The notes under the pieces are model-generated. The model was not told the DNA's origin. It saw only the letters and a list, made by a program, of their open reading frames with translations, and ran no database searches. Shown here in pieces: positions 1 through 64,000 of a stretch of 64,000 nucleotides of DNA. A program made the translations under genes and the position numbers. The first letter of the stretch is position 1. Each line of letters begins with the position of its first letter. Where the stretch lies: positions 4,092,001 to 4,156,000 of the forward strand of contig CP095846.1 in the NCBI GenBank assembly GCA_023100825.1, given 5' to 3'. This DNA is from Nocardioidaceae bacterium SCSIO 66511 (GTDB lineage: Bacteria > Actinomycetota > Actinomycetes > Propionibacteriales > Nocardioidaceae).

Positions 1-362
1 GACTCGTCGGCGTACGTCAGCACCGCGCCGAGTACACGGTCGATCTCGTCGGGCGTCACGGCGTGCAGCGGCAGCCGCCCGTCGAGGTAGATGTCGCCGA
101 CATAGTCGACTGCGAAGGCGACCGCGTACATCTTGAGATTGCGCTCGAGCAGCCACCGATAGACGGCCTGATGGTTCTCGTCGGGTTGGCGTGCGACGAA
201 CGCATGGATGCCCAACGCCTGCTCGCCGACCTCGAGTCGACAGGCGGTCTTCAGCTTCCGCTCGCCAGGAAGCTCCACCTCGAACACACCGTCGCGGTGC
301 TCGGTGAACGTCAGCTCTGCGTTCTCCAGACTGGACCGGATCGTGCCGGCGACCGTGCTCAC
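1..362 (-). CDS. YbjN domain protein (3' end outside window)
   Basis: The minus-strand reading frame starts with GTG at 362 and runs off the left edge, so about 120 residues are visible. The sequence has the YbjN-type pattern: short helical start, then strands including '[19 protein letters not shown]' and '[19 protein letters not shown]'. The YbjN family is cytoplasmic with an unclear, chaperone-like or regulatory role. Its start overlaps the mshA stop by four bases (GTGA), so the two are probably translationally coupled. A YbjN gene directly after mshA is common in Actinobacteria. The function itself cannot be read from the sequence. Confidence 0.75.
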
Positions 363-1669
363 GAGGCGACCTCCGTGTCGTGCAGGCGTCGCCCGATGGC
401 GGCGCGGTAGACCTCGACCGTACGCTCCGCTGTCCGGCGCCACCCGAACCCGCTCGCGTGGCGCACCGCGGCCCGGGCGTACGCCTCTCGCATCGCGTCA
501 TCACGAAGTAACGCGCCGATCGCCTCCGCGTAGTGCGTCGGATCGTGGGACGGCACGAGAATCCCGGTCTCGCCGTCGCGTACGGCCGTCGCGAGCCCGC
601 CCACGTCTGCAGCGACTACGGGTGTCCCGCAGGCCTGGGCCTCGAGGGCAACCAGACCGAACGACTCGTTGTACGAAGGTACGCAGATCACCGATGCGGC
701 GGCGTACCACCGCGCAAGCTCCTCCTGCCCGACCGGCGGGACGAACCGGACGACGTCGCGCAGACCCAGCTCGGCGGCCAACTCGACCAGTGCCGTCGGC
801 CGCTCCAGCCCGGATCCCGATGGTCCTCCGACAACGGCGACGACGAGCGGCCCGTGCGCTTGCCTACGCTCGCGCAAGACCGCCGCAGCGCGTAGCAGTA
901 CGTCGGGCGCCTTCAGCGGCTGGATTCGCCCGACGAAGAGCAGCACGTCGGCGGCTGGGTCGATGTCGAGCGCGTGCCGGGCGGCCGCAGCGTCACCGGA
1001 CGAAAAGGTCGCCAGGTCGACGCCCGGATGCACGACCGCGACGCGACGCGGGTCTGCGCGGTAGCCGTCGACCAACTCTGCCGCTTCGTCGTCGGTGTTG
1101 GCCACCAACGAGTCGGCGACATCGACGAGCTCCTGCTCACCGGCGATCCGCCCCGCGGACTCGGGCGCATCGCCCGCGGCGAGTGCGGCGTTCTTCACCT
1201 TGGCCATGGTGTGCATCGAGTGCACCAGCGGCACTCGCCAACGGTCTCTCGCGACCAGTCCGACCTGCCCGGACAACCAGTAGTGCGAGTGGATGACGTC
1301 GTACCGACCGGGCCCTTCATGCGCCTCGGCGCGCAGGACGTCGCGTGCGAAGGTGCACAGCTGCGCGGGCAGATCGGCCTTGTCGAGCTGCTCGAACGGT
1401 CCGGCCGCCACGTTGCGTACTGTGACGCCCTCGGCGACCTGGATCCTGCCCGGCTGACCCGACGATGTGGCGCGAGTGAAGATGTCCACCTCGATGCCGG
1501 CCTCCGACAGCCTCCGCGACAGCTCGCGTACGTAGACGTTCATACCTCCGGCGTCGCCGATGCCGGGTTGTTCGATCGGCGAGGTGTGCGCAGACAACAT
1601 CGCCACCCGACGAATCCCGCCGCCGGGGCCGCTGTCGAGTCCTCGCACGTACGCCACCTCGACACGCAC
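359..1669 (-). CDS. mshA: D-inositol-3-phosphate glycosyltransferase MshA
   Basis: 436 aa from a GTG start, the expected size for MshA. It transfers GlcNAc from UDP-GlcNAc to 1L-myo-inositol 1-phosphate, the first committed step of mycothiol synthesis in the cytoplasm. The N-terminal GT-B half has the MshA-typical '[20 protein letters not shown]' (residues 26-45), and the C-terminal half has the E-x7-E motif '[10 protein letters not shown]' (E335, E343). GTG codons lie in frame just downstream of the chosen start, so the first residues are uncertain. It overlaps the downstream YbjN gene by four bases. mshD, the last step of the same pathway, lies at 46644-47534. Identity is close to certain from motif and context. 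Confidence 0.93.
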
Positions 1670-1768
1670 AACCGAGCGCTCCGGCGGGCCATTCCGACCC
1701 GTCCAAGCGCTGAGACCGCGACTTCTACAACCAGATGGCGACGTACGCCCGCGGATCAGCCGATCCGT

Positions 1769-2638
1769 TCAGCAGGGCCCGGGGCCGCCGTACCGGAACG
1801 CCCGTCGACCCTGCCATTTGAAGCCGTACTGGCCCGGCACCGAATACCACTTCGAGAACTTCGCCTTGCTCTTGCCGCGCACCGAGATGTTCCAGGCCCG
1901 GGCACCCTTGTGCTTGCGCGGGAGCTTGCCATTGCCCATATCGATGCAGCGACCTTTGCCCTTGGTGTAGGCGACTTCACCGAACACCTGCGCGGACGCG
2001 ACCCGGTTGAACTTGTTCTTCCAGAGTCGATCCGGGTAGTAGCCGGAACGCTTTCCGTTGACGTAGAGATTCCAGCGATTCTTCCGGTGCACCCAGCCGA
2101 GCCGAATCTTAGAGCCAGGCTTTAGTTTTGCGCCCGGACGAATTCCCTTTCCGGCGCGTACGAATCCCTTGCATTTGAAGTTGTAGCATTTCGGGTTGCC
2201 CTTGAGGCCCCACCAGAACACGAACAACCGGGTCTGGCGGTGACCGTTGCCGCGCACCCAGCCGACCTCGACGTACGACGGTTTGCGCGGATTGCTCCCC
2301 GGTCGAGAAAGCGCGATCTCGGCGAGACTGTGGTCGGCCTTGCGGATGCGGATGTCCTTGGGCTTGTGCACCGTGAACGACGCGAACACGCCCTTGGCCG
2401 GCTTGCCCTTGCCGAAGCGGCGGCCGGCACTCGCGTACTTGTACTCCCAGCCCGCGGCCTTCGCCCCCAGCAGGTCGTGGCGAGGCGGCTGGAGCGGGCG
2501 GTCCGTCGCGGTTTCAGCGGCTTCCGGCGTTGGTGTCGGCGCGCCGACACTCTGGCTCGCCGGCGCAGCCGCAAGCAACGAGGACGCCAGCAAACCGCAG
2601 GCCGCGGGCGTGACGATCCTGGCAACGTGGGTGAGCAT
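1769..2638 (-). CDS. Secreted neprosin-like protein
   Basis: 289 aa with an N-terminal signal peptide (hydrophobic stretch at residues about 10-28, ending 'AAAPASQS'), so it is probably exported. Residues about 115-225 match the neprosin fold pattern by eye: 'YVEVGWV', then 'TRLFVFWW', 'CYNFKCKGFV', 'NLYVNGKRSGYYP' and 'VFGEVAY'. Plant neprosins are glutamic endopeptidases with two catalytic Glu; here E124 (in VEVGW) and E221 (in FGEVAY) sit in the equivalent places. The paired cysteines of CYNFKC are also kept. The tail (about 235-289) is basic and aromatic. The activation peptide typical of plant neprosin is short or absent. Proteolytic activity is an inference. It stands alone between mshA and a terminator. 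Confidence 0.7.
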   Translation of the reverse strand: MLTHVARIVTPAACGLLASSLLAAAPASQSVGAPTPTPEAAETATDRPLQPPRHDLLGAKAAGWEYKYASAGRRFGKGKPAKGVFASFTVHKPKDIRIRKADHSLAEIALSRPGSNPRKPSYVEVGWVRGNGHRQTRLFVFWWGLKGNPKCYNFKCKGFVRAGKGIRPGAKLKPGSKIRLGWVHRKNRWNLYVNGKRSGYYPDRLWKNKFNRVASAQVFGEVAYTKGKGRCIDMGNGKLPRKHKGARAWNISVRGKSKAKFSKWYSVPGQYGFKWQGRRAFRYGGPGPC

Positions 2639-2752
2639 GGCGGCAAAGTAGCATGCGGACGGCCGACATTACGCGACCGTAGGATCAAAACTTCCGGTCA
2701 AACCTCCGGTCATTTCGCTGGAAATCTGCCCAAAGTCGGCTTCTAATAACTA

Positions 2753-2800
2753 GTGGAGTCCCGTTTGTGTCACACGGGGGATGGCACAACGGGACTCCAC
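2753..2800 (-). terminator. Long hairpin downstream of the STAND regulator gene
   Basis: A 13-bp perfect inverted repeat (2753-2765 and 2788-2800; arm GTGGAGTCCCGTT) encloses a 22-nt loop. The stem can extend four more pairs with one bulged T. It lies just after the stop of the regulator gene at 2836 and before the neprosin-like gene, so it fits a factor-independent terminator for minus-strand transcription. There is no clear U-tract. Confidence 0.6.
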
Positions 2801-2835
2801 CCATGTCCGGCCGGCGCTAGACCACTTCGCCTGTC

Positions 2836-5106
2836 TCAGGTGCTCGGCCCGCCCTGATCGGCGAGCCGGTCGTAGACCTCATCGAAACCGAAGTTATCGG
2901 CGAGCGCCGTCGCCGTACGCTCGGCCTCCTCTGCCTCCCTCGTGCGCCCGAGCGCCCACAGCACCTTGCTCCGCAAGACCGCATGGTCGGCCCTCCGCCG
3001 GTAGGTGTGCGGCTTCGAGTCCGCGATCGACGCGCGGTCGACGTACGACAGCGCCGCGTCGGCGTTGCCCAGCTCGAGCAGCAGCTCGGCCATTGCCTTC
3101 AGAGCCAATCCGTACGACTGCGAATGCGCCGACACGGCGCGCAGCGTGTAATGCGCGGCCTCGACCCGTCGGCCCTGCAACCGGCATGCGTACGCGAGGT
3201 TGTGCAGGCACACCTGTCGTCGGCGGCCGTTGCGGCCGCGCAGAATGCGGATCGCATCGCGCAAACCCGACTCGGCCTCCGCGAGATTGCCCATCCGTCC
3301 CTCGATCAACGCGCGCCCGGACAAAACATGCGAGCGCGCCAACTGGGACAACAGCGGATCGCGTACGCGCGCCGCCTGCCGCGTCGCGATCGAGCTGAGT
3401 ACGCGCGCCGACCCGTGGTTCCCGTCGCTACTCACCGTCTCGGCCGCACTCCGGTAGAGCTGCGCGGCGACGTACGGCATGTCGAACTCCTCGGCACGTA
3501 TCGCGAGTGCCTTCGACGCCTCCGCTGCCGAGGACGAATCGCCGCGCTGGATGGCGAGGCCGTGGAATGGGTACGACAGCTGGTAACAGGACAGTAGGTC
3601 GAGGGGGCTGCGTACCCACTCCCCCGAGGCGGCCGCGCGCATATTCGGATACTCGGCCTCGAGCCAGCGGCGAGAGTCCTCCGGCACGTAGTCGTCGATG
3701 ATGTCGTACAACTGCTCGTACACGCAGTGCACGTCCTCGAGAAACAGCTCGCCGAGTCCGCGCCAGTGCTCCAGCCACATCGCCACGAAACAGCGCATTC
3801 CGGCAGCGACCCGCGATGGGTCGGCCGGCCGCTCCGAGGCGATCGCCAACCGGCTCAGGTCGTGCAGTCCGACTCGCCCCGGTTTACGCGAGCTGACCAT
3901 CTGCACCTCGCCGAGACGTTCGACGACGTCGACGGCTGCTCCCCGGTTGCTGCGGGTCAGCGCCGCGACCGAGTCGACGGAGAAGTCCCGCAGCGGCGAC
4001 GACGACATCAGCGACAACGCATCGAGCGCCGCAGCATCGCCTCTCGACGTCGACCGCGCGAGCGTGCGTACGCCGGCGACGAGCGTTGAGCGCATCCCGA
4101 ACGAGCCGTAGTCGAGCTGCTCGATGCGGGTTTCCTCGGTCTCGAGCCGAGCGATCAGGTCGGCCGCCGACGGCCCGCTGCGTGAGCTGAGTCGGGCACC
4201 GCACACCCGCAATGCGAGCGGATGCATGCCGCACAGGGCCGCGATCCGGCTGCACTGCTCGCTGGTGAGCGAGGCGCTGCCCGCGGCCGAGGTCAGCAGG
4301 CTCGCGGCCTGCTCGTCGGTGAGCGGACGCAGGTCGATGAGCAGGTTCGCGTGCAGCCCGGACAGCCGAGACCGTGAGGTCACCAGCAGTGCATTACCGG
4401 AACCGGAAGGTACGAGGTCGGCGATGTCGACGTCCTCGGGAACGTTGTCGACGACCAGCAGCGCACGAGTACGCGCCGTCAGGGAGCGCATCATCCGGAC
4501 CCGCGATCCGCGACGCAGGGGGATGTCTTCGCGCATCCCGAAGCTCCACAAGATGTCACCGAGTGCCTCGTGTACGGCGTCGGCGTCGCCGTCAGCAGAA
4601 AGGTCTACGAATACTTGACCGTCGGGGAAGTCGTCCGCGACCCGGTGTGCAGTGTGGATCGCGAGGGAGGACTTACCGAGCCCGCCGGCGCCGGAGATCA
4701 CGACCGTCACCGAAGCGGGTCCGGCCGACGCCGGTATCCCGCGCAGCATCGAGCTGATCTGCTCGATCTCGTCGCCGCGGCCGACGAAATCCGGCAGGTC
4801 GCGCGGCAGCTCCGCCGGTGAGATCGCCGGTGTCGCCGATGCGACCGCGGGCTCGGGCACCTCGGTCCGGTCACCCGCACGGTACGCGCGTACGAACGCC
4901 GTGGTCTCGGTCGCGCCGAGGTCGAGCGCCGCGGCGATCCGCAACAGCGAGTCGGTGCGCGGGCGCGTGACGGCGCCGCGCTCGATCTCGCGAATGCTCC
5001 GCTCGGTGACCTGCGAGCGCTCGGCGATCTCCTGCTGGGTGAGGCCCTTCGCGGTACGGAGCGCACGCAGCAGCGATCCCTCGGCGGATCCCTCAGGTCG
5101 GGCCAT
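2836..5106 (-). CDS. XRE-NB-ARC-TPR (STAND) transcriptional regulator
   Basis: 756 aa in three parts. Residues about 12-65 form an XRE-type helix-turn-helix ('KGLTQQEIAERSQVTERSIR'). Residues about 105-400 form an NB-ARC/STAND NTPase with Walker A GAGGLGKSS (139-147), Walker B ALLVVD (215-220) and 'LLVTSRSR' after it. The C-terminal half (about 480-750) is helical and TPR-like. Such proteins in Actinobacteria are signal-dependent regulators that lack the SARP domain of AfsR. Ligand and targets cannot be seen. It is monocistronic, with a hairpin after it and typA divergent in front. An ATG start with about 30 bases to the intergenic side is consistent. Confidence 0.85.
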   Translation of the reverse strand: MARPEGSAEGSLLRALRTAKGLTQQEIAERSQVTERSIREIERGAVTRPRTDSLLRIAAALDLGATETTAFVRAYRAGDRTEVPEPAVASATPAISPAELPRDLPDFVGRGDEIEQISSMLRGIPASAGPASVTVVISGAGGLGKSSLAIHTAHRVADDFPDGQVFVDLSADGDADAVHEALGDILWSFGMREDIPLRRGSRVRMMRSLTARTRALLVVDNVPEDVDIADLVPSGSGNALLVTSRSRLSGLHANLLIDLRPLTDEQAASLLTSAAGSASLTSEQCSRIAALCGMHPLALRVCGARLSSRSGPSAADLIARLETEETRIEQLDYGSFGMRSTLVAGVRTLARSTSRGDAAALDALSLMSSSPLRDFSVDSVAALTRSNRGAAVDVVERLGEVQMVSSRKPGRVGLHDLSRLAIASERPADPSRVAAGMRCFVAMWLEHWRGLGELFLEDVHCVYEQLYDIIDDYVPEDSRRWLEAEYPNMRAAASGEWVRSPLDLLSCYQLSYPFHGLAIQRGDSSSAAEASKALAIRAEEFDMPYVAAQLYRSAAETVSSDGNHGSARVLSSIATRQAARVRDPLLSQLARSHVLSGRALIEGRMGNLAEAESGLRDAIRILRGRNGRRRQVCLHNLAYACRLQGRRVEAAHYTLRAVSAHSQSYGLALKAMAELLLELGNADAALSYVDRASIADSKPHTYRRRADHAVLRSKVLWALGRTREAEEAERTATALADNFGFDEVYDRLADQGGPST

Positions 5107-5247
5107 GCCGACTACCCTATGTCGACCGCGTCACGCTAGGTGAGGAGTCCTGTCAAGCCGTGGCGCGAAGGCGCCGAACGACTCACGTATCGTTGGACTG
5201 CTTCTCGACCGAGTGGCGATTCCCACGCAAGGACCTTTCGTACCCTC

Positions 5248-7113
5248 ATGCCCAACCGACCAGACCTTCGCAATGTCGCCATCGTCGCCCACGTCGACCA
5301 TGGCAAGACGACACTCGTCGACGCGATGCTCCGGCAGTCAGGCGCGTTCCAGTCGCACCAGGAGGTCGAGGAGCGAGTCATGGACTCCGGCGACCTGGAG
5401 CGGGAGAAGGGCATCACGATCCTGGCCAAGAACACCGCCGTGCGTTACTCCGGTCCCGGTGCCCCGGATGGCGGCGTCACCATCAACATCATCGACACCC
5501 CGGGTCACGCCGACTTCGGTGGCGAGGTCGAGCGAGGCCTGTCGATGGTCGACGGCGTCGTGCTCCTCGTCGACGCATCGGAGGGCCCGCTGCCCCAGAC
5601 CCGCTTCGTGCTGCGCAAAGCGCTCGCGGCGCGGATGCCGGTCGTACTCGTCGTCAACAAGGTCGACCGCCCCGACGCCCGCATCGCCGAGGTCGTCGAC
5701 GAGACGTACGAGCTGTTCCTCGACCTGCTCGACGACTCCGCCGACCAGAACGCCCTCGACTTCCCGGTGGTGTACGCCTCCGCAAAAGCCGGCGTCGCAT
5801 CCCTCGTGCAGCCCGCCGACGGCGAGCTGCCGGATTCGCCGAACCTCGTGCCGTTCTTCCAGACCATCCTCGACGCTGTCCCGGCACCGGCGTACACCGA
5901 GGGCGCCGCGCTGCAGGCACATGTCACCAACCTCGATGCGTCGCCCTTCCTCGGGCGCCTCGCACTCGTGCGCGTACGTGAAGGTGAGCTGCGCAAGGGC
6001 GCATCGGTCGCATGGTGCAGGCGCAGTGGCGCCATCGAGCGGGTGAAGATCACCGAGCTGCTGGTGACCGAAGCGCTCGACCGCGTACCCGGCGAGCAGG
6101 CCGGCCCGGGCGACATCGTCGCGATCGCGGGCATCCCCGAGATCAACATCGGAGAGACCCTCGCCGATGCGGAGAACCCCGAGCCGCTGCCCCTGATCGC
6201 CGTCGACGAGCCCGCGATCTCCATGACGCTCGGCATCAACACCTCCCCGCTCGCTGGGCGGGAGAAGGGTACGAAGGTCACCGCGCGGCTGGTCAAGGAC
6301 CGGCTCGACCGCGAACTGGTCGGCAACGTGTCGATCAAGGTGCTCCCGACCGACCGACCCGACGCCTGGGAGGTCCAGGGCCGAGGCGAGCTGGCGCTCG
6401 CCATCCTCGTCGAGCAGATGCGACGGGAGGGCTACGAGCTGACCGTCGGCAAGCCACAGGTCGTCACCCGCGACATCGACGGCAAGCTGCACGAGCCCGT
6501 CGAGCGACTGACCATCGACTGCCCGGAGGACTACCTCGGCACCGTCACCCAGCTGCTCTCGGTACGCAAGGGCCGGATGGAGCAGATGACCAATCACGGC
6601 ACCGGTTGGGTACGCATGGAGTTCCTCGTACCCGCGCGCGCCCTGATCGGCTTCCGTACGGAGTTCCTCACCGACACCCGCGGCACCGGCATCGCGCACC
6701 ATGTCTTCGAGGGGTACGAGCCGTGGGCGGGTGACCTTCGTACCCGCGCCTCCGGCTCCCTCATCGCAGACCGCGCGGGTGCCGCGTCGTCGTACGCGAT
6801 GACGAACCTGCAGGAGCGGGGAACACTGTTCGTCGAGCCGACCACCGAGGTCTACGAGGGCATGATCGTCGGAGAGAACTCCCGTGCCGACGATATGGAC
6901 GTCAACGTCACCAAGGAGAAGAAGCAGACGAACGTCCGCTCCAGCACGGCGGACTCCTTCGAAAAGCTGATCCCCCCGCGACTGCTCAGCCTCGAACAGT
7001 CGCTGGAGTTCTGCCGCGAGGACGAATGCGTCGAGGTCACTCCGGCCTCCGTACGCATTCGCAAGGTGATCCTCGACCAGAACGAACGCGGCCGGGCTGC
7101 GCGCCGGCGCTGA
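5248..7113 (+). CDS. typA: Translational GTPase TypA/BipA
   Basis: 621 aa from the ATG at 5248, which gives the family-typical start 'MPNRPDLRNVAIVAHVDHGK'; an in-frame start at 5140 would add 36 unlikely residues. G1 is AHVDHGKTT (14-22), followed by 'DTPGHADFGGEVER' (G3) and 'VVNKVDRPDA' (G4), then EF-G-like domains II, III and V and the TypA-specific C-terminal region. It is a ribosome-associated GTPase involved in ribosome assembly and stress or cold adaptation. It ends in the basic tail 'QNERGRAARRR'. A 14-bp GC palindrome follows at once. Confidence 0.95.
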   Translation: MPNRPDLRNVAIVAHVDHGKTTLVDAMLRQSGAFQSHQEVEERVMDSGDLEREKGITILAKNTAVRYSGPGAPDGGVTINIIDTPGHADFGGEVERGLSMVDGVVLLVDASEGPLPQTRFVLRKALAARMPVVLVVNKVDRPDARIAEVVDETYELFLDLLDDSADQNALDFPVVYASAKAGVASLVQPADGELPDSPNLVPFFQTILDAVPAPAYTEGAALQAHVTNLDASPFLGRLALVRVREGELRKGASVAWCRRSGAIERVKITELLVTEALDRVPGEQAGPGDIVAIAGIPEINIGETLADAENPEPLPLIAVDEPAISMTLGINTSPLAGREKGTKVTARLVKDRLDRELVGNVSIKVLPTDRPDAWEVQGRGELALAILVEQMRREGYELTVGKPQVVTRDIDGKLHEPVERLTIDCPEDYLGTVTQLLSVRKGRMEQMTNHGTGWVRMEFLVPARALIGFRTEFLTDTRGTGIAHHVFEGYEPWAGDLRTRASGSLIADRAGAASSYAMTNLQERGTLFVEPTTEVYEGMIVGENSRADDMDVNVTKEKKQTNVRSSTADSFEKLIPPRLLSLEQSLEFCREDECVEVTPASVRIRKVILDQNERGRAARRR

Positions 7114-7122
7114 GGTTTCGTC

Positions 7123-7136
7123 CGCGGCCGGCCGCG
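7123..7136. terminator. GC palindrome after typA
   Basis: CGCGGCCGGCCGCG is a perfect 14-bp palindrome 10 bases after the typA stop. It could form a short terminator hairpin, but there is no U-run, so this is weak. Confidence 0.35.
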
Positions 7137-7189
7137 ACGGTTCTCCGCGCGACATCTCGACTGCCCGATTTCGGTGCGCTGTCGGCTTT

Positions 7190-7675
7190 CCCGCTTGCTC
7201 CGGCTGGGCAAAGACGCGGCGACGCGGGCGCTGTACCTACGCGCTCGGGTTCGGCGCCGGCTAACCCGATTCCGTTGGCTTTTGCAGGGTCGGTGGTGGT
7301 GCTTCACCAAGTGAACATGGTGAAGTACCGCTTTGCATGGCAGGGACACCGTGCAAAGTTGATGGTTGCCGTGCTCGTTGGTACGTACGTGGCTGCCGTG
7401 GCAGGAGTTCACTCACTCGTACCGCCGCGCGCCGACCGTCGTGCGGTTTGCCTTGGGACCAAGGCAAACCGCAGCCCGCAGCCGTACGCCCCACGGCAAG
7501 TGGTCACTGTCCAAGGGACACTCGTCATGGACAGTGACAACCCGCCTTGGGAAGCGCCCAACCTTGCCCCGTAACCACCCCAAAGTACCGGGAAAGCCGC
7601 CAACCAACCCAAGCCGAAGAGCCACCTCCGCGCGTCGCCGCGTCTTTTCCCCAGCCGAAGGAGCGGGAAGGGTCG
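7190..7675. repeat. Imperfect inverted repeat enclosing an array of hairpins (gene-free region)
   Basis: No credible gene lies between the typA stop (7113) and the stop of the convergent coiled-coil gene (7834). The outer arms, about 7190-7275 and about 7583-7675, are imperfect reverse complements: both carry a TTCCCGCT block, then CGGCTGGG, then AAAGACGCGGCGACGCG, then a GGGTT...CGGCT palindrome. Between them lie four strong hairpins: 7298-7329 (11 bp, one G-T, loop 10), 7331-7358 (10 bp, one G-T, loop 8), 7442-7473 (15 bp perfect, loop 2) and 7504-7537 (10 bp perfect, loop 14). Whether this is a decayed mobile element, a structured RNA or a terminator cluster cannot be decided by eye. Confidence 0.6.
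7442..7473. repeat. 15-bp perfect hairpin, 2-nt loop
   Basis: Arms TGCGGTTTGCCTTGG (7442-7456) and its exact reverse complement (7459-7473) are separated only by GA. It is the strongest of the four hairpins in the region between typA and the DivIVA-like gene. A near-perfect palindrome of this size could extrude as a cruciform or act in RNA as a terminator in either direction. Confidence 0.75.
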
Positions 7676-7833
7676 ACAGCGACGAGGAACTGGGCAGACG
7701 GGTAGTCGAACCGAAGCTAAGGAACGCCGACAGCGTGCGGAGGCACGACGGCGGGTGGTCGTACCAACGGAAGCGGGAAAACCGGCGGCGCACCAGCCAG
7801 AAGCGTGGAGACGTCCTCCGAACGCCAGCGACG

Positions 7834-8976
7834 TCAGTCGTCGTCCGCTGGCTCCGGCCGGGCGATCTCGCTACCGAGCCCACCGACAAGATCGCGCAGG
7901 GAGGCGAGCTGGCCGAGGATGTCGTCGCGATGAGCATGGAACTCGTCGGCGTCCTTGCGGGCCGCCGCGAGCACCCGGTCGGCCTCGGACTGTCCGTGTG
8001 ACTCCAGCTGCGCCGCCTGTTGACGGGCTGCCGCAACGACTTGATCGGCCTCCTCACGGGCACGCGCGAGCGAGGTCTCGGCTTCGGCGCGGGCCTCGGT
8101 GAGGTGGCGCTCGGCCTGCTCGAGGACCTCGGCCGCATGCTGCTCCTCCGCGGCGACGCGCTCATCCATCTCTGTACGGAGCTGCTGCGTCTCCTCGCGC
8201 GCCGCATTGTGGCTCTCGGTCGCCTCGCGTACCAGGCGCTCCTTCTCGAGTGCCAGCGCTCGGCGCTCTTCGGCCACCTCACGTTCAGCGATGGCGCGTT
8301 GGCTCTCGGCCTCACGGGTGGCCGTCTTGGTCAGCGTCTCCGCCTCCTGCTGGGCGGACAGGCGCAACTGCTCGGCTTCTCGCTTGGCGTTGGCCAGCAG
8401 CTCATCCGACTTCTCGTGGGCGCGCGTACGCCAAGCCTCGACGTCGCCCTTTGCCTCATCGCGCAGGCGCTCGATCTCGGCGCGCTGGGTACCGAGGAGG
8501 GTCGCCGCCTCGTCTGCTGCTGCCGACCGCCGCGCGGCGCCAGCCTTCTCGCCCTCCTGCACAAGGCGTTTCGCCTCGATGCGCGCCTCGCCGATGATCT
8601 CGGCCGCCTGCTGCTCGGCGGCGGCGAACATCTTCTGCGCCTGCTCGCCCAGCCCGGCGTACGACGGGTAGGCCGACTCCGCGAGCCGCTCCTCGAGCAT
8701 CGTGATGCGTTCCTCGAGCTCGCCGATCCGGCGCCGAGCCGCCTGCGTCTCCTGACGCGACGTTGCCAGTGCTCCGTCGAGCTCACGAAGGTTCGCATTG
8801 CGGCGCCGGACGAACTCGTCGACGGTCGCCCTTTCGTACCCGCCGAGCTTGGCCACCGGGAATGCGGACTGCCCGGATTCCGCGGGCTTCTGCTGAGTGA
8901 GCGTTGCTGGTTCCTGGTGGCCGATCAAAGTACGTGCACCCCTCGCTGGTTTGTCCCGAGTCGCTGCCCCCAGCAC
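7834..8976 (-). CDS. DivIVA-like coiled-coil protein
   Basis: 380 aa from a GTG start. After about 40 poorly ordered residues comes 'FPVAKLGGYERATVDEFVRR' (about 40-58), which matches the lipid-binding N-terminal signature of DivIVA/Wag31 proteins. The rest, about 60-350, is almost pure Ala/Glu/Arg heptad coiled coil. In Actinobacteria, relatives such as Wag31, Scy and FilP organise polar growth and cytoskeleton. It is too long and divergent to be Wag31 itself, so a Scy/FilP-like scaffold role is inferred. The start is uncertain because alternative TTG/GTG codons lie downstream. It is convergent with typA across the hairpin region. Confidence 0.75.
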   Translation of the reverse strand: MLGAATRDKPARGARTLIGHQEPATLTQQKPAESGQSAFPVAKLGGYERATVDEFVRRRNANLRELDGALATSRQETQAARRRIGELEERITMLEERLAESAYPSYAGLGEQAQKMFAAAEQQAAEIIGEARIEAKRLVQEGEKAGAARRSAAADEAATLLGTQRAEIERLRDEAKGDVEAWRTRAHEKSDELLANAKREAEQLRLSAQQEAETLTKTATREAESQRAIAEREVAEERRALALEKERLVREATESHNAAREETQQLRTEMDERVAAEEQHAAEVLEQAERHLTEARAEAETSLARAREEADQVVAAARQQAAQLESHGQSEADRVLAAARKDADEFHAHRDDILGQLASLRDLVGGLGSEIARPEPADDD

Positions 8977-9269
8977 GCATAGTTACATAGTCAAGCGGTC
9001 ACGGAAAGCCCTCGATTTGCTTGGTTTCCTCCCTATACGAAAACTACAGGCAGTAGTTGAGCGTTCGCCAGCAACCAAGTCCGCCTTCACTGGTGCCCTT
9101 CAGATGCCAGTAACAGTTGACATCTGAGCATCAGAGGGATGGTCGACGTGCCGCGCACCGATCTTTGCGGAACTGCGCGACCGCGTAACCTCACGCGACC
9201 AGAATCGTTCTTGATGGTGAGACGGCAACCCCTGTCGTCTGTTTACTCTGCGTCAGTGACCGCCGAGCA

Positions 9270-9590
9270 TCAGAACACCACCGCGCCGGCGATCACCAGG
9301 ATCATCACCACGGTGACCCCGGCGACGGCCAGCTCGAAACGTCCGTCCCGGATGCGCAGCGGTGCCCGCTCGGTCCAGTCCAGCCGACGCCGATAACGCC
9401 GTCGGCTTCCCAGCACGATCCACACGCTGACCGGAACGGCCACTACCACCGCCAACAGCGCGATCGGGCCGATCGACTCGATCGCGAGCCGCGACACGAT
9501 GGCGGCGGTGACGACCACCGACAGTGCCGTGCGGTTCCAGGCGAGCGCGGTGCGTTCGTTCTGTGCACCCCGACCGCCGTCCGCGGACAT
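9270..9590 (-). CDS. DUF202 membrane protein (second of a pair)
   Basis: 106 aa starting with ATG at 9590. It contains the DUF202/YidH motif 'NERTALAWNRTALS' at residues 11-24 and about three membrane segments, ending 'VTVVMILVIAGAVVF'. The start overlaps the stop of the DUF202 gene at 9590-9985 (ATGA), so the two are translationally coupled and probably form one membrane complex. The function of the family is unknown. Confidence 0.8.
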   Translation of the reverse strand: MSADGGRGAQNERTALAWNRTALSVVVTAAIVSRLAIESIGPIALLAVVVAVPVSVWIVLGSRRRYRRRLDWTERAPLRIRDGRFELAVAGVTVVMILVIAGAVVF

Positions 9591-9985
9591 CACCCGAACG
9601 ACACCACGATGAGCAAGATGCCCAGCAGCAGCATTCCGACGACCAGCGGCGCCGCCAGCCCCATTGACGGCAGCGGAGAACCGGTACGCATGGCTCGCTC
9701 GGCCCGCGCCCACCGAACCCACGACGCCACGGCACAGAGCAGGCCCAGCAGGACCAGGAGCGCCGCCAGGACGAGCTGCAGCCCATCGCTCATCGGTAGG
9801 TCCAGCGCGTCGACCGCTGCGCCGCCGGCGAGCAGCGCGAGGGCCGTGCGAATCCAGGCGAGGAACGTACGCTCGTTGGCGAAGCTGAAGCGCGGATCCG
9901 GCTCGTCGCCGACCCCGTAGATCGAACGCGGCCACCGCCGGTCCGACGGTCGCTCGCTGGCCGACTCGGACTCCTCCACCCTCAC
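9590..9985 (-). CDS. YidH/DUF202 membrane protein
   Basis: 131 aa. After a charged N-terminal 35 residues comes the family signature 'FANERTFLAWIRTALALLAGG', then three membrane helices, the last ending 'VGMLLLGILLIVVSFG'. It is the upstream partner of the coupled DUF202 gene that begins at 9590. It lies six bases after the stop of the mrp gene, so it could be the distal part of the same transcript as the molybdoenzyme operon. No function is established for the family. Confidence 0.85.
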   Translation of the reverse strand: MRVEESESASERPSDRRWPRSIYGVGDEPDPRFSFANERTFLAWIRTALALLAGGAAVDALDLPMSDGLQLVLAALLVLLGLLCAVASWVRWARAERAMRTGSPLPSMGLAAPLVVGMLLLGILLIVVSFG

Positions 9986-9991
9986 ATCACC

Positions 9992-11110
9992 TCAGCTCGA
10001 CTGTACGAACAACGGCAACGATCGGTGGGCCAACGTGCGTCGTTCGTACGGCAGCGCCGATGCGATCCGCGCAATCTCCGTCGCCGCCGGCGACGCGGGT
10101 CGATCCACCACGACTGGTACGCCTGCATCCGCACACTGCATGACTGCGGGATCGATCGAAACTCGACCGAGCAGCGGGACCCCCAGATCGTCGGCAAGCC
10201 CGGCGCCCGCATCTCCGCCGAACAGAGCCGTCTCCGTACCACAGTTGCCGCAGGTGACGCTCGACATGTTCTCGACGACTGCCGCGATCGGCACCCGCGA
10301 GTCGCGCGCCATCGCGGCCACCCGACTCGCGACGGCGGCCACCGATGCCTGCGGGGTCGTCACGAGGAGCAGCTGGAGATCGGGCAAGAACTCCATCAGC
10401 GACATCGGCACATCGCCGGTGCCGGGAGGCAGATCGAGTAGGAGTACGTCCAGCTCGCCCCAATGCACGTCGCCGACGAACTGCTCCAAAGCCTTGTGCA
10501 GCATGGGCCCTCGCCAAACCACCGGCTGCGCGTCATCGACGAAGAACCCGACTGACATCAGCGCGACGTCGTGCGCCCGCACCGGCAGCATGACGCCCTT
10601 GATGGCCGCCGGAGGTTCTCGTACGCCGAACAACTGCGGCACCGAGTAGCCCCACACGTCGGCATCGATGACTCCGACGCGTTCACCCGAAGCAGCCAGC
10701 GACGCGGCGAGGTTCGCCGTGACCACCGACTTGCCGACTCCGCCCTTGCCGCTCGCGACGGCGTAGACCCGCGTACTCGAACCGAGCGTGCCGAGACCGT
10801 CGGCACCCTTGAGGGTTCGGGCGACCTGCATTCGGCCGGCTTCCGGCATAGGCTCCAGCACGACGTCTACGTCGCCGCCGCCGACGGACATTGCCGTCTC
10901 CCGGACGACGTCTCGAAGCCGCTCCTGCGCGGGTAGCGCCTTCGAAGGCAGCAGCACGCCGACCCGGAACCCGCCGCGTACCGGCGTCACCTCGCCGACC
11001 ATGCCGAGGTCACCGAGCGAGTGCGACAACGTGGGCACGCGTACGTCCGCAACCGCGGTTTGGACGCGCGCCTGCGTATCGGCACTGTTTCGCGGCCGCA
11101 GCAGGCTCAT
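9992..11110 (-). CDS. mrp: Mrp/ApbC family Fe-S carrier ATPase
   Basis: 372 aa. The N-terminal 95 residues form a DUF59/MIP18-like domain. They are followed by a deviant Walker A 'ASGKGGVGKS' (119-128), 'DADVWGYSVPQLFG' and 'LDLPPGTGDVPMS', all diagnostic of Mrp/NBP35 ATPases. The CxxC pair in 'TCGNCGTETALFGG' is the Fe-S bridging site of the dimer. The protein binds and transfers [4Fe-4S] clusters. Its ATG overlaps the stop of the molybdoenzyme gene by four bases (ATGA), so it may help mature that cluster-rich complex, although mrp is also a general housekeeping gene. Confidence 0.92.
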   Translation of the reverse strand: MSLLRPRNSADTQARVQTAVADVRVPTLSHSLGDLGMVGEVTPVRGGFRVGVLLPSKALPAQERLRDVVRETAMSVGGGDVDVVLEPMPEAGRMQVARTLKGADGLGTLGSSTRVYAVASGKGGVGKSVVTANLAASLAASGERVGVIDADVWGYSVPQLFGVREPPAAIKGVMLPVRAHDVALMSVGFFVDDAQPVVWRGPMLHKALEQFVGDVHWGELDVLLLDLPPGTGDVPMSLMEFLPDLQLLLVTTPQASVAAVASRVAAMARDSRVPIAAVVENMSSVTCGNCGTETALFGGDAGAGLADDLGVPLLGRVSIDPAVMQCADAGVPVVVDRPASPAATEIARIASALPYERRTLAHRSLPLFVQSS

Positions 11111-13944
11111 TGCTCAGACACCCGAAATGTCCCACGCCTGGGGCTCACGGGGCGCATCATGAACTCGGGTCGACGCATGCCGTCGGCGTTCGGCCCAGGG
11201 CGCGTCATCGCAAGCCATTCGCGAAACACCTCCTGCGACTTTCGTACGTCGACCTCGATGTCACCGTACGCGTCTCCGGCCTCCGCGGGCGTCACCCTGA
11301 CCTGTTGCAGCCAACAGTGCATACCGGACAGCGGATCGGGCTGCACCGGGAAGGTGAGGTTCTGGTGCACGCCCGCGTCTTCCCAGTGGACCCGCTCGGA
11401 GTCGGCGTCCTTGCTCGCGAAGGGGCGTACGCCCGTCTTCTGCCGCAGCTTCCACACACCCTCGTCGGAGCGTTGGAGGTCGACGTGCCCCGTCACCCAA
11501 CGGCTTCCGTCGGACTCGTGCAGGCGCCAGCGGCCCATGTGATGGCTGAGCGCGACGACGCCCGGACGAATGCCCTCGGTCACCCAGACTCGTACGACGA
11601 AATAGCCGATGCGGGTGCTCACTCGCGCGAGGTCTCCGGTGCGTACGTCCAGGCGCTCGGCGTCGCGCCCGTTGACCCACAGCGGATGGGTGTTGCTGAT
11701 CTCGTTGAGATACTTCGCGTTTCCCGATCGGGTGTGCACGAGCGTCGGCAGCCGGAACGTCGGCACCAGAACGAGGTCCCCGGCGTCCTCGTCCAGCCGA
11801 TGGTGGGAGATATGCGACTCGATGTAGCCCGGCGTCGCCTGCTCGGGCCATCCGAAGTCGGCCACCGCGTCCGAGTAGAGCTCGAGCTTACGGCTCGAGG
11901 TGAGCCATCCGGCCACCTTGGAACCATCGTCGAGCTCGACGCCGACCGCCCCGGCCTCGCCAACGAGCGGCGGGGTGCTTTCGTCGTCGACGGGCTTGCG
12001 TACTACCCCGTCAGCACCGACCGACGTGCCTTCGAGCTCGGCTTCGGTCAGCACCCGTTCGTCCTGCCGGTAGGTGTCCTTGGCCACCTCGACGACTCCG
12101 TACCGCCGCATGTACTCGATCGGCGTCAGGTCCTGCGCGGCAGCCTTCTCGGGTAGGCCAGGCACGCGGTTCTCGAAGATCCAGCGGTAGTACTCCTCGA
12201 CGGTCACCTTCTCGCCGGGCCGGTACGGCGACTCGAAGTAGCGCCGGATGCCGAGCGAACCGTCGGGGTCGATCCGCCACGACAGGTCGAACCAGAACTC
12301 GTTCTCCTCCCAAACCTCGCCGGGGTTGGAGTCTCGCGTATCGGTGTACTCGCGTCCGAGCTTGTCCATCGCCACGCGGCGTACCGGCTGCCTGAACCCG
12401 AGCCATTTGCCGGCGTGCGTCTCGTACGAGTGGGTGTCGTGGCGCTCGGTCGAGTGACCCATCGGCAGTACGTAGTCGGCGAACGTCGCGGTCTCCGACC
12501 ACGTGGGCGTCAGGGCGACATGCAGGCCGAACTTGTCTGTGTCCTTGAGCGCATCGATCCAGCTGAACCCGTCCGGGTTGGTCCAGACCGGGTTGTAGAC
12601 GCGGCTGAAATACGTGTCGATCTTGCCGCGACCGTCTTGAAGTAGATGCGGGAGCAGGATCGACATCTCGTTGCACGCAAGGGGATACTGGGGCGGCCAG
12701 ATCTTCTCGTTCCAGACGTCGTGACCCTGTGGCATGTCCGGCCCGTGCGGGATGAACTTGTCCCAACCGTTCGGGCTGGTGCCCCCGACCGTGCCGACAC
12801 TTCCCGTCAGCACGTTCAGGAAGAACAGCGACCGGGCGACCTGCCAGCCGCCGAGGTTGCCGGCCGCGGCGGCCCGCCAGATGTGCGCCGACAGTGCGCT
12901 GCCCGCACCGGACACGATCTCGGCGAGCTCCGCGATCTTCGCCTCGGGTACGCGCGCTTCCTGCGCGGCGAACTCGAAGGTGTAGCCCGCGTAGTCCTCG
13001 GTGAGCCGGTCGATGAAGGTGTCGAAGTCTTCAGGATCGTTGGGGTGAAGGCGGTTGAGGTAGGTCTTCCAGTTGGTCCAGCGATGTAGGTATTCGCGGT
13101 CGATGTTGCCGGTCTGCAACAGATGCGCGGCGATCGACAGCAGGATGGCCGCTTCGCTGCCGGGCCACGGCGCCAGCCACAAGTCTGCATGCGATGCGGT
13201 GTTGGACATCCGCGGGTCGAGTACGACGACCTTCGCATTGCCGCTGTGCTTGGCCTCCATGATGCGCTGCGCATGGGGGTTGAAGTAGTGCCCGGCCTCC
13301 AGATGGCTGGACAGCAGCAGGATCACCTTTGCGTTCGCGTGGTCCGGCGACGGCCGGTCGTACCCACCCCACAGGGTGTAGCCGAGGCGGGCGCCCGAGG
13401 AGCAGATGTTCGTGTGGCTGTTGTGCCCGTCCACGCCCCAGGCGAGCAGGAAGCGCTCGGCGAACCCGTCTTCGCCCGGCCGGCCGACGTGGTAGATGAC
13501 CTCGTCGCGCCGATCGTCGATGATCGCCTGGCGGATGCGCGCCGCGATGTCGTCGAGCGCGTCGTCCCAGCTGCACTGTTCCCACTCGCCGTCACCGCGT
13601 TCTCCCTTGCGGCGAAGGGGATGCAGGATCCGCTCGGGATCGTTCAGCTGATTGATCGTCGCCGGGCCCTTCGCGCAGTTGCGGCCGCGCGAGCCGGGGT
13701 GCGCAGGGTTTCCTTCGAGCTTCTTGACCGACAGGTCTTCCTTGTCGACGTACGCGAGGAGCCCGCATGCAGACTCGCAGTTGAAGCAGGTCGTCGGGAT
13801 CAGCATGTACTCGTGCGGCACCTTCTTCGGATGCGCGCGAGCGTCGTACTCGACGTGGTGGTCCCAGGACTCGACCGGCGGGAAGTTGCGAAGGTGCTCA
13901 TGCGAGCGCTCGCCGGGCAGCCGACCCGGTTCGACCTTGGCCAT
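11107..13944 (-). CDS. Molybdopterin oxidoreductase catalytic subunit (CISM family)
   Basis: 945 aa. The N-terminal [4Fe-4S] site is C53-x2-C56-x3-C60-x29-C90 ('CFNCESACG...GRNCAKG'). Molybdopterin-binding domains follow, with C181 in 'HTNICSSGARLGY' placed where the Mo-ligating Cys sits in Nap/Psr-type enzymes. The C-terminal MGD-binding barrel includes 'NAKYLNEISNTHPLWVN'. There is no twin-arginine signal, so the active site probably faces the cytoplasm. It forms a complex with the fused ferredoxin-NrfD subunit nine bases upstream. The substrate (polysulfide, thiosulfate, tetrathionate, nitrate or formate) cannot be read from sequence. Confidence 0.85.
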   Translation of the reverse strand: MAKVEPGRLPGERSHEHLRNFPPVESWDHHVEYDARAHPKKVPHEYMLIPTTCFNCESACGLLAYVDKEDLSVKKLEGNPAHPGSRGRNCAKGPATINQLNDPERILHPLRRKGERGDGEWEQCSWDDALDDIAARIRQAIIDDRRDEVIYHVGRPGEDGFAERFLLAWGVDGHNSHTNICSSGARLGYTLWGGYDRPSPDHANAKVILLLSSHLEAGHYFNPHAQRIMEAKHSGNAKVVVLDPRMSNTASHADLWLAPWPGSEAAILLSIAAHLLQTGNIDREYLHRWTNWKTYLNRLHPNDPEDFDTFIDRLTEDYAGYTFEFAAQEARVPEAKIAELAEIVSGAGSALSAHIWRAAAAGNLGGWQVARSLFFLNVLTGSVGTVGGTSPNGWDKFIPHGPDMPQGHDVWNEKIWPPQYPLACNEMSILLPHLLQDGRGKIDTYFSRVYNPVWTNPDGFSWIDALKDTDKFGLHVALTPTWSETATFADYVLPMGHSTERHDTHSYETHAGKWLGFRQPVRRVAMDKLGREYTDTRDSNPGEVWEENEFWFDLSWRIDPDGSLGIRRYFESPYRPGEKVTVEEYYRWIFENRVPGLPEKAAAQDLTPIEYMRRYGVVEVAKDTYRQDERVLTEAELEGTSVGADGVVRKPVDDESTPPLVGEAGAVGVELDDGSKVAGWLTSSRKLELYSDAVADFGWPEQATPGYIESHISHHRLDEDAGDLVLVPTFRLPTLVHTRSGNAKYLNEISNTHPLWVNGRDAERLDVRTGDLARVSTRIGYFVVRVWVTEGIRPGVVALSHHMGRWRLHESDGSRWVTGHVDLQRSDEGVWKLRQKTGVRPFASKDADSERVHWEDAGVHQNLTFPVQPDPLSGMHCWLQQVRVTPAEAGDAYGDIEVDVRKSQEVFREWLAMTRPGPNADGMRRPEFMMRPVSPRRGTFRVSEQ

Positions 13945-13953
13945 GCTGCCTCC

Positions 13954-15468
13954 TCAGGAAAGGGGTACGTCTTGTGCGGCGCGGACGTACACGAACTCGT
14001 GTACGACGAGCGAGACCTGGACGAGAACGCCGGCGACGACGGCGAGTGCCGGTAGGGAGCCGTTCCAGGCGGGTACGGCAACCAGCAGAGCGAGCACCGA
14101 GAGTGCGATGGAACCCATCCAGAACGCGCGTGCGTACCGACCGCGTACGAGGGTGCTCGCTGCGACAGCAGCGTTCCTGCTCTCGTGACTGCCGAGAAGA
14201 TCTACCAGCGAGATCGTGACGTGGCCGACGACTCCGACGAGCAAAGCCCTTACGGAGAACGCAATCGCGGCGTCGGACTGTCCGGTCACGACGTTCGCCA
14301 TGACCATCAAACCGGCTCCGACCATCAATGCCTGTACGAGTAGGTGCCACAACAGCCACGGCGACTGCCAGAGGTCGCGGCCTTCGGCCTGACCGAACAG
14401 GAAGGCGGTGTAGCCGGCGGCGAGCCCGGCGGCAGGTATGACCAACACCGCCACGACCTCGCTGACACCGCCGATGTCGAGTATTCGTACGACGAACCAC
14501 ACGATGGCCGCGGCCCCGAGGCCCAACAGGCAGTAGCCGCCGCGGACCAGCCAGGAGCCGTTGTTCGGTCGGGTGAACAAGTAGTAGAACCGCTCCGGGC
14601 GCTTCAGATCCCAGACCAGCAACACGCCTGTCGCTCCCGCACCAGCCGCGGCGAGCACCGGCGCCAGCACCGACCCCGCGGCGCCGAGGTCAGTGCCGAA
14701 CAGCAACGCGAGCGCAGCGACCGCGATCGCTCCGGCACCGGCCGCCTTGGTCCACAAGTACGTCGCGACTCGCCAACCCCACGGTCGCGGATGTTCGGTG
14801 TTCAGGGTGGTCGCCGCGGTCGGGTCGCTGCCGACGAAGTCATCCTGGGTGTTCAGACGCTGCTCGTCCGGGTTCGCCCACAGGTACGTGTCGCGCACCG
14901 GCGCCTCGAGCGGATCGAGCACGGCCTGATCAGCACCGAGGTAGAAGACGTTCGGACCGGTGTTCTGCTCCGGCGATCGTACGCTCGTCGGGTTGTCGGC
15001 GATCATCTTCGCGATGCCGGAGTCCTCATCATCGAGATCGCCCACCCAGATCGAATGTGTCGGACACACGACGACACACGCGGGCTCGAGCCCTTCGTCG
15101 ACGCGGTGTGCGCAGAAGTTGCACTTGGCCGCGGTGTTGGTGTCCTCGTCGATGTAGATCGCGTCGTACGGACAAGCCTGCATACACGACTTGCAGCCGA
15201 TACAGCTGTCGCCGTCGAAGTCGACGATGCCGTCGTCGCGCTTGAACAGGGCGTTCGTCGGGCAGATCTTCACGCACGGCGCATCGGTGCAGTGATTGCA
15301 CCGCATCACGCCGAAGTCGCGCGTGGTGTCCGGGTACTCCCCCGCGTCGACGTACTTGACCCACGTACGAAACTGGCCGACCGGCACGTCATGCTCGGTC
15401 TTGCACGCGACCGTGCAGGCGTGACAGCCGATGCACGTTCGCTGGTCGATCGCGAATCCGTACTTCAT
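13954..15468 (-). CDS. Fused four-cluster ferredoxin and NrfD-type membrane anchor
   Basis: 504 aa. Residues 1-about 190 form a PsrB/NrfC-like electron-transfer subunit with four cysteine groups: CIGCHACTVAC (C12-C22), CNHCTDAPCVKICP, CIGCKSCMQACP and CNFCAHRVDEGLEPACVVVCP. Residues about 235-500 carry about eight membrane helices of NrfD/PsrC type ('LLVWDLKRPERFYYLFTRPN'). Normally these are two proteins; here a linker of about 45 residues joins them. It should carry electrons between the quinone pool and the molybdoenzyme encoded just downstream. There is no signal peptide. It is the first gene of the operon. Confidence 0.88.
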   Translation of the reverse strand: MKYGFAIDQRTCIGCHACTVACKTEHDVPVGQFRTWVKYVDAGEYPDTTRDFGVMRCNHCTDAPCVKICPTNALFKRDDGIVDFDGDSCIGCKSCMQACPYDAIYIDEDTNTAAKCNFCAHRVDEGLEPACVVVCPTHSIWVGDLDDEDSGIAKMIADNPTSVRSPEQNTGPNVFYLGADQAVLDPLEAPVRDTYLWANPDEQRLNTQDDFVGSDPTAATTLNTEHPRPWGWRVATYLWTKAAGAGAIAVAALALLFGTDLGAAGSVLAPVLAAAGAGATGVLLVWDLKRPERFYYLFTRPNNGSWLVRGGYCLLGLGAAAIVWFVVRILDIGGVSEVVAVLVIPAAGLAAGYTAFLFGQAEGRDLWQSPWLLWHLLVQALMVGAGLMVMANVVTGQSDAAIAFSVRALLVGVVGHVTISLVDLLGSHESRNAAVAASTLVRGRYARAFWMGSIALSVLALLVAVPAWNGSLPALAVVAGVLVQVSLVVHEFVYVRAAQDVPLS

Positions 15469-15540
15469 CGCACCTCGTCAGCTTGGGGAGCCGTACCGCT
15501 TAGGGTCGCGGAACCGCACGCGATTCGCTAGTAGTCATAA

Positions 15541-15579
15541 CCGGGGTAGGTCATAGTCCACGATTATGACCTACCCCGG
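15541..15579. repeat. 15-bp perfect hairpin upstream of the molybdoenzyme operon
   Basis: Arms CCGGGGTAGGTCATA (15541-15555) and the exact reverse complement (15565-15579) flank a 9-nt loop. It lies in the 15469-15841 intergenic region, divergent between the molybdoenzyme operon and the DUF222 gene, about 70 bases upstream of the operon start. An overlapping GTCATAA (15534-15540) pairs alternatively with TTATGAC (15564-15570), so two structures compete. It could be an operator or a leader structure. Confidence 0.6.
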
Positions 15580-15585
15580 CGCTGC

Positions 15586-15724
15586 TTTGGGTTGTTCGTC
15601 GGCTTGCCGGCCTGCGTCGGTTGGCACCTTCATCGCTTCTCGTGCGCTTCGGTGCAGACCGCATTGGCGGCGACGAGGATCCCGTCGCGGTGGGTTCGGG
15701 TTGTTTGTCGGCTGACCCGATCCG
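15586..15724 (+). repeat. Two copies of a dispersed palindromic repeat
   Basis: Copy one (15586-15610) and copy two (15695-15724) share GGGTTGTT-N-GTCGGCT and then CC-rich ends, differing at about three of 22 positions. Copy two reads CGGGTT...ACCCG, an imperfect palindrome. The same core (GGGTT, six bases, CGGCT, then CCCG) is found at 7244-7274 and inverted at 7583-7613. The remainder of 15610-15841 shows no gene. A small AT-rich hairpin, GAAAAC-TTC-GTTTTC, lies at 15778-15792. Confidence 0.55.
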
Positions 15725-15853
15725 CCGGGTTCCCGGTTGCCCGTCTGCCTCATCTGACCCGTCCGAAAAGATTCTCAGAAAACTTCGTTTTCCCTTGTGG
15801 ATAAGGCCTTCTGGCCCCCGATGTTGTCAGTGGCGGCTGGCATGATGTGGGTT

Positions 15854-17248
15854 ATGAGGACGGCGAATCTGATCGACGATGTCGAGACCACCGATGGTCT
15901 CGACGTCGCTGCGGCCGCTCGTGCTCAGCTCGCCCGCATCGAGGCTGCGCAGTTCGATGCGGTGTTGGCGTATCTGCGGCAGATCGCTGCCGAGCCGCTC
16001 GCCCAGGCCGGTGGGGTGAATGAATGGACCCGGTACGGCGGATCAGGGACACCGTCGGTGTCGGAGTATGCGGTCGCCGAAGTCGGCCCCGTCCTCGGCC
16101 TGTCCGCCAACGGCGCCCGTGCGCTGATCGCCGATGCCCTGGATCTGGCGTATCGGCTGCCGCGGCTGTATGCGTGTCTGCATGACGGGAGTGTGGATGG
16201 GTGGCGGATCCGGAAAGTCGCCCGCGCCACCCGGGAGTTCACCATCGCCCAAGCCTCCGACGCCGACCGGCGGCTGTCGGCTGCGAATGTCGACGGGACC
16301 CCGCTGATCGCACGGATCACCATGCCGCGGCTGCAGCTGGTGCTCGATCAGATCCGGTTCGTCGACGACCCCGACGGCGCCGAAAAGAAGCGTCGCGAGG
16401 CACGCAGGCGGCGGGGTGTGACGATCTGGTTCGAAGACGGCGTCGCCCACATTGCAGGCACCCTGTCCGTTGACGACGGGCAGCGTCTCGACCAACGACT
16501 GGACCAGTTGGTGGAGTCGATGCGGTTCCTCGGCGACACCCGCCCCGACCACATCCTCCGATCCGTCGCGATGGGCATGGTCCACGAACCCGACAGCCTC
16601 AACGACCTCTACACCCTCGTCGCAGACAAAACCGACGACGCCACCGGCGCGGACGTACCCGCCGAGCCCGAGACTGAGCCTGAGGCCGAGTCTGAGCCGA
16701 AGCCGTCGAAGCGGCGCCGCAGCAGAAGGCGTGGGCTGCGGGAGACGGTGCTCTACCTTCATTACGACCGGTGCTGGGGCACCTGGTCACTCGACGACGT
16801 CGGCGCGATCACCCGGTCGGAGGCCGAACAGATCCTCGGCAAATCGTCGCGGATCGTGGTGAAGCCGGTCATCGATCTGGAGACGACGATCTCGACCACC
16901 GGATATGTCGCACCCCCGCGGCTACGCGAGCAGACCGCGCTGATGAACGGCCTCACCTGCACATTCCCGTACTGCAAGCGTCCGGCGAAACTCGGCGACT
17001 ACGACCACATCCGTAACTATGCCGACGGCGGCCCGACGGATTCGAGAAATGGCCACCGGTTGTGTCGGTTCCATCATCGGGCGAAGACGTTCACCGCCTG
17101 GACCGTCACGTGCCCGGCACCCGGAATCTGGCTCTGGCTCTCACCCGCCGGACGTTCATACCTCGTCACCGCCGGCACCACCACCAAACTCCCCGGCCGA
17201 ACAGACGCCACCAGCGTCCAAGAGAAGCGAAAACGTAACGCCGCCTGA
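15854..17248 (+). CDS. DUF222/HNH endonuclease domain protein (13E12 type)
   Basis: About 464 aa from the ATG at 15854; ATGs at 15842 and 15845 and a GTG at 15797 are also in frame. Most of the protein is the DUF222 region, with the usual 'LSANGARALIADALDLAYRL' and 'RLQLVLDQIRF' helices. The C-terminus carries an HNH nuclease motif, 'CTFPYCKRPAKLGDYDHI' followed by 'NGHRLCRFHH'. A Glu/Pro-rich and basic linker (about residues 275-300) separates them. This family is multicopy and repeat-like in many Actinobacteria (REP13E12 in mycobacteria). The biological role is unknown. The repeats just upstream support a mobile or repeat-derived unit. Confidence 0.85.
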   Translation: MRTANLIDDVETTDGLDVAAAARAQLARIEAAQFDAVLAYLRQIAAEPLAQAGGVNEWTRYGGSGTPSVSEYAVAEVGPVLGLSANGARALIADALDLAYRLPRLYACLHDGSVDGWRIRKVARATREFTIAQASDADRRLSAANVDGTPLIARITMPRLQLVLDQIRFVDDPDGAEKKRREARRRRGVTIWFEDGVAHIAGTLSVDDGQRLDQRLDQLVESMRFLGDTRPDHILRSVAMGMVHEPDSLNDLYTLVADKTDDATGADVPAEPETEPEAESEPKPSKRRRSRRRGLRETVLYLHYDRCWGTWSLDDVGAITRSEAEQILGKSSRIVVKPVIDLETTISTTGYVAPPRLREQTALMNGLTCTFPYCKRPAKLGDYDHIRNYADGGPTDSRNGHRLCRFHHRAKTFTAWTVTCPAPGIWLWLSPAGRSYLVTAGTTTKLPGRTDATSVQEKRKRNAA

Positions 17249-17250
17249 CA

Positions 17251-17278
17251 CCCGCCACCCGAGCACCACCGTGGCGGG
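17251..17278. terminator. Bidirectional terminator candidate
   Basis: CCCGCCAC (17251-17258) pairs with GTGGCGGG (17271-17278) over a 12-nt loop. It sits between the convergent ends of the DUF222 gene and the macrodomain gene. Confidence 0.5.
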
Positions 17279-17291
17279 GCACAGGCATGCG

Positions 17292-17792
17292 CTAGTCGAG
17301 AGCGGCTCGAATCGCCGCGTACGCGGTGTCGTCGAACGCAACCAGTGTGGAGGTCTGAACCTCGGTGGCCGTGCCCTGCAAGGTGCGGACGGCGATCCGC
17401 GCGGCATCGTCGAGCGGCCAACCGTAGATGCCGGCAGAAACAAGCGGAAACGCGAGCGTACGAGCGCCCAGCTCGTCGGCGACGTTCAGCGCGTTCGAGT
17501 AGCAGGATGCAAGCAGCGCAGGGTCACGCTCGCCCGCGGAGTGGTTCGGGCCGACGACGTGGATGACCCAGTGTGCCGGTAAGTCGCCCGCAGTGGTCCA
17601 GCCGGCTCGACCAGTCGCCAGGCCGTCGGGGAACCGCCGTACACAGTCCCGCAGGATCACCGGCCCGCCTGCCCGGTGGATCGCGCCGTCGACGCCTCCG
17701 CCGCCGCGCATCCGCCGATTCGCCGCGTTGACGACGGCATCGACGTGTTGCGCGGTGATGTCACCGCGCAACACGTCGACCCGATGCGTCAT
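17292..17792 (-). CDS. Macrodomain protein (O-acetyl-ADP-ribose deacetylase type)
   Basis: 166 aa from the ATG at 17792, which gives 'MTHRVDVLRGDITAQHVDAV'; ten further upstream residues are possible but would overlap the transporter gene. The macrodomain signature 'VNAANRRMRGGGGVDGAIH' binds ADP-ribose, and 'FPLVSAGIYGWP' forms the second ligand loop. MacroD-type enzymes remove O-acetyl or ADP-ribosyl groups from ADP-ribose and proteins in the cytoplasm. It follows the BCCT transporter gene after only four bases, so it is co-transcribed. The biological link between the two is unclear. Confidence 0.9.
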   Translation of the reverse strand: MTHRVDVLRGDITAQHVDAVVNAANRRMRGGGGVDGAIHRAGGPVILRDCVRRFPDGLATGRAGWTTAGDLPAHWVIHVVGPNHSAGERDPALLASCYSNALNVADELGARTLAFPLVSAGIYGWPLDDAARIAVRTLQGTATEVQTSTLVAFDDTAYAAIRAALD

Positions 17793-17796
17793 CGGA

Positions 17797-19566
17797 CTAC
17801 TCCGGGTTCTGCTCCGAGTCATCCGCCGCGGCGGATGAGCCGTTGCCCGAGGCGGAGTTGCCGTTCGACGCGAGGTCGGCGTCGCTGAACGGCGCGTACT
17901 CGGGTGTGGTGACCGGTACGTGACCTCGGACCGGACCCGAGCGGCGTTCTCGCAACGGATCTCGACGCAGGTCTACGTACAGACAGAAGCACATACCTAT
18001 CAGCACCAATGTGAACGGCGTGGCCGCCAGGATCGCGAAGGTCTTCAAGGCATCCAGACCACCGACCGCGAGCAGAACCGCCGCGACGACACCGGTCATC
18101 ACCGCCCAGAGCACAATCAGCGGCTCCCACGGCTCCTTTCGTCCGCGCGACGACAGCGTGCTGAGCACGACTGCGCCGGCGTCGGCACCGCTGACGAAGA
18201 AGATCGCGGTCAGGAAGATCACGACTCCGGCAGTCACCGGCAGCCACGGGTACTGGTCGAGCATGTTGTAGAAGCCAGCCGCCTCATTGTCAGAGCCGGC
18301 GATGTCGATGCCGCCCATCTGCAGGTCGATGCCGGCGCCACCGAAGACGACGAACCACACGGCACTGATGGCGGTGGGCACGAGCATCACGCCGAGCACG
18401 AACTCGCGGATCGTACGGCCGCGGGAGATGCGGGCGATGAAGGTGCCGACGAAGGGCGTCCAGGAGATCCACCACGCCCAGTAGAAGATCGTCCAGGTCG
18501 AAAGCCAAGCAGAGGTTTCTGCTCCGCCGAACGCGGCGGAGTTGAAGCTCAACGGGACCAAGTCGCTGAGGTACGCGCCGATTGCGTTCGGGAACAGGTC
18601 GAGCATGAACACGGTCGGCCCGGCAACGAACACGAACACGACGAGTAGTCCGGCTACGACCATGTTCAGGTTGGAGAGAATCTGGATGCCCTTGGCGACA
18701 CCGCTCGCCGCCGACAACACGATGCCGACCGTCAGCACCATGATGATGATGATCGCGGCCTTGTTGCTGCCTTCTCCTTCAACCTCACCGCTGCGCAGGA
18801 GTTCGACGCCTGCGGCCATCTGCAACGAACCGAGCCCGAGCGAAACCGCTGAGCCGAACTTCGTCGTGATGATCGCCAAGATGTCGATCGGCTTGCCATA
18901 GCCGCGCTTCATCCGCTCTGGCCCGATGACCGACTGGAACGGTGAGCTCATCAGGTTGCCGCGGCCCATCCGGAAGGTCGAGTACGCAAGCGCGAGACCG
19001 ACGACGGCGTACATACCCCAGGGGTGCAGACCCCAGTGGAAGAACGTGATCGCCATCGCGTCGTGGGCCGCAGTCGCGGAGTCGGGTTCGGCGGAGCTGA
19101 AGGGTGGCGGATCCGCGGTGTGGAACGCCGGCTCATACACGCCATAGAACATCAGGCCGATGCCCATACCGGCGCTGAACATCATCGCGATCCAGGAGAT
19201 CGTCTTGAACTCCGGCTCCTCGCCATTGCGCGACAGCGGGATCCGGCCGTAGCGACCGAATGCAAGCACCAAGGAGAACACGACGAAGGCAGATGCGGAC
19301 AGGATGATGAACCAACCGACGTTGTCGATCACCCAGCCCAAGGCGTTCAGGGACCATTCCTCGGTCTTTGTGTGGAAGATTCCACCGAAGATGCAGATGA
19401 CCGCAATGACACCGAACGCCCAGCCGAACACGGTCTTGTCGATGGTGGCCAAGCCACCACGGACGTCGCGGAACGACGGAGGCGGACCGTAGTCACCACC
19501 CGCGGGTTCCTGCGAGATCGGCGGATCGAGGTCCGCGCCCTCTGCCGGGGTTGTGTCGGCACTCAT
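17797..19566 (-). CDS. BCCT family betaine/choline/carnitine transporter
   Basis: 589 aa from the ATG at 19566, chosen because GGAGG lies ten bases upstream. About 12 membrane helices. The glycine-rich stretch 'SAGMGIGLMFYGVYEP' in TM3 resembles the Na+-dependent BetP form, and 'TIFYWAWWISWTPFVGTFIA' with 'RGRTIREF' is the family signature in TM8-loop 8. It takes up a quaternary ammonium osmolyte. The acidic, Ser/Asn-rich C-terminal tail ('SASGNGSSAAADDSEQNPE') could be regulatory, as C-terminal tails are in BetP. Specific substrate unknown. Confidence 0.92.
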   Translation of the reverse strand: MSADTTPAEGADLDPPISQEPAGGDYGPPPSFRDVRGGLATIDKTVFGWAFGVIAVICIFGGIFHTKTEEWSLNALGWVIDNVGWFIILSASAFVVFSLVLAFGRYGRIPLSRNGEEPEFKTISWIAMMFSAGMGIGLMFYGVYEPAFHTADPPPFSSAEPDSATAAHDAMAITFFHWGLHPWGMYAVVGLALAYSTFRMGRGNLMSSPFQSVIGPERMKRGYGKPIDILAIITTKFGSAVSLGLGSLQMAAGVELLRSGEVEGEGSNKAAIIIIMVLTVGIVLSAASGVAKGIQILSNLNMVVAGLLVVFVFVAGPTVFMLDLFPNAIGAYLSDLVPLSFNSAAFGGAETSAWLSTWTIFYWAWWISWTPFVGTFIARISRGRTIREFVLGVMLVPTAISAVWFVVFGGAGIDLQMGGIDIAGSDNEAAGFYNMLDQYPWLPVTAGVVIFLTAIFFVSGADAGAVVLSTLSSRGRKEPWEPLIVLWAVMTGVVAAVLLAVGGLDALKTFAILAATPFTLVLIGMCFCLYVDLRRDPLRERRSGPVRGHVPVTTPEYAPFSDADLASNGNSASGNGSSAAADDSEQNPE

Positions 19567-19718
19567 GCCACGCCTCCAGGGTCGTCGTTCGTGATCGTTC
19601 GTCGTACCTGGTCGCGTCGCGGGCGTTGCCGCCCGCAACGGAATTGATCCACCCCACAGCCTGCACCATCGCAAGGGCACTACGCGAACCGGCACCCTTC
19701 GTGGTTAGAGTGAGGCAA

Positions 19719-20354
19719 ATGAGTGAGGACCAGACAGCTGACGTGTCCGCACCGGTCGCCCCACCGCGGTTCGAGGGCGATGACGGGACCACCACACTCG
19801 GTCAGGTGGGCAAGGTCAACAACGACGACATCCGCCTCGCCGCGTTCCAGGACTGCGGGGAGGTGAACAGCGCCGTCGGAGTCGTGCTCGCCCTCGCGGG
19901 AGGTCTCGACAGCCAGGACATCGCGATGCTGAGCAGCATCCAGCACGACCTGTACGACCTCACCTCCGATATCGGCTCGGCGAATCCGCGCGGCGACTCG
20001 GACGTACCGCACATCACCGATGCGCATATCGAACGCCTCGAGCGTGCCTGCGAGCACTACCGCTCTGAGCTCGTGACGTCGTACGACGATGCGGTCCTTC
20101 CGGGCGGCACTGCCGGTGCTGCGTTGCTCTACCAGGCACGCTCCATCACCCAGCGAGCCGAGCGCACGGCCTGGACGGCGTCGGTCAAGCACCCCGACAC
20201 CCTCAGCCCGCTGCCGCACCGCTACCTCAACCGGTTGGCGTTACTGCTCGGGATCCTCGCGCACGATGCGAACGCCGAGCACGGCGACACCCGCTGGAAC
20301 CCGATGGCCTCGTGCGCACCGGTGGAGAGTACGAACGGCACCGAACCGCAGTAG
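19719..20354 (+). CDS. PduO-like cob(I)alamin adenosyltransferase homologue
   Basis: 211 aa. The N-terminal ATP-binding stretch 'FEGDDGTTTLGQVGKVNNDD' resembles the PduO TRxGDxGTT motif but lacks the leading Thr-Arg. Further on it has 'GEVNSAVGVV', 'LYDLTSDIGS', 'QARSITQRAERTAW' and 'HRYLNRLALLLGILAHDAN', close to the family's conserved Arg and Asn positions. PduO enzymes transfer an adenosyl group from ATP to cob(I)alamin. The altered ATP loop leaves activity in doubt. No other cobalamin gene is nearby. It is divergent from the BCCT transporter. Confidence 0.7.
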   Translation: MSEDQTADVSAPVAPPRFEGDDGTTTLGQVGKVNNDDIRLAAFQDCGEVNSAVGVVLALAGGLDSQDIAMLSSIQHDLYDLTSDIGSANPRGDSDVPHITDAHIERLERACEHYRSELVTSYDDAVLPGGTAGAALLYQARSITQRAERTAWTASVKHPDTLSPLPHRYLNRLALLLGILAHDANAEHGDTRWNPMASCAPVESTNGTEPQ

Positions 20355-20363
20355 CTGCGGGAT

Positions 20364-20651
20364 TCAGCGCCGCGGCAGTCGACGTACGGTCGGCCAAACG
20401 TCGGCGATGTAGACCAGCGCCGCCACGGTGCCGGCGAGGTTGAGCAGGCTCAACGGGTGGAAGATCAGCACGTTCGCGACGAACGCGAGACCGAGCAGGA
20501 TCAGCCACAGCTGCTTGGTCTGCTTATCGGCCGCGAGAAACTGCGCGGCGGGGCGGATCGCTGCGTCGAGTAATGCGAAGCCCTTGATCGCGAGCAGCGC
20601 GAAGGTGATGACCATCATCACGGCGGACTGGAACTGAAAGATCTCGACCAC
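20364..20651 (-). CDS. DUF2516 membrane protein
   Basis: 95 aa from a GTG at 20651, with three hydrophobic segments and 'KGFALLDAAIRPAAQFLAAD' between the first two. DUF2516 proteins are small actinobacterial membrane proteins of unknown role. In mycobacteria one lies directly after hbhA, the same arrangement as here, which supports the call. A strong terminator separates it from the HbhA-like gene, so it needs its own promoter or read-through. Confidence 0.85.
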   Translation of the reverse strand: MVEIFQFQSAVMMVITFALLAIKGFALLDAAIRPAAQFLAADKQTKQLWLILLGLAFVANVLIFHPLSLLNLAGTVAALVYIADVWPTVRRLPRR

Positions 20652-20675
20652 GGCACCAGAGTATCGGTACCGACA

Positions 20676-20716
20676 ACACTTCGGCCCGTCGTCAGCGCGA
20701 CGACGGGCCGAAGTGT
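20676..20716 (-). terminator. 18-bp terminator hairpin after the HbhA-like gene
   Basis: Perfect arms ACACTTCGGCCCGTCGTC (20676-20693) and its reverse complement (20699-20716) flank a 5-nt loop. It lies 26 bases after the stop of the HbhA-like gene and 25 bases before the DUF2516 start. Two CCGCGG boxes follow at its right side. Confidence 0.8.
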
Positions 20717-20742
20717 GTCCGCGGACTATCCGCGGGTGAGAG

Positions 20743-21336
20743 TCAGTCGGACTTCTTCTCGGTCTTTGCGGTGCTCTTCGCGGTGCTCGACTTCTTCGCC
20801 GTGGTCGTCTTGGCCGTCGACTTCTTCGCCGTGGTCGTCTTGGCCGTCGACTTCTTCGCCGTCGACTTCTTGGCCGCCGGCTTCTTGGCGGCGGGCTTCG
20901 GCTCGGCCTTCGGGCTCTCGACCTTGGTCTCGGCCGTCTTCGGCGCTGCCGGTGCCGACACGGACGCCTCGGTCGCGGGCCGCAGCTTCGACACGGCGTC
21001 CTTGACGTCGGAGACGACATCGCGCTTACGTACGTCGTCGACGACGGTCTCGCCGCGCTTGGCGAAGTCGGCGTACGCGGTCGAAAGGTGCTCGAGCGTC
21101 TCGGAGGCGAACGACTGCGCCTGGCCCTGCAGATCGCGCAGCTGCTCGGGCAGCGCCTTGAGCTGCGCCGGGATCTCCTTGACGTCGAGCTGCGGTGCCT
21201 TCACCTGCGGCGCCTTGAGCTTCGGAGCCTTCAGGTCCTTGAGCTGCGACGGGTCGGTCGCACGCACCCGCTCGACGAGCGCGTCACCGGCGCCGACTAC
21301 GGCATAGAACGGGGTTGCGGGATTGGCGATGGGCAT
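20743..21336 (-). CDS. Heparin-binding hemagglutinin (HbhA)-like protein
   Basis: 197 aa. The first 110 residues are helical and coiled-coil-prone ('LPEQLRDLQGQAQSFASETL'); an acidic/proline hinge follows, and the last 55 residues are Lys/Ala/Thr-rich with AKKSTAKTTTAKKSTAKTTT repeats, as in mycobacterial HbhA, where the Lys-rich tail binds heparan sulfate. In non-pathogens the tail may bind DNA or wall polymers; that role is not visible. The repeats are also repeats in DNA (about 20780-20890). The order XRE regulator-hbhA-DUF2516 matches Mycobacterium Rv0474-Rv0476. Confidence 0.82.
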   Translation of the reverse strand: MPIANPATPFYAVVGAGDALVERVRATDPSQLKDLKAPKLKAPQVKAPQLDVKEIPAQLKALPEQLRDLQGQAQSFASETLEHLSTAYADFAKRGETVVDDVRKRDVVSDVKDAVSKLRPATEASVSAPAAPKTAETKVESPKAEPKPAAKKPAAKKSTAKKSTAKTTTAKKSTAKTTTAKKSSTAKSTAKTEKKSD

Positions 21337-21344
21337 GGCGACTC

Positions 21345-21695
21345 CTACGAGTTGAGATACGAGCGGTAGATGGCGACGAGGGCTTCCTGCTGCCGCTCGT
21401 CGAGGCGAGAATCGGCACGGATCGCGTCCTCGACCGGCCGGCTCGCGGATACGTCGGCATCGAGGATGCCCGCACGTACGTACAGGGACTCGGCCGAGAT
21501 CTGCAGCGCTTTGGCGATGTTCTGGAGCACCTCGGCCGACGGCTTGCGTACGCCGCGCTCAATCTGGCTGAGGTACGGGTTGGAGACACCGGCTTGGTCG
21601 GCGAGCTGACGAAGCGACAACTCGGCCTGTCGACGCTGCTCGAGCAAGTACTCGCCGAGCGTGCCGACGGTCTTGCTCACCTTTGATCTGGCCAC
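21345..21695 (-). CDS. XRE family transcriptional regulator
   Basis: 116 aa. Residues about 13-68 form a Cro/C1-type helix-turn-helix ('LRQLADQAGVSNPYLSQIER', then 'RKPSAEVLQNIAKALQIS'). It corresponds to the Rv0474-type regulator found before hbhA in mycobacteria. The HbhA-like start lies nine bases after its stop, so the two are one operon. The gap upstream (21696-21771) has the short repeat TTGCAATTGCAA (21709-21720), a perfect palindrome 13 bases before the start that could be an autoregulatory site. Confidence 0.88.
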   Translation of the reverse strand: MARSKVSKTVGTLGEYLLEQRRQAELSLRQLADQAGVSNPYLSQIERGVRKPSAEVLQNIAKALQISAESLYVRAGILDADVSASRPVEDAIRADSRLDERQQEALVAIYRSYLNS

Positions 21696-21708
21696 ACCTC
21701 CATGGTGC

Positions 21709-21720
21709 TTGCAATTGCAA
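21709..21720. promoter_or_regulatory. Palindrome upstream of the XRE-HbhA operon
   Basis: The 12-bp perfect palindrome TTGCAATTGCAA lies 13 bases before the ATG of the XRE regulator and stands out in GC-rich DNA. With the following AGCACAAGCAAGC it reads as overlapping TTGCA half-sites. An autoregulatory operator is a reasonable inference. Confidence 0.45.
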
Positions 21721-21771
21721 GCACAAGCAAGCGCACGGCGGGGTGACTCCGCTCACCCACCACCGAAAGGC

Positions 21772-23337
21772 TCAGGAGGCGGCGAGAGAACCGTGCGCGG
21801 TACGCAGCTCTCGTTTGAGGATCTTGCCGCTCGGGTTCTTCGGTAGCGCGTCGGCGATCACGACGTACTTCGGCGTCTTGAACCCGGCCAGCTGCGAGCG
21901 GGCGTGCGCGATCACGTCGTCGGCCAACACCTCCGCGCCCTGCCTGGCGACGACGACCGCGACAACGGCCTCGACCCAGGTCGGATGGTCGATGCCGAAG
22001 ACGGCTACCTCGGCAACCCCGTCGAGGGTGTAGATCGCCTCCTCGACCTCGCGGCTTGCGACATTCTCGCCGCCGGTCTTGATCATGTCCTTCTTCCGGT
22101 CGACGACCGTCAGCCGCCCCGCGTCATCCATGACGCCGAGGTCGCCGGAGTGGAACCACCCGCCTCGGAACGCCTCCGCCGTCTTTGCCTCGTCGCGGTA
22201 GTAGCCGAGCGTCGCATGCGGGCTGCGGTGCACGATCTCGCCGACCTCGCCTGCCGGGAGCACCCGATCGTCGTCGTCGACGATCACCGTCTCGACGTTG
22301 AGTGCGTTGCGTCCGGCCGAGCCCGCCTGGCTGAGCTGTTCGCCCGGACCGAGGATGGTGGCCAACGGCGCCATCTCGGTCTGTCCGTAGAAGTTCCACA
22401 ACTCCACATCGGGCAGCCGCCGCTGCATTTCGTGCAGGATCTCGACCGGCATCGCCGAAGCGCCGTAGTAGCCCTTGCGCAGCGAGCTCAGATCCGCCGA
22501 GTCGAACTCCGGCGCCCGCAGCAGCGCGATCCACACGGTCGGCGGAGCAAACAGCTTGGTCACCCGCTCCGCCTCGATCGCCCGCAGGATGGCCGCCGGG
22601 TCCGGCGCCGGGAGGATGATGCTGGTGGCGCCGAGGTAGACGTCGACGTTGAGGAAGCAGTCGAGTTGAGCACAGTGATACAGCGGTAGCGCATGCGCCT
22701 CCACGTCGTCGGCCTCCATCCGGCCGTCGACGATGCAGCTCACGTACTGCCACATCAGGGAGCGGCTGGTGAGCATCGCGCCCTTGGGGCGTGACTCCGT
22801 TCCGCTCGTGTACATCAGACGTACGGGATCGTCGTCGCCGACGGCCACCGGAGACGTCTGCGTATCGGTGTACTCGAGCCAAGTACTGAGGTCCTGCCAT
22901 CCCTGCGGTGCCTCGCCGATCGCTGCTCGCAGACGTACGTGACCGCTCGACGCCGCGATCGCCTCTTCGGCAACGGGTACGAGCACGTCCTCGGCCACGA
23001 ACGCCGTCGCCTCACTGTGGTCGAGGATGTAGGCGATCTCATCGGCACCGAGCATGAAGTTCACCGGCACGAGCACGACGCCGGCGCGGGCAGTCGCGTA
23101 CGAAAGTACGGCGAACTGCCACGAGTTGTGCGCGAGCAGCGCCAGCCGGTCACCTTTGACGAGGCCTTCGGCCTGCAGCGCGGCGGCCGTACGCCCCACG
23201 GCTTGCTCGAGCTCTGCGAACGTCAGGCGTACCTCTGCGTCGACCAGAGCGAGCTTGTCGGGTACGCGGGTCGCCGTACGCCGCGGGATGTCGCCGACGC
23301 TCTGCTGCCGTGCGTGCTGGATCGGATCCGGTGTCAT
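21772..23337 (-). CDS. Acyl-CoA synthetase (AMP-forming, FadD-like)
   Basis: 521 aa. The adenylate-forming signature is 'MYTSGTESRPKGAMLTSRSL' (canonical YTSGTTGxPKG with Glu-Ser at positions usually Thr-Gly). Also present are 'ELWNFYGQTEMAPLATIL', 'GWFHSGDLGVMDDAGRLTVVDRKKDMIKTGGENV' and the C-terminal catalytic Lys in 'LPKNPSGKILKRELR'. It activates a carboxylic acid to its CoA thioester in the cytoplasm; chain length cannot be inferred. It is a lone gene on the minus strand. Confidence 0.9.
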   Translation of the reverse strand: MTPDPIQHARQQSVGDIPRRTATRVPDKLALVDAEVRLTFAELEQAVGRTAAALQAEGLVKGDRLALLAHNSWQFAVLSYATARAGVVLVPVNFMLGADEIAYILDHSEATAFVAEDVLVPVAEEAIAASSGHVRLRAAIGEAPQGWQDLSTWLEYTDTQTSPVAVGDDDPVRLMYTSGTESRPKGAMLTSRSLMWQYVSCIVDGRMEADDVEAHALPLYHCAQLDCFLNVDVYLGATSIILPAPDPAAILRAIEAERVTKLFAPPTVWIALLRAPEFDSADLSSLRKGYYGASAMPVEILHEMQRRLPDVELWNFYGQTEMAPLATILGPGEQLSQAGSAGRNALNVETVIVDDDDRVLPAGEVGEIVHRSPHATLGYYRDEAKTAEAFRGGWFHSGDLGVMDDAGRLTVVDRKKDMIKTGGENVASREVEEAIYTLDGVAEVAVFGIDHPTWVEAVVAVVVARQGAEVLADDVIAHARSQLAGFKTPKYVVIADALPKNPSGKILKRELRTAHGSLAAS

Positions 23338-23400
23338 GGCGATATGCCACCACAGCCGCGCCCCCAGCGCTATGGTTTCGCCCGCCCCACCTCGCGCAAT

Positions 23401-24348
23401 TCAGCGCAGAGTCGCACGGATCTCGCCGACCGGTTCGCCGCCGCCGAGCAATGTCTGGGTTGCGAGCTCGTCCAGCAAGGGGTGCTCGTACCCCGCGATG
23501 CGCATCGCCTCGGCCATCACGATCGGGCGAGCTCGGTCGGCGCCGTCCTCGATCTTGCACGCGAACGCAGTGCCGTCGGGCAAGGCGAACGCATAGCACG
23601 CCTCCGCTCCCGACTTCCCGATCGCGCCGGGAAACGCCCGCACCAGGCGGCACTCGTCGCGCCGGGTGCCGCTGGCGTAGTCGGGCGAACCGACGATCGC
23701 CTCGGTCACGGCGGCCTCCGCCGAACCCGGCTGTGCGCGCACGATCCGGGAGAAGGCGCGAGCGAGACCCGTCAAGCTGGTCGACAACAGCGGTGCGCCA
23801 CACCCATCGACCCCGGTCGACTCGATCGGCTCACCCGTGAGCTCGGCGAACAGCTCCGCGGTCTGCAGCTGTAGCGGGTGGTCGGTCGCCAGATAGGTCT
23901 CCGTTGACCAACCGTTGTGTACGCAGGTCGCAAGCATCCCGGCATGCTTGCCCGAACAGTTCATCGCGATCGGACTGCGCTCATGACCGGCTCGTACGTA
24001 CCCGATCTTGGCCACATCGTCGTACGGGTAGTCGGGCGGCGTCTGCAGTGCCTGCTCGTCGAGCCCCGCACCGTCGAGGATCTGCCGCACGGCCTCGATA
24101 TGGAATCGTTCGCCGGAGTGGCTGGCAGAGGCGAGCGCCAGGAGCTTGCCGCGCAGCGGAAGACCGGCACGTACCATCGCCGCGGCCTGGATCGGCTTGT
24201 TGCACGAGCGCGGGTAGATCTGCGACTCGACGTCGCCGACGCTCCACGCGACGTCGCCATCCGGCCCGAGCCGTACCACCGACCCACGGTGGTGACCCTC
24301 GACGAAGCCGGACCGGACGATCTCCGCGACGATGCTGTGGCTGCTCAT
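23401..24348 (-). CDS. L-asparaginase II family protein
   Basis: 315 aa from the ATG at 24348; another ATG lies at 24357. The sequence belongs to the thermolabile/AnsA-type asparaginase family (PF06089), with 'SRSCNKPIQAAAMV'-like text near residue 48, 'ALASASHSGERFH', 'NCSGKHAGMLA' and 'GVDGCGAPLL'. This family is unrelated to the E. coli AnsB fold and resembles serine-lactamase-like folds. It would convert asparagine to aspartate and ammonia. No signal peptide. Neighbouring genes do not explain its role. Confidence 0.88.
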   Translation of the reverse strand: MSSHSIVAEIVRSGFVEGHHRGSVVRLGPDGDVAWSVGDVESQIYPRSCNKPIQAAAMVRAGLPLRGKLLALASASHSGERFHIEAVRQILDGAGLDEQALQTPPDYPYDDVAKIGYVRAGHERSPIAMNCSGKHAGMLATCVHNGWSTETYLATDHPLQLQTAELFAELTGEPIESTGVDGCGAPLLSTSLTGLARAFSRIVRAQPGSAEAAVTEAIVGSPDYASGTRRDECRLVRAFPGAIGKSGAEACYAFALPDGTAFACKIEDGADRARPIVMAEAMRIAGYEHPLLDELATQTLLGGGEPVGEIRATLR

Positions 24349-24486
24349 ACCGGCCATCTTGGCCGCCCGCGCGGACTCGGTTCCGCCCGGGTCTCCTGCT
24401 CGGCTCGAACCAACAGTCACGTGATTAAGTCGCGTGAACTACCACCCTTTTGTGTATTTGCTTAGGACACTGGCACAATCTTGCGG

Positions 24487-25710
24487 GTGACAAGCCCCCA
24501 ATGGACTCCGACGTCTCGTGAGCTGGCCGATCTCGAACTGCATCTCACCGGTGCGCTACCCGGTCGCAACGCACTGACTGTCGCGACGACTCGTACGTTC
24601 GCGGAGGCGGTCGACGATGCCGTCGAGTTGATCGACCCCGAGGGCGTACCCCTCGCAACGCTCACCGTGACCGCGCGTACGTACGACACCGACGGCGACG
24701 CCGCGACACTGACTGGTCCGGTCGAGGCCCTGTCACCGAACGAGTTCGGGCCGTTCCGGCGCTATCACCGCGCGCCGGCAGACGTACGCTCCGAGCACCC
24801 GAACGCAATCGCCGTGCCCGTCACGGCACCGCCGACCATCGCCGATGTCGAGGCGATCAATGCTCGCGCGGCCGCGACCGGCAAGACGCCGGTGCTGCTC
24901 GTGTACACAGGCCCCGGCACACCGCAAGGCGTATCCGCGCCGGCGCTCGTACGTACCGCTCTCGCTGCTGCACGCGACATCCCGGCCTCCGCCGTTGTTG
25001 CGGTCGCCGTGGCCGCGCGCGATGACGCCGAGGCCGATGCCGCTTTCCACGCCGAGGTCGCCGAGGCGTACGCCGACGAGACGCTCCTGCTCGCTGCGGC
25101 CGGTGAGCGGTCCGCCGATGTCGAGGCGATCCGCCGCCGCGACCATCCGCCCCGCTCCGAACGCGGCCTGGTCATCTTCTTCACCGGGCTGTCGGGATCG
25201 GGCAAGTCGACGCTCGCGCGTGCGTTGTACGACCTCATCCTCGAGCGCGGTGAGCGTACCGTCACGAGCCTCGACGGCGACGTCGTACGGCACCACCTGT
25301 CCAAGGGCCTCGGCTTCTCCAAGGAGGACCGCGAGACGAACATCGCCCGTATCGGCTGGGTCGCCGCCGAGATCGCCCGCCACCACGGTGTCGCGATCTG
25401 CTCCCCGATCGCGCCGTTCGACTCGACCCGCAAGCTGGTACGTCAGATGGTCGACGACGCCGGCGGCGGGTTCGCCCTGATCCACGTCGCCACCCCGTTG
25501 GAGGAGTGTGAGCGGCGCGATCGCAAGGGCCTGTACGCGAAGGCGCGCGCCGGCGTCATTCCCGAGTTCACCGGCATCTCCTCGCCGTACGAAGAGCCGA
25601 CCGACGCTCTCGTACGAGTCGACACGACCGGCCGCACGATCGAGGACGCACTCTCCGACGTCGTGAAGGGCCTGAGCGAGGCCGGCTGGTTGGGGTCGGT
25701 CGATGGGTGA
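24487..25710 (+). CDS. cysC: Adenylylsulfate kinase with degenerate Sat-like N-terminus
   Basis: 407 aa from the GTG at 24487 (a TTG six bases upstream is also possible). The last 180 residues are APS kinase: P-loop GLSGSGKS (about 234-241), 'LDGDVVRHHLSKGLGFSKEDRETNI', 'PFDSTRKLVR' and 'KGLYAKARAG'. It phosphorylates APS to PAPS. The first 215 residues resemble an eroded ATP-sulfurylase (Sat): 'LADLELHLTGALPG' fits the Sat N-terminal motif, but its catalytic HxxH motif is not seen. ATP sulfurylase activity instead comes from cysD and cysN downstream. It overlaps the next gene by eight bases. Confidence 0.88.
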   Translation: MTSPQWTPTSRELADLELHLTGALPGRNALTVATTRTFAEAVDDAVELIDPEGVPLATLTVTARTYDTDGDAATLTGPVEALSPNEFGPFRRYHRAPADVRSEHPNAIAVPVTAPPTIADVEAINARAAATGKTPVLLVYTGPGTPQGVSAPALVRTALAAARDIPASAVVAVAVAARDDAEADAAFHAEVAEAYADETLLLAAAGERSADVEAIRRRDHPPRSERGLVIFFTGLSGSGKSTLARALYDLILERGERTVTSLDGDVVRHHLSKGLGFSKEDRETNIARIGWVAAEIARHHGVAICSPIAPFDSTRKLVRQMVDDAGGGFALIHVATPLEECERRDRKGLYAKARAGVIPEFTGISSPYEEPTDALVRVDTTGRTIEDALSDVVKGLSEAGWLGSVDG

Positions 25711-26668
25711 CCTGTTCACCGTCGATGCGATGAACCTGCTGTTCGTCAGCTTCGGCGTCGGCATCGTGGTCGGACTCACGGGCATGGGCGGCGGCGCCCT
25801 GATGACTCCGGCACTGATCTTCCTCGGCATCCCTCCGGCGGCCGCGGTGTCGAACGACCTCGTCGCAGCCGCCGCGAACAAGACCGTTGGTGCGATCACC
25901 CACGCACGCAGCGGATCACCGAACCTCAAGCTCGCCGCCTGGCTCGTCGCGGGATCCGTTCCGACCGCATTCGCCGGCGCCTTCATCATCAAGGCTGTCG
26001 GCGGTTCCGAGGAGCAGACTCAGTTCGTCAAGACCGCCATCGGCCTCGCGCTGATGCTGACGGCCGCCACGTACACCCTGCGGATGTACCTGCAGTTGCG
26101 CTCGGTGACCCGTGGGTCGGTGATCGGCGAGGAAGACCCGGCGATCAAACCGATCCCGACGCTGATCATCGGCTTGGTCGGCGGCCTGCTGGTCGGGATC
26201 ACCTCGGTCGGATCCGGATCGCTGATCATGGTCGCGCTGCTGTTGTTGTACCCGACCCTGCAGGCGGTCAAGCTCGTCGGCACCGACCTCGTACAGGCCG
26301 TTCCGCTCGTCCTCTCGGCGGCGATCTCGCATGTCGTCGTACACGGCATCGATCTCGCGATCGTGATCCCGCTCATCATCGGGGGCTCCCCCGGTACGTA
26401 CCTCGGCGCGCGGATCGCCAACTGGGTTTCCCAGGCGGTCGTACGCCGCGGCATCGTGATGGTGCTCAGCCTCACCAGCCTCGCAATGCTCGATGTCGAC
26501 CCCACTGTCGTGGGAATCGTCGGTGCTGCCATGCTGATCCTCGGGCCCATCGCCTGGGGGCTTGTGCGCCGACACCACGGCCTTCCGGCGTTCGAGCACG
26601 GTCCGGGTGACAACAACGGCTTCGCCGCGGGCCACACGGATTCATCATCGGAGTCGAGTCGCCGTTAG
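25703..26668 (+). CDS. TauE/SafE family sulfite/sulfonate permease
   Basis: 321 aa with about eight or nine membrane helices and the two inverted TauE/SafE repeats: 'GIVVGLTGMGGGALMTPALI' near the start and 'GLLVGITSVGSGSLIMVALL' near residue 155. TauE/SafE proteins export or import sulfite, sulfonates or related anions. Here it is embedded between cysC (overlap of eight bases, ATGGGTGA) and cysD (42-base gap), so a sulfate or sulfite transport role in the assimilation operon is likely. No CysZ or CysTWA transporter is present in the window. Confidence 0.9.
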   Translation: MGDLFTVDAMNLLFVSFGVGIVVGLTGMGGGALMTPALIFLGIPPAAAVSNDLVAAAANKTVGAITHARSGSPNLKLAAWLVAGSVPTAFAGAFIIKAVGGSEEQTQFVKTAIGLALMLTAATYTLRMYLQLRSVTRGSVIGEEDPAIKPIPTLIIGLVGGLLVGITSVGSGSLIMVALLLLYPTLQAVKLVGTDLVQAVPLVLSAAISHVVVHGIDLAIVIPLIIGGSPGTYLGARIANWVSQAVVRRGIVMVLSLTSLAMLDVDPTVVGIVGAAMLILGPIAWGLVRRHHGLPAFEHGPGDNNGFAAGHTDSSSESSRR

Positions 26669-26710
26669 GATGGCGTCTGCTTTGCCTACCACCAGGAGCC
26701 AGTTCTTCAC

Positions 26711-27622
26711 ATGACCACCCACGCGGACTACCGCCTCAGCCAGCTCGACGAGCTGGAAGCGGAGTCGATCCACATCTTCCGTGAGGTCGCGGCGGAATTC
26801 GAGAAGCCCGTCCTCATGTTCTCCGGCGGCAAGGACTCCATCGTCATGCTGCGGCTTGCGGAGAAGGCCTTCTACCCTGCAAGGATCCCGTTCCCCGTCA
26901 TGCAGGTCGACACGGGTTTCGACTTCCCCGAGGTGCTCGCGACGCGCGACTCCTGGGTCAACCGGCTCGGCGTTCGGATGATCGTCGCCTCGGTCGACGA
27001 TGCGATCAAGAACGGCGTCGTCGTCGACGACGGCAAGACCAGCCGTAACCGCCTACAGATCGGCACCCTGCTCAACACCATCGAGGAGCACGGGTTCACC
27101 GCGGCGTTCGGCGGAGGTCGCCGCGACGAGGAGAAGGCCCGCGCCAAGGAGCGCGTCTACTCCCACCGCGACGAGTTCGGCCAGTGGGACCCGAAGAACC
27201 AGCGTCCCGAGCTGTGGAGCCTCTACAACGGCAAGATCGCCGAGGGCGAGCACATGCGGATCTTCCCGCTGTCGAACTGGACCGAGCTCGACATCTGGCA
27301 CTACATCGGCCGTGAGCAGATCGAGATCCCGGCCATCTACTACTCGCACCAGCGCGAGGTCTTCGAGCGCGACGGCATGCTGCTGTCGGCCGGTGACCAC
27401 GCGACGCTGCGCTCGGGCGAGACCGTCGAGGAGCGTACGGTTCGCTTCCGCACCGTCGGCGACATGACGCTCACCGGTTGCGTCGAAAGCACCGCGAGCA
27501 CCGTCCCGGAGATCATCGAGGAGATCGCGGTCGCTCGGGTGACCGAGCGCGGCGCTACCCGCGGTGACGACCGATTCAGCGAAGCGGCCATGGAAGACCG
27601 CAAGAAGGAAGGGTACTTCTGA
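26711..27622 (+). CDS. cysD: Sulfate adenylyltransferase subunit 2 (CysD)
   Basis: 303 aa, normal length. The PP-loop 'VLMFSGGKDSIVMLRLAEKA' (about residues 35-54) binds ATP, followed by 'AAFGGGRRDEEKARAKERVY' and 'NWTELDIWHYI'. It makes APS from sulfate and ATP together with the GTPase CysN. The last base of its TGA is the first base of the cysN ATG, so the two are tightly coupled. Confidence 0.97.
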   Translation: MTTHADYRLSQLDELEAESIHIFREVAAEFEKPVLMFSGGKDSIVMLRLAEKAFYPARIPFPVMQVDTGFDFPEVLATRDSWVNRLGVRMIVASVDDAIKNGVVVDDGKTSRNRLQIGTLLNTIEEHGFTAAFGGGRRDEEKARAKERVYSHRDEFGQWDPKNQRPELWSLYNGKIAEGEHMRIFPLSNWTELDIWHYIGREQIEIPAIYYSHQREVFERDGMLLSAGDHATLRSGETVEERTVRFRTVGDMTLTGCVESTASTVPEIIEEIAVARVTERGATRGDDRFSEAAMEDRKKEGYF

Positions 27623-28863
27623 TGGATCTCCTGCGGTTTGCCACGGCTGGCTCCGTCGACGACGGCAAGTCCACCCTGATCGGCCGGTTGCTGCTCGACT
27701 CGAAGTCGATCTTCGAGGACCAGCTCGAGGCCGTTGAGCGTACGTCCGAAGACAAGGGCTTCGACTACACCGACCTTGCACTGCTCACCGACGGCCTGCG
27801 CTCGGAGCGCGAGCAGGGCATCACGATCGACGTCGCGTACCGCTACTTCGCGACCCCGAATCGCAAGTTCATCATCGCCGACACCCCGGGCCACGTGCAG
27901 TACACCCGCAACATGGTCACCGGTGCTTCGACGGCCGACCTCGGGCTCGTCCTGGTCGACGCCCGTACCGGCCTGACCGAGCAGAGCCGCCGGCACGCCG
28001 TGCTGCTGTCGCTGCTCAAGGTGCCGCACCTGGTGCTCGCGGTGAACAAGATGGACCTCGTCGGCTACGACGAAGAGGTCTACAACAAGATCAACGAAGA
28101 GTTCCGGACGTTCGCCACCAAGCTGACGATCCCCGACCTCACGATCATCCCGATCTCGGCGCTCAAGGGCGACAACGTCGTCACTCGCAGCGAGAACATG
28201 CCGTGGTACGGCGGCACGTCCCTTCTGCACTACCTCGAGAACGTCCACGTCGCCTCCGACCGCGACCTGATCGACGCACGGTTCCCGGTGCAGTACGTCG
28301 TACGCCCCAAGTCCGACGAGTTCCACGACTACCGCGGTTACGCCGGCCAGGTTGCCGGTGGTGTGCTGAAGCCGGGCGACGATGTGCTGGTGCTGCCGAG
28401 CGGGCTCACCTCGAAGGTCGCCGGCATCGACCTGTACGACCAGGCGATCCAACAGGCGTTCCCGCCCATGTCGGTGACCGTACGCCTCGAAGACGACCTC
28501 GACGTCTCCCGCGGCGATATGATCTGCCGGCCGCAGAACGCCCCGACGCCGAGTCAGGACATCGACGCGATGATCTCCTGGATGGTGCCCGAGCCGCTGC
28601 GTGCAAAGCGCAAGCTCGCCCTGAAGCACACCACCCGGCTGTGCCGCGCGGTGATCAAGGACGTCCAGTACCGACTCGACGTCAACACGCTCCACCGCGA
28701 CCAGGACGCCGGCGAGCTCGGCCTGAACGAGATCGGCCGCGTACAGCTGCGCACCACGCAGCCGCTGCTGTGCGATCCGTACGAGAAGAACCGGACGACC
28801 GGCTCGTTCATCCTGATCGACGAGGCGACCGGCGTGACCGTCGGCGCCGGCATGATCAACTGA
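27622..28863 (+). CDS. cysN: Sulfate adenylyltransferase subunit 1 (CysN GTPase)
   Basis: 413 aa. G1 is 'GSVDDGKSTLIGRLLLDSKS' (P-loop residues 10-18); also 'SEREQGITIDVAYRYF' (G2), 'DTPGHVQYTRNMVTGAS' (G3) and 'AVNKMDLVGYDEEVY' (G4), then EF-Tu-like domains II and III. It stimulates CysD by GTP hydrolysis. Unlike mycobacterial CysNC it is not fused to an APS kinase; that activity is a separate protein at the head of the operon. A strong UUCG-loop terminator follows. Confidence 0.96.
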   Translation: MDLLRFATAGSVDDGKSTLIGRLLLDSKSIFEDQLEAVERTSEDKGFDYTDLALLTDGLRSEREQGITIDVAYRYFATPNRKFIIADTPGHVQYTRNMVTGASTADLGLVLVDARTGLTEQSRRHAVLLSLLKVPHLVLAVNKMDLVGYDEEVYNKINEEFRTFATKLTIPDLTIIPISALKGDNVVTRSENMPWYGGTSLLHYLENVHVASDRDLIDARFPVQYVVRPKSDEFHDYRGYAGQVAGGVLKPGDDVLVLPSGLTSKVAGIDLYDQAIQQAFPPMSVTVRLEDDLDVSRGDMICRPQNAPTPSQDIDAMISWMVPEPLRAKRKLALKHTTRLCRAVIKDVQYRLDVNTLHRDQDAGELGLNEIGRVQLRTTQPLLCDPYEKNRTTGSFILIDEATGVTVGAGMIN

Positions 28864-28877
28864 CGTAGCGCTCCGGC

Positions 28878-28913
28878 GAACGCGGGGTACGGCTTCGGCC
28901 GTGCCCCGCGTTC
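28878..28913 (+). terminator. Terminator of the sulfate assimilation operon
   Basis: A 16-bp stem (28878-28893 with 28898-28913, one T-G wobble) is closed by a TTCG tetraloop 15 bases after the cysN stop. The right side ends TTCTGCATTTCTG. Confidence 0.85.
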
Positions 28914-29002
28914 TGCATTTCTGCAAAGTCGACGGAACTTTCGCGCTGGAAACGGGATCTCACCGGCTTGAGCCGACTGCTCATCCACAGGGAGGCGCGA
29001 AA

Positions 29003-30442
29003 ATGCGCAGAACATCCGCAATCATGCTCGCTAGTGTCGCCATGATCGGCACCTCGGTCGCATCGGGAGAATCCGCCGTTGCCGCTGAACCCGAAAGCAC
29101 GAGCAAGAGCGTTCCGCCTCCGGGCAAGGTGCGGTACTACATCCCTACCTGGACGGTCACGGGACGAAAGCACGAGACGACGGTGCGCGTCGGCTATCCG
29201 AGTGGCGACCCGCGTGCTGATTGGGACCACCAGCCGGTCCGGATCCAGGTACGGGAGAAGGGCGGAAGCTGGAAGACGGTCGGCGAGGCCAAGCAGAAGC
29301 CTCTCCCCCGTAAGCGAGGTTCACGCACCCGGGTGACCTACCGGCTGCCGGTAGACGGCACGATCCAGATCCGGGCCAAAGCACATTCGACCGACTCCGC
29401 GATCACCTCCAAGACGCGCGAGCTCTTGGTGACCGAGCGCCCCGCGTACGGGCCGACCGCGATCCGCGGCAGTGGTCATCCCTGCGAGGAGGCCGTGATC
29501 GGACGCGGCCCGACCCAGATCGGTTACGGCTGCTCCGCCAATTACAACTACAACCTGTGGCTCTACAACCGCCGGACGGATACCAGAGAACAACTCGCCT
29601 CGCGTGCCGCACACGCCGAGTACGCCACCGGCGCCGATATCGTGATCGCCGAGTATCGAGACTACTGGGACGATCCGTACTGGTACGACCGCGTACGCAG
29701 GTTCAACCGCGCAACGGGTAAGTCCAGCTGGGTCGCCTTCAAGCGCAACGGAAAGCGCGCGCAGACGGCGGCCAACTCATCGGTCTCAGGTAACGGCAAC
29801 CGGATCGCCTACTCGTCTCCGAACCCAGGTATCTCACCGAAGGCGGCGAAGGGATGGAACGTCTACGTCGCCCGCGCAGGTGTGCAGAAGAGCCGGTACG
29901 TCGGACGTGGCAAGGAGAGTGACATCTCGGCAACGGGCCGTTATGTCGCCTGGACCACCAGGGCGGGCAGGGTGCGCATCCGTGACCTGCGCACCAACCG
30001 CTGGACGCCGGTCACCAAGCGCAAGGGTCACGAGCCGAAGGACCTCACGATCAGCGCCGGCGGACGCTACGTCACCTTTTCGGCATTGGTACGCGGGGAG
30101 CGCCGGATCCGGACCTTCGATGCTCGGGCGTCGAAGCTGCGCACCATCGCAGTCGGTCAGGAGCCGGCGCTGTCGGCCAACGGTCGATTCGTTGCGTACG
30201 CCGGCAAGGGCGGCGCCGAACTCTACCTGTGGGAACGCAAGACCAAAGCAAAGCGGCTCCTCACCGTCGGACCGAGCGGTAAGGGCTCGAAAGCTCATCT
30301 GCGGCAGCCGGATATCTCGCCGAACGGCCGCTGGATCGTCGCAACCACCCGCTCCATCAAGGTTGCTCCCGACAACGGGCGAAGCTGGCGGGCCAGAGAC
30401 AAGGTCGTCCTGTTCGACCGGCGGGCGGCAGGTAAGGGCTAA
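29003..30442 (+). CDS. Secreted beta-propeller-like protein
   Basis: 479 aa from the ATG at 29003, with GGAGG eight bases upstream. A signal peptide occupies residues 1-28 ('MLASVAMIGTSVASGESAVA'). After a basic region, residues about 150-470 repeat the pattern 'IS..GRYVAW/VTFS...LRTxR': for example 'DISATGRYVAWTT', 'TISAGGRYVTFSA', 'ALSANGRFVAYAG' and 'DISPNGRWIVATT', spaced about 40-55 residues. These are TolB/PD40-type blades. No catalytic motif is visible. The next gene is convergent with only seven bases between. Function unknown. Confidence 0.75.
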   Translation: MRRTSAIMLASVAMIGTSVASGESAVAAEPESTSKSVPPPGKVRYYIPTWTVTGRKHETTVRVGYPSGDPRADWDHQPVRIQVREKGGSWKTVGEAKQKPLPRKRGSRTRVTYRLPVDGTIQIRAKAHSTDSAITSKTRELLVTERPAYGPTAIRGSGHPCEEAVIGRGPTQIGYGCSANYNYNLWLYNRRTDTREQLASRAAHAEYATGADIVIAEYRDYWDDPYWYDRVRRFNRATGKSSWVAFKRNGKRAQTAANSSVSGNGNRIAYSSPNPGISPKAAKGWNVYVARAGVQKSRYVGRGKESDISATGRYVAWTTRAGRVRIRDLRTNRWTPVTKRKGHEPKDLTISAGGRYVTFSALVRGERRIRTFDARASKLRTIAVGQEPALSANGRFVAYAGKGGAELYLWERKTKAKRLLTVGPSGKGSKAHLRQPDISPNGRWIVATTRSIKVAPDNGRSWRARDKVVLFDRRAAGKG

Positions 30443-30449
30443 TGCCTCG

Positions 30450-32198
30450 CTAGCGGGATCTGCGGTGCCGAAGCTTCTTACCGTCCGGGCCGCGTTTGCC
30501 CTTGCCGCGGGGCCCGCTCTGGTTACGTGGGCCCGTATGCGCGCGTTCGCGTTCGAGGTGGATCAGCTGACCGGAGATCCGGGTGCGCTCCAGCGCCTTG
30601 ACGACCGCCGGGTCGAGGTTTTCGGGTAGCTCCACCAGGCTGTCTCCGCCACGGATCTCGATCTTGCCGAAGTCGCGGCGCTCCAGCCCGCCTTCGTTGG
30701 CGATCGCCCCGACGATTGCGCCCGGGCTCACCTTGTGCCGCTTGCCCACTCGGATCCGGTACGTCGCCATCGCGCGATCGTTGACACGACGGCGGCCGGC
30801 GACCCTTGGTGGTCGGTGCCCGTCGTCGCGCGGTCGCCGCTTCAGCGGCGGCTCCGGCTGCAGTAGGAACGTGCGATCGCCCTGTGCGATGACGGCGAGC
30901 GCCGCCGCGACGTCGGCCGCCGGCACGTCGTGCTCCTGTTCGTAGCGCTCGACGAGCCCACGAAAGTACGAGAGGTCGTTCGCGCCGAGCGCCTCGGTGA
31001 TCGAGTCGAGGAAGCGTGCGACGCGGGTCGAGTTGACGTCTTCGACCGACGGCAGCGGGACTTCGGTGAGCGGCTGCCTTGTGGCCTTCTCGATGGCGCG
31101 GAGCAACCGACGCTCTCGTGGCGTCACGAACAACAGCGCCTGCCCCGATCGGCCGGCCCGCCCGGTACGTCCGATCCGGTGGATGTACGCCTCGGTGTCG
31201 TACGGGATGTCGTAGTTGACGACGTGGCTGATCCGGTCGACGTCGAGACCACGCGCCGCGACATCGGTTGCGACCAGGATGTCGAGAGCACCGGACTTGA
31301 GCTGGCCGATGGTGCGTTCGCGCTGCGCCTGCACGAGGTCACCGTTGATCGCGGCGGCCGAGAATCCTCTTGCTCGTAAGCGCTCTGCGAGATCTTCGGT
31401 CGCCTGCTTGGTGCGCACGAAGACGATCATGCCGTCGAACGACTCGACCTCGAGCATGCGCGTGAGCGCGTCGAGCTTCTGCCGGTGATCGACGATCACG
31501 TAGGTCTGAGTGGTGTTCTCGGCGGTGACCGTGCGCGCCTTGACCCGGATCTCCTTCGGGTCGTGCAGGTAGCGGTTCGACATCTTGCGGATGGCGGCCG
31601 GCATTGTCGCGGAGAACAACGCGACCTGCTTGTACTCAGGAGTATCGGCCAGGATGCGCTCGACATCCTCCTGGAAGCCCATCGCGAGCATCTCGTCGGC
31701 CTCGTCGAGCACCAGGTAGTCGAGCTCGGACAGGTCGAGAGTGCCCTTGTTCAGATGGTCGATCACTCGGCCGGGTGTGCCGACCACGACGTGCGCACCG
31801 CGTTTGAGGGCGCCGAGCTGCGGCCCGTAGCCGGTGCCGCCGTACACGGGTACGACGTGCACACCGTCGAGGTGCGCGGCGTACCGCCCGAACGCCTCCG
31901 CGACCTGCAGCGCAAGCTCTCGAGTAGGAGCAAGTACGAGTGCCTGCGGTCGACGACGCGTGACGTCGATACGAGACAGGATCGGCAACGCGAACGCGGC
32001 GGTCTTACCGGTGCCGGTCTGGGCGAGGCCGACGACGTCGCGACCGGCCATGAGCGGCGGAATGGTGGCCGACTGGATCGGCGACGGCGACTCGTAGCCG
32101 ACTTCGCGCAGAGATTGGAGTACCGGCGAGGCAATCCCGAGCTCGGGGAAAGTTGGGGGCGAATCGGCGACGGATGCGGAAGAACCGGATTCAGACAT
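30450..32198 (-). CDS. DEAD-box RNA helicase (DeaD/CsdA type)
   Basis: 582 aa. Helicase motifs in order: Q motif region 'YESPSPIQSATIPPLMAGRD', motif I AQTGTGKTAAF, Ia PTRELALQ, II DEADEML, III SAT, V 'ATDVAARGLDVD' and VI HRIGRTGRAGR. The C-terminal residues about 475-550 form the DbpA-type RNA-binding domain ('MATYRIRVGKRHKVSPGAIV'), and the end is Arg/Lys-rich and disordered. It is likely a cold-inducible ribosome-assembly or RNA-decay helicase. A single gene. Confidence 0.93.
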   Translation of the reverse strand: MSESGSSASVADSPPTFPELGIASPVLQSLREVGYESPSPIQSATIPPLMAGRDVVGLAQTGTGKTAAFALPILSRIDVTRRRPQALVLAPTRELALQVAEAFGRYAAHLDGVHVVPVYGGTGYGPQLGALKRGAHVVVGTPGRVIDHLNKGTLDLSELDYLVLDEADEMLAMGFQEDVERILADTPEYKQVALFSATMPAAIRKMSNRYLHDPKEIRVKARTVTAENTTQTYVIVDHRQKLDALTRMLEVESFDGMIVFVRTKQATEDLAERLRARGFSAAAINGDLVQAQRERTIGQLKSGALDILVATDVAARGLDVDRISHVVNYDIPYDTEAYIHRIGRTGRAGRSGQALLFVTPRERRLLRAIEKATRQPLTEVPLPSVEDVNSTRVARFLDSITEALGANDLSYFRGLVERYEQEHDVPAADVAAALAVIAQGDRTFLLQPEPPLKRRPRDDGHRPPRVAGRRRVNDRAMATYRIRVGKRHKVSPGAIVGAIANEGGLERRDFGKIEIRGGDSLVELPENLDPAVVKALERTRISGQLIHLERERAHTGPRNQSGPRGKGKRGPDGKKLRHRRSR

Positions 32199-32286
32199 AA
32201 GGAACCCAGTCTACGGCCACGGATGAGACGCGAGTTCTTCACCACTGACCCGCGGGTCATACACGACTGAGCCGTTGGATCCGTTG

Positions 32287-32523
32287 TCAGCGCTGGCCGT
32301 CGGGAGGATCGTCGGGTGCAGCGGCCTGTGAGCGTGCCTCATCGGTCTGCCGACGTATGACCTCGGCGCTGTGCGCAGCGGGGTGGAACACCTCCTGCAG
32401 TGCCTGGAACGCACCCGATCCACCCGCCGAGTCGCCCGCCATGGACTGCATCCGCTGGGCGAACCACGGCAGCAGCCAGAACATCGCCGCCAGGCCTGCG
32501 ACGATCACGATCCACATCAGCAT
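32287..32523 (-). CDS. Small single-pass membrane protein
   Basis: 78 aa starting 'MLMWIVIVAGLAAMFWLLPW', a single membrane helix, followed by a polar tail rich in Ala, Gln and Asp. No family is recognised. It lies between the helicase and the AbrB permease, about 31 bases after the latter's stop, so it could be the last gene of the TetR-AbrB transcript. Confidence 0.55.
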   Translation of the reverse strand: MLMWIVIVAGLAAMFWLLPWFAQRMQSMAGDSAGGSGAFQALQEVFHPAAHSAEVIRRQTDEARSQAAAPDDPPDGQR

Positions 32524-32554
32524 GCGTACGAGGCTACCCGCGCGCTCCGAGACG

Positions 32555-33598
32555 TCAGGTCGACCGACGCATTACGCGGGCGAGTAGCGGCGCTGCGAGC
32601 AACATCACCAACAGGCGGGCGACCTGCGTACCCAGGACGAAGGTGACGTTCGAGCCGGTGGCGATGGCGGTCGCGAGCACTGCGTACAAGCCGCCGGGCG
32701 TCGTCGCGAGGTACGCGTCGAGCGCCGACGTACCGGTCACTGCGGCCAATGCGACACCGAGACCGGCACACAGCGCGATCATCGCGAAGATGGTGAGGAC
32801 CGCTCGGGGCAACAGGGCCGCAATCGAGCGCAGGCTCGCGCGGGTGAACCGCAGGCCTACCTGAATCCCGATCAGCGCATAGCCGGCGTTGACCAGTACG
32901 TCCGGCACTCCCGCGCCGCCGACCGGGTCGAACCAACCGGACACCGAGAGCAGCACCGAGACAGCCAGCGGACCGAGCAGAGAACCAGCAGGCATGCGGG
33001 TGAGCCGACCGAGCACGGCCCCGAGCCCGACGCAGACCACGGTGAAAGCGGCGCCGCCGAGCAGCGACGGGTCGCCTCCCAGCCCCCCGGAGGTCTGGCT
33101 CTGGTCCGGGCGGAACACCGCGGCGGTGACCAGCGGCATGGTGATCAACACCAGCAACACCCGGAGGTACTGCACCACCGCGACGACACGTTCATCGGCC
33201 CCCAGGTCACGCGCGATCGCAGTCACGCCCGACGCGCCGCCGGCGATCATCGCGAACACACCCGTGGCCGCAGACATGTCGCGGCCGCTGCGAAATGCGT
33301 ACCCACCCACGATGCTGAGCAGCAGCGTCGCGACGCAGGCACCGAGGATCGGCCACAGATCGCCACTCAGGGCACTGAGGGTTTCGACGTCGACGAGTGC
33401 GCCGATGGTGACGCCGATGATCGCCTGGCCGACGGAGAAGGACCAGTCGGGTAACGCCAATGACCGGCTGCCGAAGACCGCGTACGCCATGCCTCCGACG
33501 AGTGCTCCGAAAAGCACGGGCGACGGGAGGCCGACCAACGCGAGTGCCGCCGACGCGGCCGCCGCAATTGCGACGGTCGTCGCCCACGACCGGATCAC
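32555..33598 (-). CDS. AbrB family membrane permease
   Basis: 347 aa from the GTG at 33598, with about ten or eleven membrane helices. It contains the two AbrB repeats: 'LPSPVLFGALVGGMAYAVFG' near the start and 'RMPAGSLLGPLAVSVLLSVS' in the second half, plus 'ATTPGGLYAVLATAIATGSN'. The family is linked to ammonia monooxygenase regulators by name only; substrates are unknown. The start overlaps the stop of the TetR gene (GTGA), so regulator and permease are coupled. Confidence 0.85.
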   Translation of the reverse strand: MIRSWATTVAIAAAASAALALVGLPSPVLFGALVGGMAYAVFGSRSLALPDWSFSVGQAIIGVTIGALVDVETLSALSGDLWPILGACVATLLLSIVGGYAFRSGRDMSAATGVFAMIAGGASGVTAIARDLGADERVVAVVQYLRVLLVLITMPLVTAAVFRPDQSQTSGGLGGDPSLLGGAAFTVVCVGLGAVLGRLTRMPAGSLLGPLAVSVLLSVSGWFDPVGGAGVPDVLVNAGYALIGIQVGLRFTRASLRSIAALLPRAVLTIFAMIALCAGLGVALAAVTGTSALDAYLATTPGGLYAVLATAIATGSNVTFVLGTQVARLLVMLLAAPLLARVMRRST

Positions 33599-34128
33599 GT
33601 AGGCGGGTCGAGGGCACCCAGCCGGGCGAGTACCGCTCGTACGGCGGGCAGGCTGGTCTGCTCGGCGAGGCCCATCGTCTCGTTGAAGTACACGGCATCG
33701 CACAGCAACTGGACGGTGCGGGCCAGCGACTCGTCGTCGAGTTGTTCGTCGAGGACCTCGAACCACGCCTCCCGCAGGTCGTCGAGCGCTGCGGACGCGC
33801 GGGCATCGGACTCCTGCGCGATGCGTGCTGCCGCGATCATCGCCCGGTCGAACCTGCTCCCGGTGTGCGTCGACGTCTCCAGGTAGTACGCGACGGCGCC
33901 CTCGGAGGCCGATCGCATCTTCTCGGCATCCTTGGCGCCCATCTCGCGCAACCGGTCGAGCATGCCGATGACGAGGTCGTCGCGGCTCGGGAAGTGGTAG
34001 AGGAGACCACCCTTCGACACGCCCGCCTCCTCGGCGACGGCATCGAGGGTCGCGGCCCTCGAACCCTGCTCGACGAGCAGCGCCTCGAATGCATCCAGGA
34101 TGCGGTCGCGTGTTGTGGCCACCGCCAC
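33595..34128 (-). CDS. TetR family repressor
   Basis: 177 aa. The N-terminal helix-turn-helix reads 'TRDRILDAFEALLVEQGSRA' and then 'AGVSKGGLLYHFPSRDDLV', a standard TetR DNA-binding domain (residues 1-50); the rest is a helical ligand domain. It is divergent from the MFS exporter and co-transcribed with the AbrB permease. The palindrome at 34226-34249 in the shared intergenic region overlaps the exporter promoter and is its most probable operator, so induction of the exporter by a ligand of this repressor is the expected circuit. Confidence 0.92.
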   Translation of the reverse strand: MAVATTRDRILDAFEALLVEQGSRAATLDAVAEEAGVSKGGLLYHFPSRDDLVIGMLDRLREMGAKDAEKMRSASEGAVAYYLETSTHTGSRFDRAMIAAARIAQESDARASAALDDLREAWFEVLDEQLDDESLARTVQLLCDAVYFNETMGLAEQTSLPAVRAVLARLGALDPPT

Positions 34129-34220
34129 AGCGTAGTAGTCGAGGTGTCCGACCCGACGAGACGTCGGTCATACGGCCGGAGATCGCTGGAATGTCGGGCC
34201 TAGATCACGTTGTTATCCGG

Positions 34221-34249
34221 TTGTGACTGTACCGGCTGGACGGTACAGT
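34221..34249 (+). promoter_or_regulatory. Promoter with overlapping TetR-type operator
   Basis: ACTGTACCG-GCTGGA-CGGTACAGT (34226-34249) is a perfect inverted repeat with 9-bp arms. It coincides with a promoter in the direction of the MFS gene: -35 TTGTGA (34221-34226), a 17-base spacer and -10 TACAGT (34244-34249). A repressor bound here would block RNA polymerase. The MFS start is 89 bases downstream and the TetR start 93 bases on the other side. Confidence 0.75.
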
Positions 34250-34337
34250 TGCCCGGTCGGTTCCGCGCCGACGAACCCATCCAACGCAGTCCGTTCGCCG
34301 ACGGCCCGCGCAGCAGAAGACAAGGAGGCGTACGCCC

Positions 34338-35882
34338 ATGTCCACCGACATCAGAGCAATCTCCCACCAAGGCTCACCGGCACCTGGCAACCGGGCGGGT
34401 GTACGCGAGTGGGCGGCACTGGCCGTCCTGATGCTCCCCGTCCTGCTCGTCTCGATCGACAACACCGTGCTGAGCTTCGCGCTTCCCGCGATCTCGACTG
34501 CGCTGGCACCGTCGGCAAACCAGCTGCTCTGGATCGTCGACATCTACCCACTGATGCTGGCCGGCCTACTGGTGGCAATGGGCAGCCTCGGCGACCGCAT
34601 CGGCCGGCGCCGGCTCCTGCTCGTCGGCGCCATCGGCTTCGGGGTCGTGAAGGTCATCGCCGCGTACAGCACATCGGCCGAGATGCTGATCCTCTCGCGC
34701 GCGCTGCTCGGAGTGTTCGGCGCGACGCTGATGCCGTCGACGCTGTCCCTGCTGCGCAACATCTTCACCGACCGTCGCCAGCGCCGACTGGCGATCGCGG
34801 TGTGGGCATCGGCGTTCGCCGGCGGCGCTGCACTCGGCCCGATCATGGGCGGCTGGCTGCTCGAGAACAACTGGTGGGGCTCGGTGTTCCTGATCACGGT
34901 CCCGGTCATCATCGCCCTGCTGCCCCTGGTGCTGTGGCTCGTACCCGAGTCAAAGGACCCAGCGCCGGGTCCCGTCGATGTGCCGAGCATCGTCTTGTCG
35001 CTCGCCGCGATGCTGCCCCTCGTGTACGCGATCAAGATGTTCGCCGAGCACGGCTGGTCGTACGGCGTGTTCGGCGCCGTCACCGTCGGCATCGTCGCGG
35101 CCGTGGCATTCGTACGCCGTCAGCTCGCCTCAGCGACACCGATGCTCGACGTACGACTGTTCGCGAACCCGGTGTTCAGCGGGGCCGTGGCGTCCAACCT
35201 GCTCAGCATCCTCGGCTTCGCCGGTTTCCTGTTCTTCGTCGCGCAGTTCCTGCAGCTGGTGATCGGGCTCAGCCCGATGGAGGCCGGTACGGTCCTCGTA
35301 CCCGGGCTCGTCGCGTCGATCATCGCCGGGCTGGTCGCCGTGCGTCTTGTCCGGGTCATCCAGCCGCATCTGCTCATCGGGGGCAGTTTCGCGTTGTCCG
35401 CGGCGGGCTACGCGATCGCGGCGTTCGTCGGCGAGGTGCCGACAGTGCTGTCGATCTGCGCCGCGTTCGTCGCGGTCGGCATCGGCATCGGCCTGGCCGA
35501 GACCCTGACGAACGACATCATCATCGCGACCGCACCAGCGGAGAAGTCCGGTGCCGCCGCGGCGATCTCGGAGACGGCGTACGAAATCGGCTCGGTACTC
35601 GGCACTGCCGTGCTCGGTAGCGTGCTGATGGCGACGTACCGCTCGGACGTACAGGTGCCAGAAGCCGTATCGTCCGGCGACTCGCACGTCGCCACCGAGA
35701 CGCTCGGCGGCGCAGTCGATGTCGCGGGTGGACTCGGCGCTGCCGGAGACGCATTGCTGCGATCCGCGCATCTGGCGTTCGACCACGGTGTGCAGGTCAC
35801 CTGCTCCCTTGGCATCCTGATCGCGCTCGGTGCGGCAACGGTCTCAGCGCTGACCTTGCGCAACGCCGACACCGAGGCCTGA
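34338..35882 (+). CDS. MFS multidrug exporter (DHA2/EmrB-QacA type)
   Basis: 514 aa with 14 predicted membrane helices. Motif A is 'GSLGDRIGRRRLLLVGAIGF' between TM2 and TM3; 'DNTVLSFALPAIS' in TM1 is the motif D1 region of drug:H+ antiporters. AAGGAGG precedes the ATG. It likely exports toxic organic cations or an antibiotic in exchange for protons. It is controlled by the divergent TetR protein, judging from the operator between them. A terminator follows. Confidence 0.93.
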   Translation: MSTDIRAISHQGSPAPGNRAGVREWAALAVLMLPVLLVSIDNTVLSFALPAISTALAPSANQLLWIVDIYPLMLAGLLVAMGSLGDRIGRRRLLLVGAIGFGVVKVIAAYSTSAEMLILSRALLGVFGATLMPSTLSLLRNIFTDRRQRRLAIAVWASAFAGGAALGPIMGGWLLENNWWGSVFLITVPVIIALLPLVLWLVPESKDPAPGPVDVPSIVLSLAAMLPLVYAIKMFAEHGWSYGVFGAVTVGIVAAVAFVRRQLASATPMLDVRLFANPVFSGAVASNLLSILGFAGFLFFVAQFLQLVIGLSPMEAGTVLVPGLVASIIAGLVAVRLVRVIQPHLLIGGSFALSAAGYAIAAFVGEVPTVLSICAAFVAVGIGIGLAETLTNDIIIATAPAEKSGAAAAISETAYEIGSVLGTAVLGSVLMATYRSDVQVPEAVSSGDSHVATETLGGAVDVAGGLGAAGDALLRSAHLAFDHGVQVTCSLGILIALGAATVSALTLRNADTEA

Positions 35883-35899
35883 CGCCCGACACAGAAGAT

Positions 35900-35936
35900 C
35901 CGTACGTCCGGCAGCGCAGCGCTGCCGGACGTACGG
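35900..35936. terminator. Bidirectional terminator
   Basis: CCGTACGTCCGGCAGC (35900-35915) pairs perfectly with 35921-35936 over a 5-nt loop. It lies between the convergent MFS and secreted-repeat genes, 17 and 15 bases from their stops. Confidence 0.8.
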
Positions 35937-35951
35937 CTCTGTGGATTCGGG

Positions 35952-38252
35952 TCAGCGGCGAACGACCCGGATCGTGAACTTCTTGCTCGCCTTGGCAGAG
36001 ACCTTGCTGCCGAGGTAACGCGCAGTCAGCTTGTGCTTGCCGCGCTTGAGCTTGTTGAGCTTGATCGTGACCTTGCCATTCTGGAGCTTCTTCTGCCCCA
36101 GAATGCGCTTGGCCCTGATCTGGACCTGCCCGGCCGCCGGCTTGCCGCCGGACATGACGCGCACGGTCACGCGAGCATGCTTCGTCGGGGTGATCTTCTT
36201 CGGCTTCACCTGCACGCCGGTCACCCGCGAGTCGAGCTTGCTCACCTTGACCACGACATAGCCGGTGTCCGACTCGCCGTACGGATCGGTCACCGTGTAG
36301 GGGACCCGATCCTTGCCGGCGAACTTCTCGTGCGGCGTGTACTTGAAGCGGTAGTCGCCCACCATCTCCACCTTGCCGTGAAGCGGGCGTTTGGCGTCGT
36401 ACGTGACGGGGTTGCCGTCGCGGTCGACCTTCGCATCGAACTTGTAGACCTTCGACTTACCCGCCTTCAGCGCCAACGACCCCCGAGTCGCCGTTGGTGC
36501 ACGGTTGACGAAGTCGTACGTCGTGCCGTCCCAGTCAATGGAAGAGACCGTCGTCGAGCGATCGGTGTCGGTGAACACGCCAAACGCCATCATGTGCGGC
36601 TGATCCTGGCTCTGGACTGCATCGACGAGGTCGCCCAGCGGCATCGCTGTGTTTGCGGGAACGTCATCGAAAGCGCGGCTCGACATCCACTGGTCGTCGA
36701 GCGAGATCGCGTTCTCGCCCTCCGTCGCAGGAACGGCCGGACGCAGCGTCGTGAATCCGCCTTCGGCCCAACCGATCGCCAGCTGGAACCAGGCGTCGCC
36801 ACTCTCGACGGTGTACGAAGCTTCGGTCAGCGCCCGCTCGATGCCGGCCTGCGGCTGATCGTCCTCGTCGTACCCCTTGGTCACCTGTGACTTGCCGGTC
36901 AGCGCGAGCCCGTCGTTGGTGATCTCGTAGCTATCCTCGGCGCCCTCGACACCCTGGTGCCACTGCGCGTACGTGTCGTCGGACTCAGCGGGAGCGATGT
37001 CCTTGAAGAACACCTTTTGCTTGCCCGTGGTCCGCTCGTCGGTGAACGTGTACTTGGTGTGGTTCCAGGTGACGTCCTTGACGGTCGCGCTGCCGCCGGT
37101 GTCGGAGAAGACACCGAACGCAAGCACCTTGTATGCGGTCATCTCGTCGATGAGGTCGCGTAGCGGAGTCGCGGTGCCCGCCGGGATCGACCCGAGCGCC
37201 CGACTGCTCACCCACTGGTCGTCGAGGCTGATCTGCTGGGTGCTGCCCGTCTCGGCCGGCTGCGCCGGACGCAGCGTGGTGAACGCGGTGCTGGTCTGAC
37301 CAGGTGCGGTGAAGAACAACGGAACCTGGAACCACGCGTTGCCCTCCTCGACGGTGTACGAAGCACCCTCCAGCGCGCTGGGCAGATGCACGTTCCGGGA
37401 GTCGACGTTCATCGAGTTGTCGTCGTACCCCTTGATGACCTGGGAGTTGCCGGTCAGCTCGAGGCCGTTCGTCGTGACGTCGTGCGTACCGCCCTTATCC
37501 GACCCCTGGTGCCAGCCCGCGTACGGCGACTCGTTCCAGCCGATCTCGCGGTCGGCGACGGACTCATCGCCGGCAGCCGGTGCCTTGAACGTGTACGTGG
37601 TGTCGCGCCAGTTGATCGACTTCACGAGCGTCTCGCGGCCGGTGTCGGTGAAGACACCGAACGCGATCGTCTTGCGGCTATTGCCGATCGCAGTAACGAG
37701 CTCATCGAGCGGGGCGGGTTGACCTTTGCCGTGGTCGTCGTCGATCGCCGCGCTCGTGGTCCAAGTCTCGTCGAGGTCGATCTCGTTCGTGCCGGTGGTC
37801 GCGGGGGCCGCCGGTCGAAGCGTGGTGAACACCGGATTGTCGATATCGTCGTCGGTGTTGTCGAAGAACAACGCCACCTGGAACCACGCGTCGCCGCTGA
37901 CCAGCTCGTACGACGCTCCATCCAGGGTCTCGTCCAGTTCGGGGACGTTGGTGTCACCCTCGCTGAGGTCATTGTCGTTGTCGTCGTAACCCTTGATGAC
38001 CTGGGACTTGCCGGTCATCATCAGCCCCTCGTCGGTCAACCCGAACGAGTACGGCGAGTTCGGATTGCCCTGGTGCCACTGGGCGTACGTGTCCGCTGTC
38101 TCGTTCGGCGCGATATCGCTGACGATCTCCTCCGCCGGTTCGGCTTGAGCCGGCGTGCCCGCCAGCAGCAGCGTCGACGCAACCATCGTCGCCGCGCACC
38201 CTGTGCCGATGGCGCCGCGCAGGCGCCGCCGGTGATGGTTTGTGTACGTCAA
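35952..38252 (-). CDS. Large secreted protein with three internal repeats
   Basis: 766 aa if it starts at the TTG at 38252, preceded by GAGGGAGGG; a longer reading from 38324 gives 790 aa. A basic, then hydrophobic, signal peptide ends 'LLLAGTPAQA'. Three units of about 175-185 residues follow, each with 'YAQWHQG' or 'YAGWHQG', 'LTGKSQVIKGYDD', 'SGDAWFQVALFF', 'FTTLRPA.PA..G', 'SLDDQW.SSRA' and 'AFGVFTDT'. Then comes a cadherin/Ig-like domain ('DPYGESDTGYVVVKV') and a final Lys-rich Ig-like domain. No sorting motif is present, so it is released or non-covalently held. Function unknown. Confidence 0.75.
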   Translation of the reverse strand: MTYTNHHRRRLRGAIGTGCAATMVASTLLLAGTPAQAEPAEEIVSDIAPNETADTYAQWHQGNPNSPYSFGLTDEGLMMTGKSQVIKGYDDNDNDLSEGDTNVPELDETLDGASYELVSGDAWFQVALFFDNTDDDIDNPVFTTLRPAAPATTGTNEIDLDETWTTSAAIDDDHGKGQPAPLDELVTAIGNSRKTIAFGVFTDTGRETLVKSINWRDTTYTFKAPAAGDESVADREIGWNESPYAGWHQGSDKGGTHDVTTNGLELTGNSQVIKGYDDNSMNVDSRNVHLPSALEGASYTVEEGNAWFQVPLFFTAPGQTSTAFTTLRPAQPAETGSTQQISLDDQWVSSRALGSIPAGTATPLRDLIDEMTAYKVLAFGVFSDTGGSATVKDVTWNHTKYTFTDERTTGKQKVFFKDIAPAESDDTYAQWHQGVEGAEDSYEITNDGLALTGKSQVTKGYDEDDQPQAGIERALTEASYTVESGDAWFQLAIGWAEGGFTTLRPAVPATEGENAISLDDQWMSSRAFDDVPANTAMPLGDLVDAVQSQDQPHMMAFGVFTDTDRSTTVSSIDWDGTTYDFVNRAPTATRGSLALKAGKSKVYKFDAKVDRDGNPVTYDAKRPLHGKVEMVGDYRFKYTPHEKFAGKDRVPYTVTDPYGESDTGYVVVKVSKLDSRVTGVQVKPKKITPTKHARVTVRVMSGGKPAAGQVQIRAKRILGQKKLQNGKVTIKLNKLKRGKHKLTARYLGSKVSAKASKKFTIRVVRR

Positions 38253-38447
38253 AATGTCCCTCCCTCTTCGAGGGGCCCCGTTGCCCCGTCCTGCACCGCG
38301 ACACCCCATTGGGTAGCGGCGCAACTACGTTAAGTAGTTGCTCGGTAGTTGCGCAGGAAAACGAGGAAACTCGATGAGGATTCAACCGGTGCGCCGTTCC
38401 GGCACCGGTTCATACCCACCCGAGCCCGGAGGTGACGGGCACTCGAG

Positions 38448-39401
38448 TCAGCGCAGAGCGGGGCGTACGTGCAGGCCGACCTCGGGATCGACCAGCACCT
38501 CCTGCGCGGCGGCAACGCCGTCGGCGAGGAGGGTCGCATCGGTCGCGACATTGCGCTTGACGATGCCGAGTGCGATCGGTCCGAGCTCGTAGTGACGCGC
38601 CGCCGACCCGACGACACCGACCGTGCGGTCGTCGAGGGTCAGCGCGCTGCCGTGCGCGGGCAGGTGCTCGGCGGCCCCGTCGAGGTGCAGCAGGGTCAGC
38701 CGCCGCGGCGGACGGCCGAGCGTGTGTACGCGCGCCACCGTCTCCTGACCGCGGTAGCAGCCCTTGTCGAGGTGCACGGCGCTCTCCCGATCGGGAGTCG
38801 AGAGCCAGCCGAGCTCGTTCGGGATCGCCCGCTCGTCGGTGTCGAGTCCGAGCCGCGGTAGCCCGGCCGCGATCCGGCTTGCCTCCCACGCCCATACGCC
38901 TACCGGAGCGCCCGCTGCGTCGGCGTACGTCTCCAGCCGGCTCCGCTCGATCACCTCGTACGTGAGGCCGGGCTTGCCGACAACCGCCCAGGAGTCGGTC
39001 ACGTCGGTGACCTCGACGCGCATCATGAACCGCATCGAGTCGAGCCAGCCGCGCAATGCGTCGCCGTAGCCCGGCTCGGTGTGCGCCCAGAACGTCTCAC
39101 CGTCGTCGACACCGACGAACCCGTGCTCGACCCGGCCCTGCGGGCTGAGCAGCAATGCCTGTACGTGATGGCCGGGCTCGAGATTCTCGAAAGCCTGCGT
39201 GGTCAGCGAGTGCAGCCAGCCGAGCCGGTCGGGGCCGGAGATCGTGAGCACATCGCGGTGCGACAGGTCGACGAACCCGTCGCCATCCTCGAATCGCCGT
39301 TGTTCGCGGGTGTTCGAGCCATAATGTGCGGCAACGCCCTCGTCGGGCGGATCGGCCTCGACGGCGCCGTCGAACTTCAGCAGCGGGCTCGGATTCACCA
39401 T
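38448..39401 (-). CDS. ygfZ: YgfZ/GcvT-like folate-binding Fe-S repair protein
   Basis: 317 aa from the ATG at 39401, preceded by GGAGG. It carries the YgfZ signature KGCYRGQE (213-220) with Cys215, then 'TVARVHTLGRPPRRLTLLHL'. The fold is that of the glycine cleavage T protein. YgfZ proteins use tetrahydrofolate and help maintain certain Fe-S enzymes. It is the third gene of a run on the minus strand after the nitrobindin-like gene. Confidence 0.9.
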   Translation of the reverse strand: MVNPSPLLKFDGAVEADPPDEGVAAHYGSNTREQRRFEDGDGFVDLSHRDVLTISGPDRLGWLHSLTTQAFENLEPGHHVQALLLSPQGRVEHGFVGVDDGETFWAHTEPGYGDALRGWLDSMRFMMRVEVTDVTDSWAVVGKPGLTYEVIERSRLETYADAAGAPVGVWAWEASRIAAGLPRLGLDTDERAIPNELGWLSTPDRESAVHLDKGCYRGQETVARVHTLGRPPRRLTLLHLDGAAEHLPAHGSALTLDDRTVGVVGSAARHYELGPIALGIVKRNVATDATLLADGVAAAQEVLVDPEVGLHVRPALR

Positions 39402-39444
39402 GCCTCCAGTGTAGGAGCGCGTCGTACGCACCGACTGTGCCGTC

Positions 39445-39939
39445 TCACACCCGCTTGAGCTGCCCCCACGTGTGGGACTGCATCGGGTTGCCGTCGTAGG
39501 CCATGTCGTACGCGTACATCAGGTCGCCGTCGACGAGGCCGTACATCCGCTGCGCCGCGGTGAGCTCGGTCGCCGAGGTCGTTCGCGCAATCAGGTCGGT
39601 GCTCATGGTCAGGCGCGGCCCTTCGATCGTGCCGTACCAGATCTCCGCGTACCCGGTGGGATGCGCCAGCACCATCTCGGCGTCACCCTCGCCGCCGGGG
39701 CGGATGAACCCGGTCTCGATCGGCCCCGGGCCGGTACGTTCGCCGTCGTCGTCGGTCAGCCACGACTGGCTGAAGTAGTGCAGGAACGGCCGGGTGTCGT
39801 GCGCGAACACCACGTCTTGTTCGAAGGTGAACGGGTCCATACCCGGGTACTCACCGCGGCCATTGCCGTGCCACGGACCGAGCAGCCACGCGTACGCCAT
39901 CAGATCGGGATGCAGGTCCTGCGGGATTTCGAACGCCAT
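39445..39939 (-). CDS. Nitrobindin-like heme-binding beta-barrel protein
   Basis: 164 aa. The motif G21-P-W23-H-G25-N-G27 fits GxWxGxG of nitrobindins, and H156 in 'SHTWGQLKRV' matches the proximal heme-iron His near the C-terminus of the M. tuberculosis protein Rv2717c. The ATG at 39939 was chosen over an upstream in-frame start because it gives the usual short N-terminus. Nitrobindins bind ferric heme, bind NO and isomerise peroxynitrite to nitrate. It is 44 bases upstream of ygfZ. Confidence 0.82.
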   Translation of the reverse strand: MAFEIPQDLHPDLMAYAWLLGPWHGNGRGEYPGMDPFTFEQDVVFAHDTRPFLHYFSQSWLTDDDGERTGPGPIETGFIRPGGEGDAEMVLAHPTGYAEIWYGTIEGPRLTMSTDLIARTTSATELTAAQRMYGLVDGDLMYAYDMAYDGNPMQSHTWGQLKRV

Positions 39940-40033
39940 GGTGGGCCAGCCTAATAGCGAGCGGCCCCGCGCGTACCGTCGGCGCATGGGGCCTGCTCAG
40001 GCACTCGTGGACTGACCTCGGCACAATATGCTC

Positions 40034-40459
40034 ATGCGAGCCGTCGTACAGCGGGTGACCCGCGCCAGCGTGACCGTCGACAACGAGGTCGTCGGCGCCA
40101 TCGACGAGCCTGGCCTACTCGTACTTCTCGGCGTCACCCACGATGACGGGCGCGAGCAGGTCGAGCGGCTCGCAGCCAAGGTATGGAGCCTGCGGATCAT
40201 GCGCGACGAGCGGTCGGCGTCCGATCTCGGAGCACCGATCCTCGTCGTGAGCCAGTTCACGTTGTACGGCGACGCGCGGAAGGGGCGCCGCCCGACCTGG
40301 AACGCCGCGGCACCCGGCGAGGTGTCCGAACCCCTGTACGAAGCGTTCTGCGAACAACTACGTTCGCTCGGCGCTAAGGTGCAGTCGGGAACCTTCGGGG
40401 CGCTGATGGCCGTTGAACTCGTGAACGACGGGCCGACCACCTTGATCCTCGACGCGTGA
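40034..40459 (+). CDS. dtd: D-aminoacyl-tRNA deacylase
   Basis: 141 aa. The ATG at 40034 gives the family start '[16 protein letters not shown]'; an ATG six bases upstream is also in frame. The catalytic region '[15 protein letters not shown]' and the C-terminal '[17 protein letters not shown]' are diagnostic for Dtd. It hydrolyses D-amino acids and glycine mischarged on tRNA. The sequence GGCACAAT lies eight bases before the start; the same octamer precedes the next gene. Confidence 0.93.
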
Positions 40460-40571
40460 CCACGAACCGGGCTCGCGGTCGAAGCATTTGGCTTGACCCG
40501 GCACAATGGTGTGCGGCCATAGGCGGTGCCACGGACTGCCCGGCGCCCGTACCCCGGACGAGCAGGAGCAC

Positions 40572-41657
40572 ATGAGCAGCCCACCAACGGCAGGGCCTGA
40601 CACGGAGTCGCCCGACGACGCCGCGTCTGCGCCTGCCCAGGGCCGGCATCGTGCAGAGAAGACCAAAGGCTGGATGCGACGCCACAAGGTGATCTCGTCG
40701 CTGATCATCCTGGTGCTCGTACTGATCCTCGCCGTCGGCGGCTACGCCCTCTGGCTGTACCTCCAGCTCGGCAACATCGACCGCTTCGACGGTCTCGACG
40801 CCTCCGGCCGCCCCGACCCCGCCCCAGGCGAGGCGCTGAACATCCTCCTCCTCGGCGAGGACGGCGACGGCGACACGCAGCGCGCAGACACGATAATCCT
40901 GGCGCACATCGCCGAGGACCGCGAGAACGCCTACTTGGTCTCGATCCCGCGTGACAGTTACGTCGAGATCTACGACGAGCACAACGAGCCGCAGGGCATG
41001 AACAAGATCAACTCCGCGTACTCGTACTACAAGGAGGCCGGCGCCCAGGCGACCGTCGAGCAGCTCACCGACATTCGCATCGACCACGTCGCGAAGATGA
41101 ACTGGGAGGGCTTCAAAGACCTCTCGACGGCGCTCGACGGGGTCCGGGTCTATGTTCCCGAGACGGTCTACGACTCCTCCCAGGAGATTCCTTGGACGAA
41201 GGGGTGGCACAACGTCGAGGGAAAAAAGGCACTGCAATACGTGCGCACCCGCCACGGCCTGGCCAACGGCGACTTCGACCGCATCGCGCGGCAGCAGAAC
41301 TTCATGCGCTCGCTGATGAACAAGCTGATCAACGAAGGTCTGACCAGCCCGACGAAGCTGCCGGGCGTACTCAAAGCGATCACCAAGAACCTCGACGTGG
41401 ACGACGGCTGGGAAACCGGCGATATTCGCGACCTCGCGTTCAACATGCGCGGCCTGAACAGCGACAACGTCCAGTTCCTCACCGCCCCGATGTCCGGCTA
41501 CGACAACGACACCCCGGTAGGCAGCGTCGTGCTACTCGATAAGCGCAAGTGCCGGCAGCTGTGGGGCGCGGTCCGCGGCGACGGCAAGCTGACCGTCGAG
41601 GAGTACGCCAAGAAGTACAAGAAGGATGCCCTGTCCGACCCGAAGGACGTCAACTAG
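40572..41657 (+). CDS. LytR-CpsA-Psr (LCP) family phosphotransferase
   Basis: 361 aa from the ATG at 40572. A short cytoplasmic head, one membrane helix (about 41-62) and an extracellular LCP domain: 'LNILLLGEDGDGDTQRADTI', 'VSIPRDSYVEIYDEHN', 'MNKINSAYSYYKEAGA' and 'YVRTRHGLANGDFDRIARQQ'. LCP proteins attach lipid-linked glycopolymers to peptidoglycan; the Arg and Asp in these motifs bind the pyrophosphate. The C-terminus overlaps the convergent gene by eight bases. Confidence 0.92.
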   Translation: MSSPPTAGPDTESPDDAASAPAQGRHRAEKTKGWMRRHKVISSLIILVLVLILAVGGYALWLYLQLGNIDRFDGLDASGRPDPAPGEALNILLLGEDGDGDTQRADTIILAHIAEDRENAYLVSIPRDSYVEIYDEHNEPQGMNKINSAYSYYKEAGAQATVEQLTDIRIDHVAKMNWEGFKDLSTALDGVRVYVPETVYDSSQEIPWTKGWHNVEGKKALQYVRTRHGLANGDFDRIARQQNFMRSLMNKLINEGLTSPTKLPGVLKAITKNLDVDDGWETGDIRDLAFNMRGLNSDNVQFLTAPMSGYDNDTPVGSVVLLDKRKCRQLWGAVRGDGKLTVEEYAKKYKKDALSDPKDVN

Positions 41658-42270
41658 CCTCGACGACGTCGATGTCGCGGACCCGGCGCTTACCCTTCAC
41701 TCGATCGAACGCCACCTTGAGTCGACCGTCGAAGCAGCCGCTCCAGTAGCGTGAGGTGGGCGACGACCCGGCCCCGCCGCCCCCGAGCGCCTTCTTGACC
41801 TTACGGAAGGTCATGTACGGGCGCAGTTTGCGCTTGATCGTCCGCTTCGAGATGCAGCCGCGCGTACCTTCAGCCTCAGCCCGGCTCGCATCGCTGCGGA
41901 ATGCCGACTTCGCGGGCGGTGCCTCGATCTCGAAGACGCGCAGCTTGCCCTTCTTCTTCACCACGTACGCGGACAGGTCATACGAGCTGAAGCAGACATC
42001 CCAGACCCGGTAGGTGCCGGCCCAGTAGGTGCCCTTCTTGCCCAGGATCCGGTTGAGCCGCTTGACGCTGACGAAAACCCGCGCGCGCCGGACCTTCTTC
42101 TTTCCGATGCACTTACGTGCTCCTTGGTCACTCACGCTCGCCGCTGCGGACGGGCTTGCCGCCTGCTCGGGCTGGTGAGCCATTGAGCTCGGTTCGGCGG
42201 CCGACACACTTCCGCCGATCGTCATGACCAAACCGGTCGCCAATGCGACGGCGGTGCGAGTTATGCGCAT
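41650..42270 (-). CDS. Secreted protein with two BLIP/SmpA-like repeats
   Basis: 206 aa with a signal peptide (1-25, ending 'GSVSAAEP'). Two homologous units follow. Unit one: C54-IGKKKVRRARVFVSV, W90-D-V-C93-F, 'KKKGKLRVFEIEA'. Unit two: C139-ISKRTIKRKLRPYMTF, W176-SGC179-F, 'RVKGKRRVRDIDV'. Each has one Cys pair 39-40 residues apart. Size, duplication and disulfide pattern resemble the beta-lactamase inhibitory protein (BLIP) fold, but sequence identity is not obvious. No beta-lactamase gene is nearby. Role unknown. Confidence 0.7.
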   Translation of the reverse strand: MRITRTAVALATGLVMTIGGSVSAAEPSSMAHQPEQAASPSAAASVSDQGARKCIGKKKVRRARVFVSVKRLNRILGKKGTYWAGTYRVWDVCFSSYDLSAYVVKKKGKLRVFEIEAPPAKSAFRSDASRAEAEGTRGCISKRTIKRKLRPYMTFRKVKKALGGGGAGSSPTSRYWSGCFDGRLKVAFDRVKGKRRVRDIDVVEAS

Positions 42271-42336
42271 CAGATTCTCCTCGCGTACGGAACGTCTGGC
42301 GGCCCAGTATGCACACGCACCGGCTCAGGCACGCAG

Positions 42337-42376
42337 AACGCCCGCCGCCTCGCGCGTGGCGAGAGCGGCGGGCGTT
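42337..42376. terminator. Compound terminator hairpin
   Basis: AACGCCCGCCGC (42337-42348) pairs with 42365-42376; inside, CTCGC and GCGAG form a second stem. It lies 11 bases after the end of the sseC-like gene (stop at 42387, minus strand) and 67 bases before the BLIP-like gene's start. Confidence 0.75.
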
Positions 42377-42386
42377 GCGGTGTGGC

Positions 42387-42683
42387 TCAGACGGCGACAG
42401 TCACCTCAGCGACGTTGCCCTGCTGCGCAACGACCGTACGGTCGACCGGCTCGACCCGCGGCGCGAGCGTACGCAGCGTCCACTGCCCCGGTGCCGCGAA
42501 GAAGCGGAACTGGCCGGTCGCCGACGTCGGCACCTCTGCGGTGAACTCGCCGCTGGAGTCGAGCAGCCGGACGTACGCGTTGCCAACGGGTTCGTCACCG
42601 GAGACGACGATGCCCTGGATGACGCTCTGCTTGCTCAGGTCGATGCCGTCGAGCGACGGTCCACCCTTGGTTGCTCCGCACAT
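42387..42683 (-). CDS. sseC: SseC-like DUF1416 protein
   Basis: 98 aa beginning 'MCGATKGGPSLDGIDLSKQS', then a single beta-sandwich domain ('VIQGIVVSGDEPVGNAYVRL', 'GQFRFFAAPGQWTLRTLAP'). DUF1416 proteins are called SseC in mycobacteria, where sseC follows the CysA2/CysA3 sulfurtransferase, as it does here with an 11-base gap. The conserved Cys2 near the start may accept sulfur; this is inference. Confidence 0.88.
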   Translation of the reverse strand: MCGATKGGPSLDGIDLSKQSVIQGIVVSGDEPVGNAYVRLLDSSGEFTAEVPTSATGQFRFFAAPGQWTLRTLAPRVEPVDRTVVAQQGNVAEVTVAV

Positions 42684-42694
42684 CACGCCGCTCC

Positions 42695-43543
42695 TCAGGC
42701 CTCGCCGGGCTCGTCGCCGAGCGCGACCGGCACGCCGATGAGCGAGCCGTACTCGGTCCACGAACCGTCGTAGTTCTTCACGTTGGGCTGCTCGAGGATC
42801 TCCTTGAGCACGAACCACGTGTGCGAGCTCCGCTCCCCGATCCGGCAGTACGCGATGATGTCCTGGTCGAAGTCGACACCCGCAGTGGTGTAGATCTCGC
42901 GCAACTCGTCGTCGCTCTTGAACGTGCCGTCGTCGTTCGCGGCCTTGCTCCACGGGATGTTCGCGGCGGTCGGGATGTGACCGCCACGCTGCGCCGCCTC
43001 CTGCGGGAGATGGGCCGGGGCGAGCAGGCGACCGGCGAACTCATCGGGGCTGCGTACGTCGACCAGGCTGCGCTTGCCGATCGCGTCGACGACCTCATCG
43101 CGGAAGGCACGGATCGAGGAGTCCTGCTCCTGAGCGGTGTAGGTCGTTTTGGCGCGCTCGGGCACCTCGTCGACGAGCTCGCGGCTGTCGAGCTCCCACT
43201 TCTTGCGACCGCCGTCGAGCAGCTTCACGTCGTCGTGCCCGTAGAGCTTGAAATACCAGTACGCGTAGGCGGCGAACCAGTTGTTGTTACCGCCGTACAG
43301 CACCACCGTGTCGTCGTTGGCGATGCCGCGGTCGCTCAGCAACGCCTCGAACTGGGCCTTGTCGACGAAGTCGCGGCGTACTGGGTCCTGGAGGTCTTCC
43401 TTCCAGTCCAGTTTGATCGCGCCCCTGATGTGGCCCTTGTCGTACGCCGTGGTGTCTTCGTCGACCTCGATCAGCACGACCTTGTCGTCGTCGAGGTGTT
43501 CCTCGACCCAGTCGGACGTGACGAGCGCAGATGCTCGGCTCAT
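42695..43543 (-). CDS. Thiosulfate sulfurtransferase (tandem rhodanese, CysA2/SseA type)
   Basis: 282 aa with two rhodanese domains. The active-site loop is AYCRIGERSSHTWFVL with C233, the exact actinobacterial CysA2 signature. The first domain is catalytically inactive. It transfers sulfane sulfur from thiosulfate or similar donors to acceptors. It is preceded by a small cysteine-containing leader peptide gene and followed by sseC, so cysteine- or sulfur-dependent control is likely. ATG at 43543 with GGAGG just upstream. Confidence 0.95.
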   Translation of the reverse strand: MSRASALVTSDWVEEHLDDDKVVLIEVDEDTTAYDKGHIRGAIKLDWKEDLQDPVRRDFVDKAQFEALLSDRGIANDDTVVLYGGNNNWFAAYAYWYFKLYGHDDVKLLDGGRKKWELDSRELVDEVPERAKTTYTAQEQDSSIRAFRDEVVDAIGKRSLVDVRSPDEFAGRLLAPAHLPQEAAQRGGHIPTAANIPWSKAANDDGTFKSDDELREIYTTAGVDFDQDIIAYCRIGERSSHTWFVLKEILEQPNVKNYDGSWTEYGSLIGVPVALGDEPGEA

Positions 43544-43684
43544 AGGATTCCTCCAAGATTTCTCGCCCGCTCCTGGGGCATATCGATAGTGGTAGTCGCC
43601 GCCGCATCGACATCCGCGTACGCGAATGGACTCAAAGAGCGGGGCTGATGGCCGAGAACGGCCCAAAATGCAGGCGTCGCCTGC

Positions 43685-43765
43685 TCAGTGCATTCGACAC
43701 AGCGCCGAGCGCACGCGGCAGTGATCCACTGCGCGGCGCTTGGTCAGCAGCGTCGTGAACGGCAT
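43685..43765 (-). CDS. Cysteine-containing leader peptide
   Basis: A 26-aa open reading frame starting ATG at 43765, ending 141 bases before the sulfurtransferase start. The C-terminal half reads 'AVDHCRVRSALCRMH', matching the V/IDLxRVxSALCR pattern of actinobacterial putative leader peptides found upstream of sulfur genes. TATTGT six bases ahead of the ATG fits a -10 box of a leaderless transcript. Ribosome stalling at the two Cys codons, C16 and C23, when cysteine is low is the likely mode of control; this is inference. Confidence 0.7.
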   Translation of the reverse strand: MPFTTLLTKRRAVDHCRVRSALCRMH

Positions 43766-43862
43766 GTGCCCACAATACGTTTCGATCGCGACCGCCGAAG
43801 CGGTGTCTCACATCACGGACGCGCGTCTCTCATCGTGGCGCGTGTTCGACCTTGCCCCGCGA

Positions 43863-43946
43863 AATACCACGGGCCCATAGGAATCCCCGCCGCTACCCAG
43901 CAAGTTTGGTGGTGAGTGGCGCGGTTTGCTATGGGCCCGTGGTATT
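43863..43946. repeat. 18-bp perfect inverted repeat with 48-bp centre
   Basis: Arms AATACCACGGGCCCATAG (43863-43880) and the exact reverse complement (43929-43946) enclose 48 bases. It lies between the leader peptide promoter and the end of the membrane protein gene at 43997, both on the minus strand, so it could terminate that transcript. It is longer than a normal terminator and could be a REP- or MITE-like element. The rest of 43766-43996 shows no gene. Confidence 0.7.
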
Positions 43947-43996
43947 CCACGCGCCGTACGTAACCACCTGATCGGGGCAAGGTACGCGGATTCGAG

Positions 43997-44806
43997 TCAG
44001 AGTACGTAGAACTGCCCGACGAGGTACACCAGCGGACCGGCGAGGGCGAGCGGGAGTGCCGCCTCGAAACCGATCCGGCGCGCCGACTCCGGCGCCCAGC
44101 CGGCCGCGGCAAGGCGCCCGACGACGACCATCAATCCGGCGACGAGACCGATGGCGACGCCGAAGTCGGTGCTCATCCCGTCATCACCGACGTACCCGAC
44201 GGCCCCCCCGGCGACTCCGGCCATCACGAACGCCACCGGCCCGAGGAGCCCACGCGGCCCCGGCACGAGCCAGCCGACCGCCGCGACCGCGGCACCGGCA
44301 GCGCCTGCGGCGACGATCGCCTCGCCGTCCGCCAGCGACGGCACGGTCACCCACATCGACATGCAGACGGCAAGCGCCGCCGACGCCGTTGCGTACGAGA
44401 CGGACGCGACCAGCAGCTCTCGGCCGTCGCGGCGCGTCATCTGCATGAACAACGCGACCAGGACAGCGACCGCGATGCCGGGGCCGAGCCCCAACTGCAG
44501 CCCCGCCATCGAGCTGGACTCCTCGACCGCAGTCGTACCGTCGGCGCCGACGAGTGACCCCGGCCGCAGCATCAACGCCGTCGCGACGAGAGAACCCACG
44601 ATCACCGGCAACAGCGGTCGCGCCGCGACGACACCGCCACGACGGTCCGTCGGCGCCGGGAGGGCCGCCATCAACAGCTGCCCGATCAGCACCGCGGCGC
44701 CCACCGCGTACACCGACGTGTAGCCCGCGAGCGCAACGAGGCCCGCGAGGACGACGGTCAGAACACTTGCCACTGTTCGATCGTGCCAGACACTTGACGT
44801 GCTCAC
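43997..44806 (-). CDS. Polytopic membrane protein, unknown function
   Basis: 269 aa from a GTG at 44806 that overlaps the MoaD-like stop (GTGA). It has about eight hydrophobic segments and many Gly/Ala/Val residues ('[18 protein letters not shown]'). No family could be named. Coupling to a MoaD/ThiS protein and position before glnR match the mycobacterial Rv0816-Rv0817 region only in part. Function unknown. Confidence 0.75.
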
Positions 44807-45081
44807 CCGCCGGCGAACGGCGGCAGCAGCTCGACCGACGACCCGGCAGGTACGTCGACGGCCGACCGGTCGGCCGTCGTGACCGGTGTTTCGCCGATCA
44901 GCACCGAACACATGTCCATCACATCGTGGAGTCGTTTGTTGCCCGGGTACGCGGCGCGTACGGCGGCCAAAACGTCGTCCAAAGAGCCCGGCTCGACGCG
45001 CATGGAGTCCTGCCCAGCGGCCGCGCGAGCAGCCGCCCAGAAGCGCACGGTCACCTGCCCGCCTGCATCGCTGTCACTCAC
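44803..45081 (-). CDS. MoaD/ThiS family sulfur carrier
   Basis: 92 aa from a GTG at 45081. It has a ubiquitin-like fold pattern, with '[20 protein letters not shown]' at the start and the terminal 'ELLPPFAGG'. The C-terminal Gly-Gly is the site for adenylylation and thiocarboxylate formation. It could serve molybdopterin synthesis (the window has a molybdoenzyme), thiamine or cysteine synthesis. No partner MoaE, ThiG or CysM-like gene is adjacent. Confidence 0.88.
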
Positions 45082-45106
45082 GTGCCTTATTCTGGAGCAT
45101 GCAATG

Positions 45107-45132
45107 AGGCCCGGGCGCACAGCCCTGGGCCT
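45107..45132 (+). promoter_or_regulatory. Hairpin in the glnR leader
   Basis: AGGCCCGGGC (45107-45116) pairs with 45122-45132 over a 5-nt loop with one bulged T, followed by TTCGTGCTTT. It sits 26 bases before the glnR start. TATTCT at 45088-45093 could be a -10 box, which would put the hairpin at the start of the mRNA. An attenuator or an mRNA-stabilising stem are both possible. Confidence 0.4.
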
Positions 45133-45157
45133 TTCGTGCTTTCTGGAGGCAATCCGC

Positions 45158-45871
45158 ATGTCGACCCTGCTCCTACTGACGAACAGTCATGAGTCGTCCG
45201 TGGAGGTGTTGCCTGCGCTCGCCCTTCTCCCCCACACCGTGAAGATCCTGCCGCCCGATCCGAGTGTGCTCGTCGACGCTCCACCGGTCGATGCCGTCAT
45301 CATCGACGGCCGCCAGGAGCTCGCACACGTACGAGCCCTCACCCGGATGTTGCGTACGACCGGCTCCGACTCACCGCTGATCCTCGCGGTCACCGAGGGC
45401 GGGCTCGCCGTCGTCGCCGCCGACTGGGGCATGGACGACTTCATCCTCACCACCGCCGGGCCGGCCGAGCTGGAGGCGCGGCTACGCGTCGGCACCGGCC
45501 GTATGGAGGAGGAGCACGACGACCCCGAGTCGCATCTGATCAAGTCCGGCGGAGTCGTGGTCGACGACGTCACGTACACCGCGAAGCTCGACGGGCGCGT
45601 ACTCGACCTCACCTTCAAGGAGTTCGAGCTGCTCAAGTACCTCGCCCAGCATCCGGGCCGGGTGTTCAGCCGCGAGCAGCTGCTGCAGGAGGTGTGGGGG
45701 TACGACTACTTCGGCGGCTCACGCACGGTCGACGTGCACGTACGCCGGCTCCGCTCCAAGCTCGGCGCCGACAAGGAGTCGCTGATCGGCACCGTACGCA
45801 ATGTCGGCTACCGCTTCGTCGTACCCAACACCGAGACGAAGCGCACCAAGAACGTTCAGCGATCGCACTGA
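45158..45871 (+). CDS. glnR: GlnR-type orphan response regulator
   Basis: 237 aa. The receiver-like domain (1-120) keeps D50 ('[13 protein letters not shown]') but is atypical, as in GlnR. The OmpR-type winged helix (about 140-225) reads '[20 protein letters not shown]', then '[14 protein letters not shown]' and '[14 protein letters not shown]'. GlnR controls nitrogen assimilation genes in Actinobacteria without a cognate kinase. Position ahead of mshD equals the M. tuberculosis Rv0818-Rv0819 order. GGAGG lies nine bases upstream of the ATG. Confidence 0.88.
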
Positions 45872-45896
45872 CGGCTCCGGCGCGTACGGTGCCCGA

Positions 45897-46622
45897 GTGA
45901 GCACCGAGCAGGCCACTGTCGCGATCCTCGACGCCCTCGCCGGCGAGGCCGATCCCGTACGCGCCGAACGCGAGTCCACATACCTGAAGAGCACCCTGAC
46001 ACACCTGGGCGTACGGGTTCCGCTGATCCGTTCCATCACCCGCCGGGCGATGCGAGACCACGACGTGACCGAGCACGTCGACGTGTTGGCGCTCGCCCAG
46101 ACGCTGTGGCGCGAGCCCGTCCACGAACACCGGATGGCCGCCGTCGAGGTGCTTCGCTACCGCGCCAAGACACTCGACCCCGACGATCTCGCGACCATCG
46201 AACGGCTGGTACGCGAGTCGAAGACCTGGGCGCTGGTCGACTTCCTGTCGTCAGACGTCGCCGGGGTCATCGCCGACACCTACCCGGACGCCGGTGCGGT
46301 ACTCGACCGCTGGGCTCGAGACGACGACTTCTGGGTTCGCCGCGCCGCACTGCTCACGCTGCTCGTGCCCCTTCGCAACGGCGACGGCGACTGGCAACGC
46401 TTCGCCGCGTACGCCGACTCGATGTTGGACGAGCGCGAGTTCTTCATCCGCAAGGCGATCGGCTGGGTTCTCCGAGACACGGCCAAGCGGCGCCCGAAGC
46501 TGGTCGAAGACTGGCTGCGCGAACGCCCCGGCAGGGTGCCCGTCCTGGCCGTACGAGAGGCCGTCAAGCCGCTGCCCGAAGACGTACGCCCCGAGCTCAT
46601 CGCCCGCGCACTCCGACGCTGA
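45897..46622 (+). CDS. AlkD-like DNA alkylation repair protein
   Basis: 241 aa from a GTG at 45897. All-helical HEAT-like repeats, with 'FWVRRAALLTLLVPLRNGDG' and the family signature 'FFIRKAIGWVLRDTAKRRP'. AlkD glycosylases remove bulky cationic alkyl bases (such as 3-methyladenine) from DNA. The gene is inserted between glnR and mshD. The stop is 21 bases ahead of the mshD start. Confidence 0.88.
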   Translation: MSTEQATVAILDALAGEADPVRAERESTYLKSTLTHLGVRVPLIRSITRRAMRDHDVTEHVDVLALAQTLWREPVHEHRMAAVEVLRYRAKTLDPDDLATIERLVRESKTWALVDFLSSDVAGVIADTYPDAGAVLDRWARDDDFWVRRAALLTLLVPLRNGDGDWQRFAAYADSMLDEREFFIRKAIGWVLRDTAKRRPKLVEDWLRERPGRVPVLAVREAVKPLPEDVRPELIARALRR

Positions 46623-46643
46623 CTGCCCCGGTACGTTGGTCCG

Positions 46644-47530
46644 GTGAGCAACCTGGACATCTCGGTCACCGACACCCTCGAGCCCGCAGCCGTCGAAGAC
46701 GTCGACGCTCTCGTCAGCGCCGCGACCGACCACGACGGTGTCGCCCCGCTCAACGAGCAGTCGCTACTCCGCCTGCACGACGCTTCCGTACGCGACGCCG
46801 TGCACGTACGCGCGGTCGCAGACTCCGGCCTGGTTGGCTACGCGATCGGTGAGCTCGACGACGCACTGGTCATCGAATGCGTTGTCGCACCCGGCGCACG
46901 ACGAGCCGGCATCGGCAGTGCACTCGTCGATGCCGTGGTCGACACGGCTCGTGGGCGGGAGGTCCGGGCATGGGCACACGGCGACCTGCCTGGCTCCGCC
47001 GAGCTCGCGACGAAGGCCGGGTTCACCCACGTACGAACGCTGCTGCGGATGGAGACACGGCTCGAGGAGACACTCGCCGAACCGTCCGCTCCGGACGGCG
47101 TCGTCTTCCGGACGTTCCGCCCCGGTGCCGACGACGAAGCCTGGCTCGCCCTCAACGCAAGGGCGTTCGCCGACCATCCGGAACAGGGGTCGATGACGCA
47201 GCACGACCTCGACCAGCGCATCGCGGCCGACTGGTTCGACGCCGACGGGTTCTTCCTCGCCGAGCGTGCCGGCGAGCTCGTCGGCTTCCACTGGACCAAG
47301 GTCGCCGACGGCATCGGCGAGGTCTACGTCGTCGGCGTCGATCCGGACGCCCAGGGCCTCGGTCTCGGCTCGGCGCTCACTCGGCTGGGGCTCGTACACC
47401 TGCAACGGCAGGGCATTCGTACCGTCGATCTCTACGTCGAGGGAGACAACGGTCCGGCCCTCGCCGTCTACGGGCGGCTCGGGTTCGAGACTGCTGCCCG
47501 CGATGTGATGTACGCGCGCCAACCCGCGAC

Positions 47531-47534
<4 letters not shown>
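46644..47534 (+). CDS. mshD: Mycothiol synthase MshD
   Basis: 296 aa from a GTG at 46644. Two tandem GNAT acetyltransferase domains: the first with 'VVAPGARRAGIGSALVDAVV', the second with 'VGVDPDAQGLGLGSALTRLG' (the acetyl-CoA-binding loop) and 'LYVEGDNGPALAVYGRLGF'. It acetylates Cys-GlcN-Ins to make mycothiol, the last step of the pathway begun by mshA at the left end of the window. The end overlaps the convergent esterase gene by four bases. Confidence 0.95.
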
Positions 47535-48571
<1,037 letters not shown>

Positions 48572-48637
48572 GACGCATCAGGATAACGGTGCATCGGTCT
48601 TTACCGAACGTTCACCGACAGGTGCCATCATCGGACC

Positions 48638-50839
48638 ATGTCCGTCGACGATCTCGCGCTCGATTCCACCGTCACCGATACCGATGCCTCGGTCGACACC
48701 AATCCTGCACGCGAGTCGTTCGATGTCGAGCCGCCGTACGACACCGCCGCCGGTGAGCTGCCAGAGGATCGCTTCCTCGATCGGGAGCTTTCGTGGCTCA
48801 CGTTCAACGAGCGAGTGCTCGAGCTCGCCGAGGACCCCGACGTGCCGCTGCTGGAGCGGGTGCGGTTCATGTCCATCTTCTCCAGCAATCTCGACGAGTT
48901 CTTCATGGTGCGCGTCGCCGGCCTCAAGCGCCGCATTGCGGCCGGTGTTGCGGTTCGGGCGGCGAGTGGGCTGCGTCCGCGCGACGTACTCGAGTCCGGC
49001 CTGCGAACGAGCCACGACCTGATGCTGCGTCAGGGCGAGCTGTTTCGTACCGACATCGTGCACGCGCTCTCGACCGCGGGCATCCAGCTCGTACGGTGGG
49101 GCGACCTGAACGAGGCGGAACGCGACGACGCCAGCGCCGTCTACAGCGACCGCGTCTACCCGGTTCTCACCCCGCTGGCAGTCGACCCGGCGCATCCGTT
49201 CCCGTACATCTCCGGGCTCTCGCTGAACCTCGCCGTCGTGATCCGTAACCCCGAGACCGGTAAGGAGCACTTCGCGCGGGTCAAGGTGCCGCCGATCTTC
49301 TCCCGTTGGGTGGAGGTCGCTCCGGAGCGTTTCGTACCGCTCGAAGACGTGATCGCCGCACACCTCGACGTGTTGTTCCCGGGTATGGAGATCATCGCCC
49401 ACCATGCCTTCCGCGTCACCCGCAACGAAGACCTCGAGGTCGAGGAAGACGACACCGAGAATCTCCTGAAGGCGCTCGAGCAGGAGCTGCTCCGCCGCAA
49501 GTTCGGGCCACCGGTACGCCTCGAGGTCGAGGACTCCATCGACCCGGAGATCCTCGACCTGCTCGTCAAGGAGCTCGGCGTCACCGACGCCGAGGTGTTC
49601 CGGTTGCCGGGGCCACTCGATCTACGCAGCCTCGGCGAGATCGCCGACCTCGACCGCTCAGAGCTCAAGTTCGAGCCGTACGTGCCCGCGACACATCCCG
49701 ACCTGTCGGAGGTCGAGTCCGCCAGCCCGGTGAACATGTTCGCCGCACTCGCCCGGCGCGATGTGCTCGTCCATCACCCGTACGACTCGTTCGCCACGAG
49801 CGTGCAGCGCTTCATCGAGCAGGCCGCCGCCGACCCGCGCGTACTCGCGATCAAGCAGACGCTTTACCGGACCTCCGGCGACTCCCCGATCGTCGACGCA
49901 TTGGTCGATGCGGCCCAGGCGGGTAAGCAGGTGCTCGTCCTCGTCGAGATCAAGGCTCGCTTCGACGAGCAGGCCAACATCGGCTGGGCGCGCAAGCTGG
50001 AGGAAGCCGGCTGCCATGTCGTCTACGGACTGCTCGGGCTCAAGACGCACTGCAAGCTCGCCCTCGTCGTACGCGACGAGCCGTCCGGGCTGCGGCGATA
50101 CGCCCATATCGGCACCGGCAACTACAACCCCAAGACCGCGCGCGGGTACGAAGACCTCGGCCTGCTGACCGCCAACGACGAGATCGCGGGCGATCTCACC
50201 GATCTGTTCAACAACCTCTCCGGCTACTCGCGCAACACCGACTATGCGCGCCTGCTCGTCGCACCGACGGGCGTACGCGACGGACTGCTGGATCAGATCG
50301 GGTACGAAGTCGACAACCACCGTGCCGGGCGCCCGGCGGGAATCCGGCTGAAGGTCAACGCACTGGTCGACGAGACGATGATCGACGCGTTGTTCGAAGC
50401 ATCGCGCGCAGGCGTGCCGATCGACATCGTCGCCAGAGGAATCTGCGCGCTGCGGCCCGGCGTACCCGGACTCTCCGAGACGATCCGCGTACGCAGCATT
50501 CTGGGACGGTTCCTCGAACACAGCCGCGTGTTCTGGTTCGCCGGTGGCGGTGAACCGCGCGCCTGGATCGGCTCGGCGGACCTGATGCACCGCAACCTGG
50601 ACCGCCGGGTCGAGACCCTCGTACGTATCCCCAGCGCCGACCACGTCCGCGAGCTCGGCGAGCTGCTCGCGCTGGCGATGGCCGACACGACCGCCGCCTG
50701 GCACCTCTCCGCCGACGGCACCTGGCAGCGCCAGCACCTCGCCGACGACGGAACTCCGCTCGACGACCTGCAGGAAATGCTCATCGCCCGGGCGAAGGAC
50801 CGCAAGGCCGACGCCGCGGCCGCCGCCCGGCGTACCTAG
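48638..50839 (+). CDS. ppk: Polyphosphate kinase 1
   Basis: 733 aa, typical for the family. The N-terminal domain begins '[20 protein letters not shown]'. The phospholipase-D-like catalytic halves carry the phosphorylated His in '[13 protein letters not shown]', '[12 protein letters not shown]', and the second His in '[15 protein letters not shown]'. It polymerises the gamma-phosphate of ATP into polyphosphate and works in reverse. The first of the twin hairpin repeats (50870-50924) follows. Confidence 0.96.
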
Positions 50840-50869
50840 TGGCCAGACCAAATTTCGTGGCGGCCGCGC

Positions 50870-50928
50870 TTGTATCTATCACGCACAGGTACGAACCTAT
50901 TGGAGCTATGCGTGATAGATACAAAACG
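50870..50928. repeat. Twin hairpin repeat, copy 1
   Basis: Perfect 16-bp arms TTGTATCTATCACGCA (50870-50885) and 50909-50924 surround a 23-nt loop with an inner AGGT-ACGA-ACCT. The segment 50888-50928 (41 bases) is identical to 51572-51612 downstream of the RibD-like gene, in the same orientation. It is AT-richer than its surroundings. Confidence 0.85.
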
Positions 50929-50972
50929 TCGGCGGCCCAAACCGAGCAATCGACGGCTGACAGGGAGCTGAC

Positions 50973-51536
50973 ATGAGCAAGGTCGCGTGGGGATTCACCT
51001 GCTCGATCGACGGGTTCATCGCCGGGCCGGGGCACGATATGAGCTGGCTTGCCGCGGCGGAGCCGATGGCCGAGGGTACGACCGATCGCATGGCCGGCGC
51101 CGTCGCAGTGATCATCGCGGGTCGAGACGGGTACGACGCGGCGAAGGCACTGCAGGACGAGCGCGACGATCTGACCTCCGAGCCCTACGGCGGCGCGTGG
51201 TCCGGAACGGAGTTCATCCTCACTCATCGTCCGGAGGAGCTCGCGGATGACCCGACCGTCATCGCACTGAACTGTGACATCGTCGAGGCGATTCGGCGCG
51301 CACGTGAGCTCGCCGGCGACGGAGACGTGCAGATCATCAGCGCCGACATCGCCCGCCAGGCGCTGGAGCATGACCTCATCGACGAGTTGCAGGTCTACGT
51401 CGCGCCAATCTTCCTCGGCGACGGCATCCGGATCTTCGACGTACCGGGCGGGCGACGGGTTGACTGGGAGCTGGCGGAGATCGACGAGCAGAATCCCCGG
51501 AGCTTCGCGCGGACGTACCGCCCGAAGCGGGCGTAG
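50973..51536 (+). CDS. RibD C-terminal/dihydrofolate reductase-like protein
   Basis: 187 aa beginning 'MSKVAWGFTCSIDGFIAGPG', the usual start of stand-alone RibD-C proteins. Later come 'VAVIIAGRDGYD', 'DGDVQIISADIARQALEHDL' and 'DELQVYVAPIFLGDGIRIFD'. The domain binds NADPH and reduces pyrimidine or pterin-like substrates; the actual substrate is unknown. The gene is bracketed by two copies of a hairpin repeat, 45 bases before its start and about 17 bases after its stop, which suggests insertion as a unit. Confidence 0.85.
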   Translation: MSKVAWGFTCSIDGFIAGPGHDMSWLAAAEPMAEGTTDRMAGAVAVIIAGRDGYDAAKALQDERDDLTSEPYGGAWSGTEFILTHRPEELADDPTVIALNCDIVEAIRRARELAGDGDVQIISADIARQALEHDLIDELQVYVAPIFLGDGIRIFDVPGGRRVDWELAEIDEQNPRSFARTYRPKRA

Positions 51537-51552
51537 TTCGGCGCCGTCCCCA

Positions 51553-51612
51553 TTTGTATCTATCGCTCAGCGGTACGAACCTATTGGAGCTATGCGTGAT
51601 AGATACAAAACG
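51553..51612. repeat. Twin hairpin repeat, copy 2
   Basis: Left arm TTTGTATCTATC (51553-51564) pairs with 51598-51609. The right half (51572-51612) is identical to copy 1 over 41 bases, whereas the left arm lacks the AC of copy 1's CACGCA and is changed to CGCTCAGC. It sits 16 bases after the RibD-like stop and 19 bases before the exonuclease III stop. Confidence 0.85.
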
Positions 51613-51630
51613 CGGCCAGCCGCAGATCAG

Positions 51631-52425
51631 CTAGATCGCGTAGTCGACGACAACCGGCGCGTGATCGCTCCAGCGCTGCGCGTACGACGGGGCACGGTCG
51701 ACAACGACGGGGCCGGCGAGCGATGCGAGCTCGGGAGTCGCGAGCTGGTAGTCGATCCGCCAACCCGCGTCGTTGTCGAACGCCCTGCCACGGTATGACC
51801 ACCACGTGTACGGGCCGTCGACAGGTCCCGCGAAGTCGCGACCTACGTCGATCCAGCCGAGTTCGTCGCGTACGCGGTCGAGGTACGCGCGCTCTTCGGG
51901 CAAGAACCCGGACTTCTTCAGGTTGCCCTTCCAGTTCTTGATGTCGCGTTCGGTGTGACCGATGTTCAGGTCACCGACCACGAGCGCGTAGTCACTACGC
52001 TCGCGCAGGTCGCTCATCCGGGCGAGCATCGCGTCGAGGAAGCGATACTTCTCCTGCTGCAAAGGCGTTTCGGGCTCTCCGGTGTGTACGTACGCCGACG
52101 CGATGCTCAGGCGTTTGCCGCTCGGCAGCGCGATCTCCGACTCGGCCCAGCGTCCGGACTCGTCGAAGTGGGAGTCACCCACTCCGATGCGCGTACCCGA
52201 CGGCGCGAGTCGGGTAGCCACCAGGACACCTGCGCGCCCCTTCACGGCCGCCTCCGTGTGTACGAGATGCCACTCGTCGCCGAGCAGGTCGCGCACGATC
52301 TCGTCGGGTGCGCGTACCTCTTGCAACGCGAGCACATCGGGCCGGCATGCATCGAGCCAGTCGGCCATGCCGCGGCGGTACGCAGCACGGATGCCGTTGA
52401 CGTTGACGGAAGCGACTCTGACCAC
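51631..52425 (-). CDS. xth: Exodeoxyribonuclease III (AP endonuclease)
   Basis: 264 aa. Exonuclease-endonuclease-phosphatase fold: 'VNVNGIRAAYRRGMADWLDA', 'LALQEVRAP' with the metal-binding Glu, 'VVGDLNIGHTERDIKNWKGN' and the C-terminal 'QRWSDHAPVVVDY' with catalytic Asp-His. It cleaves DNA at abasic sites and trims 3' ends. It is 12 bases after the cds1-like gene. Confidence 0.93.
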   Translation of the reverse strand: MVRVASVNVNGIRAAYRRGMADWLDACRPDVLALQEVRAPDEIVRDLLGDEWHLVHTEAAVKGRAGVLVATRLAPSGTRIGVGDSHFDESGRWAESEIALPSGKRLSIASAYVHTGEPETPLQQEKYRFLDAMLARMSDLRERSDYALVVGDLNIGHTERDIKNWKGNLKKSGFLPEERAYLDRVRDELGWIDVGRDFAGPVDGPYTWWSYRGRAFDNDAGWRIDYQLATPELASLAGPVVVDRAPSYAQRWSDHAPVVVDYAI

Positions 52426-52437
52426 GCTCCGATGGTG

Positions 52438-53529
52438 TCAGCCGGTCTCGTCGCCCCAGACGCCGGAGTCGGTGAACTTGTCGAGCAACGCGGTGTACGG
52501 CGCGATGTCGATGCCACGCTCGGCGAGCCATCCGTCGTCGTAGTAGGTATCGGCGTACCGATCACCACCGTCGCAGAGCAAGGTGACGATGCTGCCCTGC
52601 TGGTCCGCGGCGCGCATGGCCGAGAGCACACCGAGCACGCCCCAGATGTTGGTGCCCGTCGACGGGCCGACCGACCGGCCGGTGACGGTCGAACACCAGC
52701 GCATTGCGGCGATCGACGCAGCGTCGGGCACCCGCACCATCTCGTCGATCACGTCACCGACGAACGAGGGTTCGATCCGGGGTCGGCCGATCCCCTCGAT
52801 GCGCGACGGGGTGCCGGTGGTCGAGTCGGAGCTGTCGCTCGCCCAGCCGTCGAGGAACGCAGAGTTCTCCGGATCGACGACGAGTACCTTCGTCGGCTGA
52901 CAGCGGTATCTGATGTATCGACCGATGGTGGCAGACGTACCGCCCGTGCCCGCGCCGACGACGACCCAGGTCGGCACCGGATGCGGTTCATGGCTCAGCT
53001 GCTCGAAGATCGACTCGGCGATGTTGTTGTTGCCGCGCCAGTCGGTGGCCCGCTCGGCGTAGGTGAACTGGTCCATGTAATGGCCGCCGGAGTCGCGCGC
53101 AAGACGGCGCGCCTCGTCGTACACCTCAGACGCATTGTCGACGAGGTGGCAGCGGCCGCCGTGCCACTCGATCAGCTCGATCTTCGAGGCGCTGGTCGAA
53201 CGCGGCATCACCGCGACGAACGGCAACCCGAGCAGACGCGCGAAGTACGCCTCGCTGACCGCCGTTGAACCGCTGGACGCCTCGACGATCGTCGTACCGG
53301 GGCCGATCCACCCGTTGCACAGCGCGTACAGGAACAGCGACCTGGCGAGCCGGTGCTTGAGGCTGCCGGTCGGATGCACAGACTCGTCCTTGAGGTACAG
53401 GTCCACGCCCGCCGGCCCCGGCAGCGGGAACCTGTGCAGATGAGTATCGGCGCTGCGATTGGCGTCAGCCTCGACCGCGCGTACTGCCCGATCTATCCAG
53501 CGCCGGTCGTCAGTCGACGTCTTCGGCAC
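52438..53529 (-). CDS. cds1: PLP-dependent cysteine desulfhydrase (Cds1-like)
   Basis: 363 aa, cysteine synthase fold. The PLP-binding Lys is K58 in '[13 protein letters not shown]'; '[20 protein letters not shown]' binds the substrate carboxylate, and '[20 protein letters not shown]' the PLP phosphate. The sequence '[14 protein letters not shown]' and the length match mycobacterial Cds1 (Rv3684), which turns cysteine into H2S, pyruvate and ammonia. A cysteine synthase role is less likely. The DUF4229 gene overlaps its start by 20 bases. Confidence 0.85.
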
Positions 53530-53776
53530 TGCGAGACTCCTCGAACCGCTGCGACATCCGCTCCGCGCGGTCTTGCACCCGACCCGCGAGCCGCTCGCGA
53601 AGCCTCCGCAGGAGCACGATCCCGGCGGCCGCAGAGATGACGAGGGCGATGAGCATCGTCCAGAGCACGTTGATGGAGTTCCACTCCAACCAGCTGAACG
53701 CCACCAGCCATGCGAGCCCGAACGCGGCCAGGAACAGGCCGAAGCGCGCGAGCGTGTACGCGACGAATGGGTTCAT
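53510..53776 (-). CDS. DUF4229 small membrane protein
   Basis: 88 aa from the ATG at 53776, with two membrane helices ('[20 protein letters not shown]' and '[19 protein letters not shown]') and an Arg/Glu-rich tail. DUF4229 is a small actinobacterial family of unknown role. It overlaps the cysteine desulfhydrase gene, which starts inside its last 20 bases. Confidence 0.8.
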
Positions 53777-53871
53777 GACCAAAGGGTAGCCCCGATCGTC
53801 CCACGCACCGTTGGTGGGCGTCGGCAGCGAACCGGCAGCGAACCGACAGCACTGCGGGGTTGGCTTCGGAC

Positions 53872-55500
53872 ATGGGTGAGGAACGCACGAGAGGAACGGC
53901 GAGGCGGGCTCTACCGGCACTCCTACTCGCTGCGATGGTCCTTGCGGGATGCTTCGGCAGCGAACCCGATGAGTCGGCCGTGTCCGAAGAGATCGAGCAG
54001 CTCACCCCAATCCCACGGGTCCAGCCGTCAGCGGACGCCGTGCGTGCCGATCGCGATCCAGAAGCCGTCACGACCGCCCTGTGGCGGCTCGACGCGTGCC
54101 GCCTCGTCGCGGGCCCGGATGACCCCGTCGAACGGGAGTCGCCGCACATGTGCCGATTCGGACCACGAGGCGTGATGCGATTGGTGATCGGAGTGCGTCT
54201 GGAACCGGCGGACCGGTACGGGCTCATGCCGACCAATATCGCTGGCGCGAAGGCGTACGTGCTCCCCGCCAAGAGCATCAGGGGCTGCACAGGCTGGCTC
54301 CCGGTCAGCTTCACGGAAGCGATCGAGATCGACGGAGCCTGGGACGCTTCGGACTGTGGTCCCGTGCGCACAGCGCTACGGCGCACAGTCAAGACGATCC
54401 GAAACGGTAGTGGCCGACGCATCGACACCGAGCTCGGCGCCCTCGACACGTGCAGGCTGTTGCGACGCGGGTTCGACGCGGAAGACGGACATCTCCAGTA
54501 TGTCTACGGCTCCAGCTCCGACGAGGGAATCGACACCTGTCGCGCAGTGTCGTCGAAGGCGTACGCAACAGCAGCCGCAGACCCGGTGACCCCGTGGACG
54601 GCGACACTTCGGGTCCACACCGGAACGGAGGAGTCGTTGGCCGTTCGCGGGACCCACCCGCGCGTCGACTCCCCCATAGACGGGCACCGAATCTACCGCG
54701 GAGAACCCTACTTCCCGCAGGCGTGCTCGCTATTGTGGGCCGAGTCATCGACGGTCCTGGAACTGCAGGCGCAGTCATGTCCGAACGCGCAGCGGGCCGC
54801 CCAGCGGGTTATAGAGGCACTCGACGATCCACCTGACCGGTCGTTGGAGCCCCAGCATCGTCTGCTCTACGGACGGAACGAGCCCGATCATGAGAGGCGT
54901 GGTGACTGCGTCGACTACATGCCGCTGATCTTCGGCCGCAAGTACCAGTGGGACACCGACCTGCCTCCCGGTCCGATGTGTCATCCGTACACGGACCCGG
55001 ACGTACCGGCCGACGCTGCCGAGCAGGTCGTCGCCGCCGAGTCAGACCCGAACGTCACCTGCGCCATCGCTGTCGGCGCCGTACGCGAGGAGGTCACCGA
55101 CCGACTTCGTCCGGCGACCCTGAGTCCGAGGAACTCGTCGGCTGGAAGAACGGACCCGATTCTCATAACTCAGAACCGCCCTCCGCTTCGAGCAAGACCA
55201 TGCGTGTTCGTCGACCCCGAGAGACGGATTCAGGCGCAGGTCTACGTTTCCACGGATCCGTTGCCGGTCTCCCGTCACGAAGCGACGTTGATCCGTAACG
55301 GCACTGGCACCGTGCACACGGGGATCCTCGGGGCGTACGAGGCGGGCTACGCGGTCGGTCTCGGGGACGATCCGGCAGACAGTGGCTATGTCGCCGTACT
55401 CGTCGGTCATCGTGGTCGATGGTCAGACAGGATTCCCCACGGCGGACAACGAAAAGCGGCACGTCGGATCGCCGAGACGATCGCTGAGCAGCTTTCCTAG
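53872..55500 (+). CDS. Lipoprotein with repeated cysteine-bearing modules
   Basis: 542 aa from the ATG at 53872. Signal peptide and lipobox 'LLLAAMVLAGC' give lipid attachment at Cys27 on the outer face of the membrane. At least two similar modules follow, each opening with LDxCRLL/V ('RLDACRLVAGPDD' near 73, 'ALDTCRLLRRGFD' near 190), and a third with 'GDCVDYMPLIFG'. Each holds paired Cys. The pattern is like DUF3558-type lipoproteins. Composition is less GC-biased and codon use looser than in neighbours. Function unknown. Confidence 0.75.
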   Translation: MGEERTRGTARRALPALLLAAMVLAGCFGSEPDESAVSEEIEQLTPIPRVQPSADAVRADRDPEAVTTALWRLDACRLVAGPDDPVERESPHMCRFGPRGVMRLVIGVRLEPADRYGLMPTNIAGAKAYVLPAKSIRGCTGWLPVSFTEAIEIDGAWDASDCGPVRTALRRTVKTIRNGSGRRIDTELGALDTCRLLRRGFDAEDGHLQYVYGSSSDEGIDTCRAVSSKAYATAAADPVTPWTATLRVHTGTEESLAVRGTHPRVDSPIDGHRIYRGEPYFPQACSLLWAESSTVLELQAQSCPNAQRAAQRVIEALDDPPDRSLEPQHRLLYGRNEPDHERRGDCVDYMPLIFGRKYQWDTDLPPGPMCHPYTDPDVPADAAEQVVAAESDPNVTCAIAVGAVREEVTDRLRPATLSPRNSSAGRTDPILITQNRPPLRARPCVFVDPERRIQAQVYVSTDPLPVSRHEATLIRNGTGTVHTGILGAYEAGYAVGLGDDPADSGYVAVLVGHRGRWSDRIPHGGQRKAARRIAETIAEQLS

Positions 55501-55512
55501 CCAGTGCCCGAA

Positions 55513-56475
55513 TCAGAGGTTCTGACCCAATGCGCGCGCGAGCAACCCCGGGTCGACGTTGCCGCCGGAGACGATCGCGACGGTCGTGCCGCCCGGGAGG
55601 TCTCGGCTCCGCTCGACGTACGCGGCGGCAGCGACGGCTCCGGACGGCTCGGCCACGATCCGGGCACGTACGGCGATCTCTCGCATCGCAGCGCGGATCG
55701 CGTCTTCGCTGACTGTGACGACGTCGTCGACGTGGGCCTCGATGTGCGTCCAGTTCAGGTCGCCGACGGCGCCGCCGCGCAATCCGTCGGCGATCGTACG
55801 AGTGGTCAGGTCGGTCGACCAGTTCGCGCGGTCGCCAGCGGCGAAACCTTCGGCGAGGTCGCCCGCCAGCTCCGGCTCGACCCCGATCACGCGTACGTCC
55901 GGCCGACGGGATTTGACTGCAACGGCGATGCCGGAGATGAGCCCGCCGCCGCCGACCGGTACGAGCACAGTGGCGAGGTCGGGCAGCTGGTCGACGAGTT
56001 CGAGCCCGATCGTCCCCTGCCCGGCAATGATCCGCTCGTCGTCGAACGGCGGCACGACCGCGGCACCCGTACGCTCGGCGATCGCGGCACAGGTGGCGGC
56101 GCGGTCTTGGACCGGGACCATCACGATCTCAGCGCCCCACTCGCGCGTCGCGTCGACCTTCACCTGCGCGGCGCCCTCGGGCATGACCACCGTCGCGCGT
56201 ACGCCGGCGACTCGCGCCGCGAACGCGACGGCCTGACCGTGGTTGCCGGACGAATGGGTCACGACACCGGCCGCGCGCTGCGCGTCGGTGAGGCCGGCGA
56301 GCGCATTGGTCGCACCGCGCAACTTGAACGCGCCGGTCGGCTGCAGGCATTCGGCCTTCGCCCACAGCGAGCCACGCCCATCCTTGGCCGCGACGGGCAG
56401 TACGGGCGTACGAAGGCAGGTGTCGGCGACTACTTTGGCGGCCGCCTCGATGGCATGGATATCGACGAGATTCAC
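55513..56475 (-). CDS. Threonine/serine dehydratase family PLP enzyme
   Basis: 320 aa from the GTG at 56475. PLP Lys is K51 in 'PTGAFKLRGATNAL'; 'THSSGNHGQAVAFAARVAG' and 'VPVGGGGLISGIAVAV' are fold-type II signatures. There is no C-terminal ACT regulatory domain, so it is a catabolic-type threonine dehydratase or serine racemase/dehydratase rather than the biosynthetic IlvA. Convergent with the lipoprotein gene (12-base gap). Confidence 0.9.
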   Translation of the reverse strand: MNLVDIHAIEAAAKVVADTCLRTPVLPVAAKDGRGSLWAKAECLQPTGAFKLRGATNALAGLTDAQRAAGVVTHSSGNHGQAVAFAARVAGVRATVVMPEGAAQVKVDATREWGAEIVMVPVQDRAATCAAIAERTGAAVVPPFDDERIIAGQGTIGLELVDQLPDLATVLVPVGGGGLISGIAVAVKSRRPDVRVIGVEPELAGDLAEGFAAGDRANWSTDLTTRTIADGLRGGAVGDLNWTHIEAHVDDVVTVSEDAIRAAMREIAVRARIVAEPSGAVAAAAYVERSRDLPGGTTVAIVSGGNVDPGLLARALGQNL

Positions 56476-56561
56476 GCCACCAGCGTGCCAGGTGGGCGAT
56501 CGCCGCTGAATCGATACCTGGTCATTGGGCGGGAGTTGGCCGCGCAGCATACTCTGGAGAC

Positions 56562-56903
56562 GTGGGCAAGGCACTTCTCGTCATCGCGGTACTCGTGATG
56601 ACGATCTTCGCGTTCTACGACGTGCTGGCGACTCCGCGGGGCGCCACACGCCGGCTGCCGAAGTGGGTCTGGGCAGTCGCCGCATTCGTGCCGGTCATCG
56701 GCCCGCTCCTGTGGTTCATCATCGGCCGCCCGCGGCGACGCCGCACCCCACCTCCGCGGCAACCGCGAAGGTCCGTCAGCGGTCCCGACGACGACCCCGA
56801 CTTCCTACGCGATCTCAACCGCAACCCCGAAGACGTGCTCGAGGAGTGGGAGAAGGAGTACCGCCGCAAGCGGCGCGCCCACGGCGAAGATCCCGAGCGC
56901 TGA
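56562..56903 (+). CDS. PLDc_N domain membrane protein
   Basis: 113 aa from a GTG at 56562. Two membrane helices, with 'LPKWVWAVAAFVPVIGPLLW' typical of the PLDc_N (cardiolipin synthase N-terminal) domain, then a basic and Arg-rich cytoplasmic tail with 'FLRDLNRNPEDVLEEWEKEY'. The catalytic PLD domains are absent. Function unknown. Its stop lies one base from that of the convergent ccsB gene. Confidence 0.85.
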   Translation: MGKALLVIAVLVMTIFAFYDVLATPRGATRRLPKWVWAVAAFVPVIGPLLWFIIGRPRRRRTPPPRQPRRSVSGPDDDPDFLRDLNRNPEDVLEEWEKEYRRKRRAHGEDPER

Positions 56904-56904
56904 C

Positions 56905-57900
56905 CTACTTGGCGTACGAGTGCAACCCGTCGACGAACAGGTTCACGCCGACGTAGTTGAACAGGAACGTCGCGAACGCCACCAGCGCGAGGATCGCGGC
57001 CGCCTTGCCCTTCCACCCGGCGGTCGCCCGCGCGTGCAGGTAGCAGGCGTACGCGACCCAGGTGATGAACGCCCAGACCTCCTTGGGATCCCAGCCCCAC
57101 GCCCGGCCCCATGCGTGGTACGCCCAGATCGGGCCCGCGATGAGCGCCGCGAAGGTGTAGAGCGGGAAGGCGAACGCGTGGATGCGGTACGAGAGCCGGT
57201 CCATCTTCGCCGCCGCCGGCAACCGCCAGATGTAGCCGTCGCGGTCTTCGCCCTCGGGCGTACGCGCCTCCGCCCGCGCGCGGACGAGGTAAAGCACCGA
57301 CAGCGCCGCACCGATGGCGAACGCTCCGGCCGAGATCATGGCGGCGACGACGTGCAGGACGAGCCAGTACGAGTCGAGCGCGGGCACCAGCGGGCCGGCG
57401 GGTACGTACACCAGCATCGACAGGCCGAGCACGATCACGCCGAACCCGGTGACGATGCCGCCCAGCCAGTTCAGGTCGGCGACCTTCACCATCACCAAGA
57501 ACATCCCGAGGACGGCCGTGATGCCGGCCATCGAGAACTCGTACATGTTGCCCCACGGCGCGCGGAACTCACCGGAGGCGGCGATGCGGGTCGCGACACC
57601 GACGGCCAGTAACGCGAACGCCAGCACCGTCAGGGAGAGGCCGATCCGCGCCGCGACCTCGCGTCGGAACTCCGCATCGGAGTCGACCGCGGTCTCGCCG
57701 GCGGCGGCCGTGGTCGAGTCGACGCTGCCACCCGCGGCCGACACCAGCTCACGCTGCTCGGCGCGGCTGCGGCGCCGGGCACTCGTCACCTGTCGGGTGA
57801 GCGCCCACTCGACGATGTACGCCAGACACGCAAGGCCGAGTACGACCGTCGCCGACGCGACCGAGTAGTTCGAGAAGTTGGCGTACTGCTCGACGCTCAT
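56905..57900 (-). CDS. ccsB: Cytochrome c biogenesis protein CcsB/ResC
   Basis: 331 aa with about eight membrane helices and the heme-handling WWD motif as 'WAYHAWGRAWGWDPKEVWAF'. Conserved His residues flank it ('SYRIHAFAFPLY'). With ResB it carries heme across the membrane and attaches it to apocytochrome c. The start overlaps the resB stop (ATGA). Last gene of the operon. Confidence 0.94.
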   Translation of the reverse strand: MSVEQYANFSNYSVASATVVLGLACLAYIVEWALTRQVTSARRRSRAEQRELVSAAGGSVDSTTAAAGETAVDSDAEFRREVAARIGLSLTVLAFALLAVGVATRIAASGEFRAPWGNMYEFSMAGITAVLGMFLVMVKVADLNWLGGIVTGFGVIVLGLSMLVYVPAGPLVPALDSYWLVLHVVAAMISAGAFAIGAALSVLYLVRARAEARTPEGEDRDGYIWRLPAAAKMDRLSYRIHAFAFPLYTFAALIAGPIWAYHAWGRAWGWDPKEVWAFITWVAYACYLHARATAGWKGKAAAILALVAFATFLFNYVGVNLFVDGLHSYAK

Positions 57901-59495
57901 GCTGATGCGTCCTCCTGCTTTCCGGTTGACTCCTGCAGCTTCTCGACGAACGTGTCGAGCTCACCTGCGGGATCACCGCGCGGCACCCGGTCGAGCGCGG
58001 CGACCTCCACTACCGTACGCGACCCGCCGTCTGAGCCGTCGTCGAGACGGCGCACGCGCACCCACGTACGCCGGGGCCGTATGTACAGCGACAGCATCAG
58101 CCCGAGCAGCCCGATGACGACTCCGGTCAACGGCACGGTCTGGCCAGGGGTGTCGCTGATCTGGAACCGGGCGAACTCGCGGAGTCCGACGAACTCGATC
58201 GAGCCGTGCCCGCCGGGCAGATCCGCGACCTGTCCGAGCGAGAGGTTGACCCGGTAGGGCTGACCGTCCTTGCCTTTCAGCTGGGTCAGACCGTCCTTGT
58301 TCAGCGAGTACACCGACTGTGACTCGCCGGAGTCCATGCCGAGGTCGCCGTAGTAGACGAACAGCCCGAGGTTCGGGTTGACGGGTCCGGGGAAGATCGA
58401 CACCGGCGCCTCCCCCTCGGCGAGGGTGGCCGCAGTCGGCAGGAAGAAGCCCTGGAAGCCGAGCTGCTCGGGTCGGGCCTCGGGCACCTTGATGACACCG
58501 GGCGACGTGTACGTGCCGTCCTCGGGCAGGAACGGTACGGGGCCGTCGAAGGTCACCTGTCCGTTGCCGTCGGTCACCTTGACGACGGGCGCGTAACCCT
58601 GGCCGACCAGGAAGACCGACGTGCCGTCGATATCGAGCGGGTGGTTGACGCTGACGTTGAACGGCTGCTCGTCACCGCCCGGCTCGGAGGTGTACGTACC
58701 CTCGGCCTCGAAGTGCTTCGGCGCTCCGCGCTGTGGCCCGTCGACCTGGAACTGCGCGTCGAGCTCGTCGAGGTGCAAGGTGAACGGCGGCATCTGGTCT
58801 TCGGTGAACGCCGCACCGGAGGAGATCTCGTCGTACTGCGTGATCGTATTCGAGAATCCGTTGCCCTCGGTGACGATCACGTTGCCGCGGTAGCCGTACA
58901 GCCCGCCGGCGGCGACGCCGATGAGCACCACAACGAGTGAGCAGTGGAAGATCAGGTTGCCCGCCTCGCGCAGGTAGCCGTTCTCGGCGCGCAGCTCGTC
59001 ATCGACGACATCGATGCGAGCCCGCTTGCGCCGCAGGATCGTACGCGCGTGCTCGAGCACGTCCTGCGGATCCGTTGCCGTCTCGTACGTGCGGGACTCC
59101 GGCAGCCGGTCGAACCGCTTCGGCGCCTTGGGCGGCCGTGCCCGAAGCGCTCGCCAGTACACGCCGAGCCTGGGGACGATGCAGCCGAGCAGCGACACCA
59201 TCAGCAGGATGTAGACGGCGGAGAACCACACCGACGTGTACACGTTGAACAGCCCGAGCTTGTCGTAGACGGGCGCGAGGTCGGGATGCTGCAGGAAGTA
59301 GCGTTCGACGGCCTGCCGGTCGACCGAGCGCTGCGGCACGAGCGAGCCCGGAATCGCGGCGAGGGCAAGGAGGAGCAGCAGCATCAGCGCGGTACGCATC
59401 GACGTCAGCTGCCGCCAGATCCAGCGGCCGAACTCGCGCGTCGTCATCGCCGGCGCGGGCGGCGTCTTCTTGGGTCGTTTCGTCTGGGTCGCCAT
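57897..59495 (-). CDS. resB: Cytochrome c biogenesis protein ResB
   Basis: 532 aa from the ATG at 59495, which overlaps the ccdA stop; a longer frame upstream has no support. Three N-terminal membrane helices ('LTSMRTALMLLLLLALAAIP', 'VYILLMVSLLGCIVP', 'AGNLIFHCSLVVVLIGVAAG'), a large extracytoplasmic domain and a final helix ('VPLTGVVIGLLGLMLSLYIR'). The His in 'LIFHCS' is the likely heme ligand. It is the ResB/Ccs1 partner of CcsB in system II. Confidence 0.94.
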   Translation of the reverse strand: MATQTKRPKKTPPAPAMTTREFGRWIWRQLTSMRTALMLLLLLALAAIPGSLVPQRSVDRQAVERYFLQHPDLAPVYDKLGLFNVYTSVWFSAVYILLMVSLLGCIVPRLGVYWRALRARPPKAPKRFDRLPESRTYETATDPQDVLEHARTILRRKRARIDVVDDELRAENGYLREAGNLIFHCSLVVVLIGVAAGGLYGYRGNVIVTEGNGFSNTITQYDEISSGAAFTEDQMPPFTLHLDELDAQFQVDGPQRGAPKHFEAEGTYTSEPGGDEQPFNVSVNHPLDIDGTSVFLVGQGYAPVVKVTDGNGQVTFDGPVPFLPEDGTYTSPGVIKVPEARPEQLGFQGFFLPTAATLAEGEAPVSIFPGPVNPNLGLFVYYGDLGMDSGESQSVYSLNKDGLTQLKGKDGQPYRVNLSLGQVADLPGGHGSIEFVGLREFARFQISDTPGQTVPLTGVVIGLLGLMLSLYIRPRRTWVRVRRLDDGSDGGSRTVVEVAALDRVPRGDPAGELDTFVEKLQESTGKQEDASA

Positions 59496-60241
59496 CAGAC
59501 CACCGTCGTCACGGTCGGGAACCACGAACGCATCTCGACCACCAGCCAGTCCCACCAGCCGGTGACGAGCGCGACCCCGACGAGGATCAGCAGGCCACCG
59601 CCGATGTAGGAGATGACGCGCTGGTGGCGGCGTACCCACCCGATCGCGCCCATGAAGCGACGGAAACCCACCGCCGCGAGAACAAACGGCACACCGAGGC
59701 CGAGGCAGTACGAAAGCGTCAGCAGTGCTCCCCTGCCGGCGCTCGCCTCGGACATCGACAGCCCGAGTACGGCCGCGAGGGTCGGCCCGAGGCATGGGGT
59801 CCAGCCGATACCGAACAGCGCACCGAGCACCGGAGCCGCCGCGAGTCCGACGGCGGGAACGGAGTGGATGCGGATGTCGCGCTGCAGGAACGGGATCCAG
59901 CCGATGAAGGCGATGCCGAGGATGATCACCAGGATGCCGACGACGATCGACACAGTGCGCTGGTGCTCCTCCAGCCGGAACCCGATGTTGCCGAACAACG
60001 CGCCGTACGACACGAAGACGACGGAGAAGCCCGCGACGAACAGCAGTGCGCCGAGCACCATCCGGCCGCGCCTACTCGACTCGAGGTCGGCCGCCGACAG
60101 GCCGGTCATGTACGAGAGGTAGCCGGGCAGCAGCGGTACGACGCACGGCGAGAAGAACGACACGAGCCCCGCGATCAGCGCGATCGGGATCGCCAACACG
60201 AGAGCGCCGGAGACGGCGGTCTCACCGAACCAGGTACCCAC
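59495..60241 (-). CDS. ccdA: Thiol-disulfide transporter CcdA
   Basis: 248 aa from a GTG at 60241 (sharing its G with the resA TAG). Six membrane helices with the redox cysteines in 'SFFSPCVVPLLPGYLSYMTG' and 'FGIGWTPCLGPTLAAVLGLS'. CcdA moves reducing power from cytoplasmic thioredoxin to ResA outside. It overlaps resB by four bases. Confidence 0.95.
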   Translation of the reverse strand: MGTWFGETAVSGALVLAIPIALIAGLVSFFSPCVVPLLPGYLSYMTGLSAADLESSRRGRMVLGALLFVAGFSVVFVSYGALFGNIGFRLEEHQRTVSIVVGILVIILGIAFIGWIPFLQRDIRIHSVPAVGLAAAPVLGALFGIGWTPCLGPTLAAVLGLSMSEASAGRGALLTLSYCLGLGVPFVLAAVGFRRFMGAIGWVRRHQRVISYIGGGLLILVGVALVTGWWDWLVVEMRSWFPTVTTVV

Positions 60242-60831
60242 TACGAATCGGCCTGTACATCCTCGACGAGACCGATCAGGGTCGAAGCGGTCGTCTCACC
60301 GCGTACCTGCGCGGCCACCCGACCGTCGCCGTCGATGACCCAGGTCGTCGGCACCGCCGGCGCCGGCATCGAGTCGACGAAACGCAGCACCTGCTCGCCG
60401 TCGTAGTCCTGGATCGTCGGGAAGGTGAACCCGGCCTCCTGGGCGAACTGCACGTCCTGCGAGGGAGTGGTCTCACCGGCCTGACTCTTAGTGGCGAGCC
60501 CCAGGAACTGGACGTTCTTCGATGCGAGTCGTTTGGAGGCCTCAACGAGCTCGGGCGCTTCCTTACGGCACGGTCCGCACCATGAGCCCCATGCGTTCAC
60601 CACGATCGTCTTACCGGCGAAGTCGTCGGTCGAGACGGGCTTGCCCTGCAGATCGTCGCCCTCGAGCGTCGGCGCATCCTCCCGGTCGGCGGCATCGACT
60701 CGGGTGATGGTGCCGTCGCCGCTGATGAATCCGGTGTCACCGCCCTCGGCGGTCGAGCAGCCGGCCACCACGACCAAGAGAGCCGCGGCAGCGCCGAGGC
60801 TGCCCATGCGCCGGTTGGGGTACTGCACCAC
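60241..60831 (-). CDS. resA: Thioredoxin-like lipoprotein ResA
   Basis: 196 aa. Lipobox 'VVVAGCSTA' with lipidated C25, then a TlpA-type thioredoxin fold with active site W84-C85-G-P-C88 ('NAWGSWCGPCRKEAPE'). It keeps the haem-binding cysteines of apocytochrome c reduced and is itself reduced by CcdA, the next gene. A GTG start at 60831; another GTG follows immediately. Confidence 0.94.
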   Translation of the reverse strand: MVQYPNRRMGSLGAAAALLVVVAGCSTAEGGDTGFISGDGTITRVDAADREDAPTLEGDDLQGKPVSTDDFAGKTIVVNAWGSWCGPCRKEAPELVEASKRLASKNVQFLGLATKSQAGETTPSQDVQFAQEAGFTFPTIQDYDGEQVLRFVDSMPAPAVPTTWVIDGDGRVAAQVRGETTASTLIGLVEDVQADS

Positions 60832-60837
60832 GAACCG

Positions 60838-61503
60838 TCACGCACCTGCCGTGAAGCTGTCGGCGACCTTGCTCGTCAACAGGTCGCGCGCCGGCTCGTT
60901 GTACGTGAGGGAGACGATGCGCTCGCCGACGTATTCGACCGACGTGATGCTCGCGAGCGAGCACTGCCGGCGGCGCGGGTCGTGCGCGAAGCGGCGCCCC
61001 TCGATCGCCGTCCGCGCGGTCCAGACAGGTAGCTGATGGGACACGATCAGCGCCTCATGGCCTTCGGCCGCGTCTCGGGCGTCGGCCATCGCGGCGAGCA
61101 TCCGCGCGGCGATCTCGGTGTACGGCTCACCCCATGACGGCCGCAACGGGTTGCGCAGCAGCCACCACGTACCAGGGTGGCGCAACGACCCGTCGCCGAC
61201 ACCGAACTTCTTGCCCTCGAACTGGTTGCCCGCCTCGATCACCCGGGTATCGGTGTTGACCTCGAGATCGAACGCCGCGGCAGACGGCTGAGCCGTCTCC
61301 TGCGCGCGCTCGAGCGGAGACGCGACGAGATGGGTGACGTCGGCCTTGCGTTCGACCAGCCACTCGGCCGCCCGGTCGGCCATCTGTCGGCCGAGGTCGG
61401 ACAGGTGATAGCCGGGAAGTCGGCCGTACAGGACTCCGCGGGGGTTGAAGACCTCACCATGGCGCATCAGGTGCACAACAGTGCGGGCGGCGTTGTCTGT
61501 CAC
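60838..61503 (-). CDS. Histidine phosphatase family protein
   Basis: 221 aa from a GTG at 61503. The catalytic 'HLMRHGEVFNPRGVLYGRLP' begins near residue 12 and 'EALIVSHQLPVW' carries the second His. The phosphoglycerate mutase-like fold here is a phosphatase of unknown substrate. Its position between hemL and resA matches Mycobacterium Rv0525. Confidence 0.9.
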   Translation of the reverse strand: MTDNAARTVVHLMRHGEVFNPRGVLYGRLPGYHLSDLGRQMADRAAEWLVERKADVTHLVASPLERAQETAQPSAAAFDLEVNTDTRVIEAGNQFEGKKFGVGDGSLRHPGTWWLLRNPLRPSWGEPYTEIAARMLAAMADARDAAEGHEALIVSHQLPVWTARTAIEGRRFAHDPRRRQCSLASITSVEYVGERIVSLTYNEPARDLLTSKVADSFTAGA

Positions 61504-61530
61504 TGAACTTCCCCGGTCTCGTTTCGTACG

Positions 61531-62880
61531 TTAGCTGGTTGCGGATGCGGCGGCGCGGGCGGCCGCCGGGAGGGCGGCGGCGATCCGCTCGACCGCGTGG
61601 TCGTCGTGCGCGGCGGAGACGAACCACGCCTCGAACGCGCTCGGTGGCAGGTAGATGCCGGCGTCGAGCATCGCGTTGAAGAACGCCTTGTGCTGCTCGA
61701 CGTGCTGCGCCTGCGCCTGCTCGAAGTTGACGACGGCATCCGTGCCGTCAACGAAGAAGATGCTGAAGAGGTTCCCGGCGGCCTGCGCGACATGCGGTAC
61801 GCCGGCCTCGCTCAGCGCGTCGGATGCCAGCGAGCGTACGCGCGCTGCGACCGTGTCGAGATGGGCGTACACGTCATCGGTGGCCAGCCGAAGCGTGGTG
61901 TAGCCGGCCGTTGTCGCGATCGGATTGCCCGACAGAGTGCCCGCCTGGTAGACGGGGCCCTCGGGCGCCAGCTGGCTCATCAGATCGGCCCGACCGCCGA
62001 AAGCCGCGGCCGGGAAGCCGCCGCCCATCACCTTGCCGAACGTCATCAGATCGGGTCGCCAGCCCTCGGCGGCGCCGTCGAGGCCCCAGTGGCCGGACCG
62101 GCTGACGCGGAACCCGGTCATCACTTCATCGCTGATGAACAGCGCGCCGTGGCGGGTGCAGGTCTCGCTGACGAACTGGTTGAAGCCGGGCAGCGGTGGT
62201 ACGGCGCCCATGTTGCCCGCGGCGGCCTCGGTGATCACGCAGGCGATCTGGTCACCGTGCTCGGCGAACGCCTTCTCGACGGCGCCGGTGTCGTTGTACG
62301 GGAGTACGAGCGTCTGCGCGGTGGAAGCATCGGGTACGCCCGGCGTACCCGGGAGACCGAAGGTGACGACACCCGAGCCGGCCGAGACGAGTAGCGAGTC
62401 GACGTGACCGTGGTAACAACCGGCGAACTTAACCACCAGGTCGCGCCCCGTACACCCGCGAGCAAGCCTGATCGCCGACATTGTGGCTTCAGTGCCGGAC
62501 GAAACCAGGCGCACCGAGTCGACAGGAGTACGGGTGACGATCTCTTCGGCGAGCAGTACCTCCGGCTCGCTGGGCGTGCCGAACGACGTGCCCGCGGTCG
62601 CGACACGTTGCACGGCATCGATCACCTCCGGATGGGCGTGGCCGAGCAGCATCGGGCCCCACGACCCGACCAGGTCGACGTACTCGTTGCCGTCGACGTC
62701 GGTGAGGTACGCCCCGCGGCCGCTCGCCATGAACCGCGGTGTGCCGCCGACCGCTCGGAAGGCACGAACGGGCGAGTTCACGCCCCCGGGTGAGACCGCG
62801 CGGGCGCGCTGGAACAGTGCCGCGGAGGCAGGTACGTCGGAGCTCGAATCGGCGGTCACGAATCCATTGTCGCTGACCAT
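61531..62880 (-). CDS. hemL: Glutamate-1-semialdehyde 2,1-aminomutase
   Basis: 449 aa from the ATG at 62880; another ATG lies three codons upstream. The signature '[19 protein letters not shown]', '[16 protein letters not shown]' and the PLP Lys K283 in '[19 protein letters not shown]' are diagnostic. It makes 5-aminolevulinate for heme, which fits the cytochrome c operon that follows. First gene of that minus-strand run. Confidence 0.96.
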
Positions 62881-62959
62881 GGAACCCATCGTTCGCGCGG
62901 CCCGTCGTACGCGATGTTGGGACCGCAGGCCACCCTGCGCGAGCAAAGTCAGCGGTCTC

Positions 62960-62989
62960 TTAACACAAGAGCCGATCCTGACATAGGGT
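62960..62989 (+). promoter_or_regulatory. Promoter candidate for the transglycosylase gene
   Basis: TTAACA (62960-62965), 18 bases, then TAGGGT (62984-62989). This fits a primary sigma promoter pointing to the gene that starts at 63050. Spacing and -10 box are plausible but not perfect. Confidence 0.45.
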
Positions 62990-63049
62990 GGGCCACGAAG
63001 ACCGTCGGCTCGGGAGACGACGGCCGGACGAGGCGGGGAGTGAGAGCGC

Positions 63050-64000
63050 GTGAGGGACGCAGCCGTCAAGGCGCGACGCGGTGGTACCCACCGGTCCACC
63101 GGTGTTCGGTGGTGGCAAGCAGTGTCGGCCGTCGTGCCGATAACGCTCGTCGCGAGCGCCTGGGGCGTTGCGATCGCGGCAACACCGGGCTCGGACACCA
63201 TCGACGCGAAGGTCGACAGCCACTCCGACCACGGCACGCCACCGATCAGCGATGTGCCGACTGACGCATTCACCAAGCCGAGCTTCGGCAAGGTCCAGAA
63301 ACACCAGTCGAGCCTCGCGCCGCTTGCCAGTTTCAGCAAGAAGCAGGCAACCCCGATGGCTTTGAAGAGCTCGCCGCTTCCCTCGGCCGCGGTCAGCGCG
63401 TACCGCGATGCGGCGAAGGTGATGGCCAACGTCAAGTCGGCCTGCAAGCTCGACTGGACCCTCGTTGCCGCGATCGGGCGGGTCGAGTCCGACCACGGCC
63501 GGTACGGCGGCAGCACCCTCGACACCCGCGGCGACTCCAGCCCGGAGATCATCGGGATCCCCCTGAACGGGTCGAACAACACCGCGGCCATCCGCGACAC
63601 CGACAACGGCCAGTTCGATGGCGATACGACCTGGGATCGCGCCGTCGGCCCGATGCAGTTCATCCCGTCGACCTGGAACCTCGTCGGCGTCGACGGCAAC
63701 GGCGACGGCGTCAAGAGCCCGCACAACATCTACGACGCAGCGCTGGCCACCGCGGTCTATCTCTGCGCCGACAACGACGATCTCAGCACGAAGGACGGCG
63801 CCAGCGCTGCCGTCTACAGCTACAACCACTCCAACGAGTACGTCGCGAACGTGCTCGCGATCGCCGACCGTTACAAGGACGGCGATTTCACCGAGGAATC
63901 CACCGTCTACCTGCCGGACACACCGGACTCCGACGACGAACTGTTCGACCCCGATACGTACGACCCGGGGCCGAGCAACGACGATCAGGCAAACCAGGGC
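63050..64000 (+). CDS. Lytic transglycosylase (3' end outside window)
   Basis: 317 residues are visible from the GTG at 63050, with GGGGAG ten bases upstream. An N-terminal membrane anchor or signal (about 24-44, '[18 protein letters not shown]') is followed by a Ser/Lys-rich linker and an SLT-type domain: catalytic E146 in '[14 protein letters not shown]', then '[12 protein letters not shown]' and '[20 protein letters not shown]'. It cleaves peptidoglycan. The C-terminal end is acidic and proline-rich and runs off the window. Confidence 0.9.

What the first reader, a model, noticed from the sequence alone, without database searches (positions are those of the whole stretch)
7114..7833. Hairpin array inside a large imperfect inverted repeat between typA and a coiled-coil gene
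Four strong hairpins (stems of 11, 10, 15 and 10 bp) lie within 240 bases, and the whole set is enclosed by imperfect arms (about 7190-7275 with 7583-7675) that share three blocks, including AAAGACGCGGCGACGCG. No gene fits. The region lies between two convergent genes, so it needs no promoter function. It may be a decayed mobile element, a structured noncoding RNA or an elaborate terminator zone.
Basis: seen in the sequence. Interest (0 to 1): 0.6.

Follow-up and report, generated by a model that had tools for sequence, protein, structure and literature searches.

The report
Mobile palindromic repeat with nuclease partner
The hairpin cluster is one of more than eighty scattered copies of a palindromic DNA repeat that appears to descend from the ends of a little-noticed kind of bacterial jumping element, whose only gene is a nuclease-like protein that resembles an antitoxin.

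Summary
In detail: hairpins and large imperfect inverted repeat are real (fold z -9.1). But the region is one of many: a model of its core hits 87 places in this 4.6-Mb genome. Tracing the core outward led to TIR-flanked elements across Actinomycetota: about 1.2 kb, one gene (AbiEi-like N-terminus, Vsr/I-Bth0305I-like C-terminus), inverted ends mostly 65-100 nt, most folding unusually well. End pairs were found at 29 of 29 fetched family loci with both flanks and 61 of 77 phylum-wide loci (score 26 or more; 67 displaced controls reach at most 20). In relatives, gene-less 88-120-nt copies carry the gene-bearing element's exact 17-nt ends (19 of 25 loci), and both kinds are absent from orthologous sites elsewhere. 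This genome has two close genes of the family; the window core resembles the ends of one, the middle hairpins (7427-7552) an end of the other. The window copy is thus best read as a nested, decayed, non-autonomous derivative. It works like RAYT/REPIN, but no Y1 transposase was found. That the nuclease mobilises the copies is inferred, not shown.

The parts
   Evidence: ORF list; gene calling
7124..7283 (+). left arm of the repeat; includes AAAGACGCGGCGACGCG 7210-7226 (found with up to 2 mismatches in 36 of 40 copies)
   Evidence: family alignment, 40 copies; inverted repeat I1
7284..7401 (+). type-A core, the most conserved part; 7303-7385 resembles the left end of the gene-bearing element at G000:C1:3288542
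   Evidence: alignment A1 of 40 copies, 86% mean column identity; 62 of 85 columns identical to the A left end, score 35.5 vs shuffled maximum 19; 9 and 17 against B ends, below shuffled maxima
7298..7329 (+). hairpin 1 (GGTGCTTCACC...GGTGAAGTACC)
   Evidence: pairs counted
7331..7358 (+). hairpin 2 (CTTTGCATGG...CCGTGCAAAG)
   Evidence: pairs counted
7427..7552 (+). type-B insert, present in long-form copies (B-like hairpin arm in 17 of 40); resembles the left end of the second gene-bearing element at G000:C1:2529871
   Evidence: 84 of 126 columns identical, score 43 vs shuffled maximum 26; 19 and 15 against A ends, below shuffled maxima; long and short forms; other B matches
7442..7473 (+). 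hairpin 3, outer hairpin of the B-type end (15-bp perfect stem)
   Evidence: alignment with the B left end
7504..7537 (+). hairpin 4, inner hairpin of the B-type insert
7584..7745 (+). right arm, inverted counterpart of the left arm

Best explanation
7124-7745 is a degenerate, non-autonomous copy of a dispersed palindromic mobile repeat. Shown: its core model hits 87 places in this genome; the core resembles the ends of an element that carries one gene (AbiEi-like N-terminus, Vsr-like nuclease fold at the C-terminus); the middle hairpins resemble an end of a second, different element of the same kind; in relatives, gene-bearing and gene-less versions share exact ends and are present or absent at orthologous intergenic sites. 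Inferred: the nuclease recognises the hairpin-rich ends, probably as extruded or single-stranded hairpins, cuts or nicks them, and moves or copies both its own element and gene-less derivatives, preferably to gene 3' ends, much as RAYT is thought to do for REPINs. In this genome one type-A derivative gained long arms and, in some copies, a type-B insert, and multiplied; the window copy is one of these and no longer matches its nuclease's ends closely.
For: Copies: (87 places at E up to 7.5e-7, two of them the ends of gene element A; 40 of the 87 trained the model). Two pairs of copies are 91-92% identical over about 475 columns, with different sequence beyond. Paired ends: 29 of 29 fetched family loci with both flanks score 26 or more (2 of 31 cut by contig ends); 61 of 77 phylum-wide loci at 26 or more and 68 of 77 at 22 or more, against 67 displaced controls with maximum 20 and 141 random pairs in the window with maximum 17. 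Ends fold with mean z -4.8 and -4.4 (41 and 43 of 61 below -2) against -0.2 (3 of 54) for controls. Covariation 0.433 vs at most 0.099 when slid. Median span 1218 nt. Exact 17-nt termini shared by the gene element and 19 of 25 gene-less loci, 10 distinct sites by my grouping. Gene-element empty sites: G166, 84 nt where G125 has 1262; G143, 131 nt where G125 has 1322. Gene-less copy absent in the 5 relatives located of 11 tried, cleanly in G076 and G139. Fold Z 11.7 to I-Bth0305I, 10.2 to Vsr; conserved D, E, K residues invariant in 28 of 28; dN/dS 0.13-0.15. Window vs A and B ends. No repeat at the corresponding locus of G001.
Against: No target-site duplication could be defined; no cleavage, excision or transposition was measured. 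The window core is only 73% identical to the A left end (47 of 72 columns to the A right end, score 22 vs shuffled maximum 18.5), and the long arms have no known source. 9 of 77 phylum-wide loci show no end pair, nor does the distant homologue L112. Of 6 places picked because two core hits lay close together, 2 (L099, L100) do not enclose the nuclease gene. 6 of 25 gene-less loci lack one or both exact termini. Sites checked in G125 are mostly shared with sister species, so movement is slow. The 39 classed repeats in G000 show no excess between convergent genes (12 of 39, p 0.46). Within G000 only 1 of 30 pairs has a change on both sides. Foldseek alone gives the nuclease matches weak E-values (1.3 and 3.5); the strong Z values come from the second look. 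Gene calling was a crude script.
Confidence: 0.74

Rival explanations
1. A structured noncoding RNA family, dispersed in many copies, whose transcript is the functional part.
For: Strong fold. Several core pairs vary between U-G and C-G rather than to the A-C mismatch that the other strand would tolerate, which points to one strand being folded alone. Strong covariation across genera.
Against: No Rfam family. No sigma-70-type promoter pattern in 7000-7900 (0 found; other promoter types not covered). Copies lie in tandem, convergent and divergent contexts. Related hairpins occur in inverted pairs round a nuclease gene, which an RNA alone does not explain. Single-stranded DNA hairpins would covary too.
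Confidence: 0.1
2. Bidirectional transcription terminators at gene 3' ends that spread by gene conversion.
For: The window copy lies between convergent genes. Of 11 gene-less copies examined (10 in G125, 1 in G122), all 11 have a gene's stop end within 19 nt on at least one side and 7 lie between convergent genes. Gene-bearing elements lie between convergent genes at 29 of 52 loci.
Against: Does not explain the paired ends round a nuclease gene, the shared exact termini, or divergent-context copies (8 of 39 in G000). Terminator-like sites in the window region are no more than in shuffles (1 vs 0.8).
Confidence: 0.09
3. REPIN-like repeats left by a lost RAYT (Y1) transposase, with the nuclease gene an unrelated passenger.
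For: Architecture resembles REPIN/RAYT: palindromes, distinct single-copy enzymes, many small copies (REPIN paper read in passages).
Against: No Y1_Tnp match in the genome although the same search rang in 8 of 14 control genomes. The nuclease gene carries matching ends in many genera. Relatives were not searched for Y1.
Confidence: 0.04
4. An AbiE type IV toxin-antitoxin locus whose antitoxin binds the flanking repeats as operators.
For: AbiEi models match 28 of 28 proteins. AbiEi binds inverted repeats in its own promoter (AbiE paper read in passages).
Against: Median element span of 1218 nt leaves room for one gene. Ten neighbouring proteins scanned, one from each of 10 loci, include no AbiEii: 9 have other families, 1 none. 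The repeat lies on both sides of the gene and also occurs without it. A C-terminal nuclease fold is predicted.
Confidence: 0.03

Closest known systems
REPIN / RAYT (REP-associated tyrosine transposase) systems
   Same: Short palindromic intergenic repeats, many gene-less copies, distinct single-copy enzyme genes flanked by matching repeats or by long TIRs (passages read).
   Different: Enzyme is an AbiEi-like protein with a Vsr-like nuclease fold, not a Y1/HUH transposase; no Y1 match in this genome. Ends are mostly 65-100 nt, often with an outer and an inner hairpin. The main text of the 2013 survey does not contain the word 'Actinobacteria'.
MITEs of bacterial insertion sequences
   Same: Gene-less 88-120-nt copies with the exact 17-nt termini of a gene-bearing element.
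   Different: The parent gene is not a known transposase and no target-site duplication was seen.
Vsr-like homing endonuclease I-Bth0305I and Vsr repair endonuclease
   Same: Predicted fold of residues 202-320, Z 11.7 and 10.2.
   Different: Fused to an AbiEi-like N-terminus; flanked by palindromic ends; gene-less copies at many sites. That I-Bth0305I is intron-borne is recalled.
AbiEi antitoxin (type IV toxin-antitoxin AbiE)
   Same: AbiEi_4 in 28 of 28; fold match of residues 2-200 to 6y8q, Z 8.6, rmsd 6.7.
   Different: No AbiEii among 10 neighbours scanned; extra nuclease domain; mobile-type flanks.
TnsA of Tn7 (nuclease subunit of a transposase)
   Same: Same broad nuclease fold, Z 6.1, a level that the tool says may be a common arrangement only.
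   Different: One gene per element; weak match.

Membership tests
Dispersed mobile repeat (MITE-like) | Multiple copies at unrelated sites in one genome | tested here: met
   87 model hits; 40 copies placed against called genes
Dispersed mobile repeat (MITE-like) | Termini shared with a gene-bearing element | tested here: met
   Relatives: exact 17-nt termini at 19 of 25 loci in G125/G122/G131. The window copy itself: only 73% identity to the A left end
Dispersed mobile repeat (MITE-like) | Filled and empty orthologous sites | tested here: met
   Gene-less: G076, G139. Gene-bearing: G166, G143. Window copy: absent in G001, but two other frames lie there
Dispersed mobile repeat (MITE-like) | Target-site duplication | tested here: inconclusive
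   Intergenic sequence too diverged for a base-exact junction
REPIN/RAYT | Y1 (HUH) transposase gene in the genome | tested here: not met
   PF01797: 0 matches in G000, 8 of 14 controls ring
REPIN/RAYT | GTAG or CGTC tag beside the palindrome | not tested
   not scanned systematically
AbiE toxin-antitoxin | Adjacent AbiEii toxin gene | tested here: not met
   10 neighbouring proteins, one from each of 10 loci, none AbiEii; other loci and the second neighbour not scanned
AbiE toxin-antitoxin | AbiEi-type N-terminal domain | tested here: met
   28 of 28 at E up to 0.01 and 0.001
Vsr-like nuclease fold | Fold match well above unrelated rows over the whole domain | tested here: met
   AlphaFold2 model mean pLDDT 91.4; Z 11.7, 10.4, 10.2; Foldseek E-values alone weak
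Vsr-like nuclease fold | Endonuclease activity | not testable with these tools
   invariant D, E, K residues in 28 of 28 are suggestive only
Known Rfam RNA | Match above gathering score | tested here: not met
   4 matches at E up to 5, all far below gathering scores

The most novel reading that the evidence does not exclude
A previously unrecognised superfamily of transposable elements, widespread in Actinomycetota: a single AbiEi-fused Vsr-like nuclease recognises element-specific hairpin ends, moves itself and a population of gene-less palindromes into gene 3' ends, and is easily mistaken for an orphan antitoxin. Element-specific stems suggest that each nuclease has co-evolved with its own ends.
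Probability: 0.55. Interest if true: 0.9.

Novelty: new variant of a known kind. Interest (0 to 1): 0.76.

Why it matters
If true, it would explain a large family of AbiEi-like orphan genes in Actinomycetota as mobile-element enzymes, and add a nuclease fold that I do not know to drive such elements alone. It would also give Actinomycetota a RAYT/REPIN-like system with enzymes and ends that can be matched pair by pair, which makes the open question of how such palindromes spread directly testable. Practically, gene-less copies at gene 3' ends may affect termination and can be mistaken for RNA genes.

Tried and rejected
Rfam: nothing near threshold. Coding function of the 182-aa frame: set aside because copies such as L017 have a stop in it (read). 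REP/RAYT membership: not met for lack of Y1 transposase in this genome. Plasmid or phage carriage: 2 of 72,556 plasmid records with weak matches and 0 of 50,697 phage records at E up to 1e-5. NCBIfam: one match below cut-off among 4 proteins, 0 of 28 members at E 0.01. A first end-pair scan with assumed gene bounds gave 28 of 29; the exception L117 was a wrong offset and scores 74 with exact bounds. Ends of different loci also match now and then: 25 of 930 mismatched pairs score 24 or more. The six that involve L141 with L115, L116, L125 or L135 go with a shared gene, fba, in those flanks; my first guess, runs of N, was wrong; some others are between close relatives (L110/L114), and L127 with L130 (67) was not explained. 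A hunt for gene-less sites empty in G122 failed: L255, L256 and L259 are filled there too; L257 and L261 were not located. In the empty-site display 6 of 11 relatives' loci were not located by my pattern. Terminator and promoter patterns: no excess. Paper searches that listed nothing describing this system: (listings only; open-licence PMC texts). Papers read in passages: PMC3733652, PMC3116915, PMC12306157, PMC3985639. Actinobacterial DUF222/13E12 repeat genes as a parallel are recalled; one search gave nothing useful.

Full report
Observation. The hairpins and the enclosing inverted repeat are in the sequence at the stated places, and 7190-7675 folds far better than shuffled sequence, z -9.14. 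The region lies between two convergent genes.

It is a repeat. A search of the window's own genome with 7114-7833 scored 40 of 140 candidates and gave 40 full or partial copies, the window included (my grouping of its rows). They share a core at 7284-7401 (mean column identity 86% over 40). The arm block AAAGACGCGGCGACGCG is found, with up to 2 mismatches, in 36 of 40. Copies fall into a short form (middle about 56-76 nt) and a long form (152-216 nt); 17 of 40 carry a B-like hairpin arm in the middle. A covariance model of the core finds 87 places with E up to 7.5e-7 (my count of the rows; only 150 of 3618 first-look candidates were scored; 40 of the places trained the model). Two of the 87 are the ends of a gene-bearing element, which leaves 85, about one per 54 kb. 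The closest pairs are 91-92% identical over about 475 columns. Of the 40 copies, crude gene calling puts 19 between tandem, 12 between convergent and 8 between divergent genes, 1 unclear; this is not different from chance. In G001, the one other genome of the genus in my searches, the corresponding locus has no repeat; two other frames lie there.

Relatives. The core model hits 20 of 197 genomes searched, a draw from the family that includes the window's genome. The family is probably Nocardioidaceae: contig C43 of G006, a member, has 134,232 bases, as has JAURVT010000050.1, titled Nocardioidaceae bacterium, and the two carry the same ends. The window's species was not identified. On 46 matches in 29 fetched loci of other genomes, 90.3% of pair cells are standard pairs, 28 of 30 pairs show changes on both sides, and the covariation score is 0.433, against 0.131 in shuffles and at most 0.099 when partners are slid. 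These rows were picked and aligned by the model, and some are two strands of one place, which inflates the score. Within G000 alone only 1 of 30 pairs shows a double change.

The gene between paired ends. I looked at six places where two hits lie close together. Four, in G000, G001, G125 and G128, enclose one gene of the same family between hits in opposite orientation; two (L099, L100) do not. The protein matches Pfam AbiEi_4 at its N-terminus (one of four below the curated cut-off; 28 of 28 aligned members at E up to 0.01). Homologues, near or distant, occur in 58 of 61 family genomes. Of 31 homologous loci fetched (the best of a longer list), 29 have both flanks and all 29 have an inverted end pair scoring 26 or more with exact gene bounds. 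Of two distant homologues in G000, L113 has such a pair (59) and L112 does not (18). The two sets overlap in part. End lengths are 65-101 nt between the 10th and 90th percentile. Stems differ between elements while the two ends of one element agree. Ends fold with mean z -4.8 and -4.4 (41 and 43 of 61 below -2) against -0.2 for controls (3 of 54). Median span is 1218 nt.

Mobility. In G125, G122 and G131 the gene-bearing element ends in GGTTTACCAAGAGGTCA and its complement. Of 25 loci picked for gene-less copies, 19 carry both 17-nt ends exactly and are 88-120 nt long; they make 10 distinct sites by my grouping. Of 11 examined, all have a gene's stop end within 19 nt on at least one side and 7 lie between convergent genes. 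Where G125 has 1262 nt, the element with its borders, G166 has 84 nt between the same two genes, with flanks 82% and 88% identical; G143 has 131 nt where G125 has 1322. A 109-110-nt gene-less copy present in G125, G122 and G131 is missing in the 5 relatives located out of 11 tried; in G076 and G139 the two convergent stop codons are one base apart there. Gene-bearing elements across the phylum lie between convergent genes at 29 of 52 loci with both neighbours called (p 2e-6 against one quarter) and between divergent genes at 4 of 52. No target-site duplication could be read.

The protein. AlphaFold2 gives mean pLDDT 91.4. In the second-look aligner, residues 202-320 match I-Bth0305I (Z 11.7), a Neisseria endonuclease-like protein (10.4) and Vsr (10.2); residues 2-200 match AbiEi antitoxin 6y8q (Z 8.6). 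Foldseek alone ranks AbiEi first (1.2e-5) and gives the nucleases only E 1.3 and 3.5. Residues including GE, D, W, EFDG and KY are invariant in 28 of 28. dN/dS is 0.13 among the G125, G122 and G131 copies and 0.15 between G000 and G001, with dS 0.57-1.14, so the protein is kept functional; RAYTs too are described as single-copy, distinct enzymes (PMC3116915, passages). Ten neighbouring proteins scanned, one from each of 10 loci, include no AbiEii.

Back to the window. G000 has two close genes of this family, at 3288542 (A) and 2529871 (B), and two distant ones. The window core 7303-7385 matches the A left end in 62 of 85 columns (score 35.5, shuffled maximum 19). The middle 7427-7552 matches the B left end in 84 of 126 columns (score 43, shuffled maximum 26). 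The crossed comparisons (core with B, middle with A) stay below their shuffled maxima. B-type sequence also occurs at two places outside the A-type list, 3524236 and 1800516. The window copy is therefore read as a nested composite: an A-type derivative carrying a B-type end, inside long arms whose origin I did not find.

Mechanism. Shown: dispersal, paired structured ends round one gene, shared termini, presence or absence at orthologous sites, a predicted nuclease fold under selection. Inferred: that the nuclease acts on the hairpin ends and moves gene-less copies in trans. In several core pairs, variation runs between U-G and C-G on the + strand, which points to one strand being folded alone, as RNA or single-stranded DNA; the sequence does not decide between these.

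Known or new. In function it resembles RAYT/REPIN, but a Y1 transposase was not found in this genome. Ten paper searches of open-licence PMC texts listed no description of this system; most subscription journals were not searched.

Noticed in passing
L103, L115, L116, L125, L135, L141, L143, L152, L153, L171, L186: The gene-bearing element sits near fructose-bisphosphate aldolase (fba) in 10 of 113 loci (L125 and L152 are the same place), plus L103 by my reading of its translation, in both orientations: a recurrent site or a very old resident.
   Followed up: partly
L253-L272, L106, L107, L276, L280: Exact-ended gene-less copies fall in length classes 88, 107-110 and 119-120 nt; steps of about 21 and 31 nt would fit whole helical turns. 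Orthologous loci are counted more than once.
   Followed up: no
L239 (G141), between the convergent genes orthologous to those flanking the L102 element: A tandem array of a roughly 70-nt unit fills part of the intergenic region.
   Followed up: no
L254 (G125) and L268 (G122): The two loci share one flank and the gene-less copy but not the other flank, as if a rearrangement ended at the repeat.
   Followed up: no
L113 (G000:C1:956187): A distant homologue (25% identity) is also flanked by a 67-nt near-perfect inverted pair (score 59), so the wider protein family may be mobile too; L112 is not so flanked (score 18).
   Followed up: partly
window 7124-7283 and 7584-7745: The long arms look built of repeated units of about 50-60 nt in variable number (my reading); a short piece matches G006 (E 7e-4). 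Origin unexplained.
   Followed up: partly
G001:C1:1454962-1456302: Between the orthologues of the two flanking genes the sister genome has a permease-like and a DJ-1/PfpI-like frame (names from my reading of the translation) that are missing in the window.
   Followed up: no
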